From Clostridiales bacterium (GTDB lineage: Bacteria > Bacillota > Clostridia > Caldicoprobacterales > DTU083): DNA of 44,510 nucleotides. Position 1 is the stretch's first letter, and each line of letters starts with the position of its first letter. The notes under the pieces are model-generated. The model did not search any database. It had not been told where the DNA came from and worked only from the letters and a program-made list of their open reading frames with translations. This document shows positions 1 through 44,510 of this stretch, piece by piece. A program made the position numbers and the translations under genes. Location of the stretch: assembly GCA_012838915.1 (NCBI GenBank), contig DUOI01000062.1, positions 1 to 44,510 of the forward strand. Reading direction: 5' to 3'.

Positions 1-1163
1 AAAACGGCAGAACCCTGATGGGTAACGATGCTTTGTCGGCGGTAACCGTATTGGAGGGGCTGGGAGTGGAAGCGCTGGGTGTAAACTGCTCTCTTGGCCC
101 GGAGGAGCTGCTGCCGGTAGTCGGCGAGTTTGTAAAGGCTGCCCATGTTCCTGTGCTGGTTCAGGCTAATGCCGGCTTGCCCGAATTGTCAGGAGGAAAA
201 CCCTTATATCCTCTCCATCCCGAAAGCTTTGCAGATTCTGCAGAAAAAATGGCTGATATGGGCGTAAAGCTGATGGGAGGATGCTGTGGTACCAACCCTG
301 ACTTTATCAGGATGCTTTGCGAAAGATTGCATAATAAAAAATGGAATAAACCCGACAACCCCATGCTCACAGCTGCGGCTTCCTCCCGGCAGACGGTGTT
401 GTTTGACAAGGGCATCCGTATCGTTGGCCAAAGGATAAATCCAGTGAGCTGTCCGAATATGATGCAAGGGCTGCAAGACGGAGATTTGAATTTTCTTTAT
501 GAAGAAGCCTTACTTCAAAAACAAGCGGGTGCTGATATACTGGATATCAATGTTTGTACCGGACAGTCAAATGAAGCGGAGATAATGGTAAAAACAGTTG
601 AATTCATACAGTCCATGGTTCCCATTGCACTGCAGCTGGACAGTGAAGATTATCAAGTGATGGAAGCCGGTGCCAGAATCGTCAATGGCAAACCCATTCT
701 CAACTCCGTTAACGGCTCCGAACAATCCAAGAAACGTATTCTGCCCCTCGCCCGCAAATACGGGGCCTGCGTTATAGGTATGACCCTGGATGAAAAAGGG
801 ATTCCGGACAGCGCAGAAGGCAGGCTGCGCATAGCAGAGAGTATATTGGACACTGCTTTGTCCTATGGAATAAGAAAGGAAGACCTCATAATCGATTGTA
901 TTGCAGAAAGTGCATCTCAACAGCCGGGAGCGGCGGGGATAACCCTGCAGTCAATATCATTGATTAAACAAGAACTCGGCCTTAAAACCATTCTGGGCAT
1001 CAGCAATATTTCCCATGGTATGAAGAACAGGCCGGCACTGAATGCTGCATTCCTGGCAATGGCTCTGGGAGCGGGGCTGGACTGTGCCATACTGGATCCA
1101 TGCTCACAGATGATTGCCGGTACCATTGAAGCTTATCGTCTGATTACCGGAGAAGCAGAGTAA
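1..1163 (+). CDS. Methionine-synthase-like protein: homocysteine methyltransferase plus pterin-binding domain (5' partial)
   Basis: The reading frame is open from base 3, so the gene begins before the window; the ATG at 18 is internal. The first ~110 residues are the end of a homocysteine S-methyltransferase barrel. The zinc-thiolate cysteines are visible as VNC (residue 29 of the window frame) and GGCCGT (residues 94-95). From about residue 130 a pterin-binding (DHPS-like) barrel follows, with GQRINP, DINV, LQLDS, LNSVNG and LGISNIS motifs; it would bind methyltetrahydrofolate. In MetH these two modules transfer a methyl group to homocysteine through cobalamin. The protein stops right after the pterin domain (ends ITGEAE), with no B12-binding module, so a separate corrinoid protein would be needed. 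The domain assignment is firm; the exact substrate is inferred. Confidence 0.85.
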   Translation, partial: NGRTLMGNDALSAVTVLEGLGVEALGVNCSLGPEELLPVVGEFVKAAHVPVLVQANAGLPELSGGKPLYPLHPESFADSAEKMADMGVKLMGGCCGTNPDFIRMLCERLHNKKWNKPDNPMLTAAASSRQTVLFDKGIRIVGQRINPVSCPNMMQGLQDGDLNFLYEEALLQKQAGADILDINVCTGQSNEAEIMVKTVEFIQSMVPIALQLDSEDYQVMEAGARIVNGKPILNSVNGSEQSKKRILPLARKYGACVIGMTLDEKGIPDSAEGRLRIAESILDTALSYGIRKEDLIIDCIAESASQQPGAAGITLQSISLIKQELGLKTILGISNISHGMKNRPALNAAFLAMALGAGLDCAILDPCSQMIAGTIEAYRLITGEAE

Positions 1164-1170
1164 TTACATA

Positions 1171-1214
1171 ACAATAACGGAGTTTGACACGGACATACTC
1201 CTGTATTGTTTTTT
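1171..1214 (+). terminator. Intrinsic terminator after the metH-like gene
   Basis: Arms ACAATA (1171-1176) and TATTGT (1204-1209) enclose a second helix, GGAGT (1179-1183) with ACTCC (1197-1201), separated by a 2x2 internal loop. Six T residues follow (1209-1214). It lies 8 bases after the stop codon. Confidence 0.65.
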
Positions 1215-1224
1215 CGGTTGGCAA

Positions 1225-1253
1225 TTGCCATTTCCATTTTTTTTTAGTAGAAT
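1225..1253 (+). promoter_or_regulatory. Candidate sigma-A promoter for adk
   Basis: TTGCCA (1225-1230), a 17-base spacer and TAGAAT (1248-1253), each box 5 of 6 to consensus. It sits just after the preceding terminator and would give a leader of about 130 bases. A second candidate, TTGGAA-N19-TATAAT (1316-1346), lies closer to the gene. Confidence 0.45.
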
Positions 1254-1388
1254 TGTATCGCAACATCATCCGGCATAGACGGTTATTTGAAAAAACAGGA
1301 TATTGCTTTCTAGTTTTGGAAGCGGTGCATATGGCAAATATATAATTGTGCCTATCTGATACAGACAGAAATAAGGAGGATTGGAATA

Positions 1389-2057
1389 ATGGATATTGTT
1401 ATGCTTGGACCGCCGGGATCGGGAAAGGGAACCCAGGGAAACCTGTTGGCTGAGCAATTGGGCGGCAGGCCTTTATCCACCGGTGATTTGTTCCGGGAAA
1501 TACTGCAGGATGAGTCTCATCCGCTATACCCTAAGGTTCAGGTAGTCAAGGAGGGGAAGCTGGTCTCTGATGATATAGTTAACCTGGTGGTGGAGGATGG
1601 AATTCAAAAGCCGGAATACCGGGACGGCGTCATTTTTGATGGATACCCTCGAACCATCGGCCAGGCTGAAGCTTTGGACCGCATGCTGTCAGGTATGGGC
1701 AGACAGGTGGATCTGGTTATCGACTTGAATGTCAGCCGGGAGGTCCTGTTCTATCGCATGCTGGGCAGACAGGTATGTCCCAAATGCAAGCAGGTTTTTC
1801 ACAGGGACCAGGGTTTGAAGAATTGTCCGGACTGTAAGGAGGCCCTGGTTTATCGCTCAGATGACAATGAGGAAACCATTGTAAAGAGGCTGCATGAATA
1901 TGAGGTAAGTACATTGCCCTTACAGCACTATTATCGCAGCAGCCGGCCGGTTTATGTTACCCTTACTATTGATGATGCGTCCTTATCTGCTATGGATGTA
2001 AACGGACAGATCCTGGAGAAGCTAAAAGAAAAGGGCATGCTGCAGGAAATAAAATGA
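1389..2057 (+). CDS. adk: Adenylate kinase
   Basis: Catalyses ATP + AMP = 2 ADP in the cytoplasm. The P-loop GPPGSGKGTQ is at residues 7-16, STGDLFRE at the AMP site and DGYPRT in the core. The LID carries four cysteines, C130-x2-C133 and C146-x2-C149, which should bind zinc. A typical RSDDNEET stretch and the C-terminal PLQHYY follow. Length (222 aa) is normal. The ATG has AAGGAGG 8 bases upstream. The spacing between cysteine pairs (12 residues) is shorter than in the usual long-LID enzyme, and the gene is not in a ribosomal-protein operon as adk often is, so a second, divergent copy elsewhere is possible. It overlaps the next gene by ATGA, suggesting coupled translation. Confidence 0.92.
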   Translation: MDIVMLGPPGSGKGTQGNLLAEQLGGRPLSTGDLFREILQDESHPLYPKVQVVKEGKLVSDDIVNLVVEDGIQKPEYRDGVIFDGYPRTIGQAEALDRMLSGMGRQVDLVIDLNVSREVLFYRMLGRQVCPKCKQVFHRDQGLKNCPDCKEALVYRSDDNEETIVKRLHEYEVSTLPLQHYYRSSRPVYVTLTIDDASLSAMDVNGQILEKLKEKGMLQEIK

Positions 2058-2758
2058 GCATTTCTATTTATGCAATCGGCGATTTGCACCTGTCAGGAGC
2101 CAAGGACAAGCCCATGGACGTTTTTGGAGAGAATTGGGCAAATCACTGGAATAAGATCAGGATAGACTGGGAGCAAAAGGTTTCGGATGAAGATATTGTT
2201 TTAATCCCGGGAGATATCAGCTGGGCTATGAAATTACAGGATGCCGTAATTGACCTGGACAGTATTGGCAGCCTTCCCGGGATAAAGATTATGATTAAGG
2301 GTAATCATGACTACTGGTGGTCTTCTGTATCCAAGGTGCGAAGAGTTCTGCCTCCTTCCATGCATGTTCTGCAAAATGACAGCCTCAGCCTATCATGTTT
2401 TACGTTCTGCGGCACCAGAGGCTGGACCAATCCCGGTATGAAGGATTTTTCTGAGCAGGATGCAAAGGTTTATAACAGGGAATTGCAGCGGCTCAGGCTT
2501 TCCCTGGAAAGTGCAGGAAGGAACAATGAAAAAGCAGGTAATAGTATTATTGTTATGCTTCATTATCCGCCCTTTGACGATAAGGGTCATGCCACTGAAA
2601 TGGTCCGCATCCTGACTCAGTACAAGCCCGCTCATGTGGTATATGGACACCTTCATGATGAGGGCACCAAATATGCCTTTGAAGGGATCTATGAAAATAC
2701 CCAGTATCACTTGGTATCCTGTGATTATCTGGATTTTCGCCTGAAACAAATCATCTGA
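2054..2758 (+). CDS. Calcineurin-like metallophosphoesterase
   Basis: A 234-residue cytosolic metallophosphoesterase with the full two-metal motif set: GDLHL (D10, H12), PGDISW, GNHDYWW, LHYPPF and YGHLHD. The SWAMK and HDYWWSS signatures match a Firmicutes family of predicted phosphohydrolases whose substrate I do not know. There is no signal peptide. It shares ATGA with the end of adk, so the two are co-transcribed and probably co-translated. A terminator follows 50 bases downstream. The enzyme class is clear; the physiological role is not. Confidence 0.85.
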   Translation: MSISIYAIGDLHLSGAKDKPMDVFGENWANHWNKIRIDWEQKVSDEDIVLIPGDISWAMKLQDAVIDLDSIGSLPGIKIMIKGNHDYWWSSVSKVRRVLPPSMHVLQNDSLSLSCFTFCGTRGWTNPGMKDFSEQDAKVYNRELQRLRLSLESAGRNNEKAGNSIIVMLHYPPFDDKGHATEMVRILTQYKPAHVVYGHLHDEGTKYAFEGIYENTQYHLVSCDYLDFRLKQII

Positions 2759-2807
2759 CAGGGAGATACATATCAGAAAAAAATATTTATCTGAAAAAAG
2801 AAGAAAT

Positions 2808-2843
2808 CGGCATAGACGTGTTATTGCGGCTATGTCGTTTTTT
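2808..2843 (+). terminator. Intrinsic terminator after the adk operon
   Basis: An 8-bp stem, CGGCATAG (2808-2815) with CTATGTCG (2830-2837) including one G-T pair, a 14-base loop, then TTTTTT (2838-2843). Confidence 0.75.
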
Positions 2844-2881
2844 ATGCCTAAAACAAGTTCTTTTTTTATTTTTTCCAAATC

Positions 2882-2910
2882 TTTAGAAGGAATTTCAGAA
2901 TAAGTATAGA
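2882..2910 (+). promoter_or_regulatory. Candidate promoter of the dcw cluster
   Basis: TTTAGA (2882-2887), a 17-base spacer and TATAGA (2905-2910), placed so that transcription would start just before the MraZ repeats. An alternative TATAAT lies at 2975-2980 without a convincing -35. The match is weak; the location between a terminator and mraZ is the main support. Confidence 0.35.
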
Positions 2911-2920
2911 ATAATTAACT

Positions 2921-2947
2921 AAAGTGGTGTAAAGTGGTGTAAAGTGG
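2921..2947 (+). promoter_or_regulatory. MraZ-binding boxes (three direct repeats)
   Basis: AAAGTGG occurs three times with exact 10-base period (2921-2927, 2931-2937, 2941-2947), separated by TGT. MraZ proteins are known to bind runs of short GTGG-type repeats with one-helical-turn spacing in front of their own operon, and mraZ starts at 3008. Autoregulation of the dcw cluster is therefore very likely. Confidence 0.85.
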
Positions 2948-3007
2948 GTTATAAGTACATAAAACACCAGACAATATAATTACAGTGGAGGAAGGAGGGC
3001 AGTCAGA

Positions 3008-3439
3008 ATGTTCATTGGGGAATACCAGCATACAATTGATCCAAAAGGCAGAGTGTTTATGCCGGCTAAGTTTCGCGAAGAACTGGGGGAAAAATTTGTT
3101 GTCACCAAGGGGTTGGACAATTGTCTGTTTGTATATCCCGATGAAGAATGGCAAAACCTAGAACAAAAGCTGCGCACCCTGCCACTGACCAGTAAGGAGG
3201 CCAGAGCCTTTATCCGTTTCTTCTTTGCCGGTGCTGCAGAATGTGAAGCAGACAAGCAGGGAAGAATTCTGATCCCGGCCAATCTCAGGGAGTACGCCTC
3301 TCTGGAAAAAGAGCTGTCCATTATAGGTGTATCCACCCGGGTGGAAATCTGGAGCAGGGACGCCTGGGAGAGCTACAACGGCGAATCCAGTCTTGATCAG
3401 GATGCCATTATAGAAAAGATGGCTGAGCTGGGCATTTAA
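3008..3439 (+). CDS. mraZ: Transcriptional regulator MraZ
   Basis: A 143-residue protein with two SpoVT-AbrB-like halves, each carrying a DPKGR-type motif: DPKGRVFMP near residue 16 and DKQGRILIP near residue 83. It forms ring oligomers that bind the repeated boxes upstream of the cluster, located here at 2921-2947. It is the first gene of the dcw cluster. AAGGAGGG lies 8 bases before the ATG. Length and ends are normal for the family. Confidence 0.97.
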
Positions 3440-3468
3440 TCTGCCTGGAAAAGAGGAGAGATAATCCA

Positions 3469-4395
3469 ATGAAATTTCACCATGTACCCGTCCTGCTAAA
3501 GGAAACACTGGATTATTTGAACCCCAGGCCTGGTGGTGTTTATGTAGACGGAACCATGGGAGGCGGAGGCCATTCTCAGGAAATTCTAAAGCTGATTTTC
3601 CCCACCGGGCGTTTAATTGGAATTGATCGGGATCCTGCAGCCTTCCAGGCAGCATCGGCCAAGCTGAAGGCATGGTCTCAAAGCTTTACCCCGGTTCACG
3701 GAAATTATGCTGATATCAGGAGTATATTGAGGGAATTAAATATAGCAGCTGTGGACGGCATTCTACTGGATCTGGGTGTATCCTCTCATCAGTTGGATAC
3801 GCCGGAAAGAGGCTTCTCCTACCATGAGGATGCCCGGTTGGATATGCGCATGGACACCACACAGGAGTTCAGTGCTTACGAATTAATAAATAACTCTACC
3901 CAAGATGAATTGGCACGGATTATCCGGGATTACGGTGAGGAACGCTGGGCAAAACGCATTGCTGCCTTCATTGTGGACAACCGCCCCCTTGAAACTACCG
4001 CACAGCTGGTGGAAGTAATCAAGAAGGCAATTCCCGCATCTGCCAGACGGATTGGACCCCATCCGGCCCGCCGCACCTTTCAGGCGCTGCGCATAGCGGT
4101 TAATCAGGAGCTCTCCCTGTTGGAGCGGGCACTACGAAATGCAGCAGAGGTTTTACGGCCGGGAGGCAGACTTTGCGTTATCACCTTTCATTCCCTGGAG
4201 GACAGGATTGTAAAAAACACTTTTCGGAGCTTAAAGAATCCCTGTACCTGCCCTTCTGAGGCACCTGTCTGTATTTGCGGCAAAAATCCGGTGGTTGACA
4301 TTATTACCAGAAAACCCATAGTGCCCGGACAGGAGGAGATGGCTGCCAATGTCCGGGCCAGAAGTGCAAAGCTAAGGGTATGTCAGAAGCTATAA
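3469..4395 (+). CDS. rsmH: 16S rRNA (cytosine1402-N4)-methyltransferase
   Basis: RsmH (MraW) methylates N4 of C1402 in the 16S rRNA decoding site, using SAM. The SAM-binding loop [11 protein letters not shown] lies near residue 26, followed by [51 protein letters not shown] and the C-terminal [13 protein letters not shown] block. Length (308 aa) is typical. A GAGGAGAG site precedes the ATG at 9 bases. It is second in the dcw cluster, 29 bases after mraZ. Confidence 0.97.
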
Positions 4396-4438
4396 CTACG
4401 AGATGTTTACACATAAACAGCGGGGGGGCTGAATACAA

Positions 4439-4924
4439 ATGTTAGCAGAGAAATATGCATACCTGGAAGAAATGATTCCTGAAGTGGAACCTCGGCGAAG
4501 GGAGCCAACCCGACATAAGGAGCAAAGTCGGCAGGAGCAGCTTCAGACAGCTCCGGCTAAAAAGCATGGGACATTAAACAAGATCGTTACCATCGGGTTG
4601 GTCCTGCTTTGTTTTGCAGCTGCAAGCTTTACAGTGTATCGATATGCTTTGATATCAGATAATCACAAAGCCATCCTGGAGCTGGAAAATCAATTGAAAC
4701 AGGAGAGGCTGCGAAGAGATAAACTGGAAGTAGAATTATCCTACAGCGAGGATTTGAATGCCGTTGAATTTTCCGCAACGGAAATTGGAATGAAATATCC
4801 GGAGGCAGGCCAGGTGCAATACGTAGACCTTCCACAGCAGCAGAAAGTAGCGGAGCAGGCTGATGCCTCCATCGAGCAATCCGATCAAAGCTTGTTGAGC
4901 CGCTTCCTGGGGTTGTCCAACTAA
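4439..4924 (+). CDS. ftsL: Cell division protein FtsL-like
   Basis: A bitopic membrane protein of 161 residues: a charged cytoplasmic tail (1-47), one membrane helix (about 48-70, rich in L, A and V), then a heptad-like segment (about 75-105, LENQLKQERLRRDKLEVEL) ending in an AVEFSATEIGMKYP block. This is the layout of FtsL/DivIC septum proteins, which form a complex with FtsQ/DivIB. Sequence similarity in FtsL is always low, so the assignment rests on topology and position between rsmH and the division PBP. The cytoplasmic tail is long and Arg/Gln-rich. Confidence 0.8.
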   Translation: MLAEKYAYLEEMIPEVEPRRREPTRHKEQSRQEQLQTAPAKKHGTLNKIVTIGLVLLCFAAASFTVYRYALISDNHKAILELENQLKQERLRRDKLEVELSYSEDLNAVEFSATEIGMKYPEAGQVQYVDLPQQQKVAEQADASIEQSDQSLLSRFLGLSN

Positions 4925-4960
4925 AGGCTGTTTCTTGCTTTTTGGAAGGGGGGATTGCTG

Positions 4961-7108
4961 GTGTCCGCACCGGCAGTGACTAATCGAAGGAGACTTCTGG
5001 TCTTTTTACTGGTGGTTTCCCTGATTTTACTTGCTTTGATTGTACGAAACGGCTATATTCAATTGGTGTGGGGAAGCGAGCTGTACGAAAAGGCAGTGGA
5101 TCAATGGACACGTTCATTGGATGTATATCCTCAGAGAGGAATTATATATGATCGAAATAAGGCTGTACTGGCGCAGAGCGCCAGTGCCGACAGCATAGCA
5201 GTTCGTCCAAATCAGCTTAAAGATGCCAGGGGCACGGCCCTTAAGCTGGCTGCCATATTGGATTTGGATGCAGAGGAGCTTTATGAAAAGATATCGGATA
5301 AATCCAAATCCGAGATATGGGTTAAACGTCAGTTGACCCGGGAAGAATCAGTACAAGTCAGACAGCTGAATATAAAAGGAGTTTATTTCACCGAAGAACC
5401 TAAACGATACTACCCCAACGGCAATCTGGCTTCCCATATCCTGGGCTTTACCATGAAGTATGCTGAACCGGGGGAAGGAATCAAGGGCCAGGAGGGGATA
5501 GAGCTTTATTATGACAAATATCTGAAGGGTATGCCAGGTCAGATTGTGATGGAGACCGATACCAGGGGAAGGGAAACTCCTACCAATGTAGAAAGAATGA
5601 TTCCGCCCATCGATGGATGGAATGTTATTCTGACCATAGATCAGGTGATTCAGCATTTTGCGGAAAAAGCTGTGTCCGACGCCATGGATCAGTATCGTGC
5701 CAATAAGGTATACTGCATTGTAATGGATCCCAACACCGGAGACATTCTGGCTATGGCAAACCGGCCGGATTTTAATCCCAATGAACCGCCCCGAGAATTG
5801 GGATATGAAGGCATGGAGGCTTATGTAAAAAACATAGCCGCAAAAGACAATATGGATCCGGGTTCCACCTTTAAGATTATAACAACCGCTGCTGCCCTTG
5901 AAGCGGGAGTAGTATCGGCAAATTCCACCTTTAATGATCCGGGTTACCGAATTGTGGACGGCCAGCGCATCAGGTGCTGGAGAGCCGGCGGCCATGGTCA
6001 CCAAAATCTCTTTGAGGTGGTGCAGAACTCCTGTAACCCTGCCTTCATGGATATGTCATTAGGTCTCGGGGTAGAACGATTCTATGAATATTTAGAGGCC
6101 TTTGGATTCGGCAGTCAAACCGGAATTGACATATATGGGGAAGAAAAGGGCGTGATTATGAATAAAGACTCGGTCAAGAATGTTGACCTTGCCCGAATGG
6201 GCTTTGGGCAGGCTTTGGCCGTTACTCCCCTTCAGCTTATAAACGGAGTTTCTGCTGTTATAAACGGCGGAAACCTGATGCAGCCTCGATTGGTGAAGGC
6301 TCTTGAGTTTGATGACGGAAGTGAATATATCTATGAAGAAATAAAGCCGGTCACGGTGCGAAGGGTAATTTCTGAAGAAAACTCTGCCCTTATGCGGGAG
6401 ATACTGGAAAGTGTTGTCAATAAGGGCAGCGGTAAAAATGCTTATATTCCAGGCTACCGGGTAGCCGGAAAGACGGGCACTGCCCAGAAATACAGCGAAA
6501 GCGGCGGAATAAAGCAGGATGCCGTAATCGCTTCCTTCATCGGCTTTGCACCTGCAGATAATCCCCAGGTAGTGGTTTTGTTCATGGTAGATGAGCCCCA
6601 GGTAGCCGTGGATTTCGGTAGCGTTGTAGCCGCACCCTATGTTAAGATGATATTGGAAGACACCTTAAACTACATGGGCGTGGAACCGGTCTTCGATGAA
6701 AATACAAAGCAGGAAACCCGGGAGGTAATCGTCCCCGATGTTACGGGTAAAGATTTAAGTGAAGCAGCCAGGATTTTGCGGGAAGCAGGGTTGGATTACC
6801 TTGCTGAACAAACCGGTACCATTGTAACCAGGCAGATGCCTCTGCCGGATGCCGAGGTTTTGGTGAATACCACTGTGCTTCTTTATACCGGCAGCGGGGA
6901 AACCGGCCATCATTCGGAGGAGCAGCAATTGATTGAGGTACCCGATGTAACCGGCAAATCCATCCGGGAGGCCAACAATATTTTGACTTCCAGGGGGCTT
7001 AAACTTAAGATAGAGGGTATTGGTCTGGCTTTCAGTCAGCAGCCTGCTCCGGGAACCATGGTGGAAGCGGGAACAACGGTAACTGTGAGTTTTGAGCCGC
7101 CTCAATAA
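4961..7108 (+). CDS. Class B penicillin-binding protein with two PASTA domains (PBP2/SpoVD type)
   Basis: A transpeptidase that cross-links septal or spore-cortex peptidoglycan. A short N-terminus and one membrane helix (about 12-30) lead into the dimerisation domain (QRGIIYDRN). The transpeptidase domain follows with the active-site STFK (Ser302), SCN (357-359) and KTGTAQ (504 on). Two PASTA repeats end the protein, each opening with PDVTGK. I start at GTG 4961, 7 bases after a strong GGGGGG-type site; the in-frame TTG at 4955 lies only 1 base from it. That gives 715 aa. PASTA domains fit both PbpB and SpoVD, and the sequence does not decide between vegetative and sporulation use. Confidence 0.93.
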   Translation: MSAPAVTNRRRLLVFLLVVSLILLALIVRNGYIQLVWGSELYEKAVDQWTRSLDVYPQRGIIYDRNKAVLAQSASADSIAVRPNQLKDARGTALKLAAILDLDAEELYEKISDKSKSEIWVKRQLTREESVQVRQLNIKGVYFTEEPKRYYPNGNLASHILGFTMKYAEPGEGIKGQEGIELYYDKYLKGMPGQIVMETDTRGRETPTNVERMIPPIDGWNVILTIDQVIQHFAEKAVSDAMDQYRANKVYCIVMDPNTGDILAMANRPDFNPNEPPRELGYEGMEAYVKNIAAKDNMDPGSTFKIITTAAALEAGVVSANSTFNDPGYRIVDGQRIRCWRAGGHGHQNLFEVVQNSCNPAFMDMSLGLGVERFYEYLEAFGFGSQTGIDIYGEEKGVIMNKDSVKNVDLARMGFGQALAVTPLQLINGVSAVINGGNLMQPRLVKALEFDDGSEYIYEEIKPVTVRRVISEENSALMREILESVVNKGSGKNAYIPGYRVAGKTGTAQKYSESGGIKQDAVIASFIGFAPADNPQVVVLFMVDEPQVAVDFGSVVAAPYVKMILEDTLNYMGVEPVFDENTKQETREVIVPDVTGKDLSEAARILREAGLDYLAEQTGTIVTRQMPLPDAEVLVNTTVLLYTGSGETGHHSEEQQLIEVPDVTGKSIREANNILTSRGLKLKIEGIGLAFSQQPAPGTMVEAGTTVTVSFEPPQ

Positions 7109-7200
7109 GGATGTTGAGAAGGTATGAATAGGAAATTATCTGTATATACTTACAAGTGAGGAAAACCGCCTGTTCAGGCAGGAGTCCGGGAGGAATGGGA

Positions 7201-8655
7201 ATGATACTCAGAGAAATGCTGAAGGATATAGAGGTTCTTCACGTTGAAGGCTCTTTGGACATCCATATCAGTGATATACATTATGATTCGAGACAGGTGA
7301 CCCCCGGGTCCTTGTTTTTTTGTATAGAAGGATTCCGGGCAGACGGTCATAATTTTGCTGCCGAAGCGGCTGAAAAAGGAGCGGCAGCGGTTTTGCTGCG
7401 CAAAGATGTATCGCTGCCCAGGGGGATTACCAAGGTATTTGTGGAGGCACCCCGGAAAGCTATGGGCTGCGTATCAGCTGCTTTTTATGGAAATCCCACT
7501 GAGAATATGATATTATTTGGTGTTACCGGTACCAATGGAAAAACCACCACCACTTATATGATCAAGTCCATTTTGGAACAAGCAGGTAAAAAAACCGGAT
7601 TGATTGGCACCATTACCAATATGATAGGAAGCCGGTTGATTCCGACGGAAAGAACCACCCCGGAATCAGTGGATTTGCAGAGACTTTTTTGGGAAATGCT
7701 GCAGGAGGGCACAGATGCGGCGGTTATGGAGGTTTCCTCCCATTCCCTGGAATTGGAAAGGGTGACCGGATGCAATTATGAAGTGGGCATATTCACCAAC
7801 CTGACCCAGGATCACCTGGATTTCCACGGTACATTGGAAAAATACCGGGCAGCAAAGGCAAAATTGTTTGAGCACAGCCGCCTTGCCGTTATCAACGTGG
7901 ATGATGAAAGCGGACGTATTATACTGGACGGCCTGGAATGCTGTGCTTTTACCTATGGAATATACAGGCCTGCGGATATCTTTGCCCGGGACATCGAAAT
8001 AGCCGCAGAGGGAGTGACCTTCAACCTTCATATTCTGGGAGCGAAAATTGCGATCAAATTGGGTATTCCCGGGATATTCAGCGTCTACAATGCCCTGGCT
8101 GCGGCTGCTTCCTGCTATGCAGCAGGCATTTCCCTAAAGGATATTCAAGCCGGCCTGGAGAGCATTCAGGGCGTACCGGGAAGATTTGAACTGCTCAATA
8201 CAGGAACGAAATACTCGGTTATTCTTGATTACGCCCATACCCCCGACGGTTTGGAAAACATATTGAAGACCGCCAGGGACCTGACAAATGGCAGGCTTGT
8301 AACCCTGTTTGGCTGCGGAGGAGACCGGGACGCGGCAAAACGCCCTTTGATGGGGGAAGTAGCGGGCAGATATTCGGATTTTTGCATTGTTACCTCTGAT
8401 AACCCCCGCAACGAAGAACCCATGGAGATTATCAAGGCTATACTGCCCGGACTTAAAAAAACCAGGTGTCCCTATCAAGTTATCGAGGACCGCAGACAGG
8501 CTATCGAGTTTGCGCTGAAAAATGCCAGGGATAATGACGTAATAATACTGGCCGGAAAAGGTCATGAAACATATCAATTAATAAAGGGACAGGCTTATCA
8601 TTTTGATGAAAAGAAAATCGTAGCGGACATCCTTGGAAGGGAGAATGTAAGATGA
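7201..8655 (+). CDS. murE: UDP-MurNAc-tripeptide synthetase (meso-DAP adding)
   Basis: Adds the third amino acid to UDP-MurNAc-L-Ala-D-Glu. The three Mur-ligase domains are visible: an N-terminal uridine-binding part (HYDSRQVTPGSLFF), the ATP site GVTGTNGKTTTT with Lys114, and the C-terminal domain (LDYAHTPDGLEN, GCGGDRD). The DNPR motif at residues 400-403 is the signature for meso-diaminopimelate rather than lysine. The ATG at 7201 is 7 bases from GGGAGG; ATG 7195 is too close and GTG 7156 has no good site. Length is 484 aa. It ends in ATGA overlap with murF. Confidence 0.96.
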   Translation: MILREMLKDIEVLHVEGSLDIHISDIHYDSRQVTPGSLFFCIEGFRADGHNFAAEAAEKGAAAVLLRKDVSLPRGITKVFVEAPRKAMGCVSAAFYGNPTENMILFGVTGTNGKTTTTYMIKSILEQAGKKTGLIGTITNMIGSRLIPTERTTPESVDLQRLFWEMLQEGTDAAVMEVSSHSLELERVTGCNYEVGIFTNLTQDHLDFHGTLEKYRAAKAKLFEHSRLAVINVDDESGRIILDGLECCAFTYGIYRPADIFARDIEIAAEGVTFNLHILGAKIAIKLGIPGIFSVYNALAAAASCYAAGISLKDIQAGLESIQGVPGRFELLNTGTKYSVILDYAHTPDGLENILKTARDLTNGRLVTLFGCGGDRDAAKRPLMGEVAGRYSDFCIVTSDNPRNEEPMEIIKAILPGLKKTRCPYQVIEDRRQAIEFALKNARDNDVIILAGKGHETYQLIKGQAYHFDEKKIVADILGRENVR

Positions 8656-10064
8656 GACCCATAACCGTAATAGAGACAGCGGATGCTGTTCAAGGCCGCA
8701 TCGTCCGGGAAGGCGGTGCTGCGGTCATTACGGGTGTATCAACGGATACGCGCACTCTGCAGCCAGGGAATCTCTTTGTTGCTTTGGAAGGGGAAAGATT
8801 TGACGGGCATGACTTCTTAAAGGAAGCAGCTGATAAAGGGGCTGCCGCAGTTTTGATACACAATCTTAATAAAACTTTGCCAGAGGATGTACATACAATA
8901 GTTACAGGCAACACTCTGACGGCTTTGCAGGATTTGGCGGCCTGGTATCTGAGACGCTTTTCCCTTCCAGTTGTTGCAATTACCGGCAGTACGGGGAAAA
9001 CCACAACCAAGGACATGATTTGCAATGTGCTTTCCCGGAAATTTAATGTGTTGAAAACCCAGGGTAATTTTAATAATGAGATCGGATTACCGCTGACCTT
9101 GTTTGGCCTGGAATCCCATCATCAGCTCGCGGTTTTGGAAATGGGGATGAGCGGCTTCGGGGAAATTCGCCGCCTGGCGGCTGTAGCTCCTCCCAAGGTT
9201 GCGGTTATCACCAATATAGGCATCTCCCATATTGAAAAGCTGGGCAGCCGGGAAAATATATGGAAGGCCAAGTCAGAGGTTTTGGGACAATTTGGTGAAG
9301 GCTGCACCGTGATTCTGAATGATGACAACGATATACTTCATCGGGAAGCAGAACGAATGAAGGGGGAACCTATCCCCTATGATGTCATCAGATTCGGAAC
9401 CGGGGCGGGTGCAGAATACCGGGCGGATGATATTCGGATGCTTGGCGAAGACGGCATTGAATATAATTTGTCAGTAGAAAAGGGTACCTACCCGATTAAA
9501 CTGAATGCACCGGGCAGGCACAATGTATACAACAGCCTTGCAGCAATTGCAACAGGCAGGGTATTCGGCATGGAAATGAATGACATTCAATCAGGGCTGC
9601 TGGAGTTTGTCAGCGGCAGCATGCGTTTGAACATCTTTTCCATCAAGCACCGTGAAAATATCAAGGTGATTGACGATGCATACAATGCAAGTCCCGACTC
9701 GGTTAAGGCAGCCCTTCATATCTTGAGGGACATGGAGGGCAGGCGCAAAATTGCGATTCTGGGTGATATGCTGGAACTGGGTGAATATTCACACTCTGCC
9801 CATAAGCAGACAGGGAGAACGGCAGCTGAATGCGGAGTTAACATCCTGCTTACCAGGGGCCGGGACAGTGCCTGGATTGGAGAAGGTGCAGTAGAAGCGG
9901 GTATGGACACCCGGAATGTTTTTCACAGCAAAGACAATCAGGGCGTGATCCAATGGCTGGGCAGCTATTTGCAGGAAGGAGACCGTATATTGGTAAAGGG
10001 CTCCCGGGGCATGCACATGGAGGAAATAGTATCGTATTTGAGAAATGGGGAGGATTTAGTTTGA
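8652..10064 (+). CDS. murF: UDP-MurNAc-tripeptide--D-Ala-D-Ala ligase
   Basis: Last cytoplasmic ligase step, adding D-Ala-D-Ala to complete UDP-MurNAc-pentapeptide. STDTRTLQPGNLFVAL marks the N-terminal domain. TGSTGKTTTK (Lys116) is the ATP loop, and TQGNFNNEIGLPLT and EMGMSGFGEI are family blocks. The C-terminal domain has DDAYNASPDS and LGDMLELG. Length is 470 aa, as usual. The start shares ATGA with murE and the stop shares TTGA with mraY, so three genes in a row are translationally coupled. Confidence 0.96.
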   Translation: MRPITVIETADAVQGRIVREGGAAVITGVSTDTRTLQPGNLFVALEGERFDGHDFLKEAADKGAAAVLIHNLNKTLPEDVHTIVTGNTLTALQDLAAWYLRRFSLPVVAITGSTGKTTTKDMICNVLSRKFNVLKTQGNFNNEIGLPLTLFGLESHHQLAVLEMGMSGFGEIRRLAAVAPPKVAVITNIGISHIEKLGSRENIWKAKSEVLGQFGEGCTVILNDDNDILHREAERMKGEPIPYDVIRFGTGAGAEYRADDIRMLGEDGIEYNLSVEKGTYPIKLNAPGRHNVYNSLAAIATGRVFGMEMNDIQSGLLEFVSGSMRLNIFSIKHRENIKVIDDAYNASPDSVKAALHILRDMEGRRKIAILGDMLELGEYSHSAHKQTGRTAAECGVNILLTRGRDSAWIGEGAVEAGMDTRNVFHSKDNQGVIQWLGSYLQEGDRILVKGSRGMHMEEIVSYLRNGEDLV

Positions 10065-11056
10065 AATATTTTGCATCCATTGTCATCATATCCTTTTTAA
10101 CCACACTTCTTATGGGTATATTGCTGATTCCCTGGCTGCGAAGGCTGAAGCTGGGTCAGACCGTCAGGGATGACGGACCCAAAAGCCATCTTTCCAAATC
10201 CGGTACCCCTACCATGGGCGGGATTCTGTTTCTGGTTCCGTTAATAGCAATAAGCCTGGCGCTGCCCAAAGGAAATCAGGATTTTGTGCTGGCTGCCGTG
10301 CTGGCAACCATAGGATTCGGTTTGATCGGTTTTGTGGATGATTATATCAAGGTGGTAAAAAAACGCTCCCTGGGCCTTCGAGCCTACCAGAAGATTATCA
10401 GTCAGCTGGTAGTAGCGGTAGCCTTGGCCGTTTATGCCTATAACAATGAATTTATCGGAAGCAGCGTGGTAATCCCCTTCGTAGGCACGGAATGGGATTT
10501 GGGCATTCTATATATTCCGGCAGCGGTTTTTATCATAATCGGTACGGTAAACAGTTTCAACCTGACCGATGGCCTGGACGGCCTGTGTTCAGGGATAACG
10601 CTGATTGTTTCCGCCACCCTCAGCATAATAATTACCGCAGCGTGGAGGCTTGCCGACCGGCAGGGTATGACCTGGCTGGCCCAAAACTATCAGAACCTCA
10701 TCATTTTTTCTGCAGCCTTGACCGGCGGCTGCCTGGGCTTTCTGAGGTATAATTCCCATCCCGCTCAGGTGTTCATGGGTGATACAGGTTCTTTGGGCTT
10801 AGGAGGAGCGGTAGCTGCTTTGTCAATACTGCTGCGCATCCCCCTTTGGCTGCCAATCTTCGGCGGTGTATACATGGCTGAATCGATTTCTGTTATCCTG
10901 CAGGTGGGCTCCTTCAAGCTGCGGGGCAAACGGGTATTCAAAATGGCGCCGCTGCACCATCATTTTGAACTGACCGGTATGCCTGAAACCAGGGTAGTGG
11001 CTATGTTTATGATTGCTGCTGCGATACTGTGCCTGTTTACACTTTTAAGCATTTAG
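10061..11056 (+). CDS. mraY: Phospho-N-acetylmuramoyl-pentapeptide transferase
   Basis: Integral membrane enzyme that attaches phospho-MurNAc-pentapeptide to undecaprenyl phosphate, making lipid I. About ten hydrophobic segments are evident. Key motifs are DDGPKSH with PTMGG, FVDDYIK, NLTDGLDGL (Asp170 and Asp173), FMGDTGSLGLGG and the triple His (299-301) in APLHHHFE. The TTG at 10061 overlaps the murF stop as TTGA and has GGGGAGGA 7 bases upstream; this gives 331 aa. A longer in-frame start at 9953 would add a stretch from within murF and is not believable. Confidence 0.95.
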   Translation: MKYFASIVIISFLTTLLMGILLIPWLRRLKLGQTVRDDGPKSHLSKSGTPTMGGILFLVPLIAISLALPKGNQDFVLAAVLATIGFGLIGFVDDYIKVVKKRSLGLRAYQKIISQLVVAVALAVYAYNNEFIGSSVVIPFVGTEWDLGILYIPAAVFIIIGTVNSFNLTDGLDGLCSGITLIVSATLSIIITAAWRLADRQGMTWLAQNYQNLIIFSAALTGGCLGFLRYNSHPAQVFMGDTGSLGLGGAVAALSILLRIPLWLPIFGGVYMAESISVILQVGSFKLRGKRVFKMAPLHHHFELTGMPETRVVAMFMIAAAILCLFTLLSI

Positions 11057-11069
11057 GAGGACATGAAAA

Positions 11070-12431
11070 ATGGACGGGAATAGAAAGACAATATTGGTGA
11101 TCGGCCTGGCTCGCAGCGGCATTTCGGCTGCCAGGCTGCTGTATAGGATGGGTAATAGGGTAATTATAAATGACAGCAGCAGTACAGCGGAAGTTATGTC
11201 AGCGGCGAAAGAGTTAAGGGAAACCATTGACTGTGAGGTTTATCTGGGACGAAATCCGGATGAACTATTGGATCGGACAGATCAAATTGTAATCAGTCCC
11301 GGTGTACCCACAGATGCTCCCTTTTTAATCAAGGCAGCCAAAATGGGAATCCAGGTGATAAGCGAAGTGGAACTGGCGTATAGATATTGTAAGGCGCCAA
11401 TTATTGCCGTTACCGGTACCAACGGGAAAACCACCACAACTGCCTGGATTGGCGAGATTCTGAAGGCATCAGGCGCAACTACCCATGTTGTAGGGAATAT
11501 CGGGATTCCCTTTTCGGGAAAAGTGGAGGAAATAAAGCCGGCTGACAAGGTAGTTGCTGAAATCAGCAGCTTTCAATTGGAGACCATTGTTGATTTCCGT
11601 CCGCACATATCCCTGATTTTGAATATATCACCGGACCATTTGAATCGTCACAAAACCATGGACAATTATATAGCTGCCAAATCCCGGATATTTGAAAATC
11701 AGGGAAGTGAAGACTATTTGATTTTAAACGGGGACGACGATACTCTGTCCAAAGTAAAGCCGGGCGGCCCTGTTCGCGTATTTTATTTCAGCCGGACAAA
11801 AAGCTTGACGGAAGGGGCTTGGGTGGAGGACGGGCGCATATGCATGAACCTTGGAGCAGGAGCGATCACCGTATGTAAGACAGACCAGGTTGGCATACCC
11901 GGCGCCCATAACCTGGAAAATGCTTTAGCAGCCGCTCTGGCAGCCGGGTTGAGCGGCGTCACGCCGGAGATAATTGCCAGGGTTTTGAAGGAATTTCCAG
12001 GAGTGGAGCATCGTATTGAAAAAGTGGATACCATAAACGGGATCACCTTCTATAATGATTCCAAGGGAACCAACCCCGCCTCTTCCATAAAAGCCATTCA
12101 GGCTATACCCGGTCCTATTGTACTTATTGCCGGCGGCATGGACAAAAAAACCGGCTTTTCAGATTTCATAGATGCTTTCGGCAGCAAGGTACGGGAATTG
12201 GTTTTGTTGGGCGAGACTGCCGATATCATTGCCAAAACTGCAAAAGAAAAGGGTTTTACCAATATTCATATGACGAACAGCATAGAAGAAGCAGTAGAAA
12301 AAGCCTATGAGCTATCTTCTCCCGGATTTCAGGTGCTGCTTTCCCCTGCCTGTGCCAGCTGGGATATGTTCCGGGATTTTGAAGAGAGGGGAGAGCTGTT
12401 CAAGGCAGCAGTTAAGGCATTGAGGAGGTAG
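11070..12431 (+). CDS. murD: UDP-MurNAc-L-Ala--D-Glu ligase
   Basis: Adds D-glutamate to UDP-MurNAc-L-Ala. The N-terminal Rossmann-like part has GLARSGISAARLL, the central ATPase GTNGKTTTT (Lys120), then GNIGIPF, EISSFQLE, LNISPDHLNRH and the C-terminal NDSKGTNP and IAGGMDKK blocks. Length is 453 aa, normal. AGGAGG lies about 8 bases before the ATG. It sits 13 bases after mraY and 5 before ftsW. Confidence 0.96.
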   Translation: MDGNRKTILVIGLARSGISAARLLYRMGNRVIINDSSSTAEVMSAAKELRETIDCEVYLGRNPDELLDRTDQIVISPGVPTDAPFLIKAAKMGIQVISEVELAYRYCKAPIIAVTGTNGKTTTTAWIGEILKASGATTHVVGNIGIPFSGKVEEIKPADKVVAEISSFQLETIVDFRPHISLILNISPDHLNRHKTMDNYIAAKSRIFENQGSEDYLILNGDDDTLSKVKPGGPVRVFYFSRTKSLTEGAWVEDGRICMNLGAGAITVCKTDQVGIPGAHNLENALAAALAAGLSGVTPEIIARVLKEFPGVEHRIEKVDTINGITFYNDSKGTNPASSIKAIQAIPGPIVLIAGGMDKKTGFSDFIDAFGSKVRELVLLGETADIIAKTAKEKGFTNIHMTNSIEEAVEKAYELSSPGFQVLLSPACASWDMFRDFEERGELFKAAVKALRR

Positions 12432-12436
12432 GCAAT

Positions 12437-13528
12437 ATGAACAAGAAACCCGTGGATTTCCCTATACTGCTGACCACTGTCATATTGGTTGCCTTTGGCA
12501 TCGTCATGGTTTTCAGTGCCAGTTTCTATTATTCCGCCGATCGCTGGGGGGACGGCCTGTACTTTTTCAAGCGTCAGTGTCTGTGGGCTGTAATCGGCTT
12601 TGCAGGGTTGTTTGTAGCCTCCCAGATAGATTATACCAAGCTACAGAAGTATTCCAGGATATTCCTCATTGTCAGTATTGTATTGTTGATATTGGTACTA
12701 TTGATAGGCGAAGCACGGAATTATGCCAAAAGATGGCTGGGTATCGGTAACTTTACCATTCAGCCTGCTGAGATTGCCAAGTTTGCCATGATCTTTTTCA
12801 TAGCGGACACTATAGCCAGGGATAAGGGCAGGATAAGGAAATTTTTCAAGGGTATGCTGCCCGTTCTGTTGGTTGCCGGCCTGGTTTTCGGGCTGATTCT
12901 AATGCAACCGAATCTTAGTACCGCAGGCAGCATAGTGATACTGACCCTGGTGATGCTTTTTGTGGGTGGGGCAAACCTGGGGCACCTGTCGTTATTGGTG
13001 GGAGCAGGTGCTGCCGCTGCGGTGGCATTAACCTTTTCCGCCGACTACCGGCTTAACCGCCTCACTGCATTTATGGATCCCTGGGCTGATCCCATGGAAA
13101 GCGGCTGGCAATTAATTCAGTCCCTCTATTCCCTGGGCTCCGGCGGCTTTTTCGGCCTGGGTCTGGCCAGGAGCAGACAAAAATACCTGTATCTGCCCTA
13201 TCCTGAAACCGACTTTATCTTCGCTATTATAGGAGAGGAGCTGGGTTTCATCGGAGCAACCTTCTTGATTCTGCTCTATCTTGTATTGATCTGGCGGGGC
13301 ATCCGGGTTGCCTTGTCTGTACCGGATTTATTTGGCAGCTTACTGGCTGCCGGCATTATCTCCATGATAGCCATTCAGGTGGTAATCAACATAGCGGTTG
13401 TTACAGCTTCCATGCCTCCGACAGGACTGCCCTTACCCTTTATCAGCTACGGCGGTTCCTCCCTGGCTATTTTTCTTACCAGTATAGGTGTGTTGTTGAA
13501 TATTTCCAGGCATTGCAAGGCAGCATGA
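12437..13528 (+). CDS. ftsW: SEDS-family peptidoglycan polymerase FtsW/SpoVE
   Basis: A polytopic membrane glycosyltransferase that polymerises lipid II with a partner class B PBP, which is likely the PASTA PBP at 4961. About ten membrane segments are visible. Diagnostic blocks are FSASFYYS, QPAEIAKF, QPNLSTAG, SLYSLGSGGFFGLGL and YPETDFIFAIIGEELGF, where Asp259 corresponds to the catalytic aspartate of the family. PPTGLPLPFISYGGSS closes the protein. In Bacillus the gene here is spoVE, so vegetative and sporulation roles are both possible. murG, normally next, is missing. Only 5 bases separate it from murD. Confidence 0.93.
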   Translation: MNKKPVDFPILLTTVILVAFGIVMVFSASFYYSADRWGDGLYFFKRQCLWAVIGFAGLFVASQIDYTKLQKYSRIFLIVSIVLLILVLLIGEARNYAKRWLGIGNFTIQPAEIAKFAMIFFIADTIARDKGRIRKFFKGMLPVLLVAGLVFGLILMQPNLSTAGSIVILTLVMLFVGGANLGHLSLLVGAGAAAAVALTFSADYRLNRLTAFMDPWADPMESGWQLIQSLYSLGSGGFFGLGLARSRQKYLYLPYPETDFIFAIIGEELGFIGATFLILLYLVLIWRGIRVALSVPDLFGSLLAAGIISMIAIQVVINIAVVTASMPPTGLPLPFISYGGSSLAIFLTSIGVLLNISRHCKAA

Positions 13529-13650
13529 TGCAGCGGGCAATCTTCTCCATCTGTAACACCTGAATATTCCCTGCATACTATGGTATTGAATCGTTATTTT
13601 TGTGCAAATCCGAGAAGCCACTGTACGCTGAGGAAAGAGGTGTAACTTGT

Positions 13651-14922
13651 ATGGGAAAATTTCGAATCCGGGGAGGCAGAAAGCTGGCAGGAAACGTCCG
13701 GGTAATTGGAGCAAAGAATGCAATCCTGCCTATTCTGGCTGCTGTAATCCTCACTCGGAAGCCGGTTGTGCTGTATGATTTCCCTCATCTTGCAGATGTT
13801 GAGAATATGCTGCTGATATTGCAATCCATAGGATGCAGGATAAAAAGAGAAAATTCCACTTTGTTTATCGACCCGTCGGATATAAACAGCTGGGTGATTC
13901 CCGACCGGTATGTAAAGGAAATACGTTCTTCCATTGTTATGTTGGGTGCTGTTCTGGCCAGAATGCAGAAGGCTGTCATTACTTATCCGGGGGGCTGCGA
14001 GATAGGGCAGCGTCCTATCAATCTGCATCTGCAGGGTTTAAGGCAGCTGGGGGTGATTATCACAGAATCCCATGGCTATTTGGAGTGCGAAGCGGCCAAT
14101 ATGGTGGGTGCCGATATCCATCTTGACTATCCCAGTGTAGGGGCAACCGAGAATATCATGCTTGCCGCCACCCGCGCCAGGGGCAGGACCGTGATACGAA
14201 ACGCTGCCAAAGAACCGGAAATTACCGACCTGCAGAATTTTATCAACAGCATGGGCGGCAAAGTGGCCGGAGCAGGCAGTAATACTATAACCATCGACGG
14301 CGTGGAATCTTTTCATGAAACGGAATATACCGTCATACCTGATAGGATTGTAGCAGGGACTTATCTGGTAGCGGCTGCAATTACGGGCAGTGAGATTGTT
14401 GTGGAGAACGTCATTCTGGAGCATATCCAGGCAATCGTCACCAAGCTGAGGGAAACCGGCTGCATGATCACTCCATACAAGGGAACAGATTTAGGTGCGA
14501 TTAAAATAAAGGCTCCTCCCCGCTTATGGGCAATTGAAAATACCAAAACCCACCCTTATCCGGGTTTTCCGACGGATATGCAGGCATTGCTGATGAGTGC
14601 ACTGACGGTCTCAAAGGGAACAAGCATAATTACCGAAAACATTTTCGAGAACCGATTCAAGCATGTTCCGGAATTGATTCGCATGGGCGCCCGTATTCGA
14701 ACCGAAGGGAAAATTGCAGTAATACAGGGGGTGCCCCGTCTGAAGGGCGCTCAGGTCAGTGCAGGAGACCTGCGGGGCGGAGCAGCCCTGGTTATGGCAG
14801 GCTTGAATGCGGAAGGGGTTACCGAAATAGACAATGTCCGTCATATTGAACGGGGATATGACAAGCTGGATGAGTATCTTCGCAGTATTGGTGCGGATAT
14901 TGAGAGAATTGAGAGCAGTTGA
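13651..14922 (+). CDS. murA: UDP-GlcNAc 1-carboxyvinyltransferase
   Basis: First committed step of peptidoglycan synthesis: transfers enolpyruvate from PEP to UDP-GlcNAc. It shows the two-fold EPSP-synthase-like layout, IRGGRKLAGNVRVIGAKNA at the start (conserved Lys and Asn), the catalytic Cys116 in GGCEIGQRP (so fosfomycin-sensitive by family rule), SVGATEN, and YPGFPTDMQ. I start at ATG 13651, 9 bases from AGAGGT, giving 423 aa close to the family length; the longer frame from 13600 has no ribosome site. It lies where Bacillus has murB, and murB is not in the window. The 122-base gap before it is where murG would be expected. Confidence 0.95.
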   Translation: MGKFRIRGGRKLAGNVRVIGAKNAILPILAAVILTRKPVVLYDFPHLADVENMLLILQSIGCRIKRENSTLFIDPSDINSWVIPDRYVKEIRSSIVMLGAVLARMQKAVITYPGGCEIGQRPINLHLQGLRQLGVIITESHGYLECEAANMVGADIHLDYPSVGATENIMLAATRARGRTVIRNAAKEPEITDLQNFINSMGGKVAGAGSNTITIDGVESFHETEYTVIPDRIVAGTYLVAAAITGSEIVVENVILEHIQAIVTKLRETGCMITPYKGTDLGAIKIKAPPRLWAIENTKTHPYPGFPTDMQALLMSALTVSKGTSIITENIFENRFKHVPELIRMGARIRTEGKIAVIQGVPRLKGAQVSAGDLRGGAALVMAGLNAEGVTEIDNVRHIERGYDKLDEYLRSIGADIERIESS

Positions 14923-14930
14923 TTGATACC

Positions 14931-14967
14931 GCCATAAAGCTTTGCTGCAAAAGCAAGGTTTTATGGC
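14931..14967. other. 16-bp intergenic hairpin between murA and ftsQ
   Basis: Bases 14931-14946 pair with 14952-14967 over 16 consecutive positions (two G-T pairs) around a 5-base loop, GCAAA. No T-tract follows, so it is not a standard terminator. It could be an RNA processing or stabilising element, or a terminator that has lost its tail. It starts 9 bases after the murA stop. Confidence 0.6.
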
Positions 14968-15009
14968 TCAGTCATACAAGGTTCCCATTGATTCTGTGGA
15001 GGAAGAGCT

Positions 15010-15828
15010 ATGGTTAGGAATGGGACAAGCAAAGGAATTTTCATGTTCCTGATTCTTTTGATTTGCTTCGCAGCTATTGTATTCATTGGCACGGAAGTGT
15101 TCCAGGTAGAAAATATTGAGGTTATATGTAGCGGTGCATTGGATAAGGATGCTATAATAAATACATCGGGCATAAGTTATGGGGAAAATATATTTAAGAT
15201 CAGCAGAGAAAAGGTAAAACAGCGAATTGAAAGCAGCGCCCCCTTTCCTGTTGTTGAAGGAATTTCCGTTAAGCTGCCTGATGAAGTACTTATAATAGTG
15301 GAAGAACGGGTTCCTGCTGCGATTATTCCCTATTTAAGTTCACATATTACAGTGGACTCCAGCGGATTTGTTCTGGATATTGTAAAACAAACCCGGCAGC
15401 CGTCTTATCCGGTAGTTGAGGGCATTTCCATTTCCCGGCTCACCAAGGGCAGGCCGTTGGAAGTGGCGCAGGATGGCATCTATAAGCAGAAGGTATTGAT
15501 TAGAATGCTTGAAGCATTGGAACAATGGGATGTCATTGATATGATTCTGACCATGAGCATGGACGATCCGGATGATATCTTTCTTACTACCAGAGACGGT
15601 ATCCGGATTAAATTGGGACAGGCTGTGGAATTGGACAGAAAACTGGGATGGCTTAAGTCCACGGCCTACGCCGAGGTGTTGCAAAAGGGTGAAGCAGGGG
15701 TTTTTGACGTCAGTGTACCTGGCAAAGCTGTGTTCTATCCTCAATCCTTATCGGAAGAGCAGGAAGGGGAAGAAGAGCAGACAGATGAAGAAGACGGCAC
15801 GCAAGGTGAAAATGAGGTGACAGGTTGA
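15010..15828 (+). CDS. ftsQ: Cell division protein FtsQ/DivIB
   Basis: A bitopic septal protein of 272 residues: a short cytoplasmic end, one membrane helix (about 9-28), a POTRA domain (VENIEVICSGALDKDAIINTSGISYGEN style, about 32-105), then the FtsQ beta domain. The C-terminus has a highly acidic Glu/Asp/Gln tail. It stabilises FtsL and links early and late divisome proteins. GAGGAAG lies 6 bases before the ATG. The stop overlaps the next start as TTGA. It belongs to the FtsQ/DivIB family; position between murA and the DUF881 pair supports this. Confidence 0.88.
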   Translation: MVRNGTSKGIFMFLILLICFAAIVFIGTEVFQVENIEVICSGALDKDAIINTSGISYGENIFKISREKVKQRIESSAPFPVVEGISVKLPDEVLIIVEERVPAAIIPYLSSHITVDSSGFVLDIVKQTRQPSYPVVEGISISRLTKGRPLEVAQDGIYKQKVLIRMLEALEQWDVIDMILTMSMDDPDDIFLTTRDGIRIKLGQAVELDRKLGWLKSTAYAEVLQKGEAGVFDVSVPGKAVFYPQSLSEEQEGEEEQTDEEDGTQGENEVTG

Positions 15829-16532
15829 AGAAATTTAGCGATAAAATTGCTATTATGCTGGTATGTATGATATTGGGACTGATGCTGGCTGCTCAGTTCA
15901 AAAATGTTCAGAACGTAGGGGGGAATGTGTCCCTGCAAAGGGCTCAGGAGCTTACCTCACAAATTCAGAAGCTGAATCAGGATATTGCAAATCAGCAGAA
16001 CTTGATCCAGGAGCTGGAAGACCAGTTAATGGAATATGAAGCCGCTGCCCAGGATGCCGGAAAGCTGAACGAGACCATGTATCGGGATTTGGAGCGTGCC
16101 AGGAATCTGGCTGGCCTGACTGATTTGGAGGGAGCCGGTGTAGTAGTTACGGTTAATCTTGTTTCCTATCAGGAATGGGGTGAAACCGGCATTATCAGGA
16201 ATGTCTATCATGAAGATCTGCTGATGCTGGTTAATGAATTGAATGCTGCCGGTGCGGAAGCCCTGGCCATCAACGACGAACGCATTATTGCAAGCACGGA
16301 AATACGGGATGCGGGGGATTATATCGTAATAAATACAAATCGGTATTCTGCGCCTTTTGAAATCAAGGCTTTGGGCAACCCTGACACCCTGGAGGCTTCT
16401 TTAATGCTGTTGGGCGGTGTGGCTGATACATTGGGAGAAGAACTGGAAATTAAAATTCGCAAGGAGAACTTGATACGAATTCCCAAATACAGCGGTTCGC
16501 TCCAATTTGACTATGCAATTCCCGTACAATAG
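15825..16532 (+). CDS. DUF881 membrane protein, first copy (YlxW/YlxX type)
   Basis: A 235-residue protein with one N-terminal membrane helix (about 8-25), a coiled coil (about 38-72, Gln-rich) and a C-terminal DUF881 domain with LVNELNAAGAEALAINDERI. In Bacillus the matching pair, ylxW and ylxX, lies between divIB and sbp; their function is unknown, but constant linkage suggests a role at the division site. TTG start overlapping the ftsQ stop. Confidence 0.85.
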   Translation: MKKFSDKIAIMLVCMILGLMLAAQFKNVQNVGGNVSLQRAQELTSQIQKLNQDIANQQNLIQELEDQLMEYEAAAQDAGKLNETMYRDLERARNLAGLTDLEGAGVVVTVNLVSYQEWGETGIIRNVYHEDLLMLVNELNAAGAEALAINDERIIASTEIRDAGDYIVINTNRYSAPFEIKALGNPDTLEASLMLLGGVADTLGEELEIKIRKENLIRIPKYSGSLQFDYAIPVQ

Positions 16533-16555
16533 TAAAAGCCCCCGGAGGAATAAAG

Positions 16556-17302
16556 ATGAAAAAGCCAAATAAAACCACCTGGCTGATAACGCTGGTCTGT
16601 GTCATACTTGCCTTTTTCACAGTTAAAGCCTTGGAAGGACAGAAAACTGAAATGGAGATCGGCGGTGTAACATCTCTGCAGACTATAAAGAAGCTAATGG
16701 ATAAGAAAAAGGATTTGGAGCAGCGAAGAGAAGAATATGATCAAATTATAAAAATGCAAGTGAACGAGTTAGCCCAGTACGAAAACAGAGCTGCTGATAA
16801 AAGCATGAAGCTTCAGCAGATGCAAAAGGAAGTCCAGGAAACCAGGCTGGCTGCCGGTCTGCTGCCCGTGGAAGGACCGGGTATTGAGATTATTCTTAAT
16901 GACAGGAAGCGAGACAGTTTCCTCAACACAAATTTATATATGATGAATTATTTTATCGTGCACGACAGCGATATGCTCCATGTCATCAATGAATTAAGAG
17001 GAGCAGGGGCAGAGGCAATTGCCATTAACGGAACCCGGATAATGGCAACTTCCCGGATTAGCTGCGGCGGCCCCACAATTAATGTGGGAAAATCTGAAAG
17101 ATTTGCACCTCCCTTTGTTATTCATGCCATCGGGGACCCGGATGCGCTAATGGCCGGCTTTCAGCGGGAAGACAGTATTTACCATGATTTGATAGCCTGG
17201 GGTCTGGAGTTTCAGATCCGCAGGATGGAATCCATAGAAATCCCCCGATATTTGGGAGAAATCGAATTTACCTATGCAGAAGCGATACAGGAGGATGAAT
17301 GA
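16556..17302 (+). CDS. DUF881 membrane protein, second copy
   Basis: Tandem paralogue of the preceding gene (248 aa) with the same plan: membrane helix (about 8-25), charged coiled coil (about 42-100, rich in K, E and Q) and a DUF881 domain with VINELRGAGAEAIAINGTRI. An RBS GGAGG precedes the ATG by about 8 bases. The two copies are clearly related but well diverged, consistent with an old duplication also present in Bacillus. Confidence 0.85.
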   Translation: MKKPNKTTWLITLVCVILAFFTVKALEGQKTEMEIGGVTSLQTIKKLMDKKKDLEQRREEYDQIIKMQVNELAQYENRAADKSMKLQQMQKEVQETRLAAGLLPVEGPGIEIILNDRKRDSFLNTNLYMMNYFIVHDSDMLHVINELRGAGAEAIAINGTRIMATSRISCGGPTINVGKSERFAPPFVIHAIGDPDALMAGFQREDSIYHDLIAWGLEFQIRRMESIEIPRYLGEIEFTYAEAIQEDE

Positions 17303-17303
17303 T

Positions 17304-17672
17304 ATGTGGCTGCCCCTGATTGGCATTTTAATCGGTATTATTTTAGGGATGACATTACCCATTAATATTCCTACTGCCTATTCTTCTTATATGTCCATAG
17401 CCGTACTGGCAGCGTTGGATTCTGTGTTCGGAGGTATCCGGGCTTCGCTGGACAGGAAATTTGAATCCGATGTTTTTATTTCCGGCTTTTTCGGCAATGC
17501 AATATTGGCAGCCGGTTTGGCTTATATAGGCGATAGATTGGATGTCCCCATCTATCTTTGCGCCATTTTTGTATTTGGTTATCGGCTGTTTAATAACTTC
17601 GCTCAAATACGAAGACATTTCCTGGGGCTGCTTCGGAAAAAATCTTATGTACAGGAAAAGCCGGATAAATAG
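17304..17672 (+). CDS. sbp: Small basic membrane protein (DUF1290)
   Basis: A 122-residue protein with three hydrophobic segments and a basic C-terminus (HFLGLLRKK). The block LAALDSVFGGIRASL followed by FISGFFGNAILAAGLAYIGD is typical of the Sbp/DUF1290 family found next to ftsA in Firmicutes; the function is unknown. I start at ATG 17304, 9 bases from AGGAGG; the in-frame ATG at 17295 touches that site. It begins 2 bases after the DUF881 stop. Confidence 0.88.
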   Translation: MWLPLIGILIGIILGMTLPINIPTAYSSYMSIAVLAALDSVFGGIRASLDRKFESDVFISGFFGNAILAAGLAYIGDRLDVPIYLCAIFVFGYRLFNNFAQIRRHFLGLLRKKSYVQEKPDK

Positions 17673-17747
17673 TTATTTATCTTTATAAGAATATGTGATA
17701 CCATAATTACAAGGTGTATATATTAGCAAAAGTGAGGTTTCTCGGCT

Positions 17748-18929
17748 TTGAACAATGCTGTCACGGTGATTGACCCCGGCACTACAAAACTGTCAGTGCT
17801 GGCATGCCGGAAAGGTCAAAATGGCAGCCTGAAGCTGACCGGCCTGGGTCAGGTCGGATACAGCGGGGTGCAGGAGGATGGATGGAAGTCCGAGAAGATG
17901 CTTTATCATTCCCTGGATGCAGCTTTAGGACAAGCCCGGAAAATGGCCGGTTATAAATTTAAACGGTGCATTCTGGGAATCCCCAATGAATTTTGCGGAC
18001 TAATCAGCAATGCCGGAAATCTCTCCCCAGGCTCCACGATATCCGAGCGGGATATATCCGAACTTCGCAGGCTGGCTGCAGATTATCCACTGCCTGCTCC
18101 CTGGGAGATTTCAAATGTCATATATGGCGATCTTCTAATGGACGGCAGCCCGACAGCAAATCCCATCGGGCTTTCATGTGAAACCCTAGAGCTGCACGCT
18201 TCGGTTATCTGCATTCAAACTGATTTTGCCAGGCAACTGACAAAGGTTCTGCGATCGCTTAAAATAGATGTAGACAAGTGGATTCCGGTTCCCCTTGCAT
18301 GCGGTGAAGCTCTGCTTACAAAAGAAGATCGGGAAAACGGAGTTCTTTGGCTTGATACCGGTGGTGAGTGTACCGATATACTTATATATAAGGGTGGAAT
18401 TCCGATATTTCTGGACTGGCTTCCACTGGGAGGCAATGATATCAGCCGGGATATTGCTGCAGGTATCGGAGTGTCCTTCGAGGAAGCGGAACGGCTGAAA
18501 CGATATTGTGTTTTAGGGCTTGCATTCAGCGGGGATACGGGCACATCACAGCTGCAAATGCCTATTTGCGGCGGGCAGCATATACATAATGTTTCTGTTG
18601 ATTTTCTACAGAAAATAGTGGAAGCCCGTATCGAGGAAATATTGGAGCTGGTTCACAGCCGGATAGAGGCCGAAGGCCTGCTGACGAGCTATTCCAAGGT
18701 GGTATTGGCCGGCGGTGGTCTGGCTTTGTTTAGGGGAATCAGGCATTTCACCGCCGGAATACTGGGTCAGTCCGTTCAGTTGGGCGTTCCGGATGTCATT
18801 GGGCTTTCCAGTCCCATTTTTTCAGCGGTGTATTCCCTGGGATATACCGGCCTTACCGGTAAACCTGCAGGCAGGTCAGGCATAAGAAAAATATTCGGAG
18901 CTTTACTCAAAAAAAGGGAAATGGTTTAA
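17748..18929 (+). CDS. FtsA-like actin-fold cell division protein
   Basis: A 393-residue protein of the FtsA/PilM actin superfamily. The phosphate-1 loop is near the start (VIDPGTTKLSVLA) and the phosphate-2 loop is LWLDTGGECTDILIYKGG. An adenosine-type LAGGGLALFRGI lies near the end, and an SHS2-like region (about 85-160, ISERDISELRR) inserts between them. The C-terminus, GIRKIFGALLKKREMV, looks amphipathic and could anchor to membrane. Position directly before ftsZ argues for the FtsA role: tethering FtsZ filaments. The sequence is quite divergent from classical FtsA. TTG start with GTGAGGT 9 bases upstream. Confidence 0.75.
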   Translation: MNNAVTVIDPGTTKLSVLACRKGQNGSLKLTGLGQVGYSGVQEDGWKSEKMLYHSLDAALGQARKMAGYKFKRCILGIPNEFCGLISNAGNLSPGSTISERDISELRRLAADYPLPAPWEISNVIYGDLLMDGSPTANPIGLSCETLELHASVICIQTDFARQLTKVLRSLKIDVDKWIPVPLACGEALLTKEDRENGVLWLDTGGECTDILIYKGGIPIFLDWLPLGGNDISRDIAAGIGVSFEEAERLKRYCVLGLAFSGDTGTSQLQMPICGGQHIHNVSVDFLQKIVEARIEEILELVHSRIEAEGLLTSYSKVVLAGGGLALFRGIRHFTAGILGQSVQLGVPDVIGLSSPIFSAVYSLGYTGLTGKPAGRSGIRKIFGALLKKREMV

Positions 18930-18975
18930 GAAATAATACTATTTGGTATACATTACATATAAGGGAGGGTACGGC

Positions 18976-20052
18976 GTGCTTGAATTTGACATGGATATGG
19001 ATCAGTTCGCACAGATAAAGGTAATAGGAGTAGGAGGTGCGGGCAACAACGCAGTCAACCGAATGATACAACATGGACTGAAGGGTGTGGATTTTGTTTC
19101 CATCAATACGGATAAACAGGCATTATTCCTTTCGCAGGCTACTCAGAAAATACAAATCGGAGAAAAACTGACCAAAGGGTTGGGTGCAGGTGCTGATCCT
19201 GAAATCGGTCAGAAGGCAGCTGAGGAAAGCAGGGAAGAAATTCTTCAGGTTCTGAAAGGCTCCGACATGATTTTCGTTACTGCCGGGATGGGGGGAGGTA
19301 CCGGAACCGGTGCAACCCCGGTAGTTGCAGAGCTGGCCAAGGAACTGGGCATATTGACTGTGGGTGTTGTCACCAAACCCTTTATGTTTGAAGGCAGGCG
19401 CCGTGCCATCAATGCTGAAAAGGGAATTGCCGAGTTAAAGGATAAGGTGGATACTCTGATTACCATACCCAATGACAGGCTTCTCCAGGTGGTAGAAAAA
19501 CGTACCACCATGATGGAAGCATTTAAAATAGCGGACGATGTTTTGCGTCAGGGCGTACAGGGCATATCCGATTTAATTGCCGTACCCGGCTTAGTGAATC
19601 TGGATTTTGCAGATGTTCGCACCATCATGAAGGAAAAAGGGCTGGCTCATATGGGCATCGGAAAGGGAAGCGGCGACAACCGCGCAACTGATGCAGCCAA
19701 ACAGGCCATTCAAAGCCCATTACTGGAAACCACTATCGAAGGTGCACGTGGCGTACTGCTTAATATCACGGGCGGTCTCAACCTGGGATTGTATGAAGTA
19801 AATGAGGCAGCCGAGCTGGTTGCACAGGCAGCCGATCCGGATGCCCATATTATTTTCGGTGCAGTGATTGATGAGAATATGGAAGATGAGATCCAAATTA
19901 TCGTTATGGCTACCGGGTTTGATAAATCTATGGATAAAAAAGAACGGAAACAGGTGGAGAAGGTAATGGAAACCATGCAATCCGCTGCCGGACGGGATAT
20001 GTCCGATGATTTGGAAATTCCCACCTTCCTGAGAAGAAATCGGCTTAAATAA
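18976..20052 (+). CDS. ftsZ: Cell division GTPase FtsZ
   Basis: Tubulin-like GTPase that forms the Z-ring. The order of motifs is complete: [12 protein letters not shown], the GTP signature GGGTGTG (106-112), the T7 loop [11 protein letters not shown] that completes the neighbour's active site, and a short linker ending in the conserved C-terminal peptide IPTFLRRN, which binds FtsA/SepF-type partners. The GTG at 18976 lies 6 bases after AAGGGAGGG and gives the usual [15 protein letters not shown] start (358 aa). The longer frame from TTG 18943 has no ribosome site. A strong terminator follows. Confidence 0.98.
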
Positions 20053-20081
20053 GAGCAAGGTTTTCTTCAAAGAATATTTAT

Positions 20082-20121
20082 AATAACGACAATAAAGTAT
20101 ACTTATTGTCGTTATTTTTTT
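20082..20121 (+). terminator. Strong intrinsic terminator after ftsZ
   Basis: A perfect 14-bp inverted repeat (20082-20095 with 20103-20116) around a 7-base loop that itself contains GTATAC, followed by a T-tract to 20121. It separates the dcw cluster from the spoIIG operon. Confidence 0.9.
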
Positions 20122-20137
20122 ATCTTCGCATCCACCG

Positions 20138-20171
20138 TTCTACAGGATTCTGTTTGGGAATAGGTTATAAT
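20138..20171 (+). promoter_or_regulatory. Candidate Spo0A-controlled promoter of spoIIGA-sigE
   Basis: A perfect TATAAT (20166-20171) has no good -35 at 17 bases. A Spo0A-box-like TTCTACA (20138-20144, 6 of 7 to the reverse form TTCGNCA) lies 21 bases upstream of it. Bacillus spoIIG also has an over-long spacer with a 0A box at the -35 region. The resemblance is suggestive only. Confidence 0.4.
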
Positions 20172-20195
20172 GAGGACAACAGGGGCCGGAAAGGC

Positions 20196-21110
20196 ATGAA
20201 GGATGGGATGGGGTTGGAGTACCGCTTTCTGGATGTCATCTGGCTGGATAATTTGCTAATCAATTTTATTGTTTTGTGGATCACTTGGAAGTTATCCCGA
20301 AACATTTCCCCAATGTGGAGGTTGTGGTGCTCTGCCGGTATCGGGGCAGGTTATGCGACTGTGCTCATTTTGCCGGGTTTTGACTGCCTTGCCGCACTGC
20401 CCTTCAAGATTCTGCTGTCCTTTGCCATGCTGACGGCAGGGTTTCGCATCCGCTCTCCAAAAGAATTTGCCAAATTACTTGGTTATTTTTATGGCATTAC
20501 CTTCCTATTGGGAGGAGCAGCCTTCGGTTTCTATTATTTTTCAGGAATTGGGGCACAGGTGTCCGACGGCGTCTTCCTGATCCGAGACTTTCCTATCAGG
20601 ATTCTGATATTTTCAGTGGTTTTTATCATCCTGCTGTATCGCTGGCTGTGGCCTTTGCTCCGGTTTAGAATAAGCCAACATCAGCTGGTGTACCGGGTGG
20701 AGGTACAATTTGACGGCAAATGCATTACTTTGGACGCTTTTCTGGATACGGGGAATGAGTTGACGGATCCCCTTTCGGGTTGTCCGGTGATGGTGGTTGA
20801 ATTTGATCGGATCCGATCCATTCTGCCGCCTGAGATACAAAAGATCTACCTGCAGGGCAGGGAAGAGCACCTGGGAGACATAACCCGGGTTATGGCAGAA
20901 TCTGACTGGATCAACCGGTTCTGCATCGTACCCTACTGCACTCTGGGACATTCCGGCAGTATGCTTTTGGCATTTCGACCCGATTGTGTTCGAATTTTGA
21001 ACAATGGCAGCTGGGCAAAGTCAGGCGACACCTTAATAGGCATTCGCAATCAGACTCTGTCTGACAGTGGTGAATATCAAGCGTTGATCCAGCCTCACAT
21101 CATCCCGTAA
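20196..21110 (+). CDS. spoIIGA: Sigma-E processing peptidase SpoIIGA
   Basis: Membrane-embedded aspartic protease that cleaves pro-sigma-E in the mother cell after a signal from the forespore. The N-terminal half has about five membrane segments (LDVIWLDNLLINF at the start); the C-terminal half is cytosolic with the catalytic LDTGNELTDP motif (Asp184) and a late GHSGSMLLAFRPD block. The start is uncertain among ATG 20196, ATG 20208 and TTG 20214; the purine-rich stretch before 20196 is weak. About 304 aa, the usual size. It is followed at 16 bases by its substrate gene sigE. Confidence 0.93.
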   Translation: MKDGMGLEYRFLDVIWLDNLLINFIVLWITWKLSRNISPMWRLWCSAGIGAGYATVLILPGFDCLAALPFKILLSFAMLTAGFRIRSPKEFAKLLGYFYGITFLLGGAAFGFYYFSGIGAQVSDGVFLIRDFPIRILIFSVVFIILLYRWLWPLLRFRISQHQLVYRVEVQFDGKCITLDAFLDTGNELTDPLSGCPVMVVEFDRIRSILPPEIQKIYLQGREEHLGDITRVMAESDWINRFCIVPYCTLGHSGSMLLAFRPDCVRILNNGSWAKSGDTLIGIRNQTLSDSGEYQALIQPHIIP

Positions 21111-21126
21111 TCAGGAGGTATGATTT

Positions 21127-21858
21127 ATGTCCCTGTATCGCAAGTTGAGAATGTACTGCCGTGTGAAATGGGCAATAATCATCAACAGGCTTAAAATATT
21201 AAGAAACAGGTTTATTTACTATATCAGCGGTAACGAAGCCCTGCCCCCACCCTTGTCCAATGAGGAGGAAGTTCAGCTTATCACCAAACTGGAAATGGGC
21301 GATTTATCGGTAAAGGGCACTTTGATCGAGCGCAATCTCCGCCTGGTAGTGTATATAGCCAGGAAATTTGAAAATACCGGTATCGGTGTAGAGGACTTAA
21401 TCTCCATCGGCACAATTGGTTTGATAAAGGCAGTAAATACCTTTGACCCGTTAAAAAAAATCAAGCTGGCCACATATGCTTCCCGCTGCATTGAAAACGA
21501 AATTCTCATGTATTTGCGGCGCAATGGTAAAACTAAATCTGAGATTTCCTTTGACGAGCCCCTGAACATTGATTGGGATGGTAACGAGCTGCTGCTGTCG
21601 GATATTTTGGGTACCGATAATGATTTGGTGTATAAGTATATTGAGGATGAAGTGGATCGGGAATTGCTGAATTTGGCCATGAGTCATTTGTCCCGCAGAG
21701 AAAGATGCATTATTGAATTGCGATTCGGTCTGAGGGATGGCTCGGAAAAAACCCAAAAGGAAGTTGCCGATCTGCTGGGAATCTCCCAATCCTATATTTC
21801 CAGACTGGAAAAACGCATTATCAGAAGGCTGAAAAAGGAAATCAGCAGAATGGTATAA
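21127..21858 (+). CDS. sigE: Pro-sigma-E, mother-cell sigma factor
   Basis: RNA polymerase sigma factor for early mother-cell genes. The N-terminal pro-sequence (about 31 residues, basic and amphipathic) ends in [15 protein letters not shown], matching the Bacillus processing site; cleavage is expected between the two tyrosines (31/32). Region 2 shows [13 protein letters not shown] and [10 protein letters not shown]; region 4 has the helix-turn-helix [20 protein letters not shown]. Length is 243 aa. AGGAGG precedes the ATG. spoIIGA lies directly upstream, and sigG follows 85 bases downstream. Confidence 0.97.
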
Positions 21859-21860
21859 GC

Positions 21861-21890
21861 GAATAAATTACTCCATCCAAGGCAATACTT
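21861..21890 (+). promoter_or_regulatory. Forespore-type (sigma-F/sigma-G) promoter of sigG
   Basis: GAATA (21861-21865), a 15-base spacer and GGCAATACTT (21881-21890). The -10 fits the sigma-F pattern GGnnAnAnTw at every fixed position; the -35 fits the sigma-G form GMATR. Start of transcription would be near 21897. Confidence 0.7.
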
Positions 21891-21936
21891 TTTGTAAGAA
21901 GGACATCCTGTTTTTTACAGGATGCGGGATGGAGGG
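21871..21936 (+). promoter_or_regulatory. sigG leader: RBS-sequestering helix plus inner hairpin
   Basis: CTCCATCC (21871-21878) is the exact complement of GGATGGAG (21927-21934), which covers the sigG Shine-Dalgarno site GGAGGG (21931-21936). Between them is an 8-bp hairpin (21904-21911 with 21917-21924, 5-base loop). The left strand of the outer helix lies inside the promoter spacer, so only read-through RNA from spoIIG would contain it. Confidence 0.6.
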
Positions 21937-21943
21937 AAATCGC

Positions 21944-22717
21944 ATGCACACGAATAAAGTCGAAATTTGCGGAGTCAACACATCACAGCTTCCTGTACTC
22001 ACCAATGAGGAAATGAAGGTGCTGTTTTCGAGGATGCATGCCGGAGATAAAAGTGCCAGGGAGGAATTCATACAGGGAAACCTGAGGCTGGTGCTAAGTG
22101 TAATTCAGCGATTCAATAACAGAGGCGAGCATATCGATGATTTGTTTCAGGTGGGATGCATAGGATTAATCAAAGCCATAGACAATTTTGACGTAACTCA
22201 GAATGTACGATTTTCTACTTATGCTGTGCCCATGATCATCGGGGAAATTCGGAGATACCTTCGGGACAACAACTCCATCCGGGTCAGCCGCTCACTGCGG
22301 GATACTGCATATAAGGCCCTGCAGGCGAGAGATCAGCTGATTAACAAGCATTCCAGGGAACCCACGGTAAGTGAAATTGCCGAGGCTCTGAATATACCCA
22401 GGGAAGATGTAGTGTTTGCGTTGGATGCCATTCAGGATCCCATTTCTTTATTTGAACCAATTTATCATGACGGCGGGGATGCCATTTTTGTCATGGATCA
22501 GGTCAGCGACGATAAAAATCAGGATGAAGCCTGGCTGGAAGGAATAGCCTTGAAGGAAGCCATGAAGAAGCTCAATGACAGGGAAAAACTCATATTGACC
22601 ATGCGCTTCTTTGACGGACGAACCCAGATGGAGGTAGCGGAGGAAATAGGTATCTCCCAGGCACAGGTATCCCGGTTGGAGAAAACAGCATTGAACCATA
22701 TGAGGAAATATATTTGA
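21944..22717 (+). CDS. sigG: Sigma-G, late forespore sigma factor
   Basis: RNA polymerase sigma factor for late forespore genes. The N-terminus NKVEICGVNTSQLPVL is a close match to SigG; region 2 shows DDLFQVGCIGLIKAIDNFD and YAVPMIIGEIRRYLRD; region 4 ends with VAEEIGISQAQVSRLEKTAL. ATG 21944 lies 7 bases from GGAGGG; an in-frame ATG at 21929 overlaps that site. Length is 257 aa. It has its own forespore promoter and an RNA structure over the ribosome site. The spoIIGA-sigE-sigG order is as in Bacillus. Confidence 0.97.
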   Translation: MHTNKVEICGVNTSQLPVLTNEEMKVLFSRMHAGDKSAREEFIQGNLRLVLSVIQRFNNRGEHIDDLFQVGCIGLIKAIDNFDVTQNVRFSTYAVPMIIGEIRRYLRDNNSIRVSRSLRDTAYKALQARDQLINKHSREPTVSEIAEALNIPREDVVFALDAIQDPISLFEPIYHDGGDAIFVMDQVSDDKNQDEAWLEGIALKEAMKKLNDREKLILTMRFFDGRTQMEVAEEIGISQAQVSRLEKTALNHMRKYI

Positions 22718-22828
22718 TATCCGTTACTGCAATAACCCATTTGCAGAAACCGTGTTGCGAATCAGCATTAGCCTAAGTGTACACCACCATGTTAAATTGC
22801 AGGTATATATTAAGCAATTCCATTTATC

Positions 22829-22857
22829 AGCCGTCTTTTTCGATAAGACGGCTTTTT
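22829..22857 (+). terminator. Intrinsic terminator after sigG
   Basis: A 9-bp stem, AGCCGTCTT (22829-22837) with AAGACGGCT (22845-22853), a 7-base loop, then TTTTT to 22857. I see nothing else definite in the ~110 bases between it and sigG. Confidence 0.88.
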
Positions 22858-22925
22858 GTCATCTTTTTTCTTTTCGAATAATAGGATAGAAGGAGAATAC
22901 TGTTTGGGAGCGAGGTGGACTTTAT

Positions 22926-23171
22926 ATGCCGAAATCGTCGGATTTTCGAACCAAGGAAGTAATCAATATCCGAGACGGCAGACGTTTGGGCAGCATCGTA
23001 GACATGGAATTCAATCTGCAGGAAGGCAGAATAACAGCAATAGTGGTTCCCGGAGCCAGTCGCTTTCTTGGACTTTTAAGAGAAGAGGATGATATAGTCA
23101 TACCCTGGGAAAAAATTAAAAAGATCGGCGATGATGTCATACTGGTGGATGTGGAAACCCGATCCACATGA
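22926..23171 (+). CDS. YlmC/YmxH family PRC-barrel protein
   Basis: An 81-residue protein made of one PRC-barrel-like domain: EVINIRDGRRLGSIVDMEFN, then IVVPG, and EEDDIVIPWEKIKKIGDDVILVD. The family is found almost only in spore-formers; in Bacillus ylmC follows the sigE-sigG region and ymxH is a related paralogue. No catalytic residues are evident; PRC barrels usually bind a partner protein or RNA. GAGGTGG lies about 7 bases before the ATG. Confidence 0.88.
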   Translation: MPKSSDFRTKEVINIRDGRRLGSIVDMEFNLQEGRITAIVVPGASRFLGLLREEDDIVIPWEKIKKIGDDVILVDVETRST

Positions 23172-23242
23172 CTGTAACCATATGTACCGGGCAGATGTTG
23201 ATATCACGGGCATATGAATTCTGTTGATGTGTATGAAAAGAA

Positions 23243-23271
23243 TGGACGAAAGCGGGAAAAAATAATATAAT
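23243..23271 (+). promoter_or_regulatory. Candidate sigma-A promoter of nrdR
   Basis: TGGACG (23243-23248), a 17-base spacer and a perfect TATAAT (23266-23271) in the gap before nrdR. The leader to the TTG start would be about 28 bases. Confidence 0.45.
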
Positions 23272-23305
23272 GGGTACCAAAACCAGCCGGGAAGGAGGTC
23301 CCTGT

Positions 23306-23761
23306 TTGAAGTGCCCATTTTGTTTAACCGAAGACAGCAAGGTGGTTGATTCCCGTCCGACTGATGAGGGAATGGTTATACGCCGCAGACGGGAATGCAA
23401 CCGATGCGCTAAACGCTTTACCACATATGAAAAAATCGAAAGTCTGCCCATGATGGTTGTTAAAAAAGACGGGCGAAGGGAAGCCTTTAACAGCAATAAA
23501 ATCATGGCCGGTCTCCTGAAAGCATGTGAAAAGAGGCCTGTGTCCGTCAGGGATTTGGAGGCCATGGTACAGGAAATCGAGAAGCAGGTGTACAACTCTC
23601 TGGAACGGGAGGTAACCAGCGGGTTTATCGGTGAAATGGTCATGGAAAAGCTGCGGGAATTGGATGAGGTAGCTTATGTGCGCTTTGCTTCGGTGTATCG
23701 TCAGTTTAAGGATATAAATACCTTTATGGAAGAATTGAACAAGCTATTGAATGATCAATGA
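23306..23761 (+). CDS. nrdR: Ribonucleotide reductase repressor NrdR
   Basis: ATP/dATP-sensing repressor of ribonucleotide reductase genes. A zinc ribbon at the N-terminus has CPFC at residues 3-6 and CNRC near 31-34; an ATP-cone follows from about residue 46 ([16 protein letters not shown]). The TTG at 23306 gives the standard MKCPFC start and lies 6 bases after AAGGAGGT; the in-frame ATG at 23270 sits inside the promoter and is rejected. Length 151 aa, normal. No nrd structural genes are in the window. Confidence 0.96.
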
Positions 23762-23806
23762 GGGCAGCCCACTCCCTCAATGGATGGAAGGGGAGCACTA
23801 CGTTAT

Positions 23807-24658
23807 ATGCAAAAAATCAAACAGAATTTTCCGTCAAGCCGGCGGGCATTCCTGGAACGAAGCTGCAAAGGGCTGATTTATTATACCATTCCGGCCTTTG
23901 AACAGACCGGACTGGTAAAGCATGGATTCAGCACTCGTTTGGGCGGTGTCAGTAAGGGGGAGTTTTACAGCCTGAATCTGAGCTTCAGGCGAAAGGACAG
24001 CCCTGAAAACGTACGGGAGAACTATAAAAGGTATTGCAGGGCATTGGAGATACAGCCGGAGCAAGCAGTTGTTCCCAACGCAGTTCATGGTAACAGGGTG
24101 ACGGCAGTTAACGAAACTCATCGGGGAATGGGAATCACCAGGCAGTCGGAAATATGGGAAACAGACGGACTTATCACCAACCGGCCGGGGTTGGCCTTGG
24201 TTTCCTGGCATGCGGATTGTGTACCCTTGTTTTTTTTGGATCCATTGCACAAGGTCATCGGTTTAAGCCATTCGGGATGGCGGGGAACGGTGGCAAAAAT
24301 CGGTCAGCGTACCCTTAAAGCTATGAGGGAGCATTATGGAACCAGGGCAGAGGACTGCCTGGTGGGAATCGGACCTTCAATAGGCCCCTGCTGCTTTGAA
24401 GTGGACAGCCCGGTTGCAAATGAGTTTATTGAAGCCTGGCCGGAGCATAAGAATGAGATTGTACAGCCCGGTGAAGACGGCAAATTTACCGTAAATCTAT
24501 GGGAGGCAAATCGCATCCAACTGGAGCAGTTGGGCGTAAAAAAAAGCCATATTACAACAGCGGCACTTTGCACTGCCTGCAACACGGATGTGTTTTTCAG
24601 CCATAGAAAGGAAAAAGGGCGTACCGGAAGCATGGCTGCTGTTTTGATGCTGGTGTAG
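23807..24658 (+). CDS. pgeF: PgeF/YlmD family purine nucleosidase or peptidoglycan-editing factor
   Basis: A cytosolic enzyme of the YfiH/YlmD (former multicopper polyphenol oxidase) family, reported as both a purine nucleoside phosphorylase and a factor that keeps wrong amino acids out of peptidoglycan precursors. It carries the conserved metal residues in VHGNRV, SWHADCVPL and LSHSGWRGT, plus GPSIGPCCFEV and NTDVFFSHR. The start is uncertain: ATG 23807 has GGGGAG 11 bases upstream, while ATG 23780 has almost none. Length 283 aa. ylmD is next to ylmC in Bacillus too; here nrdR lies between them. Confidence 0.9.
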   Translation: MQKIKQNFPSSRRAFLERSCKGLIYYTIPAFEQTGLVKHGFSTRLGGVSKGEFYSLNLSFRRKDSPENVRENYKRYCRALEIQPEQAVVPNAVHGNRVTAVNETHRGMGITRQSEIWETDGLITNRPGLALVSWHADCVPLFFLDPLHKVIGLSHSGWRGTVAKIGQRTLKAMREHYGTRAEDCLVGIGPSIGPCCFEVDSPVANEFIEAWPEHKNEIVQPGEDGKFTVNLWEANRIQLEQLGVKKSHITTAALCTACNTDVFFSHRKEKGRTGSMAAVLMLV

Positions 24659-24684
24659 CAGCTTAAAAAAGTATAACATGACGA

Positions 24685-24735
24685 TAACCGGTTTATTGGA
24701 GATTGAAATCCCAAAACCGGTTAATTGCATTTTTT
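24685..24735 (+). terminator. Probable terminator after pgeF
   Basis: A 10-bp perfect inverted repeat (24685-24694 with 24714-24723) around a 19-base loop. A TTTTTT tract lies at 24730-24735, 6 bases past the stem, which is a little far for an efficient terminator. Confidence 0.5.
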
Positions 24736-24752
24736 GGCAATACAATCAAAAA

Positions 24753-24782
24753 GCATACAAGCTCTTTTTACAGGGAATGATA
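24753..24782 (+). promoter_or_regulatory. Candidate sigma-F promoter for the DUF1614-spoIIP operon
   Basis: GCATA (24753-24757) fits the -35 pattern GywTA. After 15 bases, GGGAATGATA (24773-24782) fits the -10 pattern GGnnAnAnTw with one mismatch. It would place the operon in the forespore. Confidence 0.4.
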
Positions 24783-24818
24783 ATTTTGAATTCAACTAGT
24801 AAAAAGAGGTGACAGATT

Positions 24819-25583
24819 ATGCCCTTGGGATTAACATTGCTTGCTGTAGCAAGTATATTGGTTCTGTTTGGGGTAGGCCATCAGGTTCTGGACAGAATGC
24901 GGCTGAATGATAAAGCCGCCCTGTTGTTCATGCTGGGAATCTTTGTCGGAGGAGTGCTGCCGGATATTTCCCTGGGTAACCGTATTTCCGTTAATCTGGG
25001 TGGAGCGGTGATCCCTTTTATTCTGGCAGTTTATTTGTTTGTAAAAGCCGGGACAGGGAAGGAAAAAGGAAGGGCGGTGCTGGCTTCTCTGATAGCCGGT
25101 GCTTCCATTTACCTGGCAGGAAGACTGCTGCCCCATGAACCGGAATCCATCCTGTTTGACCCCAACTATGCATATGGCGTAATAGCGGGCATTACCGCAT
25201 ATCTATTTGGCCGATCCAGAAGGGCTTCATTTATAGCCGGTATTATGGGCGTTATTCTGGCGGATGTTGCTCAGGGAATTGAGAACATCATTCGCGGCAT
25301 ACCGGCACCTATTCGTATTGGTTCAGCAGGGGCAGTTGACGCCGTAGTTATTTCGGGGTTTTTGGCAGTGTTATTGGCGGAAGTGGTAGGAGAAGTGCGG
25401 GAAAGGCTGCAGGGGGGTACAAAAAAGAAGCATATGCGCTTTGAACATGCGGAATTTACCAGTGCCTTAGGAGCGGAGGATATACCAAAGGATGTTGAGC
25501 AAGTAGAAAACTGGCGGGAAGTAGACGAAGAAGGGGATGTTCTGGAGGAAGATGATTACCCTGAAAAGGAGGGAAATTCATGA
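24819..25583 (+). CDS. DUF1614-type polytopic membrane protein
   Basis: A 254-residue membrane protein with about six hydrophobic segments over residues 1-195, including VGGVLPDISLGN, GGAVIPFILAVYLFVKAG and IGSAGAVDAVVISGFLAVLLAEVVGE. A charged cytosolic tail (about 200-254) ends in many Asp and Glu residues. I recognise it as DUF1614-like; its function is unknown. Its stop overlaps the spoIIP start as ATGA, so the two are tightly coupled, which points to a job in septal or engulfment membranes. AAGAGGTGACAG precedes the ATG. Confidence 0.75.
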   Translation: MPLGLTLLAVASILVLFGVGHQVLDRMRLNDKAALLFMLGIFVGGVLPDISLGNRISVNLGGAVIPFILAVYLFVKAGTGKEKGRAVLASLIAGASIYLAGRLLPHEPESILFDPNYAYGVIAGITAYLFGRSRRASFIAGIMGVILADVAQGIENIIRGIPAPIRIGSAGAVDAVVISGFLAVLLAEVVGEVRERLQGGTKKKHMRFEHAEFTSALGAEDIPKDVEQVENWREVDEEGDVLEEDDYPEKEGNS

Positions 25584-26743
25584 AAAAAACCATTAGGAAA
25601 GGACTTATACCGTTTCTGTTGCTCATCATAATTCTTCCCAGCTCCGTATCAGCCGATGACTGGTTTGAATCGGAACCAGGCTACTACACCCTGTTGGATG
25701 AAAAGGGCAGAGAATTGACGGTTATGGCACGGGAGATTTCAGTGGATGACGAGTATATCAGCGGCGACAACAAACACTATGTTGTGATTAGAGTGGATAA
25801 GAAAAAAAAGGAGGCATACACCAGGTTTGAAGGAGAAATTACCCTTCCTGTCGCAGCACCCGGCAGTTTAATTGCAGCTGCTAAGCAGGGTAATGGAAAA
25901 ATACTGCTGTATTGTACACATAATTCAGAATCCTATATTCCATCGGACGGCAGAGAGAGTATTGAAGGCAATGGCGGAATTATTGATGTGGCAAAGACAT
26001 TTGAAGATAATTTAAAAGAGAAGGGAATCGATGCTGTTTTCAGCGATGAGAAACATGACCCCCATGATGCAGGAGCCTATCGACGATCCCGCCAGACTGC
26101 GGTCAGGCTTATTAAGGAGAATATGCCGGTACGGGCTGTATTTGACATTCACAGGGACGCGGTGCCCAAAAGCCATTACATTGCCAAGGTGAACGGGCAG
26201 GACATGGCCAAGGTACGGATTGTAATCGGGCGTCGCAACCAGAACCGGAAGGCCAATCAAGAGCTGGCTTACAAGATCAAGGCGGTGGCTGACAAGGCAT
26301 ATCCGGGTCTTATCAAGGATATTTTCCTGGGCAGGGGATCCTACAATCAGGAATTGTCCCCCAGGTCATTGTTGTTTGAGATGGGCACTTTTGAAAACAG
26401 TAAGGAAGCCGTACAAAAATCAACGGCTTATTTGGCGGATGTTATCCAGAAAACCATGTATGGCGGCAATATAAAAGACCGATCCGAACAAACTGATGAA
26501 TCAAAAGGAGGAGCTGCGCAGGGCAAGGATACAAGGGTTGCGCCTATTGGCCGGGATACCGATGGGAATAAAGGCGGTTCCGGGGGCAGAAGCGGACTGG
26601 CCTGGCTGCTGGTTGTGGTAGCAATAGGTGCAGTAGGCTTCCTGCTAATAAGTATGGGCGGTAAGGAACTGAAATCCAGGTTCAGAGGCTCTTCCGGCCA
26701 GGAATTCAGCAGTTTCCTTGGGCGCAAAAGAAGAAAAAAATAA
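25580..26743 (+). CDS. spoIIP: Stage II sporulation protein P, peptidoglycan amidase
   Basis: Membrane-anchored amidase/endopeptidase that thins septal peptidoglycan and drives engulfment with SpoIID and SpoIIM. An N-terminal membrane helix (about 7-24) leads into the catalytic domain with zinc-ligand-like motifs YCTHNSESY (H114, E118) and FDIHRDAV (D189, H191) and the late LLFEMGT. A Gly/Ser/Lys-rich linker and a second membrane segment (about 334-354) come before a basic C-terminus. The extra C-terminal helix is unusual compared with Bacillus SpoIIP. 387 aa; ATGA overlap with the gene before. Confidence 0.9.
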   Translation: MKKTIRKGLIPFLLLIIILPSSVSADDWFESEPGYYTLLDEKGRELTVMAREISVDDEYISGDNKHYVVIRVDKKKKEAYTRFEGEITLPVAAPGSLIAAAKQGNGKILLYCTHNSESYIPSDGRESIEGNGGIIDVAKTFEDNLKEKGIDAVFSDEKHDPHDAGAYRRSRQTAVRLIKENMPVRAVFDIHRDAVPKSHYIAKVNGQDMAKVRIVIGRRNQNRKANQELAYKIKAVADKAYPGLIKDIFLGRGSYNQELSPRSLLFEMGTFENSKEAVQKSTAYLADVIQKTMYGGNIKDRSEQTDESKGGAAQGKDTRVAPIGRDTDGNKGGSGGRSGLAWLLVVVAIGAVGFLLISMGGKELKSRFRGSSGQEFSSFLGRKRRKK

Positions 26744-26768
26744 GGGTTTGCCGGCCAGGAGGTATTTG

Positions 26769-27230
26769 GTGCGAATAATCTACTACAGCTATTGGGGAAC
26801 TTATGCAGCTTATACCATGGCAGCCCTGCATGCCGGTATTTATAAGCCCGGAGGGTTACCACCGGAAGAGTGGATTGCAGCACAATTTGAGCTGTGCCGC
26901 CGGTATGGCGGACAATATGGGAATTTAATGTTTGTGGGCCTGGACAACCGATTTCGGGAGGTGTACAGCATGGGATGCAAAAAGCATGCCGGAATGGTGA
27001 TCCGGGCTCTTCAGCATATCAGCAGGATATTTCAGATAGAAGAGCCGGTGCAGTTTATTGATGCGGGGCGGCGGGAAGGGATATTGCCCGTATTGCTGCA
27101 GAGAATAGGTTTTCGAAGAGAAAAGACTGCAAAAAAGCTTTTTACAATATGGTTTCAAAAAAACTACCGGGCATGCCTGCAGCAGGTTCAGCGTACCAAA
27201 CAGGCTTTGAAGGACGGGATAATCGAATGA
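26769..27230 (+). CDS. DUF3189 family protein, first copy
   Basis: A 153-residue protein of unknown function that resembles the next gene and belongs to DUF3189. Its N-terminus reads IIYYSYWGTYAAYTMAALHAG; the family block seen in the next copy is YGGAHTSVTCACIHLG, so the conserved Gly-Gly and His are changed to Trp-Gly and Tyr here. GTG 26769 lies 6 bases after AGGAGG. There is no signal peptide or membrane helix. ATGA overlap with the second copy. Confidence 0.7.
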   Translation: MRIIYYSYWGTYAAYTMAALHAGIYKPGGLPPEEWIAAQFELCRRYGGQYGNLMFVGLDNRFREVYSMGCKKHAGMVIRALQHISRIFQIEEPVQFIDAGRREGILPVLLQRIGFRREKTAKKLFTIWFQKNYRACLQQVQRTKQALKDGIIE

Positions 27231-27700
27231 AACTGTTTTATTGTTGTTACGGAGGTGCTCACACCTCCGTTACTTGTGCATGCATTCATTTGGGGTATTT
27301 GCCTGATGACCGGATTCCGGCAGCATCCGAGTTCTTAAGCGTGCCCTACTATGATAAAATGGAAAATCGAGATCTGGGAACACCGGTTTTTATGGGAAGG
27401 GATGAAATGGGTTGGGACATTTACATAATCGGAATGAAGAATGTAAAACAGTTGGTAATTCCATCCATGAAGAGCTATCTTAATGCATGCGGTGTTGAAC
27501 AGAAGGGTTTTATGCTTATCAATGCCCTGGTTGAGCTCCATCCTGTTACTTCCATAGGCGGCGTGCTCTCCCGCAGATTCGGCATAGTATCACTGGGCAG
27601 GCCCATGACAGTTTGGGGAATCCGGAAAACCTATCCAAAGTTTCTGGCACTGGTTGAGCAGGTAAAAGAAAACTTGCGGGTCAGGCAGGAATTATCTTGA
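27227..27700 (+). CDS. DUF3189 family protein, second copy
   Basis: A 157-residue protein with the canonical family start MKLFYCCYGGAHTSV, then IHLGYLP, GRDEMGWDIYIIGMKN and VELHPVTSIGG. The beta-strand / Gly-rich turn / His-containing helix at the start suggests a nucleotide- or phosphate-binding fold, but no activity is known to me. The ATG overlaps the stop of the first copy, so the two are coupled and may act as a pair. The family is common in spore-forming Clostridia. Confidence 0.78.
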   Translation: MKLFYCCYGGAHTSVTCACIHLGYLPDDRIPAASEFLSVPYYDKMENRDLGTPVFMGRDEMGWDIYIIGMKNVKQLVIPSMKSYLNACGVEQKGFMLINALVELHPVTSIGGVLSRRFGIVSLGRPMTVWGIRKTYPKFLALVEQVKENLRVRQELS

Positions 27701-27701
27701 C

Positions 27702-27731
27702 TTGACAGGCAATATGGCTGATAATTATTAT
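27702..27731 (+). promoter_or_regulatory. Candidate sigma-A promoter for the DUF512-der operon
   Basis: Perfect TTGACA (27702-27707), an 18-base spacer and TATTAT (27726-27731), directly after the DUF3189 stop. A weak 6-bp hairpin (27746-27751 with 27762-27767) and T7 (27772-27778) lie between it and the gene and could attenuate. Confidence 0.5.
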
Positions 27732-27793
27732 GTTAAGCAATTTAGTATCTGGTACTATAAACAGATAATAGTTTTTTTCACCGAGGTGGACCA

Positions 27794-29161
27794 ATGGGCA
27801 TGGACGGCCATAAAATTATAGGTGTGCAAAGAGGCTCCTTAGCGGAGGAGCTGGAGCTGGGGAAGGGTGACATCCTTCTAAAAATCAATGGAAGGGAAAT
27901 TGTGGACGTCATTGATTACATAGAATTGATGGAAAATGAATCACTGGAGCTTCTGATACGAAAATCAGACGGTGAGGAATGGGAAATTGAACTGGAAAAA
28001 GAGCCCGGTGAAGATTTGGGTTTAAATTTTGAGCACGACCTGATGGATCAGGAACGTACCTGCAGAAACAAATGCGTTTTTTGCTTTGTGGACCAGTTGC
28101 CCAGGGGAATGCGAAGCAGCTTGTATTTCAAGGATGATGACTGGCGATTATCCTTTTTGGTAGGCAACTATATCACGCTGACCAATCTCTCGGATTGTGA
28201 CGTTGACCGTATTGTGGAAAAACGCATCAGTCCCCTTTATGTTTCCGTGCATACCACCAATCCCGAGCTTCGCAAAAGAATGCTGAACAACCGATTTGCA
28301 GGGGATGCACTAAAATACCTGCAGCGTATGGCAGATGCGGGTATTCAGCTTCACACCCAGATTGTTTTATGCCCCGGATGGAATGACGGAGCGGAACTGG
28401 ATCGGACAATTCGGGATTTATGGAAAAACCGTACATCCATACAATCCCTTGCTGTGGTGCCGGTGGGCTTAACCGGTCACCGGGAGAATCTTGCCCTCAT
28501 CCGGCCTTTCAGTCCAAAACAGGCTGCCCAGGTGATAGAACAGGTGGAAAAATGGCAAAGTATTTTTCGCCCCCAATGGAATGCCGGATTTGTATATGCT
28601 GCGGATGAGTTTTATATTACAGCCGGAAGAGAGTTTCCGCCATTGAAATACTATGATGAGATGCACCAGGTGGAAAACGGGGTAGGCCTGACGGTTCAGT
28701 TTATGACAGAATTTGAAGAGGCAATGGCTTATGAGGCAAAAATGAAAAAAACAAACGGCAGAAGGGAAGATAAGCCGATACGGCAATCCGTTGTTACAGG
28801 CATGTCGGCATTTCATATTATTAAAAGCATGGCAGACAAGGTTAACGACACCTTCCGAACCGACATTCATGTAATTGGAGTGGAAAACCGCTTTTTCGGC
28901 TCCAGTGTGACCGTAAGCGGCCTGGTAACCGGCAGTGATATAAAGAAGGCTATAAAGAACAGAAAATTGGGACAGCGGCTTTTGATTCCGGAAGTCATGC
29001 TGCGCAAGGGGCAGGATGTCTTTCTGGATGATGTAACGGTTTCCCAACTGGCAGCAGATGCCCATGTGCCTGTATCCGCAATACCTGTTCGGGGCAATGC
29101 ATTTTTACATGCACTACTGGAGGAAGCTTGTACGGAGGTGACAGAATGGCAAAACCAATAG
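27794..29161 (+). CDS. PDZ / radical-SAM-like / DUF512 protein
   Basis: A 455-residue protein in three parts. A PDZ-like domain (about 8-70, GSLAEELELGKGDILLKINGR) is followed by a radical-SAM-type core with a Cys cluster, C90-x3-C94-x2-C97 (CRNKCVFCFVD), plus ISPLYVSVHTTNPELR. The C-terminal DUF512 region has GRREFPPLKYYDEM-like and VTVSGLVTGSDI blocks. The cluster should hold a 4Fe-4S centre that cleaves SAM; the substrate is unknown. It is consistently placed next to der in Clostridia, hinting at a link to ribosome or RNA modification. The start at 27794 is 4 bases from GAGGTGG; ATG 27800 is an alternative. It overlaps der by 16 bases. Confidence 0.85.
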   Translation: MGMDGHKIIGVQRGSLAEELELGKGDILLKINGREIVDVIDYIELMENESLELLIRKSDGEEWEIELEKEPGEDLGLNFEHDLMDQERTCRNKCVFCFVDQLPRGMRSSLYFKDDDWRLSFLVGNYITLTNLSDCDVDRIVEKRISPLYVSVHTTNPELRKRMLNNRFAGDALKYLQRMADAGIQLHTQIVLCPGWNDGAELDRTIRDLWKNRTSIQSLAVVPVGLTGHRENLALIRPFSPKQAAQVIEQVEKWQSIFRPQWNAGFVYAADEFYITAGREFPPLKYYDEMHQVENGVGLTVQFMTEFEEAMAYEAKMKKTNGRREDKPIRQSVVTGMSAFHIIKSMADKVNDTFRTDIHVIGVENRFFGSSVTVSGLVTGSDIKKAIKNRKLGQRLLIPEVMLRKGQDVFLDDVTVSQLAADAHVPVSAIPVRGNAFLHALLEEACTEVTEWQNQ

Positions 29162-30462
29162 TAGCTGTTGTGGGCAGACCAAATGTGGGGAAATCCACCT
29201 TGTTCAATCAGCTGGCAGGAAAGCGGATTTCCATTGTGGAGGATACGCCCGGGGTTACCCGAGATCGTGTTTATGCCGATACCGAATGGTTGAACAACAG
29301 GTTTACCATGATCGATACGGGGGGAATCGAGCCGGGCAGCCAGGATGAACTGCTCAGACAGATCAGGTATCAGGCTGAAATTGCCATCGAAACCGCTGAT
29401 GTGATACTTTTTCTGACCGACGGCAAGGAGGGAATTACTTCTACCGATCGGGACGTGGCAGATATGCTGCGGAAATCCAAAAAGCCCGTTGTTCTGGCAG
29501 TGAATAAAATTGATACAATGAATGAAGAAGCCAATCTCCTGGAGTTTTACAACCTGGCTATAGGAGAGCCCGTATCCATATCAGCTTCCCATAAAAGAGG
29601 AATCGGCGATCTGCTGGACAGGATTGTTGAGCATTTCAACACCGAGGACGCGGATGAAGAGGACGAGGATGTTATTAAAATTGCCGTGGTGGGGAAACCC
29701 AATGCCGGCAAATCCTCCCTGGTAAATAAAATTCTGGGTGAACAACGGGTGATTGTCAGTGATATTCCCGGCACCACCCGGGATGCCGTTGATACACCGG
29801 TTGAGATTGACGGGCAAAAATACATTATCATCGATACAGCGGGAATACGCAGAAAAAGCCGGATAGATGATTCCTTGGAACGCTACAGCGTGATGCGGGC
29901 ACTTAGCGCTATCCGCCGATGTGATGTAGCCTTGATTATGATTGATGCTGTTCATGAGGTAACGGAGCAGGATACCAAAATTGCAGGTTTGGTTCATGAG
30001 GAGGGAAAGGCCTCAATCCTGGTCATGAATAAATGGGATATGATAGAAAAGAGCACCAATACCATGAACGAGTATCGAAAACGACTGATGAATGACCTGA
30101 GCTACATGACCTATGCTCCCAGTGTCTTTATATCTGCAAAGACAGGCCGGCGGGTGGACCGTATAATGGAATTGGTCAACTATGTATACAGTCAATATAC
30201 CTTTCGGATTTCCACCGGCGTGCTTAATGATTGTCTGGCAGATGCCGTAGCTGTAAATGAGCCGCCCTCCGCCAAAGGAAGACGGTTGAAGATCATGTAC
30301 GGTACCCAGGTTTCAGTCAAACCGCCTACCTTTGTACTGTTTGTAAATGACCCGGAGCTTATGCATTATTCCTACAAAAGGTATCTTGAAAACTATTTCC
30401 GAAAAACCTTCGGACTGGAGGGTACACCCCTGCGCATCATTGTACGGGAGAAAACTGGATAG
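29146..30462 (+). CDS. der: Ribosome biogenesis GTPase Der (EngA)
   Basis: Double-GTPase that assists 50S subunit maturation. G domain 1 has GRPNVGKST and a DTPGVTRDR switch; G domain 2 has GKPNAGKSS and DIPGTTRDA; NKID and NKWD base-recognition motifs are present. A C-terminal KH-like domain ends in GLEGTPLRIIVREK. ATG 29146 has GGAGGTGA about 6 bases upstream; 438 aa is the usual length. The three genes der, plsY and gpsA form one unit. Confidence 0.97.
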   Translation: MAKPIVAVVGRPNVGKSTLFNQLAGKRISIVEDTPGVTRDRVYADTEWLNNRFTMIDTGGIEPGSQDELLRQIRYQAEIAIETADVILFLTDGKEGITSTDRDVADMLRKSKKPVVLAVNKIDTMNEEANLLEFYNLAIGEPVSISASHKRGIGDLLDRIVEHFNTEDADEEDEDVIKIAVVGKPNAGKSSLVNKILGEQRVIVSDIPGTTRDAVDTPVEIDGQKYIIIDTAGIRRKSRIDDSLERYSVMRALSAIRRCDVALIMIDAVHEVTEQDTKIAGLVHEEGKASILVMNKWDMIEKSTNTMNEYRKRLMNDLSYMTYAPSVFISAKTGRRVDRIMELVNYVYSQYTFRISTGVLNDCLADAVAVNEPPSAKGRRLKIMYGTQVSVKPPTFVLFVNDPELMHYSYKRYLENYFRKTFGLEGTPLRIIVREKTG

Positions 30463-30473
30463 GGGGAATACAA

Positions 30474-31088
30474 ATGTCTGACTTTGTAAAATATCTGCTG
30501 GTTATTCTGATCAGCTATCTCATAGGAAATTTTGCTCCATCCTACTTTATGGGGAAAATCGTAAAAAACATCGATATCCGGGAGCATGGCAGCGGAAATG
30601 CGGGAGCAACCAATGCCTTTCGCGTATTGGGAGCTTTAGCCGGAGGTATTGTGTTTATTTTCGATGTTCTGAAAGGTGTGCTGGCTGTTCACCTCGGCCT
30701 TTGGCTAACCGGCAGCAGCCTGGGAGGCATGGTGGCGGGAGGCATGGCTGTTATCGGACATGACTGGCCTGTTATGCTTCGTTTCAAAGGCGGGAAAGGC
30801 ATAGCCAGTTCCCTTGGGCTGGTGCTGGTATTGTTCCCGAAAGTCGGTCTAATCCTGCTTGGATTTGGACTTGCAGTGATTTTTATCACCAGGTATGTTT
30901 CCCTTGGTTCCATATGCGCAGTCGTTCTGTGCCCCATTCTGTTGGTTGTATTTGGTGAGCCCGTGGAGCTTTGTTTGATTGCTGTTATATTGGCAGCGAT
31001 AGCGGTGCTGCGGCACAGGGAAAACATCCTGCGCATGTTAAAGGGAACGGAGAATCGGATTTCATTTTCAAAAAAGAGGGGAAGGTGA
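30474..31088 (+). CDS. plsY: Glycerol-3-phosphate acyltransferase PlsY
   Basis: Membrane enzyme that transfers an acyl group from acyl-phosphate to sn-glycerol-3-phosphate, the first phospholipid step. About five membrane segments; the three conserved motifs are REHGSGNAGATNAFRVLG, GHDWPVMLRFKGGKGIAS and a late GEPVEL-type loop. 204 aa, normal. It lies directly before gpsA, which makes its substrate; its TGA stop overlaps the ATG at 31088 by one base. Confidence 0.96.
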   Translation: MSDFVKYLLVILISYLIGNFAPSYFMGKIVKNIDIREHGSGNAGATNAFRVLGALAGGIVFIFDVLKGVLAVHLGLWLTGSSLGGMVAGGMAVIGHDWPVMLRFKGGKGIASSLGLVLVLFPKVGLILLGFGLAVIFITRYVSLGSICAVVLCPILLVVFGEPVELCLIAVILAAIAVLRHRENILRMLKGTENRISFSKKRGR

Positions 31089-32108
31089 TGGGCTATTACT
31101 ACAACAATTGCAGTAATCGGTGCAGGAAGCTGGGGAACCGCGTTGGCGGTTCTTCTTGCGAAAAAAGGATATAAGGTGAATCTTTGGGTTTATGAAGAGG
31201 ATGATTACCAGGCCATAACGAGGGAAAGGGAAAATCGGCGCTATTTACCCGGCATTTCCATTCCTTCCAATGTGGATGTTTATTTTGAGCTGAAACACGC
31301 TGTTCGAAAACAGGATGTAATACTGTTGGCGGTTCCTTCCCACGCTGTCAGGGAGACAGCCCGGAAAATCGCGGCAGATGTCGTTAACAAGCCCATTATC
31401 ATAAATGCGGCAAAGGGCTTGGAGGAAAATACCTACAAACGGCTTTCCCAGGTAATTGGCGAAGAAATTCCTCAAGCCCGTATAGTAGTACTATCCGGCC
31501 CCAGCCATGCGGAGGAGGTAGCTCAGGATATTCCGACAACTGTGGTGTGCAGCTCGGAGGATTCGGAAGCGGCAGAGCGGGTACAGGATATATTTATGTG
31601 TCCCAGTTTTCGGGTATATACCAATTCGGATCTGATCGGTGTGGAAACCGGCGGTGCATTAAAAAATATCATAGCATTGGCAGCCGGAATCTGTTATGGA
31701 CTGGGTTACGGAGACAATACCAAAGCGGCATTGATGACCCGGGGTGTATACGAAATGGCCAAACTGGGTCAGGCTGTTGGTGCCTCTGCACTGACCTTTG
31801 CCGGTCTGTCGGGTATCGGAGACTTAATAGTGACCTGCACCAGCATGCACAGCCGAAACCAAAGAGCGGGAATCCTCATCGGCCAAGGGAAGTCAACGGA
31901 GGAAGCTCTGACGCAAATAGGCATGGTGGTGGAAGGCGTGAAAACCTGTAAGGCTGCTTATGAGCTGGCTCAGAGCCTGAATATAGAAATGCCCATTACC
32001 GAACAGTTATACCGAATTTTATACGAAGGAAAGGATCCCGCATCGGCGGTGAATGACCTGATGCTGCGGGATAAGACCCATGAAAGTGAAAAACTTGTGG
32101 TTCCTTAG
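31089..32108 (+). CDS. gpsA: NAD(P)H glycerol-3-phosphate dehydrogenase, start disrupted by a frame problem
   Basis: Reduces dihydroxyacetone phosphate to sn-glycerol-3-phosphate for phospholipid synthesis. The frame is open from 31089 and encodes the whole enzyme, beginning ITTTIAVIGAGSWGTALA (Rossmann loop), then the LSGPSHAEEVA and GGALKNIIALAAG (catalytic Lys) blocks, ending near ESEKLV. The only well-placed ATG (31088, after GGGGAAGG) is in another frame; deleting one G from the GGG at 31090-31092 would join it to the gene as ATG GCT ATT. In-frame choices are ATT 31095 or TTG 31143, the latter losing the NAD loop. A sequencing error, a real mutation, or a rare ATT start could explain this. 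Product identity is certain; the start is not. Confidence 0.85.
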   Translation, partial: WAITTTIAVIGAGSWGTALAVLLAKKGYKVNLWVYEEDDYQAITRERENRRYLPGISIPSNVDVYFELKHAVRKQDVILLAVPSHAVRETARKIAADVVNKPIIINAAKGLEENTYKRLSQVIGEEIPQARIVVLSGPSHAEEVAQDIPTTVVCSSEDSEAAERVQDIFMCPSFRVYTNSDLIGVETGGALKNIIALAAGICYGLGYGDNTKAALMTRGVYEMAKLGQAVGASALTFAGLSGIGDLIVTCTSMHSRNQRAGILIGQGKSTEEALTQIGMVVEGVKTCKAAYELAQSLNIEMPITEQLYRILYEGKDPASAVNDLMLRDKTHESEKLVVP

Positions 32109-32158
32109 TTGAAGTTAGCCGGTGGTGATGAATGACAGTATTTTTTAAACGACAACTT

Positions 32159-32190
32159 GTCATATTCCCTCCCTGCCTTCCATATACATT
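32159..32190 (+). promoter_or_regulatory. Sigma-E promoter of spoIVA
   Basis: GTCATATT (32159-32166) is a full sigma-E -35. At 14 bases comes CATATACATT (32181-32190), which contains TATACATT, 7 of 8 to the -10 CATACAnT. Mother-cell expression is what spoIVA requires. Confidence 0.7.
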
Positions 32191-32241
32191 AAGTATGATA
32201 TAAGCACTTAAATCGAATTCCTGAAAGGGGAGGGAATATTG

Positions 32242-33720
32242 ATGGAAAAGTATGATCTGTACCAGGATATTGCCGAACGCACCGACGGAGATATATATAT
32301 AGGCGTGGTGGGGCCGGTTCGAACGGGAAAATCCACATTGATAAAGCGAATTATGGATTTACTGGTTCTTCCCAATATTGAAAACGAGTTCAAGAGGGAG
32401 CGATCCCGGGATGAAATGCCTCAAAGCGGTGCGGGCCGCACAATTATGACTACGCAGCCCAAATTTGTGCCCAATGAAGCGGTACAGATATCTCTGAAGG
32501 AAAATGCCAATCTGAATATAAGAATGGTGGATTGTGTAGGCTATATGGTCAAGGGCGCCATGGGTCATATGGAAGGGGATGCCCCCAGAATGGTGAGGTC
32601 TCCATGGTTTGATTATGATATTCCTTTTGAAGAGGCTGCTGAAATCGGCACCCGTAAGGTCATAACTGATCATTCCACTATCGGGCTGGTGGTTACCACC
32701 GACGGCAGCATAACGGAAATACCCCGTTCCAATTATATAGAGGCGGAGGAGCGGGTTATCAGGGAACTGAAGGATCTTAACAAGCCCTTTATCATGATAT
32801 TGAACACGAAAACCCCCGATGAGGAGGATACCATAAAGCTGAAAAGCGCTTTGGAAGAAAAATATGATGTTCCTGTTCTGGTTCTGGATGTACTCAATCT
32901 CAGCGAAGAGGATATCAACAGCATTCTGAGCCATGCATTGTTTGAATTCCCTATAACCGAAATCAGGGTAGATGTGCCTAAATGGGTTTTGAGCCTGGAG
33001 GATGATCATTGGCTGATCCGGTATGTAATGGATACAGTCAAAGCAGCATCTCAGGAAGCACTTCGTATCAGGGATATGGATATATTTGGCAAGTCCCTTG
33101 AAGAGTCCGAGTTCATGGAACGTCCCAAAATCGACAATATCGATCTGGGCACCGGCAATGTACTAATCACGATGGATGCCAAATCCGGCTTGTTTTACAA
33201 GGTACTGGGTGAGGAATGCGGCTATGAGATTGAAGGAGACTACCAGATGATCGGCTTGATGAAGGAGCTGGCCTGTGCCAAACGGGAATATGATCGGATA
33301 GCAGGGGCGCTGAGGGATGTCAGGAATACCGGTTATGGTATGGTACCGCCTACAATGGAAGAGTTGTCTTTGGAAGAACCGGAAATAATCAAGCAGGGAG
33401 GCCGTTTTGGCGTCCGGCTTAGAGCCAGTGCCCCTTCCCTGCATATGATCCGTGCCGACATCGAAACCGAAGTATCTCCCATAGTAGGTACCGAAAAGCA
33501 GAGCGAAGAGCTGGTTCGTTACCTGCTGGACGAGTTCGAAAGCGATCCCTCCAAGCTGTGGTCTTCAAATATCTTCGGCAAATCCCTGCATGAGCTGGTG
33601 ACGGAAGGGCTTTCCAATAAGTTGACCAGAATGCCGGAGGATGCCCAGTTTAAGATACAGGAAACCTTGCAAAGAATTATAAATGAGGGCAGCGGAGGTC
33701 TGATTTGCATAATACTCTGA
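32242..33720 (+). CDS. spoIVA: Spore coat morphogenetic ATPase SpoIVA
   Basis: Mother-cell ATPase that polymerises on the forespore surface as the base for the coat. EKYDLYQDIAERTDGDIY at the start, Walker A GPVRTGKST with Lys30, a long TRAFAC-like NTPase region (DCVGYMVKGAMGHMEG), and a C-terminal domain ending in SGGLICIIL. Family length, 492 aa. ATG 32242 is 7 bases after GGGGAGGG; the overlapping TTG at 32239 is too close. Its own sigma-E promoter and a downstream terminator make it a single-gene unit. The following 238-base gap holds the terminator and the tkt promoter. Confidence 0.97.
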   Translation: MEKYDLYQDIAERTDGDIYIGVVGPVRTGKSTLIKRIMDLLVLPNIENEFKRERSRDEMPQSGAGRTIMTTQPKFVPNEAVQISLKENANLNIRMVDCVGYMVKGAMGHMEGDAPRMVRSPWFDYDIPFEEAAEIGTRKVITDHSTIGLVVTTDGSITEIPRSNYIEAEERVIRELKDLNKPFIMILNTKTPDEEDTIKLKSALEEKYDVPVLVLDVLNLSEEDINSILSHALFEFPITEIRVDVPKWVLSLEDDHWLIRYVMDTVKAASQEALRIRDMDIFGKSLEESEFMERPKIDNIDLGTGNVLITMDAKSGLFYKVLGEECGYEIEGDYQMIGLMKELACAKREYDRIAGALRDVRNTGYGMVPPTMEELSLEEPEIIKQGGRFGVRLRASAPSLHMIRADIETEVSPIVGTEKQSEELVRYLLDEFESDPSKLWSSNIFGKSLHELVTEGLSNKLTRMPEDAQFKIQETLQRIINEGSGGLICIIL

Positions 33721-33749
33721 TATCGTAACGATGCGCAAGCAAAAAAGGC

Positions 33750-33779
33750 AGCCTTAAGTACAGGATACTTAAGGCTTTT
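33750..33779 (+). terminator. Intrinsic terminator after spoIVA
   Basis: An 11-bp perfect stem (33750-33760 with 33766-33776), a 5-base loop CAGGA, then TTTT (33776-33779), with more T residues downstream. Confidence 0.85.
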
Positions 33780-33837
33780 CCTTATTTTGGAGTGGGGAAT
33801 CGGATGTTGGGAGGTCAGAACAAATGAACCGATCAAC

Positions 33838-33866
33838 TTGTAAATATAGGATAAAAATAGTATAAT
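33838..33866 (+). promoter_or_regulatory. Sigma-A promoter of tkt
   Basis: TTGTAA (33838-33843), a 17-base spacer and perfect TATAAT (33861-33866). The leader to tkt is about 85 bases, with small hairpins only; no known riboswitch pattern is visible. Confidence 0.65.
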
Positions 33867-33958
33867 GCTAATGCTAATGAATTATGTCATTGCGTGAAGC
33901 TCATATTATTAATGAGGCACCGATTGATATAAAATAGATATACAGGAGGAAAAAACGG

Positions 33959-35950
33959 ATGAACAAAGTTGATCTATTAGCAATTAATTCCATACGTATT
34001 TTATCTGCGGAAGCCGTAGAAAAAGCAAAATCCGGTCATCCCGGCATGCCCATGGGTGCTGCGCCGATGGCTTATACTCTGTGGGCAAAATCCATGAAGC
34101 ACAACCCCGCCGACCCCAAATGGGTGGACAGGGACCGCTTCATCCTCTCCGCCGGACATGCGTCTGCGCTGATCTATTCCTTACTTCATCTGTTCGGTTA
34201 TGATTTGAGTATGGATGATTTAAAGAATTTCAGACAATGGAACAGCAAAACCCCGGGTCATCCGGAATATGGCCATACAGAAGGTGTTGAGGTTACCACC
34301 GGCCCTTTGGGACAGGGAATTTCCAGCGCTGTGGGCATGGCTATGGCAGAAGCCCATCTGGCAGCTAAGTTTAACAAGCCGGGTCATGAAATAGTAAATC
34401 ATTATACATATGTTCTTTCCGGTGACGGCTGTCTTATGGAGGGTATTGCCGGTGAAGCAGCCTCCCTGGCGGGAACACTGAAGCTGGGAAAGCTCATTGT
34501 GCTGTATGACTCCAATAGAATTACCATTGAAGGAAGCACTGACCTGGCATTTACCGAAGACGTCGGAAAACGCTTTGAAGCGTATAATTGGCAGGTACTT
34601 AAAGTGGAGGACGGCAATGACATAGATGCCATTCAGGCTGCTATTGAGGAAGCCAAAAAGGAAGCCGACAAGCCTACACTGATTGAAATTCGCACTGAGA
34701 TCGGATACGGTTCTCCTGCCAAGCAGGGCAAAGCGTCTGTCCATGGAGAGCCCCTGGGTGCAGAAAACCTGTTGGAAGCCAAGAAATTCCTGGGCTACAA
34801 TACAGAAGAAGAATTCTATGTGCCCCAGGAAGTTCGGGAACATATGAAGAGTATCATGGAAAAAGGTAAAAAGGCACAGGAAGAATGGAATGCCCTTTGG
34901 GAGTCCTATAAGAAGAACTATCCTGAGCTGGCTGAGGAATGGGAAGCCTGGAACAATCCGGAGCTGCAGGTTGATCTATTGAATGATGAATCCTACTGGA
35001 CCTTTGATGAAAAACCAACAGCCACCCGTTCTTCTTCCGGTGAAGTTTTAAATCGACTTGCTAAGGTAATCCCCAACCTCATCGGAGGTTCTGCAGATCT
35101 GGGTCCTTCCAATAAATCCGTAATGAAGGACAGGGCAGTTTTCTCAGCGGATGACTATTCCGGTTCAAATATACACTTTGGTATCCGTGAGCATGCCATG
35201 GCGGCCATAGCCAACGGCATGAGCGTGCATGGAGGGTTGAAGCCCTATGTAGCCACTTTCCTGGTATTCAGTGACTACATGAAGGGAGCCATGCGCCTGT
35301 CCGCTCTGATGAAGCAGCCGGTACTTTATATCCTGACCCATGACAGCATTGGTGTCGGCGAAGACGGACCTACCCATCAGCCCATTGAACATCTGGCTTC
35401 CCTAAGAAGCATTCCCAACTTTACAGTCATCAGGCCTGCTGATTCCAGGGAAACCGCTGCCGCTTATCTTGCTGCATTGACCAGGTTGGACAGCCCCACT
35501 GCGCTGATTCTGACAAGACAGAATCTGCCATTGCTGGATGGAACAGGCCCGGATGCGCTGAAAGGTGCCTACATCCTGTCCGATTCAGAAAAGGAAACAC
35601 CGGACATCATTCTGATGGCTACCGGTTCCGAGGTTCAATTGGTTGTAGAAGCAAAGAAGATTTTGAAGGAAAAGGGTATAGATGCCAGGGTAGTCAGCAT
35701 GCCCTCCTGGAAAATCTTCGAAGAGCAGTCTGATGAATACAAGGAAAGCGTATTGCCTAAGAGCGTAAAGGCAAGGCTGGGCGTAGAAGCAGCCTCATCC
35801 TTTGGATGGCATAAATATGTCGGTCTGGACGGGGATACCGTTTCCAGAGATGATTTCGGTGCATCCGCTCCTGCCGATATTCTGTTCAAGGAATTCGGCT
35901 TTACAGTAGAGAATGTTGTTGAAAAGGCATTAAAGGTGCTGGGGAAGTAA
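33959..35950 (+). CDS. tkt: Transketolase
   Basis: Thiamine-diphosphate enzyme of the non-oxidative pentose phosphate pathway, moving two-carbon units between sugar phosphates; it also supplies ribose for PRPP, the start of the his pathway next door. N-terminal [13 protein letters not shown], the ThDP/metal loop [13 protein letters not shown] with a later DSN, the pyrimidine-domain [15 protein letters not shown] and [14 protein letters not shown], and a C-terminal [13 protein letters not shown]. 663 aa, full length. AGGAGG precedes the ATG by about 10 bases. It is a monocistronic unit between two terminators. Confidence 0.97.
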
Positions 35951-36022
35951 ATACCTGATGCTTCAAAGTCAATAGTTTAAACAGCGTATTATATGTCAGA
36001 AGATACATGATTCAGTAAAATA

Positions 36023-36073
36023 AGCCCTCGACAGCCGATGGTTGCATCAATTGGCTGTCTAGGGCTGTTTTTT
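36023..36073. terminator. Bidirectional terminator between tkt and hisJ
   Basis: A 14-bp stem with one mismatch (36023-36036 with 36053-36066), with a small inner hairpin GATG/CATC. T-run 36068-36073 serves tkt; on the other strand the flank reads TTATTTTA and may serve hisJ. Confidence 0.8.
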
Positions 36074-36116
36074 AATCTCAGTGATAGGATTTTGGCTTCT
36101 TGGAGTGAGTCAACTT

Positions 36117-36917
36117 CTATATCTTAATGAATTCAGGTTTCATATCCGTAAAGGCAGTAATATATTCAAAGCCGGCATACCTAAGCAATTCCAATGCCCG
36201 CTTGTTTTCATATCCCACATATTTTACAGAATGTGCATCGGAACCGATGGTTACAATTTCACCGCCCAGCTCCCGGAACAGTTTTAATATATCCGGATGT
36301 GGATGGGGCTGTTTGGAATAATGCATGAAGCCGGCCGTATTCAGCTCCAATCCCTTGCCCTTGTCAATCAGCAGTTTAAGTACAGCTTCTACCAGTTCCC
36401 TGCCAATCCACCGATCTTCCGGATCATATGCGTAGGGCGAATATCGCCTGAAGTAATCAAGGTGGCCCAATACACAAAAATCATCATACTGCTCTAATAG
36501 CTGCAGGATGGTTTGATAATAATCAGTATAGCTTTTTATTTTGTCACGGGTATCGAAATAAATTCCAAAATAGGGGTCCTGCCCGTCTACCAGATGTACT
36601 GAAGCAATTATCAGGTCCAAAGGGTAATTGGCGGCCAGGTGGGAAGCCTGATCCAGAGTCCAGTCCTGTAAGCCTATTTCAATTCCGGTCTTTATCTTTA
36701 ACCGATCCTTAAATTTGGCCTTTACTTTTTCCAATTCCTTAATGTATTCATTCATATCCTCTATCTGAAATGCATAAGGATTGTCCGGAGCATCTATATC
36801 CATGTGATCTGTAATGGCAATTTCCCTTAAGCCTGCTTCAATTGCCCGCAGGCAGGCTTCTTCGACAGTCATATCAGCATCAGGGGAGAATGTGGAGTGA
36901 ATATGGTAATCAAACAT
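36117..36917 (-). CDS. hisJ: Histidinol-phosphatase, PHP family
   Basis: Hydrolyses histidinol phosphate to histidinol, the step between HisC and HisD. A PHP-type metallo-hydrolase of 266 aa: DYHIHSTFSPDA at the start, AITDHMDI, GIEIGLQDW, IASVHLVDG, LGHLDYFRRY and the late TIGSDAHSVKYVG, giving the full His/Asp/Glu metal set. On its strand AAAGGTGG lies about 8 bases before the ATG. It is divergent from the his operon across a 310-base region. Its neighbours make the histidinol-phosphatase role (rather than another PHP activity) very likely. Confidence 0.9.
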   Translation of the reverse strand: MFDYHIHSTFSPDADMTVEEACLRAIEAGLREIAITDHMDIDAPDNPYAFQIEDMNEYIKELEKVKAKFKDRLKIKTGIEIGLQDWTLDQASHLAANYPLDLIIASVHLVDGQDPYFGIYFDTRDKIKSYTDYYQTILQLLEQYDDFCVLGHLDYFRRYSPYAYDPEDRWIGRELVEAVLKLLIDKGKGLELNTAGFMHYSKQPHPHPDILKLFRELGGEIVTIGSDAHSVKYVGYENKRALELLRYAGFEYITAFTDMKPEFIKI

Positions 36918-36985
36918 TTAAAAGCCACCTTTTAGTTTTTGGTAAAGCTGCATTTGTTATTGCAGATTCCTGTAATATACAAAAT

Positions 36986-37014
36986 ATTGTATAACCCTTA
37001 TTTGCTGAAGTCAA
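36986..37014 (-). promoter_or_regulatory. Sigma-A promoter of hisJ
   Basis: On the minus strand TTGACT (37014-37009), a 17-base spacer and TACAAT (36991-36986). The -10 is covered by a 7-bp-arm inverted repeat (36976-36982 with 36987-36993), which might be an operator. The rest of the 36918-37227 region, outside this site and the his promoter/operator, shows nothing I can identify; no T-box motif is present. Confidence 0.55.
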
Positions 37015-37137
37015 TCAGAGGGATTGCAGCATACAGCAAACCATTTTACTTGATCTAATCCAGCCCGGCTAATAATCTCATTCTATTAATCAGTTTTGGT
37101 TGATATAAGTTTTTCCAATTTATATGTAAAACATCTA

Positions 37138-37166
37138 TTGACAGGAAGATTCAGTAAAGCTATAAT
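37138..37166 (+). promoter_or_regulatory. Consensus sigma-A promoter of the his operon
   Basis: TTGACA (37138-37143), a 17-base spacer and TATAAT (37161-37166): perfect in both boxes and spacing. Transcription should start near 37173. Confidence 0.88.
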
Positions 37167-37198
37167 ATTTACTAATTTAACGTGCTAAACTAGTAAAT
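37167..37198 (+). promoter_or_regulatory. Candidate repressor operator of the his operon
   Basis: A 13-bp inverted repeat with one mismatch (37167-37179 with 37186-37198) around ACGTGC, lying immediately after the -10 and over the expected start point. The right arm contains ACTAGT, the core of TrpR-family operators; a TrpR-like HisR/YerC repressor is a reasonable guess but is not in the window. Confidence 0.6.
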
Positions 37199-37227
37199 TA
37201 ATAAAGCGGCATCAGGTGAGGGGAAAA

Positions 37228-38445
37228 ATGAATGGTTTGATAAATAAATGGATGCAGCAGATTCCGGAAGGAGTGCAGGACTCACTTCCCGATGAGTGTT
37301 ATAACCGAAGAAAAATAGAAGACAGACTGCGCAGAATATTTTATCTGAGCGGATATGATGAGATCGATACCCCTTTGTTTGAATACCTGGACTTGTTTGC
37401 GGGGGAAACAGCCTCTCTGAAGCAGGAGCAAATGTATAAGTTTTTTGAGCCCGGCAGTCGAATTATGGTGTTGAGGCCGGATATAACCATGCCAATTGCG
37501 CGAATTGCTGCTACCAAAATGAAGGCTTACCCTCTGCCGCTGCGCTTATCATATATTGGAAGCGTTTACCGGTATGATTACCAAAGCCGCACCAGGCAGA
37601 GGGAGATTGCCCAGGCCGGCATCGAATTACTGGGTTCGCGAAAGCCGGAAGCAGATGCCGAGGTTATAGCCCTTGCGGTGGAATCACTTCTGGGATTGGG
37701 TCTTTCAGAATTTCAGATGGATATCGGTCAGGTGGAATTCTTCAAGGGGTTGGTAGAGCAAGCCGGGCTGAATGAAGAGCAATCTGAAGGTTTGAGGCGT
37801 TTAATTGATCAAAAAAACAGTCTGGCCCTGGAAATGCAGTTAAAGGAATTAAACATAAGCGCTGAAACAAAAAACAATTTACTTCAGATTCCCGTGTTGT
37901 TTGGAGGCAGGGAAGTAATCCGGTCTGCAATGGTGCTTACCAAAACAGAACGTTGTATTAAAGCCCTGCAAAATATTGATCAGGTTTACAGGCAGCTGGA
38001 GAGGTACGGCTTGTCCAAATATATTGCCATCGATCTGGGTATGGTTCAAAGCCTCAATTATTATACCGGAATGATATTCAGAGGCATGGTCAGGGATATG
38101 GGCTATCCTATCTGCGGCGGGGGCCGATATGATACATTGGTTTCAGAATTTGGTGCAGATCTTCCGGCAACCGGGTTCGCGCTGGAAACCAGGCAGCTGC
38201 TGATTGCACTGGATAGGCAAAAGGGGCTTGAACCCCCTCCGGTTTCCGATGTCCTGTTTGTATACGATTCAGTAAATGATGTTGAAGGGTATGATATGAT
38301 ACAGAGGCTCAGAAAGGGCGGACAGAGGGTAGAGGTTTATCTTTCAGATGAGAACAGCGTGTCTGCAGAAGAGCTGGCCAAAAGTAAGGGCATCCGAAAA
38401 ATAATCCGGCTGCATGCCGGAGAAATACAGGAAATAATTCCATGA
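37228..38445 (+). CDS. hisZ: ATP phosphoribosyltransferase regulatory subunit
   Basis: Catalytically inactive relative of histidyl-tRNA synthetase that activates short-form HisG and carries histidine feedback control. Class II synthetase-like blocks: PEGVQDSLPDE near the start, MYKFFEPGSRIMVLRPDITMPIAR (motif 2 region), YRYD, QAGIELLG and CGGGRYDTL late. 405 aa. ATG 37228 follows GAGGGGAA; GTG 37216 lies inside that site. It is first in the his operon, just before hisG, the usual arrangement for this pair. Confidence 0.93.
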   Translation: MNGLINKWMQQIPEGVQDSLPDECYNRRKIEDRLRRIFYLSGYDEIDTPLFEYLDLFAGETASLKQEQMYKFFEPGSRIMVLRPDITMPIARIAATKMKAYPLPLRLSYIGSVYRYDYQSRTRQREIAQAGIELLGSRKPEADAEVIALAVESLLGLGLSEFQMDIGQVEFFKGLVEQAGLNEEQSEGLRRLIDQKNSLALEMQLKELNISAETKNNLLQIPVLFGGREVIRSAMVLTKTERCIKALQNIDQVYRQLERYGLSKYIAIDLGMVQSLNYYTGMIFRGMVRDMGYPICGGGRYDTLVSEFGADLPATGFALETRQLLIALDRQKGLEPPPVSDVLFVYDSVNDVEGYDMIQRLRKGGQRVEVYLSDENSVSAEELAKSKGIRKIIRLHAGEIQEIIP

Positions 38446-38478
38446 ACTAATGGATTCTATAAGGGAGAGTAGATTGAT

Positions 38479-39129
38479 GTGATAACCATTGCCCTGGCAA
38501 AAGGCCGTCTGGCGGATCAAACTCTGGACTTGCTTGAGCAGCTGGGGATTGACTGCCGGGAGATTAGAGGGGAGTCAAGAAAACTGATTTTTACAACCAA
38601 TGACGGTGCAATCCGTTTTATTCTGGTAAAACCCAGCGATGTTCCCGCCTACGTGGAATATGGAACAGCGGATATTGGCATAGCAGGCAAGGATACCTTG
38701 CTGGAAGAGGGAAGATCCCTTTATGAAATGCTGGATTTGAGGTTTGGCTGCTGCAGGCTGGTTGTTGCGGGGTATGCGGGCAGGAAAATTAACGGTATTA
38801 CCAACTCTCTTACCAGGGTTGCAACCAAGTATCCCAATATTGCCCGAAACTTCTATGCCGGCCGGGGAGAATCAGTGGAGATAATAAAACTGAACGGCTC
38901 GGTGGAGTTAGGCCCATTGACCGGCTTATCCGATGTAATTGTAGATATTGTTGAAAGCGGCAGAACCCTGGAGGAAAACGGTCTGGTGGTCCTGGAGGAG
39001 ATTTGTCCGGTCAGTGCCCGTCTGGTTGTCAATCAGGTGAGTCTGAAAACCAAACATGATGAGATCAGGAAGATAATCGAGGGACTGAGGGAATTGACGG
39101 AGGGAAAAGCAGATGATTCAAGGAATTAA
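38479..39129 (+). CDS. hisG: ATP phosphoribosyltransferase, short form
   Basis: First step of histidine synthesis: joins ATP and [21 protein letters not shown] at the N-terminus, [13 protein letters not shown], and the PRPP loop [15 protein letters not shown]. At 216 aa it lacks the C-terminal regulatory domain of long HisG, so it depends on HisZ. GTG start with AAGGGAGAG about 9 bases upstream; an ATG two bases earlier is out of frame. It overlaps hisD by 17 bases. Confidence 0.96.
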
Positions 39130-40432
39130 TGGCAGAGGAAAATCAACCGGCTGGATTCTGAACAGACTGAATCGTCCTTCCCATCTGGAGGCTGAAGATG
39201 AACGGGAAACCGTGCTGTCCATTATAAACGGGGTACTTAAGGAAGGGGATGCCGCCCTTTTGAGGTACACAAAAAAATACGATAAGGCTGACCTGGCTGA
39301 TCCTCAGGATATGCGGGTTACTGAAGAGGAAATACAGGAAGCATATGACAGCACTTCTCCGGAACTGGTAAAAATTCTGGAAAGAGCAGCAGAGAGAATC
39401 CGCCGCTTCCATGCCAGGCAAAAGACGGAAACCTGGCTTTGCTTTGATGAAAAGGATATTATTCTGGGCCAAAAGGTAATTCCTATGGAGCGGGTAGGCG
39501 TATATGTTCCGGGAGGAAAAGCGGCTTATCCGTCTTCTGTACTTATGAACGTAATTCCTGCCCGGGTAGCAGGAGTGGATGAAATTATTATGGTATCTCC
39601 TCCCGGGGGAGACGGCAGGATTCACCCCTCCATTCTGGCTGCGGCAAAAGTGGCAGGTGTTGATCATATTTATCGGGCGGGCGGGGCACAGGCCATAGCA
39701 GCACTGGCCTATGGAACTGGAACCATTCCAAAGGTTGATAAAATTGTAGGCCCCGGCAATATTTATGTGGCACTGGCCAAAAAAGAAGTATTCGGACATG
39801 TGGACATTGATATGATAGCAGGCCCCAGCGAAATAGTGGTTGTTGCAGACAAATCAGCCAGGCCTTCATATGTGGCAGCAGACCTGATGTCCCAGGCTGA
39901 ACACGATGAAATGGCTGTCCCTGTTCTGATTACCGATTCAGAGGAAATTTTTGCATCTGTTTTGCAGGAACTAGAGAGACAGACAGCGAAACTACCATCA
40001 AAGGACATAATTCTATCTTCTTTGCAGCATTATGGTGCATGTATACTTGTAGATTCCATAGAGAAAGGGATTGAATTGTCCAATGCCCTGGCACCGGAAC
40101 ATCTTGAGCTGGCTGTAGAAAATCCAATGGAACTGCTGGCACGGGTCAGGCATGCGGGTGCTGTATTTCTTGGGCACTATACACCAGAACCGGTGGGCGA
40201 TTATATGGCCGGCCCCAATCATGTACTTCCTACCGGTGGAACTGCACGCTTTTTTTCTCCCCTGAGCGTGGAGGATTTTGTAAAGAAATCCAGTATCATC
40301 TTCTATGGCAGAGAAGCACTCAGGGGAGTGTATGAAAACGTGGCCGATTTTGCCCGGATGGAAGGGCTGCCGGCCCATGCCAATGCCATGGAAGTGAGGT
40401 TTTATAAAGATGAGGATGGAATACCTTCGTGA
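39113..40432 (+). CDS. hisD: Histidinol dehydrogenase
   Basis: Zinc-dependent enzyme that oxidises histidinol to histidine with two NAD, the last two steps. The main blocks are [78 protein letters not shown] and [14 protein letters not shown], with the metal His and Asp residues in place. 439 aa, full length. It overlaps hisG by 17 bases and hisC by 23, showing tight packing. Confidence 0.97.
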
Positions 40433-41486
40433 GGATCTCAGAAGCCTAAAGGCATACCAGGTAGTGCAGGAAACCTGTACCTTGAAGCTGGATGCCAATG
40501 AAAGCCCTTTTCCAGTTCCCCTGGAAATCAGGGCCCAGTTAGCTACGGAATTGCTGAACGGCAGCAACTTTCAGCTTTATCCCGATACCAATGCCGACCC
40601 TCTCAGGGATGCACTGGCAAAGCAGCTTGAACTGGAGCGGGAAAATATTCTTATCGGAAACGGCTCAGACGAGCTGCTCCATATTGTTACCACTGCCTTT
40701 GCAGGGCCTGGAGACAGGGTTCTTTGTCCTTCTCCGGGATTTGGCATGGTGAGCTATTATGCCCGCCTTACAGGGGCAGTACCCGTAGATTACTCATTGA
40801 ATGAAAGGTTCCAGTATTCCCTGCCCCAGATTGAGAAGAGCATTATTGAACATCAGCCCAAAATTCTGCATATATGTACCCCCAACAATCCCACCGGCGG
40901 CACAATGGCAGTTTCCGATATAGCCAGCCTGGCCCGGTGGTATGACGGCGTTGTAGTTGTGGATGAAGCCTATTACGAGTTCCACGGTGAAACCACGGTT
41001 TCAATGATAAACCGGCTTCCCAATGTGGTGGTGCTTCGCACCTTCTCCAAGGCAATGGGTTTAGCCGGACTGCGGGTGGGCTATCTCATATGCAACAAAT
41101 ATTTGGCCAGGGAAATTTACAAGGTCAAGCCTCCTTATAATGTCAACGGCTTTTCTCAAAGAGCAGCTGAACTTATGCTGGAACACAGGGATATTCAGAT
41201 GGAGCGGGTCAGGGAAATTGTTGAAGCCAGGGAATGGTTGTACCAGGCATTGGAAGGCTTAAGAGGCATTGACCCCTATCCTTCACGGGCCAATTTTATA
41301 TTGATCAAGGTTAAGGACGCTGCTGCCTTTTATAAGGGGTTGCTGGAAAAGGGTATCCTGGTGAAACATTTTGCAGATAATCCGGTGCTTAAAAACCACC
41401 TGCGCATCACCATTGGCCGGAAGGATGACAATAAGTATATCCTGCACAGCCTGGCAGAGATACTAACCAATATGGAGGACTGGTAA
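40410..41486 (+). CDS. hisC: Histidinol-phosphate aminotransferase
   Basis: PLP enzyme that converts imidazole-acetol phosphate plus glutamate to histidinol phosphate. Fold-type I motifs: LDANESPFPVP, GNGSDELL, CTPNNPTGG, VVDEAYYEF and the PLP lysine K214 in TFSKAMGLAGLRVGY. 358 aa. The start is ATG 40410 (GAGGT 10 bases upstream) or ATG 40416. The stop shares TAATG with hisB. Confidence 0.95.
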   Translation: MRMEYLREDLRSLKAYQVVQETCTLKLDANESPFPVPLEIRAQLATELLNGSNFQLYPDTNADPLRDALAKQLELERENILIGNGSDELLHIVTTAFAGPGDRVLCPSPGFGMVSYYARLTGAVPVDYSLNERFQYSLPQIEKSIIEHQPKILHICTPNNPTGGTMAVSDIASLARWYDGVVVVDEAYYEFHGETTVSMINRLPNVVVLRTFSKAMGLAGLRVGYLICNKYLAREIYKVKPPYNVNGFSQRAAELMLEHRDIQMERVREIVEAREWLYQALEGLRGIDPYPSRANFILIKVKDAAAFYKGLLEKGILVKHFADNPVLKNHLRITIGRKDDNKYILHSLAEILTNMEDW

Positions 41487-42076
41487 TGGAACGTTTCGGA
41501 AAGGCAGATCGGAGGACTACAGAAACCCAGGCAGCTGTGGAAATAAACCTGGACGGCAAGGGCAGGAACAATTGCAAAACAGGTATCGGTTTCTTTGACC
41601 ACATGCTGACTTTACTGGCAGCTCACGGCAGCTTTGACCTGAATGTAGAGGCGAAGGGCGATCTGGAGGTAGACGGGCATCATACGGTGGAAGATACAGG
41701 CATTGTTTTCGGCAAGGCTTTTCGCCGGGCATTGGGTGATAAAAAGGGTATTAGAAGGTACGGCACATCCTTTGTGCCCATGGATGAATCGCTGGCCATG
41801 GTCAGTCTGGATATCAGCGGCAGACCATATCTTCATATGGAGTTTCCCGGCCCGGCCTCCATGGCAGGGGATTTTGACACCCAGCTGCTGGAAGAGTTCC
41901 TCCGGGCTTTTTCCATCCATGGGGGCATAACCCTTCACGTGCGGGTGTTATATGGCCGAAATACCCATCATATGCTGGAGGCCATGTTTAAGGCAATTGG
42001 AAGAAGCCTGCGGCAGGCAGTGAGCATAGATTCTCAATGGGAAGGCATCCCGTCCACCAAAGGGCTGCTTGATTAG
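41486..42076 (+). CDS. hisB: Imidazoleglycerol-phosphate dehydratase
   Basis: Dehydrates IGP to imidazole-acetol phosphate. Monofunctional (196 aa; no phosphatase domain, that role being filled by hisJ). Metal-binding blocks: GFFDHML, DGHHTVEDTGI and late HHMLEAMFKAIGRSL; RRYGTSFVPMDESL lies between. The 40 bases after it, where hisH is usual, hold no gene. Confidence 0.96.
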   Translation: MERFGKADRRTTETQAAVEINLDGKGRNNCKTGIGFFDHMLTLLAAHGSFDLNVEAKGDLEVDGHHTVEDTGIVFGKAFRRALGDKKGIRRYGTSFVPMDESLAMVSLDISGRPYLHMEFPGPASMAGDFDTQLLEEFLRAFSIHGGITLHVRVLYGRNTHHMLEAMFKAIGRSLRQAVSIDSQWEGIPSTKGLLD

Positions 42077-42116
42077 AAGGTTAATCTGTATGCTTGTGAT
42101 TTGAAAGGTTGAGCAC

Positions 42117-42842
42117 ATGATTATTTTTCCTGCAATTGACATAAAGGGCGGCAGATGTGTGCGGCTTTTGCAAGGCCGTGCGGAGGATGAAACTGTGTAT
42201 GGAAACAATCCGGTGGAGACGGCCCGCATATGGGAGGAGCAAGGGGCAGAATTTCTGCATGTTGTGGACCTGGATGGAGCTTTTGGCGGCGGTTCACCCA
42301 ATGAGGAGATTATAAGAAATATGGCTGAGAGTGTTTCCATCCCCATTCAGCTGGGGGGAGGAATACGCTCCATGGATAGAATTCATCGTTTCTTGGATGA
42401 ATATGGAATCCGAAGAGTAATTCTAGGTACAGCCGCAGTAGAAAATACCAAGCTGCTGGAACAGGCAGTTAAGCGATACGGAAACCGGATTGCAGCAGGT
42501 ATAGACGCGAGAAAGGGTAAGGCCGCCATAAAGGGCTGGGTGAAAGAAACAGATTTATCCGCTGTGGAGCTTGGACTGAAAATGAAGGAAGTTGGAATAG
42601 ACACCATAATCTACACCGATATTGCAAAGGACGGCATGCTGGAGGGTCCAAATTTGAGGGAGACTCAGGAGATGATAGAACGAACCGGTTTGAACATAAT
42701 CGCCTCAGGCGGCATCACCTCTTTACCGGACTTGCAGCAGATAAGGCAGATAGGTGCGGCCGGTGCAATAATCGGTAAAGCATTATACACCGGAGCAATA
42801 GAATTATCCGGTGCATTAAGAATAGGAAGAGAGGCAGAATGA
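42117..42842 (+). CDS. hisA: ProFAR isomerase
   Basis: TIM-barrel isomerase that converts ProFAR to PRFAR. FPAIDIKGGRCVRLLQG with Asp8 as one catalytic residue, HVVDLDGAFGG, IPIQLGGGIRS and TDIAKDGMLEGPN with the second Asp; ASGGITSLPDL near the end. 241 aa. GAAAGGTTGAG precedes the ATG. The stop shares ATGA with hisF. Confidence 0.96.
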   Translation: MIIFPAIDIKGGRCVRLLQGRAEDETVYGNNPVETARIWEEQGAEFLHVVDLDGAFGGGSPNEEIIRNMAESVSIPIQLGGGIRSMDRIHRFLDEYGIRRVILGTAAVENTKLLEQAVKRYGNRIAAGIDARKGKAAIKGWVKETDLSAVELGLKMKEVGIDTIIYTDIAKDGMLEGPNLRETQEMIERTGLNIIASGGITSLPDLQQIRQIGAAGAIIGKALYTGAIELSGALRIGREAE

Positions 42843-43609
42843 GCCGGATAAGAGTGATTCCCTGCCTGGATATTTCAAACGGGCGGGTGGTAAAAGGTGT
42901 AAACTTCAGGAATATAAAGGATGCGGGTGATCCCGTTGAAATTGCTGCTGCATACAGTCAAAGCGGCGCTGACGAACTTGTTCTTCTGGATATTTCAGCC
43001 GGTCGGCAGGGCAGGAAAATGCTGCTTGATCTGGTTGGAAGAATTGCAGAACAGATTAGCGTTCCCTTTACCGTCGGGGGAGGAATAGTAAGCATTAAAG
43101 ATATGGAAGATGTATTCCAGGCCGGAGCGGATAGGATTTCTGTCAATTCAGCGGCCCTGAGGAGACCGGAGATAATCTCAGAAGCAGCAGAGCGATTTGG
43201 AAGCAAAAGCATAATGGTGGCAATTGACGCCAGGCGCGGAATAGACGGCGGTTATGAAGTATATTCAGACGGAGGCTATACAAGAGCCAGCCGTGATGCT
43301 TTGGAATGGGCAAGGGAAGCGGAACTGCTGGGAGCCGGTGAAATTCTGCTTACCAGTATGGATACCGACGGAACCAGGGACGGCTACGATATTCATCTTA
43401 CCAAATCAGTGGCACGGACTGTTCGGATTCCTGTCATAGCCTCGGGCGGCGCAGGCAGTCCGGAACATTTTTACAGAGCAATTGTCGAAGGCGGTGCCAG
43501 CGGAGTTTTAGCTGCCTCATTATTCCATTATGGGGAGCTGGCCATTATGGATGTGAAAAGATATCTGCAGGATAAGGGAGTACCAGTAAATATGGAGATA
43601 AACCGATGA
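42839..43609 (+). CDS. hisF: Imidazole-glycerol-phosphate synthase cyclase subunit
   Basis: TIM-barrel lyase/cyclase that turns PRFAR and ammonia into IGP and [24 protein letters not shown] with Asp11, [16 protein letters not shown] with Asp130, and [13 protein letters not shown] are all present. 256 aa. It normally receives ammonia from HisH through the barrel, yet hisH is not in this operon. ATGA overlaps on both sides, with hisA and hisIE. Confidence 0.96.
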
Positions 43610-44265
43610 TGGGTCTATTGAAGCAATTGAAATTTGATGAGTACGGGTTGATACCAGCCATTGTGCAGGATGCTGAAAGCGGCCAGGTTCTGATGCTCGG
43701 CTATATGAACAGGGAAGCAGTAAAAAAGAGTCTTCAGACAGGAAAAACCCATTTCTGGAGCCGCAGCAGAAAAAAACTCTGGATGAAGGGTGAAAGCTCA
43801 GGACATATTCAATCCATAAAGGAAGCATATTTTGACTGTGATAAGGATGTGCTGCTATTCAAAGTAAAGCAGACAACTGCAGCCTGCCATACCGGGCATT
43901 ATTCCTGTTTTTATAGCAGAATTGATGATGATTATGGTATAATAGAAGATAATGAGCCGGTTTTTCAACCGGACAAGGTATACTCAGATGCTTCAATTCT
44001 GAAAGAGCTGTACGGGGTTGTGGCTGACCGAAAAGCTCATCCCAGGGAAGGCTCCTATACCAATTATCTTTTTGAAAAGGGCTTGGACAAAATCCTGAAA
44101 AAAGTTGGTGAAGAATCGGCAGAGGTAATCATTGCCTCCAAGAATTGTTCCAATGATGAAATTATCTGCGAAACAGCGGATTTAATATATCATCTGATTG
44201 TTCTGCTTGTAGAGCAGGGAGTTACCTTGGATGACATTTACAGCGAATTGAAAAAAAGAAGATAA
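43606..44265 (+). CDS. hisI: Fused PRAMP cyclohydrolase / PRATP pyrophosphatase
   Basis: Bifunctional enzyme (HisIE) for steps 2 and 3 of the pathway. Residues 1 to about 110 are HisI ([29 protein letters not shown], and the Cys/His zinc motif [12 protein letters not shown]). From about residue 125 to the end is HisE ([35 protein letters not shown]). 219 aa. Last gene of the operon; a short GC-poor hairpin (44268-44285) follows but has no T-run. Confidence 0.95.
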
Positions 44266-44300
44266 GATCAGGACAGCCATCCTGAGAACAACAAAATGGG

Positions 44301-44329
44301 TTGACTTTATTCAAAACATATAATATAAT
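44301..44329 (+). promoter_or_regulatory. Sigma-A promoter of the tRNA genes
   Basis: TTGACT (44301-44306), a 17-base spacer and TATAAT (44324-44329), 34 bases before tRNA-Val. Confidence 0.75.
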
Positions 44330-44362
44330 TTTATTTGTCGCTGAAAACCTGCGATGTTTTGT

Positions 44363-44438
44363 GGGAGCATAGCTCAGCTGGGAGAGCACCTGCCTTACAA
44401 GCAGGGGGTCATAGGTTCGAGCCCTATTGCTCCCACCA
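44363..44438 (+). tRNA. tRNA-Val (anticodon UAC)
   Basis: A full cloverleaf: acceptor GGGAGCA with TGCTCCC, D-arm GCTC/GAGC, anticodon stem CCTGC/GCAGG around TAC, T-arm ATAGG/CCTAT with TTCGAGC, and an encoded CCA end. 76 bases. Confidence 0.97.
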
Positions 44439-44441
44439 AAT

Positions 44442-44510
44442 GGCCCGGTAGTTCAGATGGTTAGAATGCCAGCCTGTCACGCTGGAGGTCGAGGGTTCGA
44501 GCCCCTTCCG
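44442..44510 (+). tRNA. tRNA-Asp (anticodon GUC), 3' partial
   Basis: Starts GGCCCGG; the anticodon stem CCAGC/GCTGG carries GTC; the T-arm GAGGG/CCCCT-type with TTCGAGC follows. The window ends within the 3' acceptor strand. It lies 3 bases after tRNA-Val and would be part of the same transcript. Confidence 0.95.

Follow-up and report, generated by a model that had tools for sequence, protein, structure and literature searches.

The window analyzed here is a stretch of 44,510 nucleotides from a Clostridiales bacterium (contig DUOI01000062.1) that contains the genes der, plsY, gpsA and spoIVA in that order. The junction between plsY and gpsA comprises the following features.

30474 to 31088, + strand: plsY, glycerol-3-phosphate 1-O-acyltransferase (TIGR00023, 164.5 bits, cut-off 137.2; PF02660)
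31076 to 31081, + strand: outer purine-rich stretch GAGGGG, named in an earlier sequence-only reading and read directly from the sequence
31083 to 31089, + strand: extended Shine-Dalgarno core AGGTGAT, complementary to the 16S 3' end
31088 to 31174, + strand: out-of-frame 28-codon frame with ATG at 31088-31090, translation MGYYYNNCSNRCRKLGNRVGGSSCEKRI and a stop that ends at 31174
31095 to 31097, + strand: ATT, proposed gpsA initiation codon (ATT in the window genome, G000, and in relatives G001, G003 and G005; ATA in G002)
31095 to 32108, + strand: gpsA, NAD(P)H-dependent glycerol-3-phosphate dehydrogenase, 337 amino acids if read from ATT
31119 to 31136, + strand: GAGSWG, loop of the NAD-binding GxGxxG type, 24 nt 3' of the first ATT base
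31143 to 31145, + strand: TTG, first canonical in-frame start, within GTALA and 3' of the NAD loop

Sequence and layout of the plsY-gpsA junction

The gpsA product scores above the cut-off of the equivalog profile NF000941 (1.2e-149, 498 bits, cut-off 423), with residues 3-332 aligned to profile positions 2-334 of 336, and contains both Pfam domains (PF01210 and PF07479) as well as the GxGxxG loop. The second-best gpsA match in the genome is only 30% identical over 104 residues and thus the gene in the window is the sole clear gpsA that was found.

A direct read of positions 31076-31100 gives GAGGGGAAGGTGATGGGCTATTACT. The plsY stop codon TGA (31086-31088) sits within the gpsA Shine-Dalgarno sequence and is separated by 6 nt from the ATT at 31095. 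The gpsA frame, which is shared with plsY, is open from directly behind this stop to 32108, and a scan of this frame 5' of the NAD loop for ATG, GTG or TTG found none before the TTG at 31143. When read from ATT 31095 the N-terminus of GpsA would be (M)TTTIAVIGAGSWGTALAVLLAK. The anti-Shine-Dalgarno duplex energy for the region 20 to 3 nt upstream of this ATT is -14.8 kcal/mol, with the genome mean for ATG starts being weaker at -9.8 kcal/mol. The sequence-only reading had described this Shine-Dalgarno sequence as leading to an ATG at 31088 that is off the gpsA frame and stops after 28 codons, and had described a gpsA frame that is open from 31089 but lacks a canonical start before 31143; both descriptions, including their coordinates, are borne out by the sequence. 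The 28-codon frame is absent from relatives, is not part of gpsA, and gave no match in a Pfam search. No internal promoter or terminator was found in a + strand search of the plsY-gpsA interval, and folding of 31050-31139 for a regulatory hairpin returned structure that was not above chance (z = 0.08). Folding was also run on stretches from two relatives which end just before the ATT and are hence less informative.

Conservation of the gpsA start column

The window genome belongs to an uncultured family of Clostridia that is represented by 13 genomes, 9 of which have a clear gpsA. Comparison with close relatives, which the sequence-only reading had proposed, reveals that four other genera share the ATT or ATA anatomy at the codon located 24 nt before GAGSWG. 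The same column is occupied by ATG in the sister genera G004, G010 and G007 and in most order-mates, and by GTG in order-mate G023. In all five genera with ATT or ATA, the plsY TGA lies inside a Shine-Dalgarno AGGTGA that is followed by 5-6 bases and then by the ATT or ATA, with the sequences that precede the loop being AGGTGATGGGCT-ATT, AGGTGAGTCGAG-ATT, AGGTGAGGATC-ATT, AGGTGAGCAGTC-ATA and AGGTGAACAGAC-ATT. The codons before this column differ among the five (TGG GCT, GTC GAG, AGG ATC, GCA GTC and ACA GAC), as do the bases that follow AGGTGA and the codons that follow the column, so that AGGTGA and the ATT or ATA are what stays constant. Four-fold degenerate sites differ by 41-65% in species pairs among these genera. 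Thus, given this divergence and the variable flanks, selection appears to maintain the ATT or ATA at this column. The absence of a canonical start, a constant column between variable flanks, and a strong Shine-Dalgarno sequence at suitable spacing are together the pattern of a conserved non-canonical start.

The plsY-gpsA pair of other Clostridia resembles the one described here in gene order and in protein, but differs in the start itself. Among 91 distinct gpsA genes examined, nearly all of them from Clostridia, there are 87 in which the 20 codons that precede the loop include a canonical in-frame start (ATG, GTG or TTG). The remaining four are the window gene and three relatives from the same family, all of which fall in the clade with ATT or ATA. 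In this clade the start column holds no canonical codon and the plsY stop lies inside the Shine-Dalgarno sequence, whereas in the canonical pairs of G004 and G010 there are 18 nt between the plsY stop and the gpsA ATG. The sole canonical codon in G003, the fifth member of the clade, is an in-frame GTG inside AGGTGA that is 9 nt upstream of the ATT. This GTG could be the start in G003, which is a point against initiation at AUU.

The five genera group as one clade (support 100/98) in a tree built from 26 GpsA proteins, and the distribution of ATT and ATA on this tree needs one change as compared to a mean of 4.7 in shuffles. Because the clade is monophyletic, the distribution fits a single ancestral change from ATG to ATT or ATA that has since been retained. 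Two further observations come from the wider set of genomes. The gpsA match in L022 (G057:C31) is interrupted by one TGA and one TAG and may be frameshifted or damaged. Additionally, contigs C106 (L014) and C101 (L123) of G025 each hold a full-length gpsA match of nearly the same score, and the pair represents either a duplication or a mixture of strains in the bin.

Proposed initiation at AUU

We propose that gpsA is an intact gene whose translation begins at the non-canonical AUU at 31095, which would be placed by an extended Shine-Dalgarno sequence that holds the plsY UGA. We assign this reading, which is drawn from sequence comparison, a probability of roughly 90%. The extended Shine-Dalgarno AGGUGA (31083-31088) would position the ribosome for AUU, where initiation is expected to be weak and to be helped by this pairing. 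Initiation of gpsA is probably also partly or largely coupled to termination of plsY six bases upstream. At the AUU itself, initiator fMet-tRNA would pair through a third-position mismatch of a kind that IF3 normally rejects and, for this reason, GpsA output is predicted to be low and sensitive to IF3. What the sequences show is the anatomy, its conservation in five genera, its confinement to one clade and an infC with the same layout; initiation at AUU and coupling to plsY are probable, a low yield and IF3 sensitivity are predicted, and by analogy with known systems control of gpsA by IF3 is plausible. In the window species, the out-of-frame ATG at 31088 is under the same Shine-Dalgarno region and might capture some of the ribosomes.

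Initiation of this type is already known and gpsA is a new gene for it. In E. coli, the infC gene that codes for IF3 has an AUU start, and PMC1780047 describes discrimination by IF3 against this codon as the basis of autocontrol, with a change from AUU to AUG abolishing that control (Butler et al. 1987, as cited there). The window gpsA has an AUU start as does E. coli infC, but it codes for a metabolic enzyme and is probably coupled to plsY, and its possible control by IF3 is suggested by the layout that it shares with infC. A second AUU start in E. coli is that of pcnB (Binns and Masters 2002, as cited in PMC13009471 and PMC1780047), which is similarly a gene outside of translation and which is described there as being kept low by its AUU; the gene and the pathway differ from those of gpsA. 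Ribosome profiling of S. aureus has mapped AUU and AUA starts that lie behind extended Shine-Dalgarno sequences (cvfC1 AUU, ccpN AUA and infC AUA). In reporters such starts yield about 10% of AUG output, with ccpN reaching up to 30% in rich medium, and the ccpN start is conserved to B. subtilis (PMC13009471). The gpsA start shares with these a conserved non-canonical codon and an extended, start-proximal Shine-Dalgarno sequence. However, the S. aureus starts are proven by ribosome profiling, and for cvfC1 and ccpN also by reporters, while that of gpsA is a prediction from sequence. The gpsA gene is not mentioned among the non-canonical starts of S. aureus (PMC13009471), and a search of the available literature found no paper that links gpsA to an AUU start codon. 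As regards coupling, re-initiation becomes less efficient the farther the start lies from the stop, and a Shine-Dalgarno sequence helps it (PMC2268962).

Alternative explanations

The alternative that survives best accepts the AUU start as real but regards it as tolerated drift that is sustained by a strong Shine-Dalgarno sequence and by coupling, with no regulatory role. A single substitution on one branch could account for its origin, and strong coupling may leave the identity of the codon nearly neutral. However, only one more substitution is needed to restore ATG, GTG or TTG, and none of the five genera (0/5) has made it despite heavy silent divergence. This lack of reversion suggests selection for a weak start, so we regard neutral drift as a genuine possibility that is nevertheless not the one we favor.

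The sequence-only reading had preferred a one-base frame break, caused by either an error or a strain mutation, and had placed a rare, possibly regulated start at ATT 31095 third and last. The comparison with relatives reverses this order, as G001, G002, G003 and G005 lack the out-of-frame ATG and yet have ATT or ATA at the column. As judged from the shared sequence layout, the gene most likely has a conserved AUU start and not a frame break, and conservation over five genera supports what had been the least favored option. An error in sequencing or assembly would consist of an extra G in the GGG at 31090-31092, with the real start being ATG 31088. Runs of G are common error sites, and deletion of one base does bring this ATG into the gpsA frame. 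However, four assemblies from related genera have no ATG there and three of them have no canonical start at all; G001 also matches LFTC01000011 and G005 matches DUOA01000086, which come from separate projects. A single error cannot explain an anatomy that is shared by independent assemblies of four genera, and we consider an error to be very unlikely.

Readthrough of the plsY TGA to give a PlsY-GpsA fusion is just as improbable. The two genes do share one frame with a single TGA between them in G000, G001, G002 and G005. In G003, however, plsY ends in another frame so that no fusion can form, and yet the ATT is retained. Furthermore, readthrough does not require ATT or ATA at the start column, and it would join PlsY, a membrane protein, to GpsA, which is normally soluble.

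More improbable still is a loss-of-function mutation in this strain that would make gpsA a pseudogene or a gene in the process of being lost. The missing canonical start is in its favor, but all 337 codons are open, the product exceeds the equivalog cut-off, no second clear gpsA was found in the genome, and GpsA remains 73-81% identical to relatives despite the 41-65% difference at four-fold sites. A frameshift or pseudogene is marked by a disruption that is absent from close relatives, whereas here sibling genera have the same layout with an intact frame. A start at TTG 31143, the first canonical in-frame codon and the choice of an automatic gene finder, is equally implausible, since the resulting short GpsA would lose the GxGxxG NAD loop and the first 13 positions of PF01210 (which would begin at position 14, with a fall of about 35 bits from 188 to 153), the Shine-Dalgarno pairing is weak at -5.5 as compared to -14.8 kcal/mol at ATT, and the codon at this position is CTG in G002 and G003.

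Genome-wide survey of start codons

To our knowledge few AUU and AUA starts have been documented, and they tend to be regarded as oddities of infC and pcnB. That such a start is kept in a phospholipid gene over five genera suggests that these codons can be selected in ordinary metabolism. Starts in the window genome were surveyed over 1.30 of its 2.18 Mb (about 60%). The 1,025 genes in this portion whose 5' end is complete were scored on codon usage and on the pairing of the Shine-Dalgarno sequence, and non-canonical starts were penalized. The best canonical starts were 802 ATG, 127 TTG and 96 GTG. Clear ATT starts, with a wide margin and strong pairing, were found for infC, rny (RNase Y) and gpsA (3 of 1,025). 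When all 58 non-canonical sense codons were run as decoys, ATT gave three strong genes and every other codon at most one. Most of these single hits appear to adjoin the same ATT codons (AAT and AGT at infC, GCT and ACT at gpsA, CCC and CAA at rny), and further single hits are those for CTA and CGA. The gpsA gene is therefore one of a handful of ATT-start genes in this genome.

The layout of gpsA resembles that of infC, which in the window genome has GGAGGTGA followed by 6 nt and ATT (L217, G000:C80, position 14096, - strand). The same GGAGGTGA and six bases precede ATT or ATC in most members of the family (L127-L137), nearly all of which, among those shown, have no ATG, GTG or TTG near the N-terminus; G002 has ATG AAT ATC instead. 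The ylxQ gene, which codes for an L7Ae-type RNA-binding protein (L272-L284), has ATT, ATC, ATA or GTA at a fixed column behind GGTGA, with ATT or ATC in most members. In G000 and G001 a stop codon cuts off the ATG upstream from the ATT, and in most other members an in-frame ATG could serve as the start. A more speculative extension, which we consider rather unlikely, is that IF3 sets a small regulon of AUU and AUA starts in this family that includes infC, RNase Y, YlxQ and, in one clade, GpsA. If true, the strength of the start codon would by itself make mRNA decay and the supply of phospholipid precursors depend on the state of translation initiation.

These starts also affect annotation. Gene finders limited to ATG, GTG and TTG would cut GpsA to TTG 31143 with loss of the NAD loop, and would likewise assign wrong starts to infC and rny. 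What looks like a frame break at a start codon should also be checked in relatives before an error is assumed. Weaker survey candidates that were not counted as clear have ATA or ATC in genes for an aldo-keto reductase, a HAD phosphatase, PurR and an Asp/Glu racemase. The purR gene (L257, position 11686, - strand) and the Asp/Glu racemase gene (L249, position 12376, + strand) have no well-placed canonical start, with ATC, CTG or TTG being possible starts for both.

The rny start lies behind GGAGGTGTACC and two bases in the family (L258-L268), with ATT in 9 of 11 members, ATA in one (G012) and TTG in one (G007); that of the window genome is at position 11253 of L143 (G000:C6, - strand). Other families of the order have GTG or apparently ATA. 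Within the first ~25 codons of rny (L287-L310), unusual synonymous codons are kept across the order (CTA CTA ... GTC/GCC CTG GTA GTA GCC ATT). This conservation apparently exceeds what the protein needs and resembles that of a signal embedded in the RNA, which might serve in autoregulation.

Follow-up and report, generated by a model that had tools for sequence, protein, structure and literature searches.

HisR (YerC) is the published histidine repressor of Firmicutes and belongs to the TrpR family (PMC9413887). Its described operators are 20-bp palindromes with a TTTA-N6-TAAA core (consensus, cacTTTAnnnnnnTAAAgtg), they control the his operon and the hisR gene itself, and the R. gnavus protein binds DNA in a histidine-dependent manner (PMC9413887). 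Phylogenetic footprinting has also assigned to HisR a motif that is conserved across Clostridia in front of hisZ (PMC3828012). In the same fold family, E. coli TrpR recognizes a different half-site sequence and responds to a different effector, and its dimers occupy tandem sites, a binding that is reported to be cooperative on synthetic operators (PMC8745587; PDB 1TRR). HisR, its palindrome, and the his operon as its target are thus already known. At the his promoter described here, in contrast to the operators as described in PMC9413887, the palindrome is the center of an array of five half-sites repeated every 8 bp. We found no description of such an array in the text of the papers searched on HisR, YerC, and TrpR operators; supplements and figures fall outside that scope, so a published logo might show one (PMC9413887, PMC3828012).

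We analyzed a 44,510-nucleotide stretch of DNA from a Clostridiales bacterium, referred to as the window. It carries on its forward strand the genes hisZ (37228 to 38445; TIGR00443, 343 bits), hisG (38479 to 39129; TIGR00070), hisD (39113 to 40432; TIGR00069), hisC (40410 to 41486; TIGR01141), hisB (41486 to 42076; NF002111 and others), hisA (42117 to 42842; TIGR00007), hisF (42839 to 43609; TIGR00735), and hisIE (43606 to 44265; NF002747). No hisH lies between hisB and hisA, and the genome, which is 97% complete, has no match to TIGR01855; HisF here may use ammonia or another amidotransferase. Among 30 genomes of the order, six have a TIGR01855 match over the cutoff. Divergent from the operon, on the reverse strand, is a gene for a HisJ-family histidinol-phosphatase (36117 to 36917; TIGR01856, 177.6 bits; cutoff, 90.2), an enzyme that would provide the phosphatase step otherwise missing from the operon. 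By eye, we saw no HisR array in the promoter of this gene. Near the his genes is an open reading frame that we named by eye as transketolase-like (33959 to 35950); in C. acetobutylicum, tkt belongs to the his operon (PMC3828012). Two tRNA genes directly follow hisIE (44363 to 44510), the second of which is cut by the end of the window.

The his promoter, TTGACA-N17-TATAAT (37138 to 37166, forward strand), matches the consensus at 12 of 12 positions, as does no other sequence in the window. Directly 3' of its −10 hexamer begins an inverted repeat with 13-bp arms (37167 to 37179 and 37186 to 37198), one mismatch, and a 6-bp spacer. A first-pass annotation of this DNA had reported this promoter, this repeat, and their immediate succession, and we confirmed all three. 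We shuffled the 310 bp that separate the divergent hisJ-family gene from hisZ (36918 to 37227) with dinucleotides preserved and found a comparably good repeat (13-bp arms, at most one mismatch, and a spacer of 0 to 12) in 10 of 1,000 shuffles (1%); on this result, we rejected a chance palindrome. One further place in the window (about 20081 to 20117) contains a repeat of this quality, and it is terminator-like: a perfect inverted repeat with T residues after it lies 3' of an open reading frame (20081 to 20130) and is likely a terminator.

The description of the repeat as a palindrome was correct as far as it went but incomplete, because a third right-hand TAAA continues an 8-bp series. We found that the palindrome, which is real, is part of an array (37168 to 37205) that reads TTTA-N4-TTTA-N6-TAAA-N4-TAAA-N4-TAAA, with five half-sites at an 8-bp pitch, two pointing left and three pointing right (2+3). 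Neither the repeat nor any element of the array is assigned a strand. The central 20-bp HisR palindrome (37173 to 37192) has its dyad between 37182 and 37183 and the core TTTA-ACGTGC-TAAA, which comprises the left inner half-site (37176 to 37179) and the right inner half-site (37186 to 37189). Of the 14 positions of the published HisR consensus, it matches 10, and it has the full TTTA-N6-TAAA core (8 of 8). The outer half-sites are a TTTA at −8 (37168 to 37171) and two TAAA units, at +8 (37194 to 37197) and at +16 (37202 to 37205). Evenly spaced half-sites thus flank a central palindrome, which is a TrpR-like tandem layout. The step between tandem TrpR dimers is 8 bp. All 20 of the 20 fixed positions of the array are present, and the best nonoverlapping match elsewhere in the window has 14 of 20. 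An exact three-half-site pattern occurs in the organism's own 2.18-Mb genome at one place, this operator, versus eight matches for the reversed control. Genome-wide, a 23-bp pattern with up to two mismatches was nonspecific, with 56 matches versus 91 for its reversed control.

The first-pass annotation had suggested control by a TrpR-family repressor and had named a yerC/hisR gene as the one to look for. We found exactly one TrpR-family match in the genome (2.18 Mb in 149 contigs, 97% complete), and it is of the YerC type. This hisR gene lies on a different contig from the his operon (C82, 26298 to 26606, reverse strand; TIGR02531, 145.8 bits; cutoff, 42.2), and its neighbors are pcrA-like, ssb-like, and pdaB-like genes. 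The closest solved relatives of its product are 3frw, 3kor, and 3g1c, the last of which is the HisR structure discussed in PMC9413887. An AlphaFold2 model of the protein (mean pLDDT, 89) matches the same three structures and also, at a greater distance, E. coli TrpR, both in its operator complex (1tro) and in its tandem complex (1trr). These fold-search matches show only a shared TrpR fold and not function.

In this genome, the exact three-half-site pattern is at the his promoter alone. A shorter, three-half-site version of the array lies upstream of hisR, over a promoter that we read by eye as TTCAAT-N17-TAAAAT. Five of 11 other hisR loci tested from the same family also have three-half-site versions. 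With a stricter choice of start, applied to 23 of 30 hisR loci, a core of at least 7 of 8 was found upstream of hisR in 12 loci and in none of the other 11; the 12 have three half-sites in six cases, four in one, and two in five. In a relative (G027), a HisR-type array with one mismatch lies at about 1501 to 1530 of the locus examined (L073), just upstream of a gene for an amino acid ABC transporter that is perhaps a histidine importer. That genome has no HisZ match at an E value of 1e−55. The position of this array agrees with the published control of histidine transporters by HisR (PMC9413887).

We then compared hisZ upstream regions across the order and the class, scoring the palindrome against a threshold set at the 95% quantile of shuffled sequence. 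Three rows were dropped before counting, one with a HisZ truncated at its start (L026) and two with too little upstream DNA (L186 and L193). The palindrome reached the threshold in 67 of 106 regions and fell below it in 39. The class sample covered 91 of 110 hisZ-bearing genomes. In it, the palindrome was present in 53 of 72 genomes with hisR versus 2 of 19 without it (Fisher test, 7e−7). Of the 24 points possible for the array, a score of 17 or more, which 5.8% of shuffles reach, was found in 55 of the 72 genomes with hisR, with 17 below it, versus 3 of the 19 without; these three are 61, 61, and 72% complete. Within one family (f13), the site was below the threshold in both of the hisR-lacking genomes examined (G129 and G174) and present in three with hisR (G075, G102, and G216). 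In a set of GTDB loci that overlaps the order and class set, the array score was at least 17 in 61 of 78 usable loci (of 80).

The repeat is therefore conserved in the his promoters of relatives and follows the presence of hisR. The two outcomes that had been named as fatal to TrpR-family control, no TrpR-like gene in the genome and no conservation of the repeat, did not occur, and the main idea holds. Judged by sequence, the element is very likely the operator through which HisR, as a histidine repressor of the TrpR family, would control the his operon.

We also scanned the flanks of the 67 related sites, which had been picked by the central 20 bp alone, for exact half-sites. We found them at −8 in 41 sites, at −16 in 29, at +8 in 25, and at +16 in 8, and at all other offsets from 4 to 32 in 0 to 6 of the 67. 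Among 167 sites from shuffled sequence, the rates at offsets 8 and 16 were 0 to 2%. When each family contributed a single site (26 families of 39), 14 sites had a half-site at −8, 8 at −16, 11 at +8, and 1 at +16. The commonest outer units, read outward from the dyad, are GTGATAAA and GCGATAAA (22 of 95). The place of the inversion varies while the pitch stays constant: the window has 2+3, many relatives have 3+1, 3+2, 2+2, or 1+2, and a few have 4+1 or 1+4. Several half-sites are present in Caldicoprobacter oshimai, Clostridium pascui, Natronincola peptidivorans, and Anaerovirgula multivorans. In 30 genomes, an exact four-half-site pattern is at the hisZ promoter in all five genomes that have one (G000, G003, G007, G016, and G029); with up to one mismatch, there are also further, mostly unexamined matches (20 of 30 genomes).

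In all 72 class genomes with hisR, this gene lies either more than 10 kb from hisZ or on a different contig. For regions outside the class, we found sites in 16 of 25 with an unlinked hisR and in 9 of 40 upstream of hisR-hisZ pairs. Extra half-sites accompany 14 of the 16 unlinked sites versus 3 of the 9 before pairs (Fisher test, 0.01), in a small sample in which several unlinked sites share families. Because linkage and lineage are confounded, the tie between array length and linkage is suggestive only.

Alternatively, the element might be a HisR operator that functions through its central 20-bp palindrome alone, with the outer TTTA and TAAA units being decayed duplicates or the A+T-rich background of a promoter. 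The published motif is 20 bp long, and one 20-bp site placed between runs of G sufficed for binding by R. gnavus HisR in vitro (PMC9413887), so the outer half-sites are unnecessary for binding as such. In addition, 3 of the 9 sites before hisR-hisZ clusters have outer half-sites, and good palindromes also occur in some genomes that lack exact outer units, such as those of family f44, where three loci (L160, L164, and L165) have good 20-bp HisR palindromes and no array. The YerC match in the f44 genomes is weak and partial (43 to 48 bits over about 56 to 58 of 88 positions), perhaps reflecting a divergent HisR. Against background or decay, however, stands the register: at least one extra half-site lies exactly 8 or 16 bp out in 58 of the 67 sites from the order and class, whereas seven control pairs of offsets gave one in 1 to 8 of 67, and the sites come from 26 families. 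We consider a central-only operator unlikely.

We also weighed a TrpR-type, tryptophan-responsive operator, as suggested by the ACTAGT in the right arm (37189 to 37194), which the first-pass annotation had pointed out as the core of TrpR operators. The hexamer is present, the HisR protein is in the same Pfam family (PF01371), and the upstream region of the window matches the TrpR consensus, TGTAcTnGTnnACnAgTACA, at up to 11 of 16 positions, which exceeds the median of 9 for the 67 related regions. The argument from ACTAGT fails, however: the hexamer is out of TrpR register. The dyad itself matches that consensus at 5 of 16 positions versus 10 of 14 for HisR, and ACTAGT occurs in merely 2 of the 67 related operators. 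Moreover, the sole PF01371 match in the genome scores only 25.8 bits on the TrpR equivalog model TIGR01321, far under its cutoff of 67.25. Given the poor match at the dyad and the lack of conservation of ACTAGT, we rejected this reading as extremely improbable.

It is equally hard to credit that the his leader forms an RNA hairpin, a T-box, or an attenuator, for which the repeat could pair if transcription started upstream of it, and we rejected this reading on the Rfam search and leader folding: no leader family reaches the Rfam gathering score in the window, where only two tRNAs do, and the first-pass annotation had likewise seen no T-box upstream of hisZ; five leader stretches from four genomes fold at z scores of −0.8 to 1.5, no better than shuffles; the start is expected inside the left arm; and in many relatives the array is a lopsided direct repeat (3+1 or 4+1) that is unable to pair fully.

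Our preferred reading is an extended, five-half-site HisR operator on which tandem dimers would block the his promoter, and we give this explanation as a whole a probability of roughly 0.8. Weighing against it are the 39 of 106 regions under the palindrome threshold, the 17 genomes that have hisR but score under 17 for the array, the few hisR-lacking genomes with a site, and the eight matches of the reversed three-half-site control. By analogy with DNA binding by R. gnavus HisR and with the tandem complexes of TrpR, histidine would act as the corepressor. When histidine is plentiful, a HisR dimer would occupy the central palindrome, and more dimers would bind cooperatively side by side at 8-bp steps, one for each outer half-site. 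That tandem dimers sit on the outer half-sites is probable on this analogy. The array begins 2 bp past the −10 hexamer and should run through the transcription start, and its occupancy should therefore exclude RNA polymerase. When histidine falls, HisR would dissociate, and the his operon would be transcribed.

For Clostridia-type Firmicutes in general, we suggest, tentatively and at somewhat less than even odds, that his operators are arrays of tuned length on which cooperative HisR dimers line up, as many as four where there are five half-sites, and that this gives a steep response to histidine. The length would be set by the place of hisR: long where hisR is unlinked, and short at the promoter of hisR itself and where hisR is directly upstream of hisZ. 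The array extends the published 20-bp motif to a fuller description of the operator of a widespread amino acid repressor. Searches for HisR targets may gain precision from it, as a search with the exact three-half-site pattern picks out only this operator in its genome. It also offers a direct test of whether proteins with the TrpR fold generally bind their operators cooperatively and in tandem, as is known for E. coli TrpR.
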